DNA of 44,262 nucleotides, taken from positions 1 to 44,262 of the forward strand of contig JALZUC010000027.1 in NCBI GenBank assembly GCA_023301765.1, read 5' to 3'. Source of the stretch: Akkermansiaceae bacterium (lineage in GTDB: Bacteria; Verrucomicrobiota; Verrucomicrobiia; Verrucomicrobiales; Akkermansiaceae). The notes beneath the pieces were generated by a model. That model saw only the letters and a list, made by a program, of their open reading frames with translations, was not told the DNA's origin and did not search any database. How positions within the stretch are numbered: position 1 is the first letter of the stretch; each line of letters opens with the position of its first letter. The position numbers and the translations under genes were made by a program. Below are positions 1 through 44,262 of the stretch, piece by piece.

Positions 1-156
1 GAGGCCTTTGGATAAATATGCCGTAGTCCATTGGCATGTTTGCTTAGGCGTTCCCCAGTGGTGATAGATAGCCACTTGCACCGTGACAGGCTTATCAGCT
101 GAGCATGAGAGTATATACGTGCCGCGTATCGCGCGTTTGAGAACATTTTAGATAAT
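1..156. other. Unassigned left edge
   Basis: No gene is supported here. An open frame on the minus strand begins at an ATG at 144-146 and runs off the window edge, and a plus-strand frame stops near position 62. Neither product (about 48 and 20 residues) resembles a family I recognise. Either could be the end of a gene lying outside the window. Confidence 0.3.
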
Positions 157-187
157 AAAAAACCTCAGAGGAGATAATCCTCTGAGG
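157..187 (-). terminator. Rho-independent terminator after EF-hand gene
   Basis: A perfect 10-bp inverted repeat, CCTCAGAGGA / TCCTCTGAGG with a 5-nt loop, lies at 163-187. Read on the minus strand it is followed by six T (157-162). It sits about 50 bp past the stop codon of the EF-hand gene, so it should end that transcript. Confidence 0.85.
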
Positions 188-235
188 TAAATTCTAATCA
201 GTTAGTTACTAATTAATAAATTATTTAGCTGATAT

Positions 236-559
236 TTAAGCGGCTTCTTTCTTTTCTTTTTTATCACCCTTACCGCCTTTTTTACCTTTGCCGCCTTTTG
301 CAGCATATTCTTCTGCTGTGAGGTAGCCGTCAGCGTCTTTATCCTTCTTACCGAAGATTTTTGTAGCTTTCTCTTGGCTTGGCATTCCTGTGGTGAACTC
401 AGCAAGGCTGATTTTACCGTCTTTATCTGTATCTACCTGCTCAAAGGTTCGCTTGGCCTTTTGACCGCCCTTTTTTTTCTTACCTTCTTCAGCAGTGCTG
501 GCAGCGGTGAAGAGAATGCTAGAGAGACCGATAGTAATTATGTATTTTAGGTTCATCAT
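236..559 (-). CDS. Secreted EF-hand calcium-binding protein
   Basis: A 107-residue protein with an N-terminal signal peptide (starting MMNLKYIITIGLSS, cleavage likely after the Ala-Ser-Thr-Ala region). Two canonical EF-hand loops follow, DTDKDGKISLAE and DKDADGYLTAEE, each with acidic residues at positions 1, 3, 5 and 12. The C-terminus is a Lys/Gly-rich tail. Family knowledge suggests periplasmic or extracellular Ca2+ binding; the basic tail could contact nucleic acid or anionic polymer, which is inference. The frame stays open upstream to 706, but that would run through the rpmA terminator and into rpmA, so I place the start at the signal peptide (559, or the adjacent Met at 556). It has its own terminator downstream. 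Confidence 0.75.
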   Translation of the reverse strand: MMNLKYIITIGLSSILFTAASTAEEGKKKKGGQKAKRTFEQVDTDKDGKISLAEFTTGMPSQEKATKIFGKKDKDADGYLTAEEYAAKGGKGKKGGKGDKKEKKEAA

Positions 560-622
560 GACTCTATAAACGCTATTCATTGGAAAAAGTTGCGTGGATA
601 AATTAACTTTTTCTTCAAAAAT

Positions 623-658
623 AAAAAAACTCCGTTGGTGCAACCAACGGAGTTTTTT
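623..658 (-). terminator. Terminator of the rplU-rpmA operon
   Basis: An 11-bp perfect stem, ACTCCGTTGGT / ACCAACGGAGT with a 3-nt loop (629-653), has an A run on the left and a T run on the right. On the minus strand it is followed by seven T, about 25 bp after the rpmA stop codon. The symmetric flanks would also let it work on the plus strand. Confidence 0.9.
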
Positions 659-680
659 AAAATCTAATTTTAGGTGAGTG

Positions 681-935
681 TTAGCTAGCTGCTGCAGCTT
701 CCACATTCACACGGCGACCACCTTTGTCAAAGTAGACGTTACCACCTACGTAGGCATGGATAGTGTGATCTTTACCCATGTAAACATTGTTACCTGGCTG
801 CCACTTAGTGCCGCGCTGACGGATGATGATGTTTCCTGGGATAACGACTTCACCGCCGAATTTTTTAACGCCGAGGCGCTTACTACGTGAGTCGCGACCG
901 TTCTTAACGGAACCTTGTCCTTTCTTATGAGCCAT
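681..935 (-). CDS. rpmA: 50S ribosomal protein bL27
   Basis: Ribosomal protein L27 of the large subunit, 84 residues, the usual size. The N-terminus [20 protein letters not shown] is the conserved L27 start whose flexible tail reaches the peptidyl transferase centre, followed by the conserved [17 protein letters not shown] segment. It has no N-terminal extension of the kind cleaved in Firmicutes. It lies 26 bp downstream of rplU on the same strand, the standard L21-L27 order, and shares its terminator. No clear Shine-Dalgarno sequence precedes the ATG, so translation may be coupled to rplU. Confidence 0.97.
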
Positions 936-961
936 TGTGCTAGGTAGTTGAAATAATAAAA

Positions 962-1273
962 TTAACCAATGCTGGTGATTTCCAGCTTAGTGAGGTGACG
1001 GCGATAGCCTTTAGTCTTGTGATAACCTTGACGGCGCTTAAATTTGAAAGCAACTCCCTTTTTACCGCGGAACTGATCTACGACTTTAGCTGTTACAACT
1101 GCACCATCAATAAATGGAGCGCCAACTTTAACATCACCACCGTCTCCAGTGAGGAGAACTTCTTCGAATTTAGCCTCAGTGCCTACCTCGGCGTCGATTT
1201 TCTCGACGTCTAGTGTATCACCTTCTTGAACGCGGTATTGTTTACCGCCTGTTTTGAAAACTGCGTATGCCAT
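962..1273 (-). CDS. rplU: 50S ribosomal protein bL21
   Basis: Ribosomal protein L21, 103 residues. [19 protein letters not shown] is the family N-terminus, and the basic [17 protein letters not shown] segment near the C-terminus is the L21 signature that contacts 23S rRNA. The start at 1273 is supported by a good ribosome-binding site (AAGGAG, about 9 nt upstream), one of the few strong ones in this window. It is the first gene of the rplU-rpmA operon. No obgE gene follows, unlike many genomes. Confidence 0.97.
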
Positions 1274-1733
1274 GGGAATGTTCTCCTTGGGTTGCTATAA
1301 ATGCTTAAAAACCGACATCACACACCTTGTGCGTTGCTCGGGGCGGGAATTCATCACATTACCACCGTATGGGCAAGTAAATTTTATAGTGAGAGTTAGT
1401 TTTTTATAAAACAGGCTTATTTTTTAAGATTTTTGACTCTATGGAATATTAGGTGACATCTTTATCCGCTACGCTTAGGGGAATGGATTTTATGAGGCTT
1501 CTTGTTAAGGTGTGTGTATTGCCTTGTGTTAGGTAACTAAGGTGTTTTTAAAAGGTTGATTTTTTTATAGCATCCATTGTGAAATAGTTTTAATTAATTG
1601 ATATATGGTAAATCTGCCTGACGGTAGTGCAGATAAATAATAATCTTTTCCAAGTTTCTGATCAACCGTTAGCCAGCGTTCTAAATACGATTTAGAATCT
1701 ATTTACTGAGCACCTCACAAATATCCCATAATT
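1274..1733. other. 460-bp divergent intergenic region
   Basis: This AT-rich region lies between divergent rplU and the thioredoxin-like gene and must hold both promoters. I see no coding frame of note. A perfect 8-bp inverted repeat, TTCTAAAT-ACG-ATTTAGAA, at 1679-1697 lies about 37 bp before the plus-strand gene and could be an operator. No confident -35/-10 pair was identified. Confidence 0.4.
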
Positions 1734-2945
1734 ATGAATTATATTACCCATTATCTCTTAAACTTTAAATCTTATCTGAATGAGTATTCAATCGATAAGA
1801 GAAACCTTCAAGGTGGACTTAGTGTAGCAATCTTTGCTGCCTCAACTATATTATCAGTACCTTCCGGTAATGCTCAAGGTGCTGTATCTGAAGCGGTGCC
1901 AAAAATTACAGTTGGCTCCAAAGTCAGTCTGTCCTCTGTTGGTAAAGCGGACTGGATACAGGGTGAAGCTCCGGAGTCTTGTGAGCCCGGGCACGTCTAT
2001 ATATTCGAGTGCTGGTCTACACGCTGTGTGCCGTGTATCGCATTGATTCCACATATGAATGAACTTCATAAAAAATACTACGATAAGGGCCTGCGTGTCT
2101 ATGGGATGAGTGTCTATGAAAATGAGAAAGATAAAGTCGTAAAATTCGTGGAAAAAAAGGGTGATAAAATGTCCTATCCAGTAGCTTTCACTGGTAAAGG
2201 GGGGCCTTTCGAAATAGAATTTTTGAGAGCTGCAGGGGGCAGAGGAATTCCCCATGCGCTTGTCGTAAGGGATGGTATACTCATTGCATCAACACAGGCC
2301 TCACGTCTTGATGAACATTTAATTGAGCTCATGCTTTCTGGTGATGAAGGCGCTAAGCAAGCATCTGAGGAGATTTCTTCGGCGCAGTCATATGAGTCTA
2401 AGATCTACAATTTGATTGAAGACTTTAATCGGGCAAGGAAGAAAAAGGAGCTGGATAAGATGACTACGGCTCTAGACGGTCTGAGAGAACTCGAGCCAGA
2501 ACATCCTACACTGCACATGCATGAACTCTGGATTTTGATAGTAGGCAAGAAATGGCCAGAAGCGATCAAAGCACTTAACGAGATGCCTGCTAGTGATCCT
2601 AAAAGGTCATTTTTGTCTCGGACTAGTAGACTGGCCCGTCATGATATCAAACATTATCCTGAAGACTTTGAAAAAGCGCTGATCCAATCATATGCAGACT
2701 ACGTTACTCGTAATGAATTCCCTATTGGGCCAAACCATTACGCAGCTCTTAGTATGCTGCAGTGGAAAATAGGGGAGAAAGAGAAAGCACTCGAAACGGC
2801 TAACATGATAGTAGAATCCGCTAAATACTGGAGCCCAGATAATCAAGCTGGTGTAACACCATATGTGCGTTTTGCCAAAGCGGTCAATGAGGGGACCATG
2901 CCTAAGTTTTCAGACCTATCAACATGGCACCGTGAGGCAAAGTAG
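1734..2945 (+). CDS. TlpA/thioredoxin-like protein with helical C-terminal domain
   Basis: A 403-residue exported thiol-disulfide protein. Residues 29-43 are hydrophobic and read as a signal peptide behind a long polar N-terminus. A thioredoxin-like domain covers roughly 60-200 and carries the redox motif C98-V-P-C101 in the context FECWSTRCVPC. It also has the conserved cis-Pro region GIPHALVV, as in TlpA/ResA proteins. The last 170 residues look helical with TPR-like spacing (for example YAALSMLQWKIGEKEKALETA), consistent with a partner-binding module. Expected role: periplasmic disulfide reduction or isomerisation; the substrate is unknown. No Shine-Dalgarno sequence precedes the ATG. It stands alone, with an inverted repeat past its stop. 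Confidence 0.75.
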   Translation: MNYITHYLLNFKSYLNEYSIDKRNLQGGLSVAIFAASTILSVPSGNAQGAVSEAVPKITVGSKVSLSSVGKADWIQGEAPESCEPGHVYIFECWSTRCVPCIALIPHMNELHKKYYDKGLRVYGMSVYENEKDKVVKFVEKKGDKMSYPVAFTGKGGPFEIEFLRAAGGRGIPHALVVRDGILIASTQASRLDEHLIELMLSGDEGAKQASEEISSAQSYESKIYNLIEDFNRARKKKELDKMTTALDGLRELEPEHPTLHMHELWILIVGKKWPEAIKALNEMPASDPKRSFLSRTSRLARHDIKHYPEDFEKALIQSYADYVTRNEFPIGPNHYAALSMLQWKIGEKEKALETANMIVESAKYWSPDNQAGVTPYVRFAKAVNEGTMPKFSDLSTWHREAK

Positions 2946-2953
2946 TAACTGAG

Positions 2954-2986
2954 AGTCTTAAGCTGTAGGTAGTTCTGCTTAAGACT
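2954..2986 (+). repeat. Inverted repeat after thioredoxin-like gene
   Basis: A 10-bp perfect inverted repeat, AGTCTTAAGC / GCTTAAGACT with a 13-nt loop, starts 9 bp past the stop codon. It has no T run, so it is a poor intrinsic terminator. It may be a 3' end stabiliser or a Rho-type end. Confidence 0.4.
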
Positions 2987-3128
2987 AATGGGGCGAATTT
3001 ATTAACAGAATTATTCTTCTCTGAGCTTAACCTCAGAAGAAATTGACAGATGCATATTAGTATGAATGCTGATTGCAGACTATTACCCGCGTTCTTCTAA
3101 ATAGAGGCCGCCTAACCTAGAAATTATT

Positions 3129-4211
3129 ATGCCAGAAACACCTACTGATGTAGCCGCCGTGCCTAGCGATGCAATGAAGACCGAGAGCGGTTTAGCATTT
3201 AAAATCCTCCAAGCTGGAACTGGTGATGAAAAACCAAGTTCCGCTGATGCCGTGACAGTCCATTACTCTGGCTGGACAACGGATGGAAAGATGTTTGATA
3301 GTTCGGTAGAGCGTGGTGAGCCAACTAGTTTCCCGCTAGGTCAGGTGATCGCTGGATGGACGGAAGGTTTACAGCTGATGGTTATGGGAGAGAAGCGTCG
3401 CTTCTGGATTCCGGAGGATCTTGCTTACGGCCCAGTCGTGGCTGGCAGCGGTCGCCCAGGGGGTATGCTTTGTTTTGATGTAGAACTTATTGGCATTAAA
3501 GCAGCGCCAAAACCACCTGCGGATACCGAAAAAACCGATTCAGGAGTAGCTTACAAAATCATAGAGGAGGGTGCTGGTGAGAGACCTAAGGTCGATGATG
3601 TAGTTACTTTCCACTTTATCGCTAAAACAATGGACGGTGAAACTGTGCAAGACAGCCGTAAAGAGCAATCTCCTCCGAGTATGCAGCTGGCTAAGCTGCC
3701 GCCAGCCCTCAGTGAAATAATCAGTGACATGAAATCCGGTGAACAGCGTCAGGCATGGCTTCCTGAACCTCAAGCGCCCGGTGGCTACATTGATGCAGAG
3801 CTTGAGCTTGTTTTATTTAAAGCTGCACCTCCAGCGCCGGCAGTTCCTGAAGATGTAGCGGAGGTTCCAGCGGATGCTGAGAGGACTGCTAGCGGACTTG
3901 CTTTTAAAGTGATCAGCGAGGGTACTGGTAAAAAGAAGCCTAAGGAGTCTGATACTGTGAGAGTGCATTACTCTGGATGGACTACGGATGGAGAAATGTT
4001 TGATAGCTCAGTGACTCGTGGAGAGCCTACAGAGTTTCCACTTAACGGTGTTATTAAAGGATGGACCGAAGGGGTGCAATTGATGGTCACTGGTGAGAAG
4101 CGCCGCTTCTGGATTCCCGCTGAGCTTGCTTATGGACCAGCTGTGCCTGGTAGTGGGCGCCCTGGCGGCATGCTCGTCTTTGATATAGATTTCCTTGAAA
4201 TAGTATCATAG
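3129..4211 (+). CDS. Triple-domain FKBP-type peptidyl-prolyl isomerase
   Basis: A 360-residue protein made of three tandem FKBP domains, at about residues 18-123, 134-231 and 252-358. Domains 1 and 3 are nearly identical. Both have VHYSGWTTDG, MFDSSV, GWTEG, GEKRRFWIP, LAYGP and GSGRPGGML, so both keep the FKBP pocket residues (Tyr, Phe-Asp, Trp, Tyr). Domain 2 is shorter and has lost the YSGW, GWTEG and AYGP motifs, so it is probably not catalytic. Pro/Ala-rich linkers join the domains. No signal peptide is visible, so it is predicted cytoplasmic unless the start is misplaced. It is monocistronic with a strong terminator. Confidence 0.9.
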   Translation: MPETPTDVAAVPSDAMKTESGLAFKILQAGTGDEKPSSADAVTVHYSGWTTDGKMFDSSVERGEPTSFPLGQVIAGWTEGLQLMVMGEKRRFWIPEDLAYGPVVAGSGRPGGMLCFDVELIGIKAAPKPPADTEKTDSGVAYKIIEEGAGERPKVDDVVTFHFIAKTMDGETVQDSRKEQSPPSMQLAKLPPALSEIISDMKSGEQRQAWLPEPQAPGGYIDAELELVLFKAAPPAPAVPEDVAEVPADAERTASGLAFKVISEGTGKKKPKESDTVRVHYSGWTTDGEMFDSSVTRGEPTEFPLNGVIKGWTEGVQLMVTGEKRRFWIPAELAYGPAVPGSGRPGGMLVFDIDFLEIVS

Positions 4212-4237
4212 GCAGGCAGTTATTACTAATAAGGATA

Positions 4238-4278
4238 AGCCAAACAGCTCACTTTTGTGAGATGCTTGGCTTTATTTG
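4238..4278 (+). terminator. Terminator of the FKBP gene
   Basis: A 15-bp stem with two mismatches (AGCCAAACAGCTCAC paired with GTGAGATGCTTGGCT, TTTT loop, 4238-4271) is followed by TTATTT. It lies 26 bp past the FKBP stop codon. Confidence 0.85.
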
Positions 4279-4679
4279 TCCTAGAGATACGGTTAGGCTT
4301 TTTGAGCATAATTAATCTGTAGCTGCCTAATGATTTACAATGTCTTTTTTTATTTCGCAGCCTCAGATTCCTGTGGTGTTACCTATAGCTTGTTATCGTA
4401 TTTTAGACGGTGTTGAGCCCTTCTGACACTGATTTGGAAGTGGATTATAGGTTCTTGTTTTGGTGATTGAGGATAGTATTTATTTTATCGTTATTCAGTC
4501 TCATCACGTTCGATTTTAGATGTACCTCGTGGATTTGTAGGCCATGAGAATAATGCTGATTGGTAGAGTTTTATAGCTACTCTATCGGTGACTGTCTTAA
4601 GGGATGGGTGAGTTACCGCTGAATCTAGTTTGAATAAATATTTCGAGCCTGATAGCAGTAAGCGCCAATGTGGGGGCAC
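4279..4679. other. Non-coding stretch between FKBP terminator and tRNA-Gly
   Basis: About 400 AT-rich bases with no supported gene. A 62-codon minus-strand frame at 4491-4679 begins right after the tRNA terminator. It lacks a ribosome-binding site and resembles no family I know, so I do not call it. Confidence 0.35.
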
Positions 4680-4703
4680 AAAAAAACCGCCATAGTAGGC
4701 GGT
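4680..4703 (-). terminator. Terminator downstream of tRNA-Gly
   Basis: A 6-bp GC-rich stem, ACCGCC / GGCGGT (4686-4703), is followed on the minus strand by seven T. It lies 16 bp beyond the 3' end of the tRNA gene. Confidence 0.75.
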
Positions 4704-4719
4704 AAATGTGTAAACAACA

Positions 4720-4794
4720 TGGAGCGGGTGAAGAGATTCGAACTCTCGACATCGACCTTGGCAAGGTCGCGCTCTACCACTGAGCTACACCCGC
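4720..4794 (-). tRNA. tRNA-Gly (anticodon GCC), CCA encoded
   Basis: The minus strand folds into a full cloverleaf of 75 nt. The acceptor stem is GCGGGTG paired with CACCCGC. The D arm is in GTAGCTCAGTGGTAGAGC. The anticodon arm GACCT-TGCCA-AGGTC places GCC at the anticodon. The T arm is GAGAGTTCGAATCTC. The 3' end reads TCCA, so the CCA tail is encoded in the gene. It is followed by a terminator and is divergent from trpC. Confidence 0.97.
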
Positions 4795-4925
4795 GTCACA
4801 ATGTTTTGCTTACGCGAGGGCTTATTTACACTGTGGTCAGTGACTGACAAGCCATTTTTTGTAAAAAAATGATAAATTCAAAACTTGGTGTTGGGTTTTT
4901 TGATTTTGGAAATTAAAGAACAGGT

Positions 4926-5711
4926 ATGGACATTCTTAGTGAGATCATGGAGCACAAACGCGGGGAGGTGGAAGCGATTCTTCCTCAGTTAGAGAAATAC
5001 CGTGCTGCAGCATTGAATCGTAATGACTTTGGGGGGTTTCGAACGGCTTTAGATCGAGGCCCGGATAGGCTGGGAATCATAGCAGAGGTAAAGCATGCTT
5101 CTCCGTCCGCTGGGATTATTGATCCTAATTTTGATCCGCTACGGCAGGCAAATATGTATATGGATGGCGGTGCTAGCTGTATGTCTGTGCTGACGGATGA
5201 GAAGTATTTTCAGGGATCACTGGCGGACCTGACTAAGATTTCTCCTATTTCTAATATTCCTTTGATTAGAAAAGATTTCATCCGTCATGAGGTGCAGATC
5301 TATGAGGCGATTGTTTCTGGTGCTGATGCTATTTTACTTATTGTTGCGGCTCTTGATGATGAAACGCTGAAGAGACTGTATCAGGAGGCGCGAGATTTCC
5401 AGCTTGATGTGCTAGTGGAGGTGCATGATTTACCGGAGATGGAGCGCGCGCTTGATCTTGGTGCTGATCTTATAGGTATTAATAACCGGAATTTAAAAAC
5501 CTTTAAAACTGACTTGGCGACTACTGAACTACTGGCCGATGAGGTGGGGGATGATGTACTGCTGGTGAGTGAGTCTGGTATTAAGACTGCTGCGGACTGT
5601 ATGCGGGTGCTAGAAGCTGGGGCGAATGCTATCCTAGTAGGGGAAACGCTAATGAAGGCTAATAACCCTGCCGAGACAATGCAGCAGTGGCTAGATCTTA
5701 GGCTTACTTAG
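4926..5711 (+). CDS. trpC: Indole-3-glycerol phosphate synthase
   Basis: This enzyme converts CdRP to indole-3-glycerol phosphate in tryptophan synthesis. At 261 residues it is the typical monofunctional length, with no fused TrpF. The TIM-barrel motifs are IAEVKHASPSAG (catalytic Lys, phosphate-side SPS), LIRKDFI (catalytic Lys), IGINNRNL, LVSESGI and AILVGETLM (phosphate site). It is a stand-alone gene here, away from other trp genes, as is common outside enteric bacteria. No strong ribosome-binding site precedes the ATG. Confidence 0.97.
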   Translation: MDILSEIMEHKRGEVEAILPQLEKYRAAALNRNDFGGFRTALDRGPDRLGIIAEVKHASPSAGIIDPNFDPLRQANMYMDGGASCMSVLTDEKYFQGSLADLTKISPISNIPLIRKDFIRHEVQIYEAIVSGADAILLIVAALDDETLKRLYQEARDFQLDVLVEVHDLPEMERALDLGADLIGINNRNLKTFKTDLATTELLADEVGDDVLLVSESGIKTAADCMRVLEAGANAILVGETLMKANNPAETMQQWLDLRLT

Positions 5712-5881
5712 CAGTAGAGGCTGGGAGCTAAGGTTTACAGTGGGAATGCAAATAAGGGGCGTATGCATTTATGTGATTCTCATTAGCGTGTATTCGGGGA
5801 TTTAAAGACCCTTAGGCGGCGCTGAGCAGCTTGATATAAAATGAGTTTTCATCGCTTTTGTAAGCATGTTAATATCCCCGA

Positions 5882-6550
5882 GTGTTTAGTAAGTTACGAT
5901 GGATCTTACCCTGTGTGATGGCGGGGATGGTGCTGCCTGTGCAGGCGGGGATGAATGTGATCACTCTTACTGATATTGCTGAGGCCCGGCTGCAGAGTAT
6001 TTCCTTTTTTATCGCGGTCTACTTGCTGTTAGCATGGGGGGTAAAGGGTTTGTGGAACTATTTGGCTAAAGATTTCCCACGGATGCCAAAGATCAACTAC
6101 CGCCGAGCGGTGGCGCTGATGCTGGTGAGTGGGCTATTTCTTTATGTTATCCTTACCATGATTTCCGGTGCGCGAGAGCTGATGACACCGGGGGCGTGGA
6201 AGAAGCGGGGGAGAGGCTACGAACTTAGCGGGGGTGTGAAGATGCCGCCTAAGGAAAAAAGGAAGGCGTCGTTGGTGGAGTTAAAAAATAAACTTTGGCT
6301 CTACGGCGAGGCGCACGGTGGAGATTTACCTGAGGGTATATTCGATGATTCATTTCCTGTGGGTAACTGGGCTCTTCCTGATGTGCCTGGGTATTATGCC
6401 TATCTATCAGGGCGGGAAGTAGCTGGTGGGAGTAAGATTCTTGTCTACGAGCCTTCTGTAATGGGGGCTAAAAGGTTTGTATTACTATCTGATGGTAGTG
6501 TGGAGGTGTGGGCTGAGGCGAAATTGAGAGAGGTGTTGAAGAATGAGTGA
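5882..6550 (+). CDS. Membrane protein with pseudopilin-like C-terminal domain (first of pair)
   Basis: A 222-residue protein of unknown function, starting at GTG. It has an N-terminal signal-like helix (residues 6-22), then two membrane segments around 40-58 and 74-93. A soluble C-terminal domain of about 110 residues ends in the pattern ILVYEP ... FVLLSDGSVEVW followed by a helix. The DGSV ending recalls the end of the globular part of type II pseudopilins and DUF1559-type proteins, but the usual N-terminal prepilin helix is absent. The next gene overlaps it by 8 bp and shares the same C-terminal pattern, so they are probably co-translated paralogues. Confidence is high that it is a gene, low for function. 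Confidence 0.65.
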   Translation: MFSKLRWILPCVMAGMVLPVQAGMNVITLTDIAEARLQSISFFIAVYLLLAWGVKGLWNYLAKDFPRMPKINYRRAVALMLVSGLFLYVILTMISGARELMTPGAWKKRGRGYELSGGVKMPPKEKRKASLVELKNKLWLYGEAHGGDLPEGIFDDSFPVGNWALPDVPGYYAYLSGREVAGGSKILVYEPSVMGAKRFVLLSDGSVEVWAEAKLREVLKNE

Positions 6551-7358
6551 GGAGATATCAAACGATGAAAGGGAGTTACCATTGTCCCAGCGGCCTGTGA
6601 GACTGTGGGGCTGCATGATCCTACTGCTGGTGGGGGTTTTATTCGTTTTAGCCTTTGTTGCTGGGATGGTGTATCAGCTGGAGCTGATTTATCACTTAGT
6701 GATGGGCTGGCTGTTTTTTGTAGTTTCTAATGTTAAAAATCTAGAGACGAATCTGGAAATGATAGCCTGTGGCGTAGGTGCTCTGGGGATGGCAACTTAT
6801 GGTCTACACTATTTACTGAATTGGCTACGTGGTGAAAGGGCTTGGAAGTGGCCGTGGACGCTAACTATTACCTCCTTAATGCTCATGCTTTTTGCCGCGT
6901 CTATTTCAATGACAGGGATGATCCATCAACTTGGCTGGATGATGCGTGAGCCACTTACGCAAAGTACCCGGAGAACCTCATTGGTTTCGAATACGAATTA
7001 CGCCAAGCAGTTTTTTTACTTACTGATTGAGTATGATGATGAGTTTGGAGATTTACCACCTAATCTGGAAGCCTTGTTAGAGCTGGAGGGTGTCAATGAG
7101 GAGGTGATGAAGGAGTTTCGATTTAGTTCAGGAAGGGGGAAACCCAGCGAACCTTGGCTCTACTTCGGGGCTGGGGAATCTATATTGGTTAATGAGCCGG
7201 GCACTAGCTCAGGATTACTTATTTCACCACGTCCTATCAGTGGTAAATGGATTATGCTCCGCTCCAATGGATCAGTGAAACAGTTAACAACAGAAGAGCT
7301 GAAAAACAATTGCCCTGAAGTTTTAGTGAGGTTGCCGAACTTACTGGGTGAGTCTTAG
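6543..7358 (+). CDS. Membrane protein with pseudopilin-like C-terminal domain (second of pair)
   Basis: A 271-residue membrane protein of unknown function, overlapping the preceding gene by 8 bp. Three or four hydrophobic segments (about residues 23-46, 52-64, 73-92 and 104-130) precede a soluble domain. That domain starts around NYAKQFFYLLIEYDDEFG and ends SILVNEP ... KWIMLRSNGSVKQL. The ending parallels ILVYEP ... RFVLLSDGSVEVW in the upstream gene, which suggests duplication of the C-terminal domain on different membrane anchors. Its stop lies 2 bp from the stop of the convergent GH13 gene, so no separate terminator fits between them. Confidence 0.65.
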   Translation: MSEEISNDERELPLSQRPVRLWGCMILLLVGVLFVLAFVAGMVYQLELIYHLVMGWLFFVVSNVKNLETNLEMIACGVGALGMATYGLHYLLNWLRGERAWKWPWTLTITSLMLMLFAASISMTGMIHQLGWMMREPLTQSTRRTSLVSNTNYAKQFFYLLIEYDDEFGDLPPNLEALLELEGVNEEVMKEFRFSSGRGKPSEPWLYFGAGESILVNEPGTSSGLLISPRPISGKWIMLRSNGSVKQLTTEELKNNCPEVLVRLPNLLGES

Positions 7359-7360
7359 GC

Positions 7361-9163
7361 TTACTTAATCTCAAAATAGAGCGCGGCTCTGGCGCTGAGG
7401 TCTCCAATGGGGAGGCCGTCTTGATGGAGATCTTTGAGATCTGAGGTCACTGAGAGGCTGCTGCTGAGGCGGTCTGTGAAGGTGGCTTTGGCTGATGGTC
7501 TGGCGAGCCACTTAATGGCGTGTTCTGGTATTTGTATGTGGACATTTTCCAGTGCACGAGTGGGGTGGAGATTTACTACGATGAGGAAGGCTTGGCCTGA
7601 TTTAGTATCGTGGCGCAGGTAGCTGTAGAGCCAGTGACCGGAGTAGTGCTCATCATCTAGCCTGCCGTAGTGGGGGTTACTGAGATTGGCGTGATTAAGT
7701 CCGTAGAACTCTCCACCGGTAAAGGCTGGCTCTGCGCAGACTTCTAACAGACTGGCGTAGAATGCACGGAGGTCTTTTTGTTTTTCCGTGAGGAGTGCGC
7801 CATCGTAGCGGTGCTGATTTACCCATGGGGTGAGGCTGGGGAGTGACCAGTAGTCAAAGATGCTGCTGCGGGCGTCATCCCCGCTAAAGCCCTCGCTTCC
7901 CCCGGCAGGTTCTCCAGTTTCTTGACCATTGTAGATCATGATGGGGCCGCGCCCTAGGCCAAAGAGTATGGCAGTGACTGGCTGGCCGATTTCCATACCA
8001 GCAGCTGCCCATTCCTTGGTGGAGGCGATACGGACTTCATCGTGATTTTCTGCGTAGCGTAGGAGATTATGAAAGCGGGGTGAAAATGGCTCTGCAGCGG
8101 TATCTATGTCATTAGCCCATTTATCCTGCTCGATGATGTGCTTGATGGTGTCATAGCTGGGGGCGTCATAGACAGCGTCATAGCCAGCGGCTAGGAGTTC
8201 ATCTAGGACGTTTTCTTCCGTCATTTTAGCTGGGTCACCATCGTAGGCTTCTGCCATGAAGTAGGCGGAGGGATCACGCTGGCGGGCGCGATGTAGCTGC
8301 CAGTGCCAGTAGGGCATGGGGACCATGTGTGCCATGTCTACGCGAAAGCCGTCTACGCCCATTTCCTGCCAGTAGGCGAGGATGGAGTCCATTTTTTGCC
8401 ATGTGTCTGGGGTTTCTTCCAGCGCGGCATCGGGCTCTGGGAGCGGGTGTAGCTCTGGGCGTGGTGGGCCTACGCTGAAGTTATGCCCGTAGTTAAGCTT
8501 GATACTTTCATACCAGTCATTTCTGGAGGGTGACCAGGTGATGGCGTTGTTTCCGGTGACTTTACCGTGTGTTGCTTCTGGTGGGTAGTCTGTGGTGCCT
8601 TCCTCAGTGGGGAGCTTTACGGGGGCGCCGCCGCCGGGGTGGAGGTCTCCGAGGTAGAAGAAGTTATTGTCCGGGTGGAAGAAGTGCGATGGCTTATCGT
8701 TTTTTCCAAAGGATAGGTCTGGGCGGATATCACTGGAGTATGAGCGCGCTACGTGATTTGGCACGAAGTCGATGATGCTTTTTAGTCCGTGTTTTTTTAG
8801 CCGAATTAATAAATTACGAAATTCTGTAAGGCGCTTACTAGGGGCTATCGCGTAGTCTGGGCAGACGTCAAAGTAGTCTCGTATGGCATAGGGTGAGCCG
8901 GCTTTTCCTTTGAGTAGGCTGGGTGGGTCTGCTGGGCGGTCAGGGTAGGCTGTGGCACTGGCCTGCTCTAGCACTCCTGTGAGCCAGACGTGGGTGATGC
9001 CAAGTTTTTTCAGTGATAGTAGTGCGGCGTCATTGATGTCATTAAACTTGCCGCAGCCGTTTTCCTCTATGCTTCCATGTGGCTTACGCGTTTCATTGGT
9101 ATTACCAAAGTGGCGCACCATGAGCTGGTAGATGTGTGGGCGCTTAGGGGAGTCCTTAGTCAT
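7361..9163 (-). CDS. GH13 alpha-amylase family glycoside hydrolase
   Basis: A 600-residue enzyme of glycoside hydrolase family 13, probably an alpha-glucan or trehalose-type hydrolase or transglucosidase. The four GH13 regions are present: DFVPNHVA (Asp132), GVDGFRVDMAHM (nucleophile Asp276), AEAYDGD (acid/base Glu305) and YAENHDE (transition-state Asp375). A beta-sandwich-like C-terminus follows. No signal peptide is visible, so it is predicted cytoplasmic, consistent with glycogen or maltooligosaccharide metabolism. It is last in a tight minus-strand set manC-ruvX-GH13, 10 bp after ruvX. Exact specificity cannot be read from the sequence. Confidence 0.88.
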   Translation of the reverse strand: MTKDSPKRPHIYQLMVRHFGNTNETRKPHGSIEENGCGKFNDINDAALLSLKKLGITHVWLTGVLEQASATAYPDRPADPPSLLKGKAGSPYAIRDYFDVCPDYAIAPSKRLTEFRNLLIRLKKHGLKSIIDFVPNHVARSYSSDIRPDLSFGKNDKPSHFFHPDNNFFYLGDLHPGGGAPVKLPTEEGTTDYPPEATHGKVTGNNAITWSPSRNDWYESIKLNYGHNFSVGPPRPELHPLPEPDAALEETPDTWQKMDSILAYWQEMGVDGFRVDMAHMVPMPYWHWQLHRARQRDPSAYFMAEAYDGDPAKMTEENVLDELLAAGYDAVYDAPSYDTIKHIIEQDKWANDIDTAAEPFSPRFHNLLRYAENHDEVRIASTKEWAAAGMEIGQPVTAILFGLGRGPIMIYNGQETGEPAGGSEGFSGDDARSSIFDYWSLPSLTPWVNQHRYDGALLTEKQKDLRAFYASLLEVCAEPAFTGGEFYGLNHANLSNPHYGRLDDEHYSGHWLYSYLRHDTKSGQAFLIVVNLHPTRALENVHIQIPEHAIKWLARPSAKATFTDRLSSSLSVTSDLKDLHQDGLPIGDLSARAALYFEIK

Positions 9164-9173
9164 GGTGACTTGT

Positions 9174-9605
9174 TTAGATGATGTGGCCGAGCCATGTGTT
9201 GAGGATTTCTACGGCGGCGGCCTGATCGATTATGGCTTTTTGTTGTTTGGCATTTCTACCTGCTTCATGGAGCTTCTCAGCAGCGGCCATGGTAGTCATG
9301 GTCTCATCACAGTAGTGCAGAGGCGTTTCTGGAAGGCGTTTTTTTAGAAGGTTACCGAATTTTCTTACTTTGATAGCGGCTGGGCCCTCAGTACCACTCA
9401 TATTTAGTGGAAGACCAAGGACGATTTGTTTTATTTGCCGCTGCTGGACGAGTGTGGCGACGCGCTCGATGGCATCTGTAGTTTTCACCTGTATGGTTTC
9501 TACTGGGTGTGCCATGATACCTACTGGATCTGTGGCAGCTACGCCGATACGTGCCTCGCCATGATCAAGAGCGAGAACCGGGTGCTCTGTCTCTGTGTTT
9601 ATCAT
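9174..9605 (-). CDS. ruvX: RuvX/YqgF Holliday junction resolvase-like nuclease
   Basis: A 143-residue YqgF-type RNase H-fold protein, linked to 16S rRNA 5' processing and Holliday junction resolution. Family motifs are LALDHGEARIGVA (first catalytic Asp), QIVLGLPLNMSGTEGP, HYCDETMTT (Glu) and IIDQAAAVEILNTWL (final Asp). Length and motif order match the family. It begins 2 bp after the manC stop and ends 10 bp before the GH13 start, so it is inside a co-transcribed group of otherwise carbohydrate-related genes. Confidence 0.93.
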   Translation of the reverse strand: MINTETEHPVLALDHGEARIGVAATDPVGIMAHPVETIQVKTTDAIERVATLVQQRQIKQIVLGLPLNMSGTEGPAAIKVRKFGNLLKKRLPETPLHYCDETMTTMAAAEKLHEAGRNAKQQKAIIDQAAAVEILNTWLGHII

Positions 9606-9607
9606 TG

Positions 9608-10681
9608 TTAGAGAAGTTCGTCTGGGAGTTTGGCTCCTAGGTTTTTGATGGCGTCTGCTTGGTGCCGGTTGGCAATGAGGAGGGCGTCATCTGTCTGTAC
9701 GACGATGAGGTCATCTACGCCTAGTAGGGCGATTTTACTCTCCTTACGTGCGTTAAAGATGATGTTGTTCTCACTGTCGATTTCTGCGAGCGGGGTATTG
9801 GTCTGGTTATTATCGCCCTGAGTTTCTAAATATTTGGCAACGGAGATCCATGACCCGACATCGTCCCAGTCAAATGTGGCTTCTATATTAAGGACCCGTG
9901 AGGCTTTTTCCATGAGGGCGTAGTCAATGGAGATGGGAGTGAGGGTGGGGAATTTCTTATCTACTGTCTGACGTATGTCTGAGCTGGTGCTGAGCTCGCT
10001 GATAAATCCTGCTAGCTCTGGGGTGTGTAGGGTGAGTTCTTGGGTAACTGTTTTGACCGACCAAATAAACATGCCGGCGTTCCATGCGAAGTTTCCTTGG
10101 GCGAGGAAGCTTTCCGCTAGTGAGGGGGCGGGTTTTTCGCGGAAGCGAGTTACTTCATTAGGCTGATTCTGTAGTTTTGGGCCATTGATATCCGCTGTCT
10201 CACCGCGCTCGATGTAGCCGAAGGATGGGCAGGGCCATGTTGGCTTGATGCCTATGGTGACTAAGGCTTCGTTATGCTCAGCGGTGGTTAGCGCATCTTG
10301 CATAACAGTTTGGTAGGCGGTGGTGTCCTCGATGAGCTGGTCTGATGGCAGTACCATCATGATGGCCTCAGGGTTACGTGCGGCGATGAGGCCTATGCCG
10401 AGAGCTACGGCGGGTGCGGTGTCACGTTTTGCTGGTTCTGCAAAGATATTTTCTGCAGGTAGCTCTGAGGCTACTTCACGTACTGCGGCTTCCTGAAGGG
10501 TGTTCGTAAGGATAAGTATGTTTTCCTTTGGAATTAGGCCTTCCAGGCGCGAGATGGTCTTGTTTAAAAGGGTGGTGTCATCAAAGAGGTTGAGGAGCTG
10601 CTTAGGGCGGGCATTTCTAGAAAGTGGCCAGAAGCGGGTGCCGCTGCCACCTGCGAGAATGAGGGCGTAATGATTACTCAT
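9608..10681 (-). CDS. manC: Mannose-1-phosphate guanylyltransferase
   Basis: This enzyme makes GDP-mannose from GTP and mannose-1-phosphate for polysaccharide synthesis. The 357-residue length fits the single-domain form without the fused phosphomannose isomerase half. Motifs are LILAGGSGTRFWPLSR (nucleotide-binding signature), RPKQLLNL, MVLPSDQLI, GIKPTWPCPSFGYIERG, FREKP (sugar-phosphate site), GNFAWNAGMFIW and SIDYALMEKA. It is the first gene of the manC-ruvX-GH13 set and is divergent from the gene at 10782. Confidence 0.94.
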   Translation of the reverse strand: MSNHYALILAGGSGTRFWPLSRNARPKQLLNLFDDTTLLNKTISRLEGLIPKENILILTNTLQEAAVREVASELPAENIFAEPAKRDTAPAVALGIGLIAARNPEAIMMVLPSDQLIEDTTAYQTVMQDALTTAEHNEALVTIGIKPTWPCPSFGYIERGETADINGPKLQNQPNEVTRFREKPAPSLAESFLAQGNFAWNAGMFIWSVKTVTQELTLHTPELAGFISELSTSSDIRQTVDKKFPTLTPISIDYALMEKASRVLNIEATFDWDDVGSWISVAKYLETQGDNNQTNTPLAEIDSENNIIFNARKESKIALLGVDDLIVVQTDDALLIANRHQADAIKNLGAKLPDELL

Positions 10682-10781
10682 GGGGGAAGGATGGATGAGA
10701 CAGACTGGAAGAAAAGAAATAATCGGCGAAAATGAGATGATTTACGCTTCCCTCATCTGTATGAGAGGTTAGTATATAGCC

Positions 10782-11108
10782 ATGTCACAAGATCAGACAG
10801 ATAGTAGTAAAAAATGGATTGAGGCAAGTGCGTCTGCTGCTCCTACGTTATTAGGTGCTGCGGCCGGAGTGCTGGTTGCAGATTTAGTCCATCGAGATAG
10901 TCGCCGCCCTGTGGCGTTTACTTTGGCGGCTCTGGGCTTGTGTGCGCTAGCGCCTATGGTGGTGGGGAGTGCTGTGGATCTAGTAAATGGACCAAACAGC
11001 CGTTATGGCTCACGGAGGACGCTACGCAGTATTCGTGATGCTGGCGCTAGTAATGATGAGTTCGGTGAATTAGATGTGGAAAGCGAGGACGAGATGAATC
11101 TCCGGTAG
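10782..11108 (+). CDS. Small membrane protein of unknown function
   Basis: A 108-residue protein with one hydrophobic segment around residues 19-36 (Ala/Gly/Leu-rich, containing GAAAGVLVADLV) and a second at 45-65. Between them is a basic loop, HRDSRRP, and the C-terminus is acidic. I recognise no family. It is divergent from manC with 100 bp between and is followed by a good terminator, so it is probably a monocistronic real gene. Confidence 0.6.
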   Translation: MSQDQTDSSKKWIEASASAAPTLLGAAAGVLVADLVHRDSRRPVAFTLAALGLCALAPMVVGSAVDLVNGPNSRYGSRRTLRSIRDAGASNDEFGELDVESEDEMNLR

Positions 11109-11137
11109 GGGTATAGTCTTAAGGTATATTTCTATAG

Positions 11138-11169
11138 GTTTCATCGGCAGGTTCGATGAAACTTTTTTT
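11138..11169 (+). terminator. Terminator of the small membrane protein gene
   Basis: A 9-bp perfect stem, GTTTCATCG / CGATGAAAC with a 7-nt loop (11138-11162), is followed by seven T. It lies 30 bp after the stop codon. Confidence 0.88.
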
Positions 11170-11235
11170 GTATTTGGGGTAGAGTTGATGTTTGCTTGAA
11201 AATCCGTTGACCAAGGATGCTGGTAAGTACAGACT

Positions 11236-11760
11236 ATGAAGCATATGAAATGCTTTGGACTTTTTCCCCTTCTTGTTCTTTTGGCTCTGTCATTGGTGAG
11301 CTGTGATTCGCTGAATCAGCCCTTAGGTAGTGGTGATTCAAATCCTTTAGACGCCCCAATTGCTAATGCTCCTAGGGAGGTGGTAGAAGAACCTAGTGTG
11401 TCACAGCATATTCCTGGAACATTCCTTCAAACAGAATCCGCACAGACATCATTCTTTTCATTTTACCCGAAAGTACAAGATCAGCCTTCGAAGATTTTGC
11501 CTGATTACACGGATGTAAAGGTGATTTCCAATAAGGGATCTTACGTAAAGGTGGAGGTAGTGGATAGCGGGGAGGTGGGTTATGTGCCTGCTGTAATGTT
11601 GGGTGATAAGAGGGCGCCTGAGCCATCACCAGTGGTGACTGATACTCCTGCAGCACCAGTAGCGCCTTTTACACCAGATATTCCAAGTATTGCCCCAGAT
11701 CCTGAGATTCCCGGTCTAGGGCCACCGGAGGTGATAGACCTGAGCCGCCCTGCTGAATAG
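11236..11760 (+). CDS. Lipoprotein with SH3-like segment and Pro-rich tail
   Basis: A 174-residue predicted lipoprotein. The N-terminus has a basic start and a hydrophobic core ending in the lipobox LVSC, so Cys is the lipidation site. Residues about 85-120 (DVKVISNKGSYVKVEVVDSGEVGYVPAVML) read like a bacterial SH3-type fold, a domain that often binds peptidoglycan. The C-terminal third is Pro-rich and probably disordered. It is a single gene between a terminator and the ABC transporter operon. Membrane side and partner are unknown. Confidence 0.7.
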   Translation: MKHMKCFGLFPLLVLLALSLVSCDSLNQPLGSGDSNPLDAPIANAPREVVEEPSVSQHIPGTFLQTESAQTSFFSFYPKVQDQPSKILPDYTDVKVISNKGSYVKVEVVDSGEVGYVPAVMLGDKRAPEPSPVVTDTPAAPVAPFTPDIPSIAPDPEIPGLGPPEVIDLSRPAE

Positions 11761-11876
11761 TCCTAGGCCATGTATATTGCCGGGTGTTCTGATTTCTAGT
11801 GATATGTGGGTCTAGTCAGTTTATTTTTCCCACTAATCATTACAGTTAAGCGATTTTAGGGAGTAAGGGCAGCATT

Positions 11877-12959
11877 ATGGATGCGATACGTGCAGAATTA
11901 TTAGTTAAGAAATTTGGGGATGTCCGTGCTCTTAATGAGGTGAGCATAAGTATTGCTGAGGGGGAGTTGTTTTTTTTATTAGGTGCTAGTGGTTGTGGTA
12001 AGACAACTTTACTTAGGTGCCTAGCAGGTTTAGAAACGCCAACTACGGGCCGGGTGCTTTATGGTGACCGAGATGTAACTAGAATGGCTACTCATAAGCG
12101 TGAGGCTGCCATGGTCTTTCAGAGTTACGCGCTATGGCCACATATGAGTGTGGCAGAGAATGTTGCTTTTGGTCTGGTAGAGCGAAAGGTGCCGCAGAAG
12201 GAGATTGATAGCCGTGTGGATCAGGCATTAGCGACGGTGCATCTTGAGGGATTCAGAGAGCGTAGAATTGACCAGATGTCAGGTGGTCAGCAGCAGCGTG
12301 TGGGCCTAGCGAGGGCATTGGTAGTGAGGCCGCGGTGTCTTTTGTTAGATGAGCCGCTGTCTAATCTAGACGCTAAGCTCCGATTAGAGATGCGCCGTGA
12401 GATCCGCAGTATTGTTAAAGAGAATAATCTGACTGCGGTGTATGTTACGCATGACCAGGAGGAGGCTCTGTCTATGGCTGATCGTATGGCGGTGATGGAT
12501 GCTGGGCGTGTGATACAGATGGGAAGGCCTGACGAGATTTATAGATATCCTGTTAATGCGCATGTGGCAGGCTTTATAGGTGAGACAAATCTTTTAGGAG
12601 GGAAGGTGATTGAGGTTATCGATGTGGGCCATGAGTCTACGGTGAGGGTGGCTAGTAATGTTGGGCAATTTAAGGGGCGTGTTAACCGCAGGAATTGGAG
12701 GCCGTCTTTGGGTTCTAAAGTGCAGGTATCAATGCGGCCAGAGATCTTTACCGAGGGTGATACTGGGGAGAAGGTGAATGCTATAAGGGGTGAGGTACTG
12801 GACCGTATGTATCTGGGGAGTCATATTCAGTATAGAATTAAGGCTGAAAGTGGCCGGGTCTGGAGTGTCTCGGAAATGAACCCTCATGTGATTCGTGAAA
12901 ATGGTTCTGAGGTCGTATTTACCGCAGATTCTAAAGATGTAACGATTCTGAGGTTATGA
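11877..12959 (+). CDS. ABC transporter ATPase, ferric/polyamine importer type
   Basis: A 360-residue ATPase of the FbpC/PotA type that powers import. Walker A is GASGCGKTT (residues 36-44), the Q-loop is MVFQSYALWPHM, the signature is MSGGQQQRVGLARAL, Walker B is CLLLDEPLSNLD and the H-loop is VTHDQEEA. The last 120 residues fit a TOBE_2 regulatory domain. It is the first gene of a three-gene operon and overlaps the binding-protein gene by 4 bp (ATGA). The substrate cannot be decided from this subunit; relatives import Fe3+, polyamines, thiamine or phosphonates. Confidence 0.93.
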   Translation: MDAIRAELLVKKFGDVRALNEVSISIAEGELFFLLGASGCGKTTLLRCLAGLETPTTGRVLYGDRDVTRMATHKREAAMVFQSYALWPHMSVAENVAFGLVERKVPQKEIDSRVDQALATVHLEGFRERRIDQMSGGQQQRVGLARALVVRPRCLLLDEPLSNLDAKLRLEMRREIRSIVKENNLTAVYVTHDQEEALSMADRMAVMDAGRVIQMGRPDEIYRYPVNAHVAGFIGETNLLGGKVIEVIDVGHESTVRVASNVGQFKGRVNRRNWRPSLGSKVQVSMRPEIFTEGDTGEKVNAIRGEVLDRMYLGSHIQYRIKAESGRVWSVSEMNPHVIRENGSEVVFTADSKDVTILRL

Positions 12960-14482
12960 AATTCCCTCTTAAGATGAGTAAAAGGATCAATAGTAAAGTC
13001 CTGGTGGCTCTGGCGTTACTATTAACCGTGGCGGTGCCCCTCTTACTGAGCCGAAAGGCTGGGAATAGTAATATTACGGCTGAGAATGCGGATAGGCGTA
13101 TCAATATAGTGAGCCCACATAATGATGCGATTTGTCGTGAGTTTGGTGAGGCTTTCCAAGAGTGGTGGATGAAAAAAACTGGTGAGTCAGTTTATGTGAA
13201 TTGGCTGAGGCCTGGAGGGACGTCTGAGATTAGAATGGTCATTGACGGGCGTTTTGCTGCTGCTGAGAAGACTGGTGATGAGGGTATAGGGATAGATGTA
13301 TTTTTTGGGGGTGGTGATTATGAGTTTAGTGTGCAGGCGGGGCAAGATAGGTTTGCAAAATTGAGGGTGTTTCAAGATAATCGAGAGTGGTTTCAGGATG
13401 ATATTATCCCAGGGAGTTTTAGTGGTGAAACTTACTATGATAAAAATCATACTTGGGTGGGGGTATGTCTTTCACGTTTTGGTATTTGTTATAATGAAGA
13501 TTTACTAAAGCACAGAGGGCTGGAGCCTCCGGTAAGGTGGGCAGATTTAGGTGATCCTAGATACTTTGGTGGTATTGCTTTATCAGACCCTAATAAAAGT
13601 GGATCTGTAGCACGTGCTTTTGAAATGCTTATTCAGCAGCAGATGCAGGAGACTGCTGAAACGTCTGTTCTTAATCCGGGTGAGCGACCGGAGAGCTATG
13701 CCATCCGTGTAAGGAGTGACGGCTGGGATAAGGGTATCAATTTAATCCAGAAGATAGCGGCAAATGCTCGCTATTTTACAGATAGTGCCACGAAGGTGCC
13801 GCATGACGTGGCGTATGGTAATGCGGTAGCGGGGATGTGCGTGGATTTTTATGGAAGAACGTATGAGGAGATACTTAAGCGTGAAGATGGTAGCTCACGG
13901 ATGCGCTGGATTTCCCCGGAGGGTGGGACGTCTATGAGTGTTGACCCTGTCGCTGTTTTTAAGGGGGCTCCGGATGATGAAATTGCGCAGGCTTTTGTGG
14001 AATTCCTACTAACCGAGACGGGGCAATTACTGTGGAATACTAGGCCAGGGGCACCTAATGGGGCGAGGTATCACGCGTTACGTCGTATGCCTATTCGGGG
14101 TGATGTTTATACAGAGGATAATATGCAGTATTTCACAGATCCGGAAAATCCATATGAACAGACTAGTGACTTTGTGTATAAACGGGAGCTAACTGGGAAG
14201 GGGTTTAAGGCCATTCAGTTTGTAATCCGCGTAATTTGTCTAGATGTTCATGATGAAATTAAGAAGGCGTGGCTGGCGCTAACGAAGGCAGGAATGCCTG
14301 ACCGGGCACGTAGGGTGTTTATGGATACCACACTTGTTTCTTATCAGAATACGATGAGTAATATCCGCTTACAGCTAGAGGAGGGAAGTAAGGTAGAGGT
14401 GTCTAGGCGTGCAGTGCGACTGGCTAAGCTTTTCCGTAAGAACTATCAATTGGCGACTGAGCTGGCAAAGGAGGATAAGTGA
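12956..14482 (+). CDS. ABC transporter substrate-binding protein with long C-terminal extension
   Basis: A 508-residue periplasmic binding protein (extracellular solute-binding, FbpA/PotD-like). The membrane-targeting helix is at about residues 15-33, followed by the mature domain opening RINIVSPHNDAICREFGEAF. Typical fold features include YNEDLL, WADLGDPRYFGGIALSDPNKSGS and the late EIAQAFVEFLLTETGQLLW. Relatives are usually 320-360 residues. Here about 110 extra residues at the C-terminus are helical and charged. No lipobox is seen, so it may stay anchored by the uncleaved helix. I see no adjacent Tyr-Tyr iron ligand pair, so iron is not assured. It overlaps both neighbours and is co-translated. 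Confidence 0.85.
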   Translation: MKFPLKMSKRINSKVLVALALLLTVAVPLLLSRKAGNSNITAENADRRINIVSPHNDAICREFGEAFQEWWMKKTGESVYVNWLRPGGTSEIRMVIDGRFAAAEKTGDEGIGIDVFFGGGDYEFSVQAGQDRFAKLRVFQDNREWFQDDIIPGSFSGETYYDKNHTWVGVCLSRFGICYNEDLLKHRGLEPPVRWADLGDPRYFGGIALSDPNKSGSVARAFEMLIQQQMQETAETSVLNPGERPESYAIRVRSDGWDKGINLIQKIAANARYFTDSATKVPHDVAYGNAVAGMCVDFYGRTYEEILKREDGSSRMRWISPEGGTSMSVDPVAVFKGAPDDEIAQAFVEFLLTETGQLLWNTRPGAPNGARYHALRRMPIRGDVYTEDNMQYFTDPENPYEQTSDFVYKRELTGKGFKAIQFVIRVICLDVHDEIKKAWLALTKAGMPDRARRVFMDTTLVSYQNTMSNIRLQLEEGSKVEVSRRAVRLAKLFRKNYQLATELAKEDK

Positions 14483-16179
14483 TGAGTAAGACAACGGCGT
14501 ATGCCATAACGGCGATAGTGGTAATCGTTTTTGGAATTTTTTTCCTATACCCTGTAGGAATGTCTTTAGCCGTGGCTTTTAAGGCGGAGGGTGGGGGGCT
14601 CACCTTGGACTATATTATGGGTGTGTTTGCTAATCCTGTTTATGTGGAGGGGCTTTGGAATGCTTTTCTGATGGGGGTGTTTAGTACTGTGGGGGCATTA
14701 CTCATAGCTTTGCCTCTTGCTCTAGCGGCTCACCGGTGGGTGTTCCCGGGAAAGAAGTTACTTTCTATTTTGATTTTAGCTCCTTTAGTGCTGCCTCCTT
14801 TCGTAGGAGCAGTGGGGATTAAACATATCTTTGGTAATAGTGGGGCGCTTAATGCATTCCTAACAAATCTGGGCCTAATGAGTAAGGCTAGTCCCGTAGA
14901 CTGGCTGGGTACGACTGGGCTTTTGGGTGTAGTCATCATGAATGCGCTACATCTTTACCCTATACTTTATATAAATATTTCGTCTGCATTATCGAATTTA
15001 GATCCCGCGATAGAGCAGGCGGCACAGAATTTAGGGTGCCCTCCGTGGCGGAGGCTGTGGAAAATTACTTTGCCACTGTGTGTGCCTGGTATTTTTGCGG
15101 GTGCGACGATTGTCTTTATCTGGTCTTTCACGGAGCTGGGTGTGCCGTTAGTTTTTGACTATACGCGAGTGGCATCTGTGCAGGTGTATGATGGAATTAA
15201 AGATTTAAATGCCAATCCTATGCCGTATGCCCTGGTGGGTATTATGCTTCTGATTTCTGCGAGCGTATTTCTTCTTTCGAAGAAGTTTCTTGGGCGTTTT
15301 GAGATGAGTGTAGCTTCACGCCCTATGACACATTGTGGCGCGGTGGAGCTTGAGGTGTGGAGGGGGAGGGCGCTTACTGCGGGGTTTTTAGCGATTCTCT
15401 TTATTGCCTGTATGCCACATCTTGGTGTGCTCTTTCTCTCTTTTTCTGGTGATTGGTATGCGAGTGTATTTCCTGATTCGTTAACGATGATGCATTATGA
15501 TGAGGCACTTGGACATCCATTGGTCATACCTTCTATAAAAAATAGTTTAATTTATGCATCATGGTCTACGGTGTTGGATATTATTTTAGGGACAGTGATT
15601 GCTTGGGTGATAGTTCGCAGTACGATTCGTGGGAGGGTATTATTAGATACATTAGTGATGTTACCCTTGGCAGTGCCTGGACTAGTGCTGGCGTTTGGCT
15701 ATGTAGCTATTACGCAAAAGGGGGCCCCATTACACTGGATGATGGGGGCAAATAATAACCCTATGTTTTTGTTGATTGCTGCGTACACAGTCCGGCGTTT
15801 ACCTTACATAGTGAGAGCCGCCGTGGCAGGTTTTGAGCAGAGTAATATTACACTTGAGGAGGCGGCTCAGACGATGGGAGCTGTGCCTATGAGTATACTT
15901 AAGAGGGTGACTCTACCTTTGATTGGTACAAACTTGGTAGCGGGGGGGATTCTTGTTTTTGCGTTTGCGATTTTGGAGGTGTCCGATAGTTTGGTATTAG
16001 CTCAACAGGCAGAGCATTACCCTGTGACTAAGGCGATATACTCACTACTAAGTACTTTGGGGAATGGTCATGAATTGGCATCTGCTCTGGGTGTATGGGC
16101 GATGATATTTCTGGGGGTTTCTATCTTGGGAGCGTTTGTTATTTTAGGTAAGAAGGTTAGTAGTATGTTCCGAATGTAG
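14482..16179 (+). CDS. ABC transporter permease, fused two-domain
   Basis: A 565-residue inner-membrane permease with two BPD-type domains in one chain, as in FbpB, ThiP and similar importers, with about 12 membrane segments. Each half has an EAA loop that docks the ATPase: EQAAQNLGCPPWRRLWKITL in the first and EEAAQTMGAVPMSILKRVTL in the second. I chose ATG 14482 because a strong AAGGAGG lies 7 nt upstream; a GTG three bases earlier is possible. It overlaps the binding-protein stop (TGATG). No ferric regulator or siderophore gene is adjacent to help name the substrate. Confidence 0.92.
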   Translation: MSKTTAYAITAIVVIVFGIFFLYPVGMSLAVAFKAEGGGLTLDYIMGVFANPVYVEGLWNAFLMGVFSTVGALLIALPLALAAHRWVFPGKKLLSILILAPLVLPPFVGAVGIKHIFGNSGALNAFLTNLGLMSKASPVDWLGTTGLLGVVIMNALHLYPILYINISSALSNLDPAIEQAAQNLGCPPWRRLWKITLPLCVPGIFAGATIVFIWSFTELGVPLVFDYTRVASVQVYDGIKDLNANPMPYALVGIMLLISASVFLLSKKFLGRFEMSVASRPMTHCGAVELEVWRGRALTAGFLAILFIACMPHLGVLFLSFSGDWYASVFPDSLTMMHYDEALGHPLVIPSIKNSLIYASWSTVLDIILGTVIAWVIVRSTIRGRVLLDTLVMLPLAVPGLVLAFGYVAITQKGAPLHWMMGANNNPMFLLIAAYTVRRLPYIVRAAVAGFEQSNITLEEAAQTMGAVPMSILKRVTLPLIGTNLVAGGILVFAFAILEVSDSLVLAQQAEHYPVTKAIYSLLSTLGNGHELASALGVWAMIFLGVSILGAFVILGKKVSSMFRM

Positions 16180-16249
16180 TGTCATAACTTGTTGGAGTGG
16201 GGAGGGTAGGCCTCGACAGTTAGGTTCCTATTTGGTGAAATTGAATCTA

Positions 16250-18613
16250 ATGATGAACCAGATCACATTTGGGAAAAATAGTGCACAGGCTTTGTTTTGT
16301 GTGTGTATGGCAGTAGTGCAAACAATTGCGGCTGAAGATCGGGTATTGTCTGAGAAAGTTTTTGATTTTACCAAGGGTGATAAGCTGCCAGAGAAGGTAT
16401 CTCATGATTGGACATTGGGGCAAACCGGCGCACGTGGGTGGTGTCAGGTGAGCAAGAATGATACTGGCACAGGTAGCACTGTGACATCCAGGCAGATACT
16501 TATTACTAAAGTGGCTAAAGAGAGCCCTGCAGATGGAGTGCTTCAAAGAGGTGATGTTATCTTGGGGGTGGGAAAAAAGCGTTTTGATTCCGACGCGCGT
16601 ATTATTTTTGCTAAGTCTCTGGGGGCTGTGCAGGCATTAGATGGTAAGCTGGTGCTGCAGAGATTTCGTGCGGGTAAAATTAAGCAGGTTACGTTACTTT
16701 TACCACTGCTGCCTGAGTTTTCAAATACGGCACCTTTTGGCTGTGAAAAATCTAGGATTCTACTTGATCAAGGCTGCGCAGCCCTTGCTGAGAGAGGTAT
16801 TGGTAGGCCTAGTATTGCATCAGATATTAATGCTCTGGCATTGTTAGCGAGCGGCGATGAAAGGTATTTAAAACTGGTCAGAGATTATGCTAGGCGGCGG
16901 GCATCTAAGCCGATGTCAGCGGATATAGCTCTACCGTGCTGGCACTTTGCATTTAAAAATATTATGCTGTGTGAGTATTATCTGATGACTAAGGATGAGG
17001 ATGTACTTCAAGAGGTAAAGCACCTTACTGGTCATTTAGTAAACGGCCGAGGGCCACTTAGTACATGGGGGCATAGCTTTGTAGATCCGTCTAACCAGCG
17101 TCTGCGTGGCTATGGTGCTGTGAATGCTGTGGGTGTGCCTGTGGTGCTTTCTATAGTGCTAGCGAGGGAGTGCGGGGTGAGTGTGAATGGTTTAGAGCAG
17201 ACGATTTCTGAGAGTGCTCAGTTTTTCCGCCGGCATGTAGGTCTGGGAGCTATCCCTTATGGTGATGGGCCTCCTACTACGAGGTATGGTCATGATGATA
17301 ATGGGAAAAACTCTGCGGCGGCGCTATTTTTTAACCTATTAGGAGATAAGGTGGCGACACGTTATTATGCACGTACGGCGATGGCTGCTTATGGTAGTGA
17401 TAGGGAGCAGGGGCATACGGGAAATTTCTTTAATATGCTGTGGTCATTACCCGCTGTTGCCTTGGGTGGGGAGGCTTCCACAGGTATGTGGCTGAGGGAG
17501 TTTGGTTGGTACTATGACTTAGCACGTGATCCCAATCACCTTTACGGTTATCAGGGTTACCCTAATGAGAGGACTAATAATGTACATTCAAAGTGGGATA
17601 CTCCTGGGGCGTATTTGTTACACTTTGCCCTGGCTAGAAAAAAACTTCGTATCACGGGGAAACGATCAGCGTGTATTACTGCATTTTCTAATGAGGAAAA
17701 TGAGGAGAATATCAGTGCTGGGAGACTGAGTTACTATGGCGCAGAGGCTACGGTGTTAGCCAGAGCTATGTCTGCGTGGTCACCTGTGGCACGAGTAAGG
17801 GCTGAAAAAGAAATGAGGAGGCGAGGCTTGTTAACTGGGCTAGACTTTGGTGTAGATTCTAAAGATCCATTAGAGCGAGTAGCGGCGGTGCAGGTAATTA
17901 CTGAGTTTAAAAAGGGTGTTGTAATGCTGAACGATGAAGATTTAAGAGTGCGCCTAGCTGCGATGAAGCTCATCACACAATTAGATAAAGCGCGTGCGCT
18001 GGAGGAGGTTTTTACTCACTTAGTGAAGGTGAAAAATGAGAGCCCTGTTTTTACTCAGAATGTGTCTGACTTATATTTCCCTTTGGGTAGCCGGGTGTCT
18101 CAGATAGGTAAGTTGCTAAATACTATTGATGATAGGAAGCTAGTTGCTGCGGGTATTGTAATTCTATTATCTGATGATGACGCACTGGTAGCATCACGTG
18201 CAGCGATGGGTGTGGGAGCTCTGCCTAGGAAGGAGCAAAAGACCTTGCTTCGAATGCTCTATAATAAGGCGATTAATCCGCCAAAGGGTAATGTAATGTT
18301 TGTAAACGGGTTGAGAGTCTCATGTGTAGAGGTGCTTGCTAAATGGAATTTACAAGAAGGTTTGGATGTGGCTGTAGATTTGGTGGCTGAGGACTCATGG
18401 GGAAGAAATGCGCGGATACCACGTGCGGCGGCTGTGGTGAGCAGCTATGGTGGGCACGCTCAGGGATCTTTACAAAAACTCAAAGCTACGCATGCAGTTT
18501 ATGCTGCTAAAAAGGGCTCTCGGTGGGCAGCAGTGGTGCAGAAGTCTATTGATAAAATTGAAAAAGCACCCATACCGAAAACAAAACTTAAGACATTAAA
18601 AAATCTACAGTAG
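16250..18613 (+). CDS. Exported PDZ / alpha-toroid / HEAT-repeat protein (DUF6288-like)
   Basis: A protein of about 787 residues with an N-terminal signal peptide. A PDZ-like segment covers roughly residues 80-160 (VAKESPADGVLQRGDVILGVGKK). A long helical region with repeated aromatic and Gly motifs, such as LPCWHFAFKNIMLCEYY and YGAVNAVGVPVVLS, resembles an alpha/alpha toroid. The C-terminal 250 residues look like HEAT repeats (RVAAVQVITEF, RLAAMKLITQL, VASRAAMGVGAL). This domain order matches DUF6288-type proteins of Verrucomicrobia and Planctomycetes as I recall them; the function is unknown. I prefer ATG 16250 or 16253 over the upstream TTG at 16232. It is convergent with the next gene, 6 bp apart. 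Confidence 0.72.
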   Translation: MMNQITFGKNSAQALFCVCMAVVQTIAAEDRVLSEKVFDFTKGDKLPEKVSHDWTLGQTGARGWCQVSKNDTGTGSTVTSRQILITKVAKESPADGVLQRGDVILGVGKKRFDSDARIIFAKSLGAVQALDGKLVLQRFRAGKIKQVTLLLPLLPEFSNTAPFGCEKSRILLDQGCAALAERGIGRPSIASDINALALLASGDERYLKLVRDYARRRASKPMSADIALPCWHFAFKNIMLCEYYLMTKDEDVLQEVKHLTGHLVNGRGPLSTWGHSFVDPSNQRLRGYGAVNAVGVPVVLSIVLARECGVSVNGLEQTISESAQFFRRHVGLGAIPYGDGPPTTRYGHDDNGKNSAAALFFNLLGDKVATRYYARTAMAAYGSDREQGHTGNFFNMLWSLPAVALGGEASTGMWLREFGWYYDLARDPNHLYGYQGYPNERTNNVHSKWDTPGAYLLHFALARKKLRITGKRSACITAFSNEENEENISAGRLSYYGAEATVLARAMSAWSPVARVRAEKEMRRRGLLTGLDFGVDSKDPLERVAAVQVITEFKKGVVMLNDEDLRVRLAAMKLITQLDKARALEEVFTHLVKVKNESPVFTQNVSDLYFPLGSRVSQIGKLLNTIDDRKLVAAGIVILLSDDDALVASRAAMGVGALPRKEQKTLLRMLYNKAINPPKGNVMFVNGLRVSCVEVLAKWNLQEGLDVAVDLVAEDSWGRNARIPRAAAVVSSYGGHAQGSLQKLKATHAVYAAKKGSRWAAVVQKSIDKIEKAPIPKTKLKTLKNLQ

Positions 18614-18621
18614 ATATTTTT
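18598..18621. terminator. Possible shared bidirectional terminator
   Basis: An A run, then ATCTA-CAG-TAGAT, then ATTTTT, spans the stop codons of the two convergent genes. The stem is only 5 bp plus A-T extension, so it is weak. With just 6 bp between the genes it is the only visible termination signal. Confidence 0.35.
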
Positions 18622-19174
18622 AATCTTTTGGTAGCGGTTTGTTAGGTAGCAGTAGGCTGTAGATGTCTGCTTCTATGACTTGGCGGTCGCCTAGAAAACC
18701 AATAAGAAGTTTTACTCTTTCGCTGGAGGGTAAAACCTTAAGCACTGTTCCCTTAATACCACGCATGGCACCATGGGCTATTTCTACATCATCACCTTTG
18801 TTCACGGTAGGTTCGAGGATGAGTGTGTCGTCGGCTCCTTGAGTTTCTATTTGTTGGATGAGTTCGGCAATAAATGTGGCGGATATTTCCGGAATATAGG
18901 TTCCAAATTTAAGGAGTGTCATGACGCCATGGGTGTGAGTAACGAGGCGTTCACTTTGTCTACGTGAGAAAAATGCAAAGATGTAGCCAGGGAACATAGC
19001 TTCTACCCACCATATTTTACCGCGCCGAGTGGCTTTTTTATATTTGAGGCGAGGACAGAATGCTTGGATGTGATCTAGCTGATTAAGACTTTTAGCGGCA
19101 AGGTGCTCACGCTTTGGGTGTGTTCGTATACAGTACCATGCTGGCAGCTGAGGGTCTTCTGTGTAATCGGGCAT
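18620..19174 (-). CDS. Specialised NusG paralogue (RfaH/UpxY-like antiterminator)
   Basis: A 184-residue protein with the NusG N-terminal (NGN) domain: WYCIRTHPKREHLAAKSL, FCPRLKYKK and EAMFPGYIFAFF are the NGN core motifs. A KOW domain follows (KGDDVEIAHGAMRGIKGTVLKV). It lacks the acidic insert-bearing form of housekeeping NusG and is not next to secE or rplK, so it is probably an operon-specific elongation factor like RfaH, UpxY or LoaP. Those act on long polysaccharide operons. It lies 15 bp after the GbsR-like regulator and is presumably co-transcribed. Its target operon is not in this window; manC 8 kb away is a loose hint only. Confidence 0.85.
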   Translation of the reverse strand: MPDYTEDPQLPAWYCIRTHPKREHLAAKSLNQLDHIQAFCPRLKYKKATRRGKIWWVEAMFPGYIFAFFSRRQSERLVTHTHGVMTLLKFGTYIPEISATFIAELIQQIETQGADDTLILEPTVNKGDDVEIAHGAMRGIKGTVLKVLPSSERVKLLIGFLGDRQVIEADIYSLLLPNKPLPKD

Positions 19175-19189
19175 GAATAAGGAGGTTGA

Positions 19190-19690
19190 TTATTCACCGA
19201 GAAATTTTTGGAGTAGCGGCAGGACCAGGTTTGCTTTGCCGGACCAGCGCTCTAGTCGCTGAATACGCTCATCATAAAACTTACGTAATTCTGGGTTTTC
19301 GATATTTTGTGCCTCTTGGTGGAGGTCGTTGAGTTTGTCTTTACCGCTTTTTAAGTGAGGGCGTATTTGTTCACGTATAAAGCCTCCTACGAGTTTTTTT
19401 AATTCTACATCGGCACGGAAGTAAGTTTTACGGTCGTTATTATGTTCTACTTCCCTGACTGCTCCTAGGGTGCGGAGCATTTTCAGCCCCTGACTTGCCG
19501 AGCCTTTACTAATGCCAAGACGGGCGACTAAATCCAGCATCGTTAGCGGATTTTGTGATATGTAGAGGGTGCCATAAATTTCGCCTACAGACTTTGGTAG
19601 ACCAAGGACTTTTGCTCCATCTTGGAAGTAGGCTAGCAGGCGGTCATCAATCGATAGAGCCTGCTGAAGGTGACAGTGTTGCTCGTTCAT
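19190..19690 (-). CDS. GbsR/MarR-family transcriptional regulator
   Basis: A 166-residue DNA-binding protein from ATG 19690. The winged helix-turn-helix is clear: KSVGEIYGTLYISQNPLTMLDLVARLGISKGSASQGLKMLRTLGAV, with a recognition helix typical of GbsR-type MarR proteins. The C-terminal half is helical, for dimerisation. A longer form from TTG 19726 is open but would start inside an inverted repeat that looks like an operator, so I reject it. It probably represses itself and the downstream NusG paralogue through that repeat. The effector is unknown. Confidence 0.82.
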   Translation of the reverse strand: MNEQHCHLQQALSIDDRLLAYFQDGAKVLGLPKSVGEIYGTLYISQNPLTMLDLVARLGISKGSASQGLKMLRTLGAVREVEHNNDRKTYFRADVELKKLVGGFIREQIRPHLKSGKDKLNDLHQEAQNIENPELRKFYDERIQRLERWSGKANLVLPLLQKFLGE

Positions 19691-19718
19691 ATCCGCTGTT
19701 TTAGCGGAATTAAAATTT

Positions 19719-19740
19719 AAGTTCAATTTTTTTTGAACTT
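19719..19740. promoter_or_regulatory. Inverted-repeat operator candidate upstream of gbsR-like gene
   Basis: A perfect 8-bp inverted repeat, AAGTTCAA-6nt-TTGAACTT, lies 29 bp before the chosen start of the regulator. A second, shorter repeat, TCCGCT-GTTTT-AGCGGA, lies at about 19692-19708. MarR-type dimers bind such symmetric sites near their own promoters, so autoregulation is the simplest reading. Confidence 0.5.
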
Positions 19741-19780
19741 GCGAGGCGTGAAAAACGGCTGAGTATCTAGTTTTTTACAA

Positions 19781-19984
19781 CTATTCGTTGTGTGCGAGAG
19801 ATGGGGCAGCCTTGGTTTCTAAATCATCGTAGCCGCCGGCTTTAGCAATGTGGCTGCTCTGCGGAGAGTCGCTGGCGGCATAATTTCGTTTAGGCGAAAT
19901 ATTGGTTTCTGTAATATAGGAGACTCCTAGCCATGCGGTAATCACGAGTGAACTTGAAACGATAAAGACGTGGATTTTTTTCAT
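19781..19984 (-). CDS. Small signal-anchored protein of unknown function
   Basis: A 67-residue product beginning MKKIHVFIVSSSLVITAWLG, a clear signal peptide or membrane anchor, followed by a short polar tail rich in Ser and Ala. The hydrophobic pattern and correct orientation make it credible. There is no strong ribosome-binding site and I recognise no family. It lies between the gbsR-like gene and the HtrA pseudoprotease, on the same strand as both. Confidence 0.5.
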   Translation of the reverse strand: MKKIHVFIVSSSLVITAWLGVSYITETNISPKRNYAASDSPQSSHIAKAGGYDDLETKAAPSLAHNE

Positions 19985-20073
19985 TGCAGGGGGAAGATTG
20001 ACTTAAAGAAGAAAAAATCACTATTAGAGTAAGTTTGTTTTGTAAAGTCCTAACAGCTGCTGGTACGTTTTCG

Positions 20074-21351
20074 CTATGGTTTTTGGTTTATTTTACGTAG
20101 AGCCTCTTGGATTGTTTGGAGATTGTCTTCGTTGGCTTCGTTATTACGTTCGACGGTTCCAAGGTATTTAAGGATTTCGGACATGAGGAGTTGTTCGATA
20201 TCATTGTTGTTAAGCTTATTATGAGGTCTGGTGTATCTGGGTTGAAGTTGGGCACTCTCGTTGCGTGTACTTGCGAGGTTAGGCGTAAGATCAGTTGAGT
20301 AGGAGTTATTTTTATCAGTTAATAATCCGAGTATAGTGCTGCTGGGGATGATAAATGTTTTGATTCTACTACTTCTGGCGATGGAGAGACCGATGACGTT
20401 TCCGTCAAGGTCTACAACGGGTGCGCCAGCTTGGTTTGGCTTGATGACCATGTCTGATTGAATAACAGCCGGGAAGTTGTCACGGACTTTACTTTGGGTG
20501 GTACCTAGGCGTTGCATTCTCGCCATACGAGCCTGTGGGAAACTTTGGGGTTCCTGAGTGTCAGCACGTGACCCTAGAAATACTTTAGTGTCTCGTTTCT
20601 GTAAACCTCGGCGATAGAGCACACGGACTTCTGATCCAGGAACTAGACGCTGAAGTATATTACGCATTTCTTCAGCTCCTTGGATTTTTTTCTGATCGAT
20701 GGCGATTACGCGGTCGCCTTTTCTAAGGCCAGCTTTGGCCGCAGCTGAGCCCGCTATTACTTCTGTTAGTAGGATTCCGTTGTTAGTGGTTTTAAAGTCC
20801 ATTCTAACTCCTAAGTAGGCTTTGTCGCGTTCGAGTAAGCTTCGAGCCTGAACGCTAACTACTCCTAGAGCATCAACTTCCCCTGAGGGGGCGGCTAGGG
20901 CAATGAAATCTCCTAGCTGAGGGGTGATATGAGTGGCCCACTTAATGGGGGTCAGCTCTGCGTTGCATTTTACTATGGCGAGGTCATGCTCTTTATAGAT
21001 CCCTGATACGCTGCCAGTGTGTTTTTTACCATCTGGTGTGGTGATGATAAGGTGATTATAGGCTGGGGAGATCTCACTCCATTTCGTTAGTATCTTACCT
21101 TCTGCGCTGATTGCTGTGCCGAATGCAAGGCGCTTAAGCCCTTGACTGATGGTAACAGTGCTCTTGGCTGCGGTGACGACGGCAGGCTTTGCCGAGTCAA
21201 AGATGAGATTAGCTTGTTTATCGAGGATCTCTTTATGGGCGTGTTTAGCGCGGTGCTTTATGCCTGTATGATCTTGGGCGGATGTGGGTAATGTGTATGC
21301 CAATAGCCCAGTAGCAATGATACAAGCTGGATTTTTGATTATGGAGGTCAT
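20074..21351 (-). CDS. HtrA-like pseudoprotease with PDZ domain inserted in the protease fold
   Basis: A 425-residue exported protein with a signal peptide ending near TSAQD. The trypsin-like fold is recognisable: FGTAISAEGKILTKWSEI matches the strand carrying the catalytic His, but that position is Ser92. HDLAIVK keeps Asp123. VIQSDMVIKPNQAGAPVVD matches IQTDAAINPGNSGGPLVD, but the nucleophile is Ala308. So two of three catalytic residues are gone. A PDZ domain (about 175-260, YLGVRM ... AAAKAGLRKGDRVIAID) sits between the VVSVQAR strand and the Ser-equivalent loop, whereas HtrA proteins carry it after the protease domain. It is 34 bp downstream of an intact HtrA gene. Probable role: binding or scaffolding, not proteolysis. 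Confidence 0.85.
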   Translation of the reverse strand: MTSIIKNPACIIATGLLAYTLPTSAQDHTGIKHRAKHAHKEILDKQANLIFDSAKPAVVTAAKSTVTISQGLKRLAFGTAISAEGKILTKWSEISPAYNHLIITTPDGKKHTGSVSGIYKEHDLAIVKCNAELTPIKWATHITPQLGDFIALAAPSGEVDALGVVSVQARSLLERDKAYLGVRMDFKTTNNGILLTEVIAGSAAAKAGLRKGDRVIAIDQKKIQGAEEMRNILQRLVPGSEVRVLYRRGLQKRDTKVFLGSRADTQEPQSFPQARMARMQRLGTTQSKVRDNFPAVIQSDMVIKPNQAGAPVVDLDGNVIGLSIARSSRIKTFIIPSSTILGLLTDKNNSYSTDLTPNLASTRNESAQLQPRYTRPHNKLNNNDIEQLLMSEILKYLGTVERNNEANEDNLQTIQEALRKINQKP

Positions 21352-21385
21352 TGTAAATGGGTAAATTATGAATTAAGAGGTTTCA

Positions 21386-22372
21386 TTAGAGGTTGCCGAG
21401 TCGGCCTAGTAAGACTTTACGAGTAACGTGGTCTTCTCCTCGGGCGACGCGGACTATAACTATGTTTCCTGGTTTGTGGTTAGAGAGTTGTATATAGAGA
21501 TTACGCAGGTTCGTGACCTGTTTGCCATTGATGCTTAAGAGTATGTCTCCTGCTCGCAGCCCGGCTTCAGCAGCTGGTCCACGCTCAATGACTGCTCTGA
21601 TAGCTATACCATGAGTAGAGGGTGCAGTGATAATACCTAGAATGGGTGAATCCGGGTCATCTAGGTGATTTCCACCAAGTCTACCCCAAGTTTCGCCGTC
21701 TATCAGGCGATCCCAGTCTAGTCTGAAGCCTTCAATACTGGCGTGATTATTAGCAGAGAGTGACTCCTCTATGGAGGAGTGTATACCGATGACGCGCCCT
21801 TCTAGGTCAAACAGGGGGCCGCCGCTATCTCCGCCGATGAGAGTGCAGTCAGTGACGATAAATTTATTGTTGCCCCGTGTAACTATACGGCCGAAGCGAA
21901 CAGGTGGTGTACGCACGGCATCATATCCACCAGAATGACCTAGGGCTACCACAAGATCACCTACTTGTAGATTTTTAGAATGACCAATTTCTGCGTAGGG
22001 CCATTTTTTTTTGGGGCTGACGATTTGTAGCATAGCTGAGTCACGTGTGTAGTTAGCACCTAGGACTTTACCGAGTGCCTGGCTGCCATTAGGGAAGATG
22101 ACAGTCATTTCATTAGTACCCCTGACGACATGGCCTGCGGTGAGAATGAGGCCGCTCTCGCTGATGATTACGCCACTTCCGGAGGCGTTATTTTCATTTG
22201 AAACTAAGGATACGGTGGCAGGCAAAACTTTTTTAGATACGGCCTGAACTTTAGCTTGTATAGCTTTGAGCTCTCCAAGAGTGGTGATCTTGGTGTCGGC
22301 ATCAACTTCGGTTCCAAATAGAATCAGGAAGAATCCTGTAAGCAGGGTGAGAGGCTTCAATTTTGTGATCAT
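21386..22372 (-). CDS. HtrA/DegP-type periplasmic serine protease with PDZ domain
   Basis: A 328-residue exported protease with a signal peptide (residues 1-25). The catalytic triad is intact: LILTAGHVV (His81), NYTRDSAML (Asp111) and LIGGDSGGPLFD (Ser183). One C-terminal PDZ domain covers about 240-325 (AVIERGPAAEAGLRAGDILLSINGKQV). It is shorter than DegP (one PDZ rather than two), closer to DegS-like size, but the N-terminus looks cleavable. It is first in a two-gene set with the pseudoprotease and divergent from two PBP genes. Likely role: periplasmic protein quality control or regulated cleavage. Confidence 0.92.
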   Translation of the reverse strand: MITKLKPLTLLTGFFLILFGTEVDADTKITTLGELKAIQAKVQAVSKKVLPATVSLVSNENNASGSGVIISESGLILTAGHVVRGTNEMTVIFPNGSQALGKVLGANYTRDSAMLQIVSPKKKWPYAEIGHSKNLQVGDLVVALGHSGGYDAVRTPPVRFGRIVTRGNNKFIVTDCTLIGGDSGGPLFDLEGRVIGIHSSIEESLSANNHASIEGFRLDWDRLIDGETWGRLGGNHLDDPDSPILGIITAPSTHGIAIRAVIERGPAAEAGLRAGDILLSINGKQVTNLRNLYIQLSNHKPGNIVIVRVARGEDHVTRKVLLGRLGNL

Positions 22373-22533
22373 GTGAGTAGAGATATTACTATTTACTATA
22401 GCGTTACACAGCTTTTAAGTTGTGCCATAAATTTTTATGCTAGTGTTGGAAGAGTTATGTATTCTAAGATAGTAAGGTGCGCGGAAGGTGGGTATATATC
22501 CCATGCACATTGCTGACATATATAACCAAACTC

Positions 22534-24894
22534 ATGCCCCGACGTAAAACTAATTCACTTTCAGCGAGGGGGGCAAAGCGCCCTCCGCGTAAGAAGGCGC
22601 GCCGGAAGACTTCCATCAAGAAAGTGGGGAGGAGTGGTCAGTCATCAGCTGCGAAGAAAAAGAAAAAACGGCCAGCGAAGAGGGGTGTTATATTTACACT
22701 ATTGTTCTGGCCATTTATGCTTATCGGCAGACTTACATTGGAGTGGCATGCTTTGATTAAATGGCCGGCACGGGTGTTTGGAGGGCTGGCAGTTATAGGG
22801 GCCTGCTTAATGACTCTGATGGCGGCAGTATATTACGCACGCGCTAGCCAGTATGATCTGGATCAGGTTGATCAGATGCCTGCGCGGACACTGGTCTATG
22901 CTCGTGATGGGAAGGTGGAACTTGGGCGCCTCCATGGTGATAACCGTTACATTGTGGGGTTCGGTGAAGTTTCACCTTATTTTCGAGATGCTTTGGTGGC
23001 ACGTGAGGATGCGCGTTTTTATGACCATGGAGCTATAGATATACGTTCGCTCCTACGTGCAATACAGAGAAATTTTAGTAAGGGGAAAAAAGAGGGTGCT
23101 TCTACGCTTACTATGCAGCTGGCTAGAAATACTTTTCCATTGGGTGGGAAAACTATTGATCGGAAGTTATTAGAGATTGCTGTGGCCGTTCGTATGGAGG
23201 AGCGCTTCACCAAGGATGAAATTCTGGAGCATTATATGAACCGAATTTTTTGGGGGCACTCGATCCGTGGTATTGAGGCTGCATCACGCACTTATTTTGA
23301 AAAACCAGCGTTTAGACTACGCCTCTCTGAGGCTGCTATGCTGGCGGGCATAATCCGTGGGCCCAATGCTTTTTCCCCTTTTAAAAATATTGAGGCGGCG
23401 AAAAAGGAGCGTGATGTGACCCTTAGCCGGATGGTTTTATATGGATTTATCACTCAGGCAGATGCTGATGCTGCAAAAAATGAAAAACCTAAAATCCGGC
23501 CGAAGAGCAGAAGGGTGGTGCAGGATACATATGTGATGGATTGCGTTCGCCGTGAGTTAGACCGCATTCTTGAGGAGCGTAACATAGAGGAAGGTGGCCT
23601 GACGGTTATTACGACCATAGACCATGCTATTCAAAAAGCCGCCGAGCTTTCTATGGATAGAAATTTAATTAAGGTAGAAAAAACACCAGGTTACCGTCAT
23701 CAGACGCGGGCCCAATGGCGCGCCTTACCACAGGGAAGTAAGGGGGAGCCTGCTTATGTGCAGGGGGCGTGTGTGGTCGTTGAGAATAGAAGCGGGGCTG
23801 TGATTGCCGTGGTGGGGGGGCGTGATGCAGAGGAGTCTAAATATAACCGTGCTATTCAAGCGAAGCGTCAGATAGGCTCAGTGTTTAAACCCTTTGTCTA
23901 TCTCGCTGCATTTAATCGAGGTATGTTACCTGAGACGTGGGTGCGTGATAGTGCTATCCGAAGTGGTGAGATTGATGGTGTTTCTGGGGCTTGGAATTTA
24001 TCGAATTCGGATGGTAAGTTTGGTGATTTTATAACTGCTGAAAACGCCCTTGTTAGATCACGGAATACGTCATCTGTGAGGGTGGGAAACTATGCAGGAC
24101 TCAATAATGTGAATGATACGGCCATTGGTGTAGGTTTTATTGGTGGTATCCCCCTTACGCCGTCATCATACTTGGGATCATGGGAGGCTACCCCATGGCA
24201 GGTGGCAAGTGCCTATACGGTATTTCCTAATAATGGAGACTGGTATAGACCTTATATGATTCAGGAAATTCGGAACGCGGATGGTGAACGCCTCTATCCT
24301 GGTAAGGGTGACTCTGGAAAACTCGTGGTTAGCGCGGCTGAGCCGGGTGCTACATGGTCAGTCTCTAACGTGCTTCAAAAAGTGGTCGACCGTGGCACTG
24401 GACGTAAGGTGCGGGCACTAGGATACACCGCACCCTGTGGAGGTAAGACTGGGACTACAGATGACTATAAAGACGCGTGGTTTGCAGGTTACACAGGCAC
24501 TCTTACCTGTGCTGTGTGGGTGGGGATGGATCAGCCAAAGACGATTGTGAACCGTGGCTATGGCTCTACTCTGGCAGCGCCTATCTGGACGGATGTTATG
24601 AAAGTGGCTACTCGGTTAGGGTATGCTACTCCCAAGTTTCAGCCATTACGTCTGCAGACCGCGAGGCTTTGCCGTTGGTCAGGGAAGCGTGCTACCAGTG
24701 GCTGTGAGGCAAATGGGTCTGCTTATAATGCGAGAGTCCCAGCGGACATTATGCCTGCGAGTAATGACTACTGTCCTATACATCCACTGCGTGCTGTGGT
24801 GCCAAAAGCGGGCGCAGGCCGGCAACGTACACCACCACGTGCTCTGCCCGTGGAGGAAGATAGACGCCCGCCGCGTGCTATAGAGGTGAACTAA
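22534..24894 (+). CDS. Bifunctional class A penicillin-binding protein
   Basis: A 786-residue peptidoglycan synthase. A very basic cytoplasmic tail (residues 1-55) is followed by a membrane helix at about 79-102. The GT51 glycosyltransferase domain has the catalytic Glu158 in VAREDARFYDH, plus GASTLTMQLARN, RKLLEIAVAVRME and KDEILEHYMNRIFWG. The transpeptidase domain is complete: GSVFKPF (Ser449, Lys452), SRN (509-511) and CGGKTGTTDDYKDAWFAG (KTG 638-640). I prefer ATG 22534 over an upstream GTG at 22477. A Pro/Arg-rich tail ends the protein. It is 28 bp upstream of a second PBP-like gene. Confidence 0.95.
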   Translation: MPRRKTNSLSARGAKRPPRKKARRKTSIKKVGRSGQSSAAKKKKKRPAKRGVIFTLLFWPFMLIGRLTLEWHALIKWPARVFGGLAVIGACLMTLMAAVYYARASQYDLDQVDQMPARTLVYARDGKVELGRLHGDNRYIVGFGEVSPYFRDALVAREDARFYDHGAIDIRSLLRAIQRNFSKGKKEGASTLTMQLARNTFPLGGKTIDRKLLEIAVAVRMEERFTKDEILEHYMNRIFWGHSIRGIEAASRTYFEKPAFRLRLSEAAMLAGIIRGPNAFSPFKNIEAAKKERDVTLSRMVLYGFITQADADAAKNEKPKIRPKSRRVVQDTYVMDCVRRELDRILEERNIEEGGLTVITTIDHAIQKAAELSMDRNLIKVEKTPGYRHQTRAQWRALPQGSKGEPAYVQGACVVVENRSGAVIAVVGGRDAEESKYNRAIQAKRQIGSVFKPFVYLAAFNRGMLPETWVRDSAIRSGEIDGVSGAWNLSNSDGKFGDFITAENALVRSRNTSSVRVGNYAGLNNVNDTAIGVGFIGGIPLTPSSYLGSWEATPWQVASAYTVFPNNGDWYRPYMIQEIRNADGERLYPGKGDSGKLVVSAAEPGATWSVSNVLQKVVDRGTGRKVRALGYTAPCGGKTGTTDDYKDAWFAGYTGTLTCAVWVGMDQPKTIVNRGYGSTLAAPIWTDVMKVATRLGYATPKFQPLRLQTARLCRWSGKRATSGCEANGSAYNARVPADIMPASNDYCPIHPLRAVVPKAGAGRQRTPPRALPVEEDRRPPRAIEVN

Positions 24895-24922
24895 CATAGA
24901 GCTAAATCCCTTACAGAGACAA

Positions 24923-26569
24923 ATGAGCTGGAAGCCCGCTAATAGACCTTCTCGTTTCCCTAAATGGGTGCCCATGAGACTGCGCGGCCCGATAGGCTGG
25001 GTAATTAAATGTGGTTTTGTAGCAACATTACTGCTGCTTGCAGTAGCGATGTTTTATTTCTACAAAGCACAGAAATTCGATATGGCAGGTGTGGCGAAAA
25101 TGCCTGAGCGTTCTTTGATTATAGATCGGAATGGTAGTGCCTACGGCTATGTTCATGGAGAGCGCCGCCGCCTTATTACCCGTGATGAGATCCCTGAGGC
25201 TATGGTGGAGGCATTACTTGCTCGTGAAGATTTACGGTTTTATAATCATAGTGGTGTGGATATAAGAGGGCTTGCTCGTGCTACATTACGTAATTTAAAA
25301 GACCGCTCATTTACACAGGGTGCATCTACCTTAACCATGCAGCTAGCGAGAAATAGCTACAATATGAGAGCGAAGTCTCTGCACCGTAAGTTTCTAGAGA
25401 TTGCGCTAACTTTGCGGGTGGAAAGTCATTATTCGAAAGATGAAATTCTGACAAGTTATCTGAACCGTATTTACTTTGGTGCTGGTTGTCATGGCGTGGA
25501 GGAGGCGGCGCAGACATACTTTGCTCGTTCAGTCTCTGACCTAAATGCTGGGGAGTGCGCCCTCTTAGTGGGGATTATCCGTGGGCCACATATATTTTCT
25601 CCATTCAGAAATATTGAGGGGGCGAAGGTACAGCGTGATGAAGTACTGGAGAGGATGGTTACCTGCGGATTTCTAACAGAGGATGAAAAAGATAATGCGG
25701 TGGATACCCCTATCCGACTGCTTCAAGAGAAGGAGCGTAATCAAAACAGCTCTTATGCACGTGAGCGTATAAGGAGGCAGCTGCAAATTATCTTAGATGG
25801 AAATGATATCCGTAGCGGAGGTCTGAAGATTTACACAACAATAGATCAAGAGATGCAGCATGCTACAGAGGAGCTGATGAAGAAGGAGATTACTGGAGTT
25901 AAAGTTACCGAAGGGCTGCAGTCAGCAGTTATAAAAGTTGACCCTAAGACTGGTGGTATAATGGTGCTTTGTGGAGGGCGTGATTATGAGGAGTCTGTAT
26001 TTAATCGTGTCTACTTAGCTAAGCGAGACCTGGGCCCTATGTATACTCCATTCCTGGAGGCGGTAGCTCTTGAGAGGAGTAAGGTGGTGGTTGTTGGGAA
26101 ACCCGTTCAGACAGGCAGGCAGTTAGGTGTGGAGGAGTCTATCCGGCTTAGTAAGAGATTAGGGTTTTCTGGGCCGTTCCAGAAAACGGAAGATCTCTAC
26201 CGCGGATCTGTAGCTGCCAGTCCCATAGAGGTGGCACGGGCAGCATCTGTAATTGCTAATGAGGGGAGGGGAATTGATCTACATTTAATTACTAAAATTA
26301 CGGGTCAAAATGGGGAGGTTATTTATGAGTTATCCCCAGCATCACGCCAACCCTTGTCGAGAGGGGCTGCCAGTGAGGCGCTGAAAAACTTACAATCGAA
26401 TAAAGGGGAACTGGTGACATGTACATCCTCATGCCGTGATGGTTGGGCAATGGTAGTGGCAGAGAATGAAGTCACAGTTATTTGGCTCGGTTACGATAAG
26501 CCAAAGAAAATAGGGTCAAGCTCTGTCATAAAGCGTTACCTTAAAAACCTATTAGAGATGCTAGATTAA
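24923..26569 (+). CDS. Class A PBP-like glycosyltransferase with degenerate transpeptidase domain
   Basis: A 548-residue PBP1-like protein with a membrane helix at 26-46 and an intact GT51 domain: Glu102 in LAREDLRFYNH, GASTLTMQLARN, and KDEILTSYLNRIYFG with its second Glu. The transpeptidase half is reduced to about 220 residues and has lost its active site. GSVFKPF of the neighbour aligns with GPMYTPF here, so Ser is Pro372 and Lys is Thr375. The SxN segment is deleted, and the KTG segment is replaced by TCTSSCRDGWAM. It should polymerise glycan but not cross-link it. It is co-transcribed with the complete PBP and probably arose by duplication. Confidence 0.9.
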   Translation: MSWKPANRPSRFPKWVPMRLRGPIGWVIKCGFVATLLLLAVAMFYFYKAQKFDMAGVAKMPERSLIIDRNGSAYGYVHGERRRLITRDEIPEAMVEALLAREDLRFYNHSGVDIRGLARATLRNLKDRSFTQGASTLTMQLARNSYNMRAKSLHRKFLEIALTLRVESHYSKDEILTSYLNRIYFGAGCHGVEEAAQTYFARSVSDLNAGECALLVGIIRGPHIFSPFRNIEGAKVQRDEVLERMVTCGFLTEDEKDNAVDTPIRLLQEKERNQNSSYARERIRRQLQIILDGNDIRSGGLKIYTTIDQEMQHATEELMKKEITGVKVTEGLQSAVIKVDPKTGGIMVLCGGRDYEESVFNRVYLAKRDLGPMYTPFLEAVALERSKVVVVGKPVQTGRQLGVEESIRLSKRLGFSGPFQKTEDLYRGSVAASPIEVARAASVIANEGRGIDLHLITKITGQNGEVIYELSPASRQPLSRGAASEALKNLQSNKGELVTCTSSCRDGWAMVVAENEVTVIWLGYDKPKKIGSSSVIKRYLKNLLEMLD

Positions 26570-26731
26570 TAGCTTTTTACTAAGGCGCTGTTAAGAAGCC
26601 TATGCACTGACTAGATGAACAGCCCTGTTTTTTAAGGTGTAAATCACGCAGAAATTTTTGCTATCAATGACTGCGATTGGAGTTAGAGCCTTGTTAATTA
26701 ACAAGAAAAAGATCTTAATACATATTATAAA

Positions 26732-26764
26732 AGCACCTGACATAAATTTGGCAGGCGCTTTTTT
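26732..26764. terminator. Terminator between convergent PBP and TetR-like genes
   Basis: An 8-bp stem, AGCACCTG / CAGGCGCT with one A-C mismatch on the plus strand (G-U on the minus), at 26732-26759 has A runs on the left and a T run on the right. It lies between converging genes and could serve both, better on the minus strand. Confidence 0.65.
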
Positions 26765-26794
26765 GTGGAGGTGGGCTAGGAGGTATGACCTGAA

Positions 26795-27364
26795 TTACTC
26801 AGGTAGAAACTTCTCGAAAAGAGTAAGTGCTGCATCTCTTCCAGAGTGGATAGGCTCTAGGATCATCATGTCATTAGATTCTGACATGGCACCTGTATAA
26901 ATTAGGAAGATAGCCTCGGCGATAGAGTGAGGCTGGAAAATGACACGCTCACAGAGCTTCTGAAAGAAACGGCGGACCTCAGACTTGTGCTCTCTGATTT
27001 TTTGTTCGATACCCTTTTCATTGTGGCCTTTGACCGCACGGGCAGTTTGAGCAAATGGACAGCCACGGTAGTTTGAGTGCACCATGAAGCTCTCTAGCTC
27101 ATCAAAGTATTCTCTGAGGATGTCACATTCAGGGCGGCCCGAATTAAGTAGTTTATCATGATCCTCTCTCACCTTGATGTCATGATGTCCCATCCAAGCT
27201 TCACAAATAAGAGCTTTGTTAATGAAGTTGTCACCAGGCTCTTTATCCATATCGTCTGATTTAACTGGGTTAAGCTTATCGACATTTATCCAATCATAAC
27301 CACGTTTGATAAGTATGGGGCCAAATTCTTCTAGCGTAGCGGTAGGTATGTCGAGGTTGCTCAT
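26795..27364 (-). CDS. TetR-like regulator with divergent DNA-binding domain
   Basis: A 189-residue protein, start taken at ATG 27364. The C-terminal two thirds match TetR ligand-binding domains: LREYFDELESFMVHSNYRGCPFAQTAR with the GCPFA motif, then the helical HSIAEAIFLIYTGAMSES segment. The N-terminal region (ATLEEFGPILIKRGYDWINVDKL) resembles the TetR first helices, but the helix-turn-helix that should follow is short and unusual. It may bind DNA differently or not at all. It is divergent from the ADPRH-hydrolase fusion with 125 bp between, the usual place for a TetR regulator of its target. Confidence 0.68.
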   Translation of the reverse strand: MSNLDIPTATLEEFGPILIKRGYDWINVDKLNPVKSDDMDKEPGDNFINKALICEAWMGHHDIKVREDHDKLLNSGRPECDILREYFDELESFMVHSNYRGCPFAQTARAVKGHNEKGIEQKIREHKSEVRRFFQKLCERVIFQPHSIAEAIFLIYTGAMSESNDMMILEPIHSGRDAALTLFEKFLPE

Positions 27365-27489
27365 GGCTTTATAATGTGTAAAAAATATTTCTATATGAAC
27401 TACTAAAAGTAGCGGCAAAGTTAAGTCTATAAAACCACGGGGAATCTGACTTGCAAATCATTTATTTGCTTCGATAGTGACTGCATAAA

Positions 27490-29121
27490 ATGATTATGAA
27501 TAAGTATTTACAAGCTGCAGTAGTCTCAGATGCCCTATCTCTAGGGCCGCACTGGATTTATAACCAAACTAAAATTGCACGCCTGTACCCTGATGGGATA
27601 AAGAACTTTGCTGACCCTGGTAGTGCCTACCACCCGGGTAAATCTGCAGGGGATCTGACCCATTACGGTCAACAATCGATGATCTTAGCAGGCTCTCTTG
27701 AGACGCGAGGAGGCTTTAGTGTGGATGGCTGGCGTGAAGACTGGCTGGAGGGAATGAAGGACTTCAGCGGCTATATGGATGGTGCTTCTAAGGAGACTAT
27801 TGCTAGCGGTGGTATTTCAGCTTCTTCATCTAATGATCTTGCCGGGTCATCCAGACTGGCGCCAGTCCTTGACCTTGGTGTTTCTCTGGATGAGAAGATC
27901 CTAGCGGCGCGTGCACAAACTGCACTGACTCATGGTGATAGTGACGTTATTGATTCAGCTGAATTTATTGTACGTGCGGTAATCGCCATTGAAGGCGGGG
28001 CTGATATATCGGGTGCTTTTGATCAGGCTGCTGAGGAGGGTAATTACAACTCCCTTAATGCTAAAGACTTCCTGGCTATTGCTCGCTCTCAGGGGGATGA
28101 TTTTCTAGCGGTGGGACAGTCTCTGGGGCTTACCTGCCATTTTCCTGAGGCTTTTCCGCTAGCGCTCTATTTAGCACTCAGACCAGGTGCTAATTATGCC
28201 TCTGCAATTAGTGAAAATGGTCTAGCTGGTGGTGATACATCGGCTAGGGCTATGGTTCTGGCTGTGTTATTTGCAGCTCGCGATGGTGAAGTTAGTAAAG
28301 AGTATACTAGTGGCCTAAAAACTAGTGGGGGTAGTCCGGTATTACCGGTGCCTAATACTTATAAAGCTGGATCAAATCCAGTAACCCTTAACTATGATGG
28401 TAAAGTGCTAGCAGGTGTGCTGGAAATGCCTGATGGGGAGGTGGTTGCTACTGCGATTTTTGCTCACTGCTTTACTTGCGGTAAGGACTTTCTCCCTGGT
28501 GCTAGAGTGTCGCGTGGGTTAGCTAGCCGTGGTATAGCTACACTGCGAATTGATTTTACTGGATTAGGCCAGTCTAAAGGGTCATTTGAAGATTCATCTT
28601 TTATTACTAATGTGGATGAACTTGTGTATGCTAGTGAGTGGCTTTCTAGCACTCTTTGCCCACCCACACTACTTGTAGGTCATTCATTGGGTGGTGCAGC
28701 TGTGCTAGCTGCTGCGGCTAAAATTGATACGATCAAGGCGGTTAGCACTATTGGTGCTCCAGCTGATCCTGGACACGTCACCCACATGTTTGAGGGTGAT
28801 ATTGAAAAAATCAAATTGGACGGTAAGGCAAAAGTTAGTCTAGCAGGGAGACCTTTTGTGATTGGTGAGCGGTTTATCTCAGATATTGAAAATTATGATC
28901 AAAAGGTAGTTCTGGGAGGTTTAAAGGGTATCCATGTTCTTGTGATGCACGCACCAGATGATGATGTAGTGGGCATCAAGAATGCAGGAGATATTTATAC
29001 TGCGCTAAATCACCCGAAATCCTTTATTTCGCTGGCAGGTGCAGACCACCTACTCACTAAGCCCGAAGATGCTGAATATGTGGCTGAACTCATACGGGTG
29101 TGGGCTAAGCGGGTATTGTAA
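27490..29121 (+). CDS. ADP-ribosylglycohydrolase-like / alpha-beta hydrolase fusion
   Basis: A 543-residue two-domain protein. Residues 1-270 match the ADP-ribosylglycohydrolase fold: AAVVSDALSLGPHWIYN replaces the usual GDALG start, and LAGGDTSARAMVLAVLFAA is the C-terminal metal motif with the second Asp of DxD replaced by Ser, as in J1-crystallin-like members. Residues 300-543 form an alpha/beta hydrolase with HCFTCGKDF, RIDFTGLGQSKG, nucleophile Ser399 in VGHSLGG, Asp in MHAPDDDVV and His in GADHLL. This second domain is closest to the hydrolase half of hydrolase-OsmC fusions. Possible role: removing ADP-ribose and acyl or ester groups from related adducts, which is inference. A TetR-like gene is divergent. 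Confidence 0.82.
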   Translation: MIMNKYLQAAVVSDALSLGPHWIYNQTKIARLYPDGIKNFADPGSAYHPGKSAGDLTHYGQQSMILAGSLETRGGFSVDGWREDWLEGMKDFSGYMDGASKETIASGGISASSSNDLAGSSRLAPVLDLGVSLDEKILAARAQTALTHGDSDVIDSAEFIVRAVIAIEGGADISGAFDQAAEEGNYNSLNAKDFLAIARSQGDDFLAVGQSLGLTCHFPEAFPLALYLALRPGANYASAISENGLAGGDTSARAMVLAVLFAARDGEVSKEYTSGLKTSGGSPVLPVPNTYKAGSNPVTLNYDGKVLAGVLEMPDGEVVATAIFAHCFTCGKDFLPGARVSRGLASRGIATLRIDFTGLGQSKGSFEDSSFITNVDELVYASEWLSSTLCPPTLLVGHSLGGAAVLAAAAKIDTIKAVSTIGAPADPGHVTHMFEGDIEKIKLDGKAKVSLAGRPFVIGERFISDIENYDQKVVLGGLKGIHVLVMHAPDDDVVGIKNAGDIYTALNHPKSFISLAGADHLLTKPEDAEYVAELIRVWAKRVL

Positions 29122-29565
29122 TTGGTTTATAAGTTAAAAAAAATTACTGCCTGTGAATATTAAATGGATCTACTTTTTAGTATTTAAATAGAAGTTGTTA
29201 CCCATGGGTAGGTTAAAGTAATGCCCATTCAGCTTTATAAACGTGCTCCTTTAGGTTCAGTAATATACGTATTACTTGCTGATGGTTAATGAGTTATTTC
29301 GTAGGCCTGGCCATTACACCTAAGTCCGGAGGTCGTTAGCTGCGAGTTTTGGCTGTGGTGGGTTACGGGTATAGACACAGCTGGGTGTCTGGGATGGGAG
29401 GTGATTCTAAGGCGATGGATGAGTGAAGTTCTCAAATTAGAAAGGGCAAAAAATGCAAAATACCCTTTTAGAATGAGGGGGATAGAGATCAGTGGAAATA
29501 AACCATTGCCACGGTCTCTGTGGATGTTACAAATCGGCTCTACGGGCAACCGTATTTATTAAGCT
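29122..29565. other. 444-bp region upstream of purM
   Basis: No convincing gene is seen. The first half is AT-rich and the second is more GC-rich with small inverted repeats, such as AGACAC-6nt-GTGTCT (29372-29389) and AAAGGG ... CCCTTT. An 87-codon minus-strand frame at 29286-29549 has no recognisable product. I do not recognise a purine riboswitch or a common structured RNA here. The purM promoter should lie in this stretch. Confidence 0.35.
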
Positions 29566-30558
29566 ATGTCGGGGAAACTTACCTACAAAGAGTCAGGCGT
29601 TGATACCAGGGAGGCAGCCGCCCTAGTCGGGGACATCGGAACCCATGTTCGTAGAACGCAGCAGCAGCGCCAGCTGCATGGGGCTTTTGGGCTCTTTGCG
29701 GCGTGTTATGATCTAAGCGAGTATAAAGAGCCTGTTATTGTCACTGGGTGTGATGGTGTAGGGACCAAGCTTGAGATTTTACTGGAGCATGATCAGCTGG
29801 AAGCGGCTGGTAAGGACCTGATCGCAATGAGCGTTAATGATATTATCACGACAGGTGGTGATCCGCTGATGTTTCTAGATTATATCGGTATCGCAGCATT
29901 AGATAAGCCTCTGATTACACGCTTGATCGCGGGTATGTGTGATTATTTAGAAGATTGCGGCTGTATTCTTGCAGGTGGTGAAACGGCTGAGATGCCTGGT
30001 ATAGTGCCTGAGGATGTGGTGGAGCTCTCTGGTTTCTGCATAGGATGCTGTGAGAAACCTGATCTGATTGATCCTACACAGATAGCTACTGGTGATGTGC
30101 TTATTGGTTATGAGTCTGATGGCCCACATGCTAATGGTTGGAGTCTTATCCGCCGCGTGCTTGCAGAGCATGGTGATGCTTTTACTAAAGAGGACGTTGT
30201 AAGCCTACTGGCTCCTACGAGACTTTACCATGATGTTACTAATGATATGAAATCAGCTGGTGTAAAGCCACGCGCTTATGCTCATATCACTGGTGGTGGA
30301 TTACCTGAGAACCTTGAGCGTCTGTTACCTAATCATGGCGCGGATGTTCTTATCCCTAACTGGGAGAATGTAGCGATGCAGAAGATTTTTAAATACGTTG
30401 ATGCTGACGATAAGTTTCACACCTTTAATATGGGCTTCGGCTGGGTAGCCATTGTGGCTCCTGAAGATGTGGAGAAAGCACTTACCGCAGGCCCAGGGGG
30501 GGTGAAAATAGGCGCGATCTCAGATACCCATGGTGTCCGAGTAACGATGGAGTCTTAA
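29566..30558 (+). CDS. purM: Phosphoribosylformylglycinamidine cyclo-ligase (AIR synthetase)
   Basis: Purine synthesis step 5: ATP-dependent closure of FGAM to AIR. The 330-residue length is typical. Motifs include ACYDLSEYKEPVIVTGCDGVGTK, MSVNDIITTGGDPLMFLDYI, CILAGGETAEMPG, YESDGPHANGWSLIRRVL and AHITGGGLPENLERLLP, all conserved in PurM. The next gene, purF, begins 30 bp downstream and supports a purine operon. No Shine-Dalgarno sequence is visible before the ATG. Confidence 0.96.
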   Translation: MSGKLTYKESGVDTREAAALVGDIGTHVRRTQQQRQLHGAFGLFAACYDLSEYKEPVIVTGCDGVGTKLEILLEHDQLEAAGKDLIAMSVNDIITTGGDPLMFLDYIGIAALDKPLITRLIAGMCDYLEDCGCILAGGETAEMPGIVPEDVVELSGFCIGCCEKPDLIDPTQIATGDVLIGYESDGPHANGWSLIRRVLAEHGDAFTKEDVVSLLAPTRLYHDVTNDMKSAGVKPRAYAHITGGGLPENLERLLPNHGADVLIPNWENVAMQKIFKYVDADDKFHTFNMGFGWVAIVAPEDVEKALTAGPGGVKIGAISDTHGVRVTMES

Positions 30559-30588
30559 GTCTATCCACGGAATAAATATACTTCACTC

Positions 30589-32514
30589 ATGAGCGATTCT
30601 CTCAAACACGAATGCGGAATCGCCGTTGTGCGTCTTCGTAAGCCTCTTTCGTATTACGTTGATAAATACGGCACTCCACTCTGGGGTCTTAATAAGCTAT
30701 TTCTTCTCATGGAGAAGCAGCATAACCGCGGGCAGGACGGTATAGGTATAGGCTGCTGTAAGCTGGATATGCCACTGGGGCAGCCATACATCTTCCGCCA
30801 CCGTGACGCTACGAAGGACTCGATGGCGTCTGTTTTCAAAAGTCAGCTTAAAAAATATAACAAGATGGCCCGTAAGGGTATCTTTGATCCTGAAAAACCT
30901 GAGACGGTGAAGGATAAATTTGATTTTGGTGGAGAGATTCTTATGGGGCACCTTCGTTACGGTACTTCTGGAGAGTTTAGCGAGGGCTCTTGCCACCCAT
31001 ACTTACGCAGAAGTAATTGGCCTACACGCACATTGATGGTGATGGGTAACTTTAACATGACCAATGCGGGCGCGTTAAATAAGAAACTTATTGATCGTGG
31101 TCAGCACCCTGTGTTTGGTACGGATACTCAGACGGTGTTAGAAGAGATTGGTTTCCACCTCGATGAGCACCATACAGACCTTTATCACCAGCTACGTGAT
31201 CAGGGTGTGGACGGCTTAGAGATTCCGGAAATGATCTCAGAGCAGATTGATTTACCAGAGATTATCAAAGAGTCAGCTGATCCATGGGATGGGGGCTATG
31301 CCATCTCTGGTGCTGTGGGTAATGGTGATATGTTTGTGATGCGTGACCCGCGCGGTATTCGTCCATGTCATTACTATATGGATGATGAGGTGATTGCCTT
31401 TGCATCTGAGCGTGTGCCATTGATGACTGTTTTTGAGGTAAATAAAGAGGATGTTAAGGAGCTTGAGCCTGGGACCTGTACTTATGTGCGCCGTGATGGT
31501 AGTATAAGTAATAAGCGTTTTCATGCTGAAGAGCCTAAGAGCCCCTGCTCATTTGAGCGTATTTATTTCTCTCGTGGCAATGATCCAGATATTTACCGTG
31601 AGCGTAAGGCGATGGGGGCATCTCTTGTGGATCAGGTTTATAAGTCAATCGGTAGTGACTTTGATAAAGCGGTGTTTTCATTTATCCCTAATACGGCAGA
31701 GACTGCTTATTACGGATTTTTAGATGGTTTGCGTCTGCTGCGCCGTCAGCAGGTACGTGTGGAGATCATGGAGGCTTGCCAGAAGGGTGAGCTTACTGAG
31801 GAGGCTCTTGATAGCTTGATTATGCGGAACTGGCCACGGGGTGAGAAGGCTGTGCATAAGGATATCAAGATGCGTACTTTTATTTCCCAAGAAAAGGGTA
31901 GAGCGAAGCTGGTCTCTCATGTCTACGATATTACTTATGATCTGGTAAAGGAGGGTGACGCACTGGTGGCCCTTGATGACTCTATTGTCAGGGGAACTAC
32001 ACTGAAGGAGTCTATCCTTAAAATTCTGGCTAGAACAAATCCGCGCAAGATTGTGGTATGCTCTACCGCACCACAGATCCGCTACCCAGATTGCTATGGT
32101 ATTGATATGTCAGAGCTGGGTAAATTTATTGCTTTCCAGGCGGCTATTAATTTACTGAAGAAATCCGGAAAGAGCTGCGTGATCGAAGATGTCTACACAG
32201 CATGTAAGGCTGAACTTAAAAAACCACCTGAGGAAAGAAAGAACTGTGTAAAGGCTATCTATGAACCTTTCAGTGATGAAGAAGTTTCTGCTGAAATTAG
32301 CCGGATGGTATCCCCTGAGGATATGGACTGGCATGGTGAGGTGGAGGTGATCTTCCAGACTATTGAGAACTTACGTGCCTGTATCAAGGGGCCGTGTGGT
32401 GACTGGTACTTTACTGGTAATTACCCTACGGTGGGCGGCTACGGTACTGTGAATCTAGCCTACATCAGGTGGTTTGAGGGGGCAAGTGGCCGTAGCTACG
32501 ACTTACCATTGTAG
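30589..32514 (+). CDS. purF: Amidophosphoribosyltransferase, long form
   Basis: The first committed step of purine synthesis, converting PRPP and glutamine to phosphoribosylamine. Cys9 in HECGIAVV is the N-terminal nucleophile that would be exposed by removing an eight-residue propeptide. Glutaminase motifs include MEKQHNRGQDGIGIG, GHLRYGTSGEF and MVMGNFNMTN. The PRPP loop is LVALDDSIVRGTT. At 641 residues it is about 130 longer than the Escherichia coli or Bacillus enzymes, with inserts in both halves, and belongs to a longer PurF subgroup. I do not see the Cys ligands of an Fe-S cluster form clearly. It follows purM. Confidence 0.93.
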   Translation: MSDSLKHECGIAVVRLRKPLSYYVDKYGTPLWGLNKLFLLMEKQHNRGQDGIGIGCCKLDMPLGQPYIFRHRDATKDSMASVFKSQLKKYNKMARKGIFDPEKPETVKDKFDFGGEILMGHLRYGTSGEFSEGSCHPYLRRSNWPTRTLMVMGNFNMTNAGALNKKLIDRGQHPVFGTDTQTVLEEIGFHLDEHHTDLYHQLRDQGVDGLEIPEMISEQIDLPEIIKESADPWDGGYAISGAVGNGDMFVMRDPRGIRPCHYYMDDEVIAFASERVPLMTVFEVNKEDVKELEPGTCTYVRRDGSISNKRFHAEEPKSPCSFERIYFSRGNDPDIYRERKAMGASLVDQVYKSIGSDFDKAVFSFIPNTAETAYYGFLDGLRLLRRQQVRVEIMEACQKGELTEEALDSLIMRNWPRGEKAVHKDIKMRTFISQEKGRAKLVSHVYDITYDLVKEGDALVALDDSIVRGTTLKESILKILARTNPRKIVVCSTAPQIRYPDCYGIDMSELGKFIAFQAAINLLKKSGKSCVIEDVYTACKAELKKPPEERKNCVKAIYEPFSDEEVSAEISRMVSPEDMDWHGEVEVIFQTIENLRACIKGPCGDWYFTGNYPTVGGYGTVNLAYIRWFEGASGRSYDLPL

Positions 32515-32515
32515 A

Positions 32516-32549
32516 GAAGGGGGGCTACTAACGAAGGGGGGCTACTAAC
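32516..32549 (+). repeat. 17-bp perfect tandem duplication
   Basis: The unit GAAGGGGGGCTACTAAC occurs twice with no gap, between the convergent stops of purF and the metallophosphoesterase gene. A 10-bp palindrome, GTAGCGCTAC, and a T run follow directly. Probably a replication-slippage duplication near a termination signal. Confidence 0.85.
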
Positions 32550-32555
32550 GTAGCG

Positions 32556-34055
32556 CTACTTTTTTCTCATCGGTGCTTTGATTAAACCGCTAGAAGGTAT
32601 GACCGTCTGTGGCATGCGGTAAACTGTATCTCCAGCTTCATTACGGAGGATGATGTAGCTGCCATTTAGGCGTCCACGTAGTTTTCTAGATGCTTGACGA
32701 TTATACACTATGATAGCTTCGATCCTATGATCTTTACCGAGGTCCACTTCCCACCACGGTTGTTTAGGTGATTCTACTCTGGTATATGCAAGTTTTGCTC
32801 CGACGCTACCCTTCGTCACTCCATCTACGGCTCGTGAGGCAAATGAAGCTTTGTATTGTGTAGATGATTGAGTGGCTTTTTTCGCCAGGGCGATATTACT
32901 TTTATTACTATAAACTTCTACTTCAGCGAAATGTAGGGGGTATTGGCTACGCCCTACTATTCTGATATAACGCGCTACAGGGAAATTTGTAGTAGGGGGA
33001 ATGTTTACTATACGTTTTGGTGATGGAACCTGTTTCTTTATGACAGGTAGAGAGGCTGGAGTTGGTTGTTTTTCTTCTGTTGAGATTGGTTGTTTAGCTG
33101 GATCTATGGTGGCTGTATCATTTTTACTGAGATGGCTCATAGTGATCCATGTGGCGATGCCAATGAATAGAGATGAGAGTAATAAAGTGATGGTTATGCC
33201 CGCTTTTCCTTTTTTTTGTGTTGGAGGTTCTGGGCGCTCAGGCATGAGGTCTATCTTTGGCTTGCCGGCTATCTCAGTGTTGAGAGATCTGATATGAGGT
33301 GGTGATTGTGTGTGCGCATTTACAGCATCAAGATAGCGGATAAAGTATGGTTCTTCCTCTAAGCCACTAGCTTTTAGCGTGAGGCGATAGGCATCTGTAT
33401 CAAAAGCTACACGATGGTAGGTGAGGCAGCGTGTTTCACTATCGTAAGTACAGTATGATGCTACTATATCGCTACTCCGAGGGTCTCCTACTGATCCGGG
33501 GTTGATGATATATCGTTTATCCGAGTCTAAAGTTACTGATATGGGGTTATCTATGGTGATATCCCCATACTGATCGAGAACGAAAATTCCCGGTTGGTGT
33601 GTATGGCCAATAAAAATGAGTTGATCTTCGCAGGCGGCAAAGTTTTTCTCAGCGTTCTCCTCTGTGATAATGTAGCTGAATTTTAGTGGGTCGACGACTT
33701 CAGCATGAGTGACTAGAAATGATGCTCCTGTAGGGCGAGCCTCGGCTGGCATATCACTAAAGAACTGGACGTCTTCGTCATCTAGCTGCTGCTGTGTCCA
33801 TTTGATAACAGCGTGTGCGTGCTTGTTAAAAAAAGAGGTGTCCATGCGGCCGCCGCATACAGCGTCATGGTTCCCTATGACAGATATCTGAGAATGCTTT
33901 CTAACAGAATCAAGAACCTCCTTAGGACTTGGCCCGTAGCCTACTACATCTCCCAGGTTAATAATTTGTGTAATATTTTGCTCATGAATATGATCTAAGA
34001 CGGCGTTCCATGCCTGAAGGTTGGCGTGAATATCTGATACAAAAGCATAACGCAT
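32556..34055 (-). CDS. Metallophosphoesterase - TM helix - discoidin/fucolectin-like domain fusion
   Basis: A 499-residue protein with start at ATG 34055, where the phosphoesterase begins MRYAFVSDIHANL. The calcineurin-like metal motifs are SDIHAN (Asp8, His10), NLGDVVGYGPSP, GNHDA, VTHAE and GHTHQPG, covering about residues 1-230, close to YfcE-type enzymes. A single membrane helix follows at about 287-307, then a Pro/Lys-rich linker. The C-terminal domain (about 359-499) has VARYIRIVG, FAEVEVYSN, ATQSST, AVDGVTKG and WWEVDLGKDHRIEAIIVYNR. It reads as an F5/8-type or fucolectin-like carbohydrate-binding fold. The enzyme would face the cytoplasm and the lectin-like domain the periplasm. Confidence 0.85.
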   Translation of the reverse strand: MRYAFVSDIHANLQAWNAVLDHIHEQNITQIINLGDVVGYGPSPKEVLDSVRKHSQISVIGNHDAVCGGRMDTSFFNKHAHAVIKWTQQQLDDEDVQFFSDMPAEARPTGASFLVTHAEVVDPLKFSYIITEENAEKNFAACEDQLIFIGHTHQPGIFVLDQYGDITIDNPISVTLDSDKRYIINPGSVGDPRSSDIVASYCTYDSETRCLTYHRVAFDTDAYRLTLKASGLEEEPYFIRYLDAVNAHTQSPPHIRSLNTEIAGKPKIDLMPERPEPPTQKKGKAGITITLLLSSLFIGIATWITMSHLSKNDTATIDPAKQPISTEEKQPTPASLPVIKKQVPSPKRIVNIPPTTNFPVARYIRIVGRSQYPLHFAEVEVYSNKSNIALAKKATQSSTQYKASFASRAVDGVTKGSVGAKLAYTRVESPKQPWWEVDLGKDHRIEAIIVYNRQASRKLRGRLNGSYIILRNEAGDTVYRMPQTVIPSSGLIKAPMRKK

Positions 34056-34151
34056 AAGTGGTAATTTTACCGAATTAGATAATAAAGATAGATAATAAAG
34101 CGGCAAATTAAATTTCTGTGAGGCATACGGGTAAAATTACTTGGTAGGGAG

Positions 34152-34180
34152 TGGCCTGACCCCAAAAAATTAGACACTTT
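34152..34180. mobile_element. Possible solo IS3-family terminal inverted repeat
   Basis: TGGCCTGACCCCAAAAAATT followed by AGACACTTT closely resembles the ends of IS3-family elements, which typically read TGnnCTGnCCCC plus an A-rich stretch and GACAC. No transposase reading frame and no matching opposite end were found nearby. It would be a remnant at best. Confidence 0.35.
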
Positions 34181-34374
34181 GAAACTGTAGTACTGGGGAG
34201 CTGTAAGTAAATAAACCATGACTATGAAAAGAAGTGGGATAGCTAGAATGAAGTTATCAGAATCAGGGTAACCAAACCCAATGTGGTTAGGTTACAAGCA
34301 GCCCTTTGTGGAGACTTTCTATGAACAGCTACAAGAGGATTTTTCAAATTGATATTTATGTTAAAAATAAAATG

Positions 34375-34409
34375 TTGCGTGTTTACTATTATACTACTAT
34401 ACTGGTATA
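34375..34409 (+). promoter_or_regulatory. Promoter and operator of leaderless GntR-type gene
   Basis: A -35 box TTGCGT (34375-34380) is 17 bp from a -10 box TATACT (34398-34403). Transcription would start about 7 bp later, at or next to the A of the ATG at 34411. The palindrome TATAC-TG-GTATA (34398-34409) overlaps the -10 box and is a likely binding site for the encoded regulator. Confidence 0.6.
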
Positions 34410-34410
34410 A

Positions 34411-34815
34411 ATGAGTGAAGGGAACCAACACTGGAGAGTTGAATTTGACTCTGGAATTCCAGTTTACAAACAGATCATCAATCAGGTGTGTAGTGATATA
34501 GACCAGGGTATTCTTAAGGTTGGTGATAAATTACCTACCATAAAGGCGCTTAAAGAGCTGCTGGAGATAAATCCAAACACTGTTGTAAAAGCATACAGAG
34601 AACTTGAGTTTATGAATATTCTTAAGAGTAGACGTGGTAGTGGCTGTTTTATAACGGCTTTGCCCGCTGTTAAGCAGCTGAGTGAAGGTGAGAGAAATAA
34701 TAAATTGCAGATGCTCTACCACAGGATGACGAGTGAAGCCTCTAGTTTTGGTATCAGTGAGAAAGAAATGAAAGAATATATTAACAACCAGCCATCATCT
34801 AGTAATCATGATTAA
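34411..34815 (+). CDS. GntR-family regulator, YtrA type
   Basis: A 134-residue regulator with the winged helix of the GntR family: GIPVYKQIINQVCSDIDQGI, GDKLPTIKALKELLEINPNTVVKAYRELE, and the wing RRGSGCFIT. The short C-terminal tail with no large effector domain is typical of the YtrA subfamily, which usually controls neighbouring ABC transporter or membrane-protein genes. It overlaps the next gene by 8 bp. The upstream palindrome suggests autorepression. The gene is AT-rich compared with its surroundings and appears to be translated from a leaderless transcript. Confidence 0.9.
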   Translation: MSEGNQHWRVEFDSGIPVYKQIINQVCSDIDQGILKVGDKLPTIKALKELLEINPNTVVKAYRELEFMNILKSRRGSGCFITALPAVKQLSEGERNNKLQMLYHRMTSEASSFGISEKEMKEYINNQPSSSNHD

Positions 34816-35626
34816 TAAAGAAATAAATCAGCTATTAAAAAGCTGTATAACTCTATTTTTAAAGCGGCCTATGCTTTTCATCTTCCCGGTAGCAGGGTGT
34901 GTGTTCTTCTGCATGTTTCTAATTGCCTTAGCTTATATACTTCAGTGGGAAGCAGGTTTTGTAGAAAATCCTAATGTTGTCGGGGCGGGAAAAATAATGA
35001 TGTCCTATTTTAAAATTGATGTGGATTTTCTATCATCAAGATTATGGTTGCTCATCCCTTTGTTAGTAATTGTGGCTACCGTGCATGGGTTATTATTAAG
35101 TGCATTTTGTGTGAGTATAAAAAAAGCCTTTAACCAGCAGGCTATTGAACCTTTATCGGTATTTTTTAGAACGATAAGAAACATTTTTCCTATAACACGG
35201 GGAACGGTTTACTACTTTGGTAAAGGCGTTTTCCATCCATCGCTAAATAATGTATCGAAGTATTTTAGCTCTGTATTCTTTAGGTTACATGCGGGTGCTA
35301 AGGATCATTCGGACTCAAGTGTAGTAACTTTTGAGCATTCTTTACCTTTACTTGAAAATATTCCTTTGGAGTTATGGCATAAACTGAAAAAGGCATTTAT
35401 GGTTTTTCTAACCATCCTCTTCATAGGGCTAACTAGCATGGGAGTGATGATAGTTGTCTTTTTACCAGATATTCCCTACATTTATACTATGGCTGTAGTG
35501 TGCGTGCTTGGGTTGCTGGGTTTGTGCTTCACCCTTGGAATTCTAAGAGTATATAGTGTGGCTCTCTATATTTACATGACTGAGGGTGTTATCCCTTCCT
35601 CTGATTTCACTGAACTGTTCGACTAA
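34808..35626 (+). CDS. Multi-pass membrane protein co-transcribed with GntR regulator
   Basis: A 272-residue integral membrane protein with about five hydrophobic segments, near residues 20-45, 78-101, 198-217, 222-235 and 236-255. The connecting regions are basic. It has no ATPase or known transporter motif, and I do not recognise the family. The arrangement resembles membrane proteins of the DUF6159 kind, but I cannot confirm that. It overlaps the GntR gene by 8 bp, so the two are translated together and the regulator presumably controls its level. The coding sequence is AT-rich, in line with possible acquisition. Confidence 0.65.
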   Translation: MINKEINQLLKSCITLFLKRPMLFIFPVAGCVFFCMFLIALAYILQWEAGFVENPNVVGAGKIMMSYFKIDVDFLSSRLWLLIPLLVIVATVHGLLLSAFCVSIKKAFNQQAIEPLSVFFRTIRNIFPITRGTVYYFGKGVFHPSLNNVSKYFSSVFFRLHAGAKDHSDSSVVTFEHSLPLLENIPLELWHKLKKAFMVFLTILFIGLTSMGVMIVVFLPDIPYIYTMAVVCVLGLLGLCFTLGILRVYSVALYIYMTEGVIPSSDFTELFD

Positions 35627-35665
35627 GAATAAACTATAAAATAGATATCAATAATCTTAAAAAAT

Positions 35666-36598
35666 ATGAAACTAAATAAACTAATACTAACAACTACCCT
35701 TTCAGCGCTGAGCTTATTAACCGTGTCAGCGGAAGTGGCGAAGCCGCATCCAGATAAACCTCTACTGTGGAGAGTTACCGGAAATGGTATAACAAAGCCG
35801 GTGCACCTTTTTGGTACGATCCATCTGGGAGATCCGTCTGTGTCTACATTACACCCGACGGCGCAGAGGGTATTTGATGCGGCAGAGCATTTTTATGCTG
35901 AGTTAGATTTATCAAGAGAGAGTCAACTTGCTATGGCGCCTCTCATTATGAGGACTGATGGTAAAACACTGAATCAATCTATCGGGAAAGAGCTAGCGGC
36001 CCAGCTGGATGCAGAGCTTCAGCTAATCAATCCACAGCTTAACTCGGCTCCATTTCAAACTATTAAAACATGGATGGCAGCTACGATGCCACAGATGCTA
36101 CCTGAACAACTTAAGGGGCTGCAAGCACTGGATGCTAGGTTATGGCTAGCTGCAACTAAGGCAGGAAAAAAAACAGGGGGTCTAGAAAAAGCTGATTCGC
36201 AGATTAAGGCTTTTGATGTGCTGACCGAGGCAGAGCAGATTGTCTACATGAAGCATGCTCTGGAGAGCTTAGCTAAGGATAGGGCTCAAGGTACTAGCGA
36301 AATCACAAAGCTCAAAGAGGCTTATATCAAGGGTGAGGTGAGCGCCCTTAAGAATTATATTAATAAATCACTTCATGAAATGACTACGGGTGAAAACAAA
36401 GAGATCGGTAAAAAACTCTGGGATAGTATTCTCGTAAATCGTGATAAGAGTATGAGTGATACCATTATCAAAGTACTCAAAGAAAAGCCTGATGGATCCC
36501 ATTTCTTTGCAGTAGGTGCGGCGCATTATTGCTTTGAAACAAGTATTCTCTTTTACCTTAAAAAGGCAGGTTACACGATTACTCGTATAGATGAGTAG
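35666..36598 (+). CDS. TraB/GumN family protein
   Basis: A 310-residue exported protein with a signal peptide (MKLNKLILTTTLSALSLLTVSA). Family motifs are VHLFGTIHLGD near the N-terminus, GGLEKADSQ in the middle, and NRDKSMSD and HFFAVGAAHYC near the C-terminus. These are the metal-protease-like positions shared by TraB, GumN and the animal TIKI proteases. The biochemical activity of most bacterial members is unknown. It starts 39 bp after the membrane protein gene and ends before a strong terminator. Confidence 0.88.
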   Translation: MKLNKLILTTTLSALSLLTVSAEVAKPHPDKPLLWRVTGNGITKPVHLFGTIHLGDPSVSTLHPTAQRVFDAAEHFYAELDLSRESQLAMAPLIMRTDGKTLNQSIGKELAAQLDAELQLINPQLNSAPFQTIKTWMAATMPQMLPEQLKGLQALDARLWLAATKAGKKTGGLEKADSQIKAFDVLTEAEQIVYMKHALESLAKDRAQGTSEITKLKEAYIKGEVSALKNYINKSLHEMTTGENKEIGKKLWDSILVNRDKSMSDTIIKVLKEKPDGSHFFAVGAAHYCFETSILFYLKKAGYTITRIDE

Positions 36599-36628
36599 TT
36601 GGTAAACTAACTTCCATAACATTCTTTG

Positions 36629-36670
36629 AGCTCTAGGGGAGGCATGTGCCTCGTCTAGAGCTTTATTTTG
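36629..36670 (+). terminator. Terminator after TraB/GumN gene
   Basis: A 16-bp stem with two mismatches, AGCTCTAGGGGAGGCA paired with TGCCTCGTCTAGAGCT with a 2-nt inner loop, spans 36629-36662 and is followed by TTATTTTG. It is 30 bp after the stop codon and may also limit read-through from convergent prfA. Confidence 0.85.
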
Positions 36671-36727
36671 TCTAGTGCTAGGGGGTGTGTGAGCCTTCTG
36701 TCTGCGCGTTGTGTAGCGTGGTATGAG

Positions 36728-37801
36728 CTACATACCTGCGTCTTCCAGGCGCTGAGCCATTTCTGTTTGCTGCAGGGCATCGGTGAGCTCAAAGAGGTCA
36801 CCATCAAAAACACCGTCCATGTTATGGGTGGTAAAGCCGATACGGTGGTCTGTGATACGGCTTTGGGGGAAGTTGTAGGTGCGGATTTTCTCAGATCTAT
36901 CACCAGAGCCGATGAGTGATCGCCGCTGGGCGGAGTATTGTTCCTCTTGTTCACGCTGTTTGATTTCAAAGATTTTAGCACGGAGGATTTCTAGTGCTTT
37001 TTCTTTGTTTTGAGTTTGCGAGCGACCGTCTTGAGATTTTACCTGTATACCGGTGGGTAGGTGGGTGATCTGGACGGCGGAGTCTGTGGTGTTTACGTGC
37101 TGTCCTCCTGGGCCGCCGGAACGGGTGGCTTGGATGTGGAGGTCTTCTGTTTTAAACTGTACGTCTACTTCTTCAGCCTCTGGCATAACTGCTACCGTGA
37201 CGGTGGAGGTGTGGATGCGGCCTTGTGTCTCTGTGGCTGGCACACGCTGTACTCGGTGAACACCGGATTCATACTTGAGGAAGCGGAATACTTCTTCACC
37301 GGTGACTTTGATAACGATTTTGGAGAATCCACCAGCCTCTGATGGTGTGGAGTCTAGGTGCTCGTGTTTCCAGTTACGCTGCTCGGAGTAGCGCTGATAC
37401 ATACGCATAAGTTCACCTGCAAAGATGGCAGCTTCGTCACCACCAGCGCCAGATCTAATTTCTAGGAGTGCATCACGATCTTCTGCTTCATCGCGGGGGA
37501 GAAGGGCGTATTGTACGTCTTGGGAGAGTTGTTCGATGGAGGCTTCTAGCTCGGGGATTTCCATAGCTGCCATTTCGGCCATTTCTACATCATCTTCTTT
37601 AGCGAGTTCACGGTTCTCTTCTAAATTGGTTTTGGCGATTTCTAGGGCGCCCCACATTTCTAGAAGACCTTTGAGGCGTGAGTGTTCACTCATGACAGAT
37701 TTTCCACGTTTTGGGTCTGAAAAGAGATTTGGATCAGTGATGAGCTGTTCCACTTCTGCGAAGCGTTCACGGCGTTGTTGGATGAGGCTTGAGTAGTCCA
37801 T
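36728..37801 (-). CDS. prfA: Peptide chain release factor 1
   Basis: RF1 terminates translation at UAA and UAG. The 357-residue length is standard. The peptide-anticodon PAT motif is in RVPATETQGR, and the catalytic GGQ motif is in ATRSGGPGGQHVNTTDSAVQ. The PAT rather than SPF motif separates it from RF2. No prmC follows here. The region just before the ATG is a 14-bp tandem repeat and has no Shine-Dalgarno sequence. Confidence 0.97.
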   Translation of the reverse strand: MDYSSLIQQRRERFAEVEQLITDPNLFSDPKRGKSVMSEHSRLKGLLEMWGALEIAKTNLEENRELAKEDDVEMAEMAAMEIPELEASIEQLSQDVQYALLPRDEAEDRDALLEIRSGAGGDEAAIFAGELMRMYQRYSEQRNWKHEHLDSTPSEAGGFSKIVIKVTGEEVFRFLKYESGVHRVQRVPATETQGRIHTSTVTVAVMPEAEEVDVQFKTEDLHIQATRSGGPGGQHVNTTDSAVQITHLPTGIQVKSQDGRSQTQNKEKALEILRAKIFEIKQREQEEQYSAQRRSLIGSGDRSEKIRTYNFPQSRITDHRIGFTTHNMDGVFDGDLFELTDALQQTEMAQRLEDAGM

Positions 37802-37802
37802 T

Positions 37803-37836
37803 AGAATAGGGAATAAAGAATAGGGAATGAAGAATG
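37803..37836. repeat. 14-bp tandem repeat abutting prfA start
   Basis: AGAATAGGGAATAA is followed directly by AGAATAGGGAATGA and then AGAATG, about 2.4 copies. It lies one base upstream of the prfA start codon, so it forms the 5' untranslated region of prfA. Confidence 0.8.
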
Positions 37837-37890
37837 CTACTAGAGGTTTGCGTTCTTGATGATGGTGTCAGTGGCGATGAGTAAGTGTAC

Positions 37891-38013
37891 CTAGTAGAGT
37901 GCTTCTGGTGCTTCTTTGCAAGCGGTGAACATCTTAGATATGAAATCGACTTTGCTTTCTGCGGGCTGAGCTTCTTCTACATTGGCTCCTACATAGGTTC
38001 CAGATCTAAGTAA
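37891..38013 (-). pseudogene. Possible 3' remnant of a small gene
   Basis: A 40-codon open stretch without a start codon reads as protein-like sequence: GTYVGANVEEAQPAESKVDF, then ISKMFTACKEAPEALY and a stop. An in-frame TAA precedes it. It lies between truB and prfA on the same strand. I do not recognise the family. It may be the tail of a gene whose front has been lost, or chance. Confidence 0.3.
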
Positions 38014-38167
38014 TTAATTAGCAAGAGTTCTACTGATGCTTGTAGATGAATGAAAAATCTGAGTGAGTTTAACGATACGTAATGAAATAGCGAAAGTTCT
38101 GTCTGTAGTTTTAATTCAGGTTATTTCAGATTCTATATTCATTATTTCACCGGCGAAAGCTAGGTGG

Positions 38168-38902
38168 TTAGGCTCCCCGCATGAGAGATATTTCTGCTAG
38201 TGAGATGAGGGAGCTGGTGATTTCTTCTGCGGTGGCGGTCTTTAGCTGACTGGCTGTCATGGCGCGCTCAACAGTGAATTTTCCAGACCTTGTTCTACGC
38301 AGTGCCGAGAGGTGGGCGCCGCAGCCGAGGTCTTGGCCTATATCGTGGGCATAGGTGCGGACGTAGAAGCCTTTGGAGCAGTTTACGGTGAAGTCGACTT
38401 CTGGCAGGTTAGTGCGAGTGATGTCATATTTGGTGACGTAGATGGCACGTGGCTTACGTTCTACTTCTATACCTTTACGTGCGAGTTTGTAGAGTGGTAC
38501 GCCGTTCTTTTTAATGGCCGATACCATGGGTGGGGTTTGTTCAAAGGGGCCGGTGTATTTCTGAAAGGCAGTATCTATTTCCTCATCGGTGAATGGTGGG
38601 ACGTCCTTTTGTTCGACAATGTCGCTTTCTTTATCCTGTGAGCCGGTGGTGATACCGAGGGTCATGGTGCCGGTGTATTCTTTATCCTCAGACATAAGGA
38701 GGTCTTGGATCTTAGTGGCTTTACCGATGACTAGCATGAGTAGGCCTGTGGCCATGGGGTCGAGCGTGCCGCAGTGGCCGATCTTTTTAAACTTTAGCTG
38801 GCGGCGGCAAATGGCTACGGCATCATGTGATGTCATATCCGGTTCTTTATCAACGAGGAGTACGCCACACGGGGCGTCTGTGAGTAATGGATTCTGTGAC
38901 AT
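38168..38902 (-). CDS. truB: tRNA pseudouridine(55) synthase
   Basis: TruB makes pseudouridine 55 in the T loop of tRNAs. The 244-residue protein has GVLLVDKEPDMTSHDAV, the catalytic GHCGTLDPMATGLL with its Asp, EKEY-like DKEYTGTM, the QTPPMVSAIKKNGVPLYKLAR motif and GFYVRTYAHDIG. The usual C-terminal PUA domain is absent or minimal, as in shorter TruB forms. It directly abuts nrnA (the nrnA stop is adjacent to the truB start), so they are co-transcribed, the common nrnA-truB order. Confidence 0.96.
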   Translation of the reverse strand: MSQNPLLTDAPCGVLLVDKEPDMTSHDAVAICRRQLKFKKIGHCGTLDPMATGLLMLVIGKATKIQDLLMSEDKEYTGTMTLGITTGSQDKESDIVEQKDVPPFTDEEIDTAFQKYTGPFEQTPPMVSAIKKNGVPLYKLARKGIEVERKPRAIYVTKYDITRTNLPEVDFTVNCSKGFYVRTYAHDIGQDLGCGAHLSALRRTRSGKFTVERAMTASQLKTATAEEITSSLISLAEISLMRGA

Positions 38903-39880
38903 TTAGGAAATTGCTTTGGAAATTACTTCGAGAACTTTGCGGCGCGCGTCTGCAATGGGGCCTGTCATGCGGATACCTGCAGCACGCTTGTGGCCACCAC
39001 CGCCGAAGAGCTGGGCAGTTTCACAGGCGTTGAAGGAGTCGTCTTTAGCTCGGAGTGATACGCGGATTTTTCCGTCCTCTAGTTCTTCAAAGAAGGCTGC
39101 GGCTAGGACGCCATCGATACCTCGGATGAGATCGATCTGGTCTTCGCTGTCTTCTGGTTTGAGGTTATATTCTAGCTTTACGCTGTAGGGGAGTTCCCAG
39201 TGGGCTACTTTACCGCCTTCTTCTAGCTGGAGTGTGTTTAGTAAAGAGCGGAGGAGTTCTATTTTTCGGTAGGGGTTACTATCATAGATCTGTGCATTGA
39301 TGCTGCCGACATCTAGTCCTAGGCGGACGAGTTCAGCGGCCATTTCGTAGGTCTCTGAGGTGGTATTTGAGTATTGGAATGATCCAGTGTCTGTGGAGAC
39401 AGCTACGTAGATGGCGTCACGCGTGGCGGCTGGCAGTGGCATACCTTCACTTTTGATTAATTGGTAGATAATCTGGCCAGTGGCTGGTGAGGTGGAGTCT
39501 ATATGATTGAGATTTCCGTATGCGGGGTTGGAAATATGGTGATCGATGTTGATCCAGAGCGTGGCATTGGCCGCGGCGTTAATGGCGTTTTCGCCCAGGC
39601 GTGGCTTAGTGGCGCAGTCGAGTGCTATGCAGACTTGCACATCGAGTGGATTTTCTGGAGGGGTTTGGATTTTCTGGCTATTTACCATGAATGTTAGGTT
39701 GTCTGGAAGGCCGTCTTCATTGATGTAGTGGACGGTTTTCCCCATTTCCTCGAGGGCATGGCCGAGGGCGAGCTGTGAGCCGATAGCGTCACCGTCTGGG
39801 CGGATGTGACTGAGGAGGATAAAGGAATCATGGGCACGGATGGCCTCTGCTATTTCTTGGTAGGTAGAATTTTTACTCAT
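38903..39880 (-). CDS. nrnA: DHH/DHHA1 phosphoesterase, NrnA-type nanoRNase/pAp phosphatase
   Basis: A 325-residue enzyme that degrades short RNAs and dephosphorylates pAp. The DHH domain has LSHIRPDGDAIGSQLALG and INIDHHISNPAYGNLN. Further motifs are STDTGSFQYSNTT and the C-terminal DHHA1 motif GGGGHKRAAG. Position next to truB fits the conserved nusA-infB-rbfA-nrnA-truB order, although the upstream members are not here. Divergent cdaA may be functionally linked, since some DHH enzymes also degrade linear pApA made from c-di-AMP. Confidence 0.92.
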   Translation of the reverse strand: MSKNSTYQEIAEAIRAHDSFILLSHIRPDGDAIGSQLALGHALEEMGKTVHYINEDGLPDNLTFMVNSQKIQTPPENPLDVQVCIALDCATKPRLGENAINAAANATLWINIDHHISNPAYGNLNHIDSTSPATGQIIYQLIKSEGMPLPAATRDAIYVAVSTDTGSFQYSNTTSETYEMAAELVRLGLDVGSINAQIYDSNPYRKIELLRSLLNTLQLEEGGKVAHWELPYSVKLEYNLKPEDSEDQIDLIRGIDGVLAAAFFEELEDGKIRVSLRAKDDSFNACETAQLFGGGGHKRAAGIRMTGPIADARRKVLEVISKAIS

Positions 39881-39958
39881 GATGTTTGGAGTGAGCTGGG
39901 TGCTTCTGGTGAGAAGGCATAAACCGTGCTGTAGGATGGGGCAAGGGTTTTAGAAGTA

Positions 39959-40840
39959 TTGAGTTCCCAGTTGGCTGGTTTGTGTTTATGGTTTTGGCGA
40001 CAAGTGAATTTTTTCAGTGAACATTGGCGTGCGGGTATAGAGATTTTGATCTTGTGGATCGGTCTCTATCAGATTTTCCGTGTCTTTAGAAAGACACGAG
40101 GGGCGCGGATTTTGTTGGGCTTGGCGCTATTGCTGATGGTGCTTTCTTTTCTAGCAGCAGTGCTAGATCTAACGGTGATCTGGTGGTTGCTGAAGCATAT
40201 TCTCTTGGGTTTGGCGGTGGCACTGCTCATTATTTTTCAGCCTGAGCTACGGAATGCGTTGGCACGTCTGGGTAGTAGTAGGCTATTTTCATTCTCACAG
40301 ACTCAGCGACATGAGTTTTTAGATGTTTTTGCAGATGCAGTCGGGCAGCTTTCAAAAAAGAGGATAGGTGCATTATTTGCCTTTGAGCGCGCTATCTCGC
40401 TGAAGGATCATTTAGAGACTGGGGTGGAGCTGGATGCAGCATTTTCTCCTGAGTTTGCGCTTACCATTTTCCATCCAAAGACAGCACTACATGATGGTGG
40501 AATGATTATTGCTCAGAACCGTGTGGCGGGCGCTGGGTGTGTCTTTCCTGTAAGTTCACGTGAGCTGGCAGACCGCAGTACTGGGCTACGTCACCGAGCT
40601 GCCATGGGTATTACCGAGGAGGCGGACTGTGTGGCGGTGGTGGTGAGTGAGGAAACAGGGCAGATCTCAATAGCGGTGGACGGTAAGATAGACCGTGGCC
40701 TAACAGGTGAGGAATTCCGCGACAAGATCGAGGCAATATTTTTACTCCAACAGCAAGATGATAAAGAAGACACTCAAGAAACACTGGCCGGCGAAGTTGA
40801 TTACGCTGATCGTGGCAGTGATGATTTGGTTCCTGATTAA
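39959..40840 (+). CDS. cdaA: Diadenylate cyclase CdaA
   Basis: This enzyme makes the second messenger c-di-AMP from two ATP. A 293-residue protein with three membrane helices in residues 24-92 and then a DAC domain with the two catalytic motifs, ALHDGGMII and GLRHRAAMG. The start is uncertain: TTG 39959 gives the full N-terminus, and later TTG or GTG codons are also in frame. It is divergent from nrnA. Its last 83 bp overlap a short CdaR/YbbR-like gene. No glmM follows, unlike in Firmicutes. Confidence 0.94.
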   Translation: MSSQLAGLCLWFWRQVNFFSEHWRAGIEILILWIGLYQIFRVFRKTRGARILLGLALLLMVLSFLAAVLDLTVIWWLLKHILLGLAVALLIIFQPELRNALARLGSSRLFSFSQTQRHEFLDVFADAVGQLSKKRIGALFAFERAISLKDHLETGVELDAAFSPEFALTIFHPKTALHDGGMIIAQNRVAGAGCVFPVSSRELADRSTGLRHRAAMGITEEADCVAVVVSEETGQISIAVDGKIDRGLTGEEFRDKIEAIFLLQQQDDKEDTQETLAGEVDYADRGSDDLVPD

Positions 40841-40901
40841 CTATATTGTAGTTAATGAGAATCAATCTTCGGCTCCTTCCGGTATTTCGGTTGAGGAGTA
40901 A
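40758..40901 (+). CDS. Minimal CdaR/YbbR-like membrane peptide
   Basis: A 47-residue product, MIKKTLKKHWPAKLITLIVA then VMIWFLINYIVVNENQSSAP and a short tail. This is the N-terminal pattern of YbbR/CdaR proteins (a basic start, a Lys-Leu-x-Ser/Thr-Leu helix and a Trp-Phe pair), but all the periplasmic YbbR domains are missing. It starts inside the end of cdaA and extends 61 bp past it, matching the usual cdaA-cdaR overlap. It may be a truncated gene or a working micro-regulator of CdaA. The longer frame from 40707 has no better start. Confidence 0.7.
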   Translation: MIKKTLKKHWPAKLITLIVAVMIWFLINYIVVNENQSSAPSGISVEE

Positions 40902-40928
40902 TATTGTGTGTGTAGGAGGGTTAATTTC

Positions 40929-41570
40929 ATGAAGGGTTTATTTATTACCGGTACAGATACGGATGCAGGGAAGACGTATGTTAGCGACTTGATTATTCAG
41001 GCACTGCGTTCGGAGAAGGTGGATGCTGTGGGCTATAAGGCGATCTGCTGTGGCGGGCGTGAGGACGCCTATACTTTACAGAAGGCATCTGGTGGTGAGG
41101 TGGAGCTAGACCTTGTTAATCCATACTGGATGAGGACTGCTGCGGCACCTCATGTGGCGGGAATGTTTGAAAACTTTGATATAGAGCCAGATGCACTAGT
41201 GCAGGGATGTAGAGATCTAGCGGCGGATCATGATACAGTTATTGCAGAGGGTATAGGTGGCTGGATGGTGCCTATTACTAAGGAGTATATGGTGGCTGAC
41301 TATGCACGTGACCTTGATCTACCAGTTATTCTTGTAGTGGGAAATAGGCTGGGAGCTCTGAATCATACCCTTCTAACTATCCAGTCTATGAGGGCTATGG
41401 GCGTAGAGCCTGCTGGTATGGTGTTTAATAATCTGGTGGATGAACTAGATACAGCGACGATTACGAATAAGAGTATCGCTGAGGATTTAACTGGTGTGGA
41501 AGTTATCACGGATGTGATTTATGGTCAGGAGAGTATAGAGGCATGGCCGTTTTTGGATTTGATTGGTTAA
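40929..41570 (+). CDS. bioD: Dethiobiotin synthetase
   Basis: ATP-dependent ring closure of DAPA with CO2 to dethiobiotin, the penultimate step of biotin synthesis. The 213-residue protein starts MKGLFITGTDTDAGKTYVSD, with the BioD Walker A motif GTDTDAGKT. Further motifs are VGYKAICCGGREDA and VIAEGIGGWMVPI. I chose ATG 40929 because a strong AGGAGGG lies 8 nt upstream. No bioA, bioB or bioF is adjacent in this window. Confidence 0.94.
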   Translation: MKGLFITGTDTDAGKTYVSDLIIQALRSEKVDAVGYKAICCGGREDAYTLQKASGGEVELDLVNPYWMRTAAAPHVAGMFENFDIEPDALVQGCRDLAADHDTVIAEGIGGWMVPITKEYMVADYARDLDLPVILVVGNRLGALNHTLLTIQSMRAMGVEPAGMVFNNLVDELDTATITNKSIAEDLTGVEVITDVIYGQESIEAWPFLDLIG

Positions 41571-41613
41571 TTAGTCACTGGTCATTACTGGCTAGATACT
41601 ATATTCCGTGGCT

Positions 41614-42087
41614 ATGATTGATATGTTAGTGAGGCTCTATGAGCTACCCGATAGTGGGGCGGTATATGACCGTGTGGAGAGTCAGGGGATAACTTTACGC
41701 CGCGCACGTGCTTACGAGCGTCACATTGTGGCCTCTTGGGCAGGGCAGTATTTCTCGCCCAAGTGGGAGAGTGAGGTGAAGATTGCCTTTTCGCGCCAGC
41801 CAGTGACATGCTTTATCGCAACTAAGGATAAGGAAATCCTTGGTTTTGCCTGTTATGAAACTACGGCTAAGGGGTTTTATGGCCCTACTGGTGTGGGGGA
41901 GGTTGCGCGTGGAACTGGTATTGGAAAAGCGTTACTCTTTAAATGTATGGAGGGGCTTAAGGAACAAGGTTATGTTTACGGAATGATCGGTGGTGTAGGT
42001 CCACGTGAATTCTATGAAAAAGCTATCGGTGCGGTGGAGATTCCCGGTAGTGACCCTGGTATTTACCGCGATATTTTACCCAATTAA
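41614..42087 (+). CDS. GNAT-family N-acetyltransferase
   Basis: A protein of about 157 residues with the acetyl-CoA binding signature GVGEVARGTGIGKALLFKCM, preceded by the strand FIATKDKEILGFACYE and followed by YGMIGGVGPREFYEKAIGA. The substrate is unknown. GTG 41608 is an alternative start. It sits between bioD and menG, with short gaps on both sides, so it is probably co-transcribed. The same-strand grouping does not define a clear pathway. Confidence 0.85.
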   Translation: MIDMLVRLYELPDSGAVYDRVESQGITLRRARAYERHIVASWAGQYFSPKWESEVKIAFSRQPVTCFIATKDKEILGFACYETTAKGFYGPTGVGEVARGTGIGKALLFKCMEGLKEQGYVYGMIGGVGPREFYEKAIGAVEIPGSDPGIYRDILPN

Positions 42088-42107
42088 ATTGAACTCATAA
42101 GACTGAA

Positions 42108-42779
42108 ATGCAGGATCCTATTTACGTTAAAAAAGCATTTAGCCGTATAGCGGACCGCTATGTGGTGACTAATCATGTGTTAAGTCTTGGTACGGATATT
42201 CTGTGGCGAAAAAAGGTAGGCAGAATAGTAGCCGAGTGGCAGCCTGGTAAGATTCTTGATGTGGCTACTGGCACTGGTGACCTGGCTTTAGAGATGCAGC
42301 GTAGTTGTCCGGAGGCTCTGGTGACAGGCTCAGATTTTTGTCCTGAAATGCTAGCCTATGCAGCTGAAGATGGTGTAAAGGAAACCATCGTGGCAGATGC
42401 GATGAATATGCCATTTGACGATGATAGCTATGATGTGCTTACCGTGGCTTTTGGCCTAAGAAATATGGCCAGCTGGCCAGATGCACTGAAGGAAATGCGC
42501 CGTGTGTTGAAGCCCGGCGGGCATTTGTTAGTGTTGGATTTCTCTCTCCCTACGGGTGTGTTACGGATGCCGTATCGATTTTATTTAAATAAAGTTTTAC
42601 CTAAAGTAGCTGGGTTGATGACCGGGGAGGGTGATGCGTATGAGTATCTGGCAGGGACTATTGAGCAGTTTCCTAGTGGGGTGGATATGATGCAGCTTAT
42701 CGAGGCGAATGGCTTCTCTCAAGCAGAGGCAAAACCGCTAACTTTTGGTGTGGCTTCGGTCTATACGGCGGTGGCGTGA
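42108..42779 (+). CDS. ubiE: Demethylmenaquinone/ubiquinone methyltransferase
   Basis: SAM-dependent C-methylation in menaquinone (or ubiquinone) synthesis. The 223-residue protein has VKKAFSRIADRYVVTNHVLS, the SAM motif ILDVATGTGDLALEM, DAMNMPFDDDSYDVLTVAFGLRN and MRRVLKPGGHLLVLDFS, all UbiE/MenG signatures. In an organism of this kind menaquinone is the likelier product, so menG is an equally valid name. It lies 20 bp after the acetyltransferase gene. Confidence 0.94.
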   Translation: MQDPIYVKKAFSRIADRYVVTNHVLSLGTDILWRKKVGRIVAEWQPGKILDVATGTGDLALEMQRSCPEALVTGSDFCPEMLAYAAEDGVKETIVADAMNMPFDDDSYDVLTVAFGLRNMASWPDALKEMRRVLKPGGHLLVLDFSLPTGVLRMPYRFYLNKVLPKVAGLMTGEGDAYEYLAGTIEQFPSGVDMMQLIEANGFSQAEAKPLTFGVASVYTAVA

Positions 42780-42820
42780 TTAGCATTGCGAAAGTGGTAG
42801 CATTTGCCTAGCGTCTTGCC

Positions 42821-43915
42821 ATGTCGATACAGAATTTTGCCAATCAGTTTGTCTGTGATCTTGTGGCTTATGAGCCGGGGAAACCTATTGAGGAAACAGC
42901 CCGCGAATTGGGTTTAGACCCGGCGAGTATTGTTAAGCTAGCCTCGAATGAAAACCCTTTAGGGCCAGCGCCATTGGCGATTGAGGCGATGAAGAATGAG
43001 GCAGCAGGTGTACATATTTACCCTGATGGCGGTGGCTATAAACTCCGCACCGCTCTGGCGGAAAAATATGACCTTGGGCTGGAAAATGTGGTATTAGGCA
43101 ATGGCTCCAATGAAATCATCGAACTGCTCTGCCACTGTTTTTTAAATGAAGGGGCGGAACTCATCGCTGCGGAGCATGCCTTTGTAGTTTATAAACTGAT
43201 GGCCACGCTCTTTGGCGCAAAGTATGTGGAGGTAGCAGACCCTGATTTCATCCATGATGTTGACGGTATGGCGGACGCTATCACTGAGCATACTCGATTG
43301 GTATTTATCGCGAACCCTAATAATCCCACAGGAACGATGGTGGGTGAGGAAGCCTTAGATCGATTTATGGACAGGCTTCCAGACCATGTGGTGGCTGTCT
43401 TTGATGAGGCTTATTATGAATTTCTTGAAGACGCACCAGACACCCTAAAGTATGTGCGTGAAGGGCGTAATGTCTGCGTGCTTAGGACATTCTCTAAGGC
43501 CTACGGACTGGCAGGCTTACGCATAGGCTACGGTCTGGCTTCTCCTCAGGTGAGTGCTATCCTTCAGAAGGCACGACAGCCATTTAACGCTAATTCTATG
43601 GCGCAGGCGGCCGCGCTTGCCGCGATCTCAGATCAAGGGCACGTTGCTAAAACCCTCCAGACAAATAGTGATGGCCTGGCTTTCTATGAAAAGGCATTTA
43701 CTGAGCGTGGGATGGAATACGTGCCTAGTGTGGCTAACTTCATTCTTGTTAAAGTAGGCGACGGCGATGCTGTATTTAAGGCGATGCTGGAAAAAGGGGT
43801 CATTGTTCGGGCAATGAGAGGCTATAAACTTCCTGATTGGGTGCGGATTTCCGTAGGAACACCGAGTGAAAATACACGCTGCATAGAGGTGCTGGATGAA
43901 GCTCTAGGGGCATAA
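42821..43915 (+). CDS. hisC: Histidinol-phosphate aminotransferase
   Basis: A PLP-dependent transamination in histidine synthesis. The 364-residue protein has KLASNENPLGPAPLAIEAM, VVLGNGSNEIIELL, VFIANPNNPTGTMV, VVAVFDEAYYEFLE and the Schiff-base lysine in LRTFSKAYGLAGLRIGYG. Length and motifs fit HisC of fold type I. It is the last gene of the plus-strand cluster before the truncated zinc-ribbon gene. No other his genes are in the window. Confidence 0.95.
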   Translation: MSIQNFANQFVCDLVAYEPGKPIEETARELGLDPASIVKLASNENPLGPAPLAIEAMKNEAAGVHIYPDGGGYKLRTALAEKYDLGLENVVLGNGSNEIIELLCHCFLNEGAELIAAEHAFVVYKLMATLFGAKYVEVADPDFIHDVDGMADAITEHTRLVFIANPNNPTGTMVGEEALDRFMDRLPDHVVAVFDEAYYEFLEDAPDTLKYVREGRNVCVLRTFSKAYGLAGLRIGYGLASPQVSAILQKARQPFNANSMAQAAALAAISDQGHVAKTLQTNSDGLAFYEKAFTERGMEYVPSVANFILVKVGDGDAVFKAMLEKGVIVRAMRGYKLPDWVRISVGTPSENTRCIEVLDEALGA

Positions 43916-44000
43916 TTATACCAATCAAAGGTAGCCGATGAGCCATTGACAGTAGGGTAGGACTCATTATTGTAAAATCTACTATTAATTATCCTTCAAT

Positions 44001-44262
44001 ATGACGAGTGGTTCACCATCTTCCCAGGTCAGTTTTACCTGTCCGCAGTGCCAGCAGGCTATCTTTATCCCAGTAGGTTTACCTCCTACCACGGCACCAT
44101 GCCCACACTGTCGGGCTGTGGTGACATCGCCAGATCAAAATGTAGCTAAAGCCTCATCTACAAAACCGAAAGCAGAACCGAAAGCAGAACCGAAAGCAGA
44201 ACCGAAAGCAGAACCGAAAGCAGAACCGAAAGCAGAACCGAAAGCAGAACCGAAAGCAGAAC
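44001..44262 (+). CDS. Zinc-ribbon protein with PKAE repeats, truncated by window edge
   Basis: An open frame from ATG 44001 runs off the right edge (87 codons visible). The N-terminus has FTCPQCQQAIFIPVGLPPTT followed by APCPHCRAV, two CxxC pairs typical of a zinc ribbon. After a short linker the protein becomes a tandem PKAE repeat encoded by 12-bp units. The rest of the protein, possibly membrane or peptidoglycan-related as in other MJ0042-like zinc-ribbon proteins, lies outside the window. Confidence 0.75.
   Translation, partial: MTSGSPSSQVSFTCPQCQQAIFIPVGLPPTTAPCPHCRAVVTSPDQNVAKASSTKPKAEPKAEPKAEPKAEPKAEPKAEPKAEPKAE
44166..44262 (+). repeat. 12-bp tandem repeat (PKAE-coding minisatellite)
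   Basis: The unit CCGAAAGCAGAA repeats at least eight times with no mismatch and continues past the window end. As a multiple of three it can change copy number without a frameshift. It encodes alternating basic and acidic residues (Pro-Lys-Ala-Glu). Confidence 0.95.

Follow-up and report, generated by a model that had tools for sequence, protein, structure and literature searches.

OsmC-esterases, which carry the annotation label 'bifunctional alpha/beta hydrolase/OsmC family protein', are the closest described relatives of one half of the protein considered here, and according to the main report they hydrolyze 4-nitrophenyl esters and conserve two N-terminal cysteines, and DTT inhibited every one that was tested (PMC5113044). 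The same paper terms the role of the OsmC domain enigmatic. The domain in full-length EstRM, the one tested, showed no peroxidase activity, and removal of OsmC led to higher esterase activity on short-chain substrates (PMC5113044). The other half belongs by fold to the (ADP-ribosyl)hydrolases (ARH), of which ARH1 and ARH3 have a dinuclear metal site with the motif E...[S/T]DDT...D[S/T]D[S/T], as given in two papers (PMC6309922; PMC7050489), and ARH3 is reported in one of these to degrade O-acetyl-ADP-ribose (PMC7050489).

A gene that joins modules of these two kinds lies in the window, by which is meant the whole stretch of 44,262 nucleotides that was analyzed, in contig 27 of an Akkermansiaceae genome (G000; 2.46 Mb in 68 contigs). 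The sequence-only reading of this DNA had placed an ADP-ribosylglycohydrolase (ADPRH)-like domain with a GGDTSARAM motif and a serine hydrolase domain with GHSLGG on one chain, and this was borne out. In a single frame of 543 codons (Table 1), Pfam detects ADP_ribosyl_GH (PF03747) at residues 9-267 (E 1.5e-24, 87.6 bits vs a cut-off of 26.2) and Abhydrolase_6 at residues 323-425 (E 7.6e-8, above cut-off), and the two motifs are found at residues 247-255 and 397-402. The proposed likeness of the C-terminal half to the hydrolase half of hydrolase-OsmC proteins also stands, since residues ~301-542 match two OsmC-named proteins among PDB sequences, 9wo1 (E 3.8e-73) and the esterase domain of 5cml (E 2.7e-66). 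The N-terminal half of the window protein as a single query found nothing significant among PDB sequences; a profile of 28 N-half relatives matches MJ1187, Thermus thermophilus ADPRH, ARH3 and DraG (E 9e-14 to 1e-4). Structure prediction, which the same reading had recommended, recovers an ARH fold in the first half and a second half closest to 5cml. The AlphaFold2 model of the whole fusion (pLDDT 78.9, pTM 0.54; the linker is floppy over residues 276-286) has 5cml as its top Foldseek match (E 4e-18; 41% identity in the structural match), while the model of residues 1-277 (pLDDT 69.4, pTM 0.78), which was built on four sequences and has pLDDT below 50 at residues 18-34 and 36-47, around H21, matches ARH3 (7aks) and MJ1187 (1t5j) with a Z of 20.6, the best non-ARH-like row reaching 3.7. 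The fusion protein is probably cytoplasmic.

Table 1. Features of the fusion gene and its divergent neighbor, with positions in the window.
Feature	Position	Strand	Basis
Divergent neighbor, TetR-related protein with eroded helix-turn-helix	26795..27364	-	homologue with TetR_N
Fusion gene, 543 aa	27490..29121	+	single uninterrupted frame, ATG at 27490, stop ending 29121
N-terminal J1-type ADP-ribosylglycohydrolase-fold domain, residues 1-275	27490..28314	+	PF03747 and AlphaFold2 model
His21, facing the presumed Glu-flap glutamate of ARH in the MJ1187 profile alignment	27550..27552	+	H in 59/61, Q in 1, gap in 1
THYGQQ (57-62), where ARH has [T/S]DDT	27658..27675	+	Q61 is D/E in the 60 other rows
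GGDTSAR (247-253), where ARH has GGDTDT; first Asp alone kept	28228..28248	+	profile alignment
Linker, residues 276-296	28315..28377	+	residues 276-286 with pLDDT <50 in full-length model
C-terminal serine esterase domain, OsmC-esterase (EstO/EstRM) type, residues 297-543	28378..29118	+	PDB/Foldseek matches, HMM architecture
CFTC (C327, C330)	28468..28479	+	invariant in 111/111 hydrolase halves
Ser399 of GHSLGG, nucleophile	28684..28686	+	triad with D491 (28960-28962) and H520 (29047-29049)

The same domain pair occupies one frame in 23 full-length genes, including that of the window, and in two more that are cut by contig ends (G605, G621). All 25 genomes belong to the Verrucomicrobiota, the phylum on which the searches were centered, and the full-length genes come from two of its classes. 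The full-length genes come from a first set (G000, G004, G018, G027, G030, G079, G242, G287), an order draw (G426, G434, G460, G503, G511, G553, G570, G576, G587, G589, G591) and a family draw (G595, G600, G616, G619), and the order draw (288 genomes) yielded 16 genomes with a fusion, the family draw (145 genomes) 17, the two cut copies included. In a scan of named genomes (best 80 of 584), an Akkermansiaceae MAG (L061) and a Verrucomicrobiales MAG (L062) carry the fusion; by sequence these appear to be the same organisms as G616 and G576, respectively. Seven aligned fusions are 40-59% identical to the window protein. In G391 the fusion is broken in three pieces, and in G597 (L205:4885-6611) the frame changes between the ADPRH-fold gene and the esterase and an in-frame stop separates the two, the locus being either broken or unfused. 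An apparent triple fusion in G287, a frame of 735-760 aa with an extra N-terminal domain, was discarded because its start had been set too far upstream, a homologous Met following. A scan of viral sequences with the N-terminal half gave two matches, both weak and partial (37-39% across some 70 residues), and 724 plasmid records matched, none covering 80% of the query. The sequence-only reading knew of no characterized protein with this pairing, and no description of an ADPRH-fold/esterase fusion was recognized in the open-licence literature as judged from titles and abstract starts, but the pairing itself occurs in other genomes too; the expectation under which relatives would always encode the two domains separately fails on these 23 genes from two classes. 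The fusion is confirmed as a real, inherited, lineage-specific two-domain protein.

The esterase half has the properties by which OsmC-esterases (EstO of Pseudoalteromonas arctica; EstRM of Rhodothermus marinus, 5cml) are recognized, namely homology in the esterase domain, the Ser-Asp-His triad and the two N-terminal cysteines (C327, C330) described for these enzymes (PMC5113044). H398, S399, H487 and D491 are identical, as are both cysteines, in all 111 hydrolase halves aligned, and H520 is found in 110, with one gap. Unlike the OsmC-esterases, the fusion stops after its esterase domain, the C-terminal OsmC domain being absent, and has an ADPRH-fold domain in front of the esterase instead. 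An HMM census of architectures in 141 sequences, the window included and some loci overlapping one another, counted 69 hydrolase-OsmC frames, one hydrolase-OsmC-hydrolase, 18 fusions, one OsmC alone, 22 hydrolases alone (plus two with the hydrolase in two stretches) and 27 N-terminal halves alone (plus three in two stretches). The 69 hydrolase-OsmC frames identify the esterase as a module otherwise usually joined to OsmC.

The N-terminal half shares its whole fold with ARH3, DraG and MJ1187 (1t5j) and departs from all three at the metal site, where the fusion replaces the Glu flap, the two aspartates of TDDT and the second Asp and Thr of DTDT. In the HMM alignment to MJ1187, T-D-D-T corresponds to T57-H58-Y59-G60 and GGD-T-D to G247-G248-D249-T250-S251, and the residue opposite H21 is presumably the flap Glu of MJ1187, an assignment based on the ARH motifs. 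Two of the seven metal-site positions of ARH3 are kept, Thr57 and Asp249. The fold and the profile of the ARH family are hence present and the dinuclear motif is missing (H21; T57, H58, Y59, G60; D249, T250, S251, A252). In the alignment of 61 N-half rows, G54, G60, D97, C216, G247, G248, D249 and R253 occur in every row, D14, W22, Y24 and H48 in 60 with one gap each, and H58 in 60 with Q in the other, while residue 61 is D in 58 rows, E in two and Q (codon CAA, 27670-27672) in the window protein alone. Judged by sequence, the N-terminal half appears to have lost most of the ARH metal ligands (H21, H58, Y59, S251) and to have retained an invariant polar set of its own, and such strict conservation suggests a different site rather than decay. 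Canonical ADP-ribosyl hydrolase chemistry would therefore not be the best reading for the fusion. By its GGDxxAR-type C-terminal motif, as the sequence-only reading had pointed out, this half would resemble the J1 crystallin-like ADPRH proteins, from which the fusion differs in having an esterase partner. We know of no substrate for J1-type domains and of no activity for a J1-type ADPRH domain that lacks the usual metal motif. The window's genome encodes a second ADPRH-fold protein (L003, contig 38), a 350-codon frame with the motif GGDSCHRGA, which also departs from GGDTDT.

A gene for a pyridine-nucleotide-disulfide oxidoreductase adjoins the fusion in several relatives, and was seen first beside three fusions and then in L061 and L062. 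The reductase reaches none of the NCBIfam cut-offs shown; models for dihydrolipoyl dehydrogenase, mycothione reductase and glutathione reductase rank high in its list, and its top match in the PDB is 8qcj, a mycothione reductase (E 1.3e-66). It has in common with these three kinds of enzyme the domains of the family and the motifs CxxxxC and HPxxE, which are found in 16 of 16 rows, and the 15 rows in which the strand motif could be found all have an Arg after the second Rossmann strand, which suggests a preference for NADPH. In the 145 genomes of the family draw, 16 have the reductase, 39 the N-terminal half and 15 both (G004, G021, G027, G030, G287, G477, G511, G576, G589, G595, G597, G600, G605, G616, G619), with G610 having the reductase without the N-terminal half. 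Twelve of the 17 fusion genomes have the reductase vs 4 of the 128 that lack a fusion (Fisher p 9e-11), and it is present in 15 of the 39 genomes that carry an N-half gene vs 1 of the remaining 106 (Fisher p 3e-9); neither value is corrected for relatedness.

Where fusion and reductase occur together, the two genes are adjacent in 7 of 12 genomes and apart in five, and the order is reductase then fusion in G027, G576 and G616 and fusion then reductase in G004, G030, G595 and G605. In G477 the reductase gene shares a 4-nt overlap with an N-only gene, which ties the reductase at least to the N-terminal half; by eye, no other constant neighbor of stand-alone N genes was seen. In G597 the split pair is followed by one small ORF and then the reductase. 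A gene for an MsrB/MsrA fusion overlaps the reductase by 8 nt in G021 and G610 (L208:2221-4597, L213:3047-5396), and in G589 a malic-enzyme gene, near the NADP-dependent models but below their cut-offs, follows and overlaps it. The same type of malic enzyme follows the fusion in G576 (L062), where aldehyde dehydrogenase and acetolactate-synthase-like genes lie upstream of the reductase, and a malic enzyme recognized by eye follows the fusion in G616 (L061). The reductase is missing from 5 of the 17 fusion genomes of the family draw, including that of the window, whose best match is 31% identical and not a close copy, and was not seen in the flanks read of the fusions outside the main clade described below (G242, G079, G426, G460, G503). 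Together with Q61, this absence calls for caution, in that the window's copy may be a less representative member of the group.

The properties of the OsmC-esterases, combined with the reductase, MsrBA and malic-enzyme neighbors, favor a thiol or redox role. Our tentative reading, to which we give somewhat less than even weight, is that the fusion is a redox- or thiol-linked bifunctional hydrolase that acts in thiol/aldehyde or oxidative-damage metabolism and does not reverse protein ADP-ribosylation. The substrate of the esterase half would be a small acyl ester or thioester, and the ADPRH-fold half would act on the other part of that metabolite or of a related one, using a non-canonical active site putatively built on H21, H58, D/E61, D249 and R253, while the NADPH-fed reductase would keep a thiol cofactor, or the CxxC of the fusion, in the reduced state. 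As OsmC-esterases are inhibited by DTT, the reductase might instead switch the esterase off rather than sustain its activity. In the window's genome, which lacks the reductase and has a changed residue 61, the first half of this scheme may be altered. Of the role suggested by the sequence-only reading, 'detoxification' is in keeping with the redox gene context (disulfide reductase, MsrBA, malic enzyme), whereas the loss of five of the seven ARH3 metal-site positions makes 'signal reversal', in which ADP-ribose would be taken off Arg or Ser, less likely.

A bolder and rather unlikely version would have the J1-type half exchange the all-carboxylate Mg2+ center for a two-His-one-carboxylate site (H21, H58, D249), perhaps with Zn or Fe or metal-free, and would have it form, with the CxxC esterase and the NADPH disulfide reductase, an undescribed pathway in Verrucomicrobiota that dismantles thiol-linked or glycosidic adducts. 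Through the fusion, two orphan domains gain a common context, and a lineage in which an ADPRH-fold domain replaces OsmC and is linked to a disulfide reductase makes the roles of both domains testable. The label 'ADP-ribosylglycohydrolase' on such proteins may mislead as to their chemistry.

Several alternatives to a thiol-linked bifunctional hydrolase were weighed. The N-terminal half could have no catalytic activity and control the esterase by binding a ligand or by allostery, much as OsmC may do. This would be in line with the loss of most canonical metal ligands and of D61 in the window protein, and with the finding for OsmC-esterases that OsmC showed no peroxidase activity and that its removal raises short-chain activity (PMC5113044). 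Such a role seems possible but on the unlikely side, since no aligned residue in the 61 rows departs from D14, H48, D97, C216, D249 or R253, beyond what a binding shell usually needs, and the N-terminal half persists alone, in G477 with the reductase overlapping it. Improbable in our view is the original proposal of a working ADP-ribosyl hydrolase and an esterase that together reverse ADP-ribosylation. Its best form concerns O-acetyl-ADP-ribose, which the esterase would deacetylate before the ARH half cleaves it; the fold match to ARH3, DraG and MJ1187 (Z 18-21) agrees with this, and the reported degradation of O-acetyl-ADP-ribose by ARH3 would neatly explain the esterase partner (PMC7050489). 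The idea needs a metal site, however, and this counts against it, as the dinuclear motif is unmet at all three segments of the N-half sequence (H21; T57-H58-Y59-G60; D249-T250-S251-A252).

Two unrelated activities might also have come together by chance and persisted through drift in a single lineage, and here the history of the two halves is relevant. In an IQ-TREE phylogeny built from 61 rows of esterase halves, one fork of 21 rows (support 95) comprises the main fusion group and two fragments, and when the tree was rebuilt without L030 the group was one side of a branch (support 91). G242, G079 and a group of G426, G460 and G503 fall outside it. A single clade of all fusion esterase halves was rejected (p-AU 0.001), whereas a clade that also takes in the esterase-only L010 (G048) was not (p-AU 0.28), in a test that left out L030_C as a long branch and used 24 of 74 OsmC-bearing rows. 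Hence a single origin with losses and multiple origins are both compatible with the data. Esterase loss does occur, as N-only genes are nested among fusions in the N-half tree and one of them (L164) is followed, with no change of frame, by a 17-residue match to the esterase. Retention by drift would accommodate this remnant, the several relatives with the N-terminal half only and the broken copies in G597 and G391, but we consider it improbable because the main clade of 21 rows covers many genera and conserves both active-site sets. An assembly or frameshift artefact, which a 68-contig assembly might bring to mind, is already refuted by the identical in-frame architecture of 23 full-length genes in separate genomes.

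The gene that diverges from the fusion had been read as a TetR-like regulator. Its product has no Pfam match at E 10, to the TetR_N helix-turn-helix or any other family, and a homologue in the same bacterial family (L221) has a clear TetR_N domain (E 1.3e-12), from which we conclude that the product is TetR-related with an eroded helix-turn-helix. The kinship therefore holds, but its own DNA-binding motif is eroded and the linkage to the fusion is not conserved: in G600 the homologue is on a different contig from the fusion, and the gene was rejected as a fusion partner. Other regulators lie beside fusions in G027 (Rrf2) and G079 (TetR). TetR relatives in which the helix-turn-helix is eroded or missing recur in this bacterial family (L221, L222, L225, L227), and in G613 and G625 such a relative is directly beside an intact-looking TetR.

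Elsewhere in the window, two penicillin-binding-protein genes are in tandem (22477-24894 and 24923-26569). The transpeptidase match of the second is partial (residues 426-492) and just under cut-off, and by eye the SxxK-like segment GSVFK of the first reads GPMYT in the second, which may be a transglycosylase only. In the product of 3129-4211, an FKBP-like peptidyl-prolyl isomerase motif is apparently repeated within one protein, as seen by eye.
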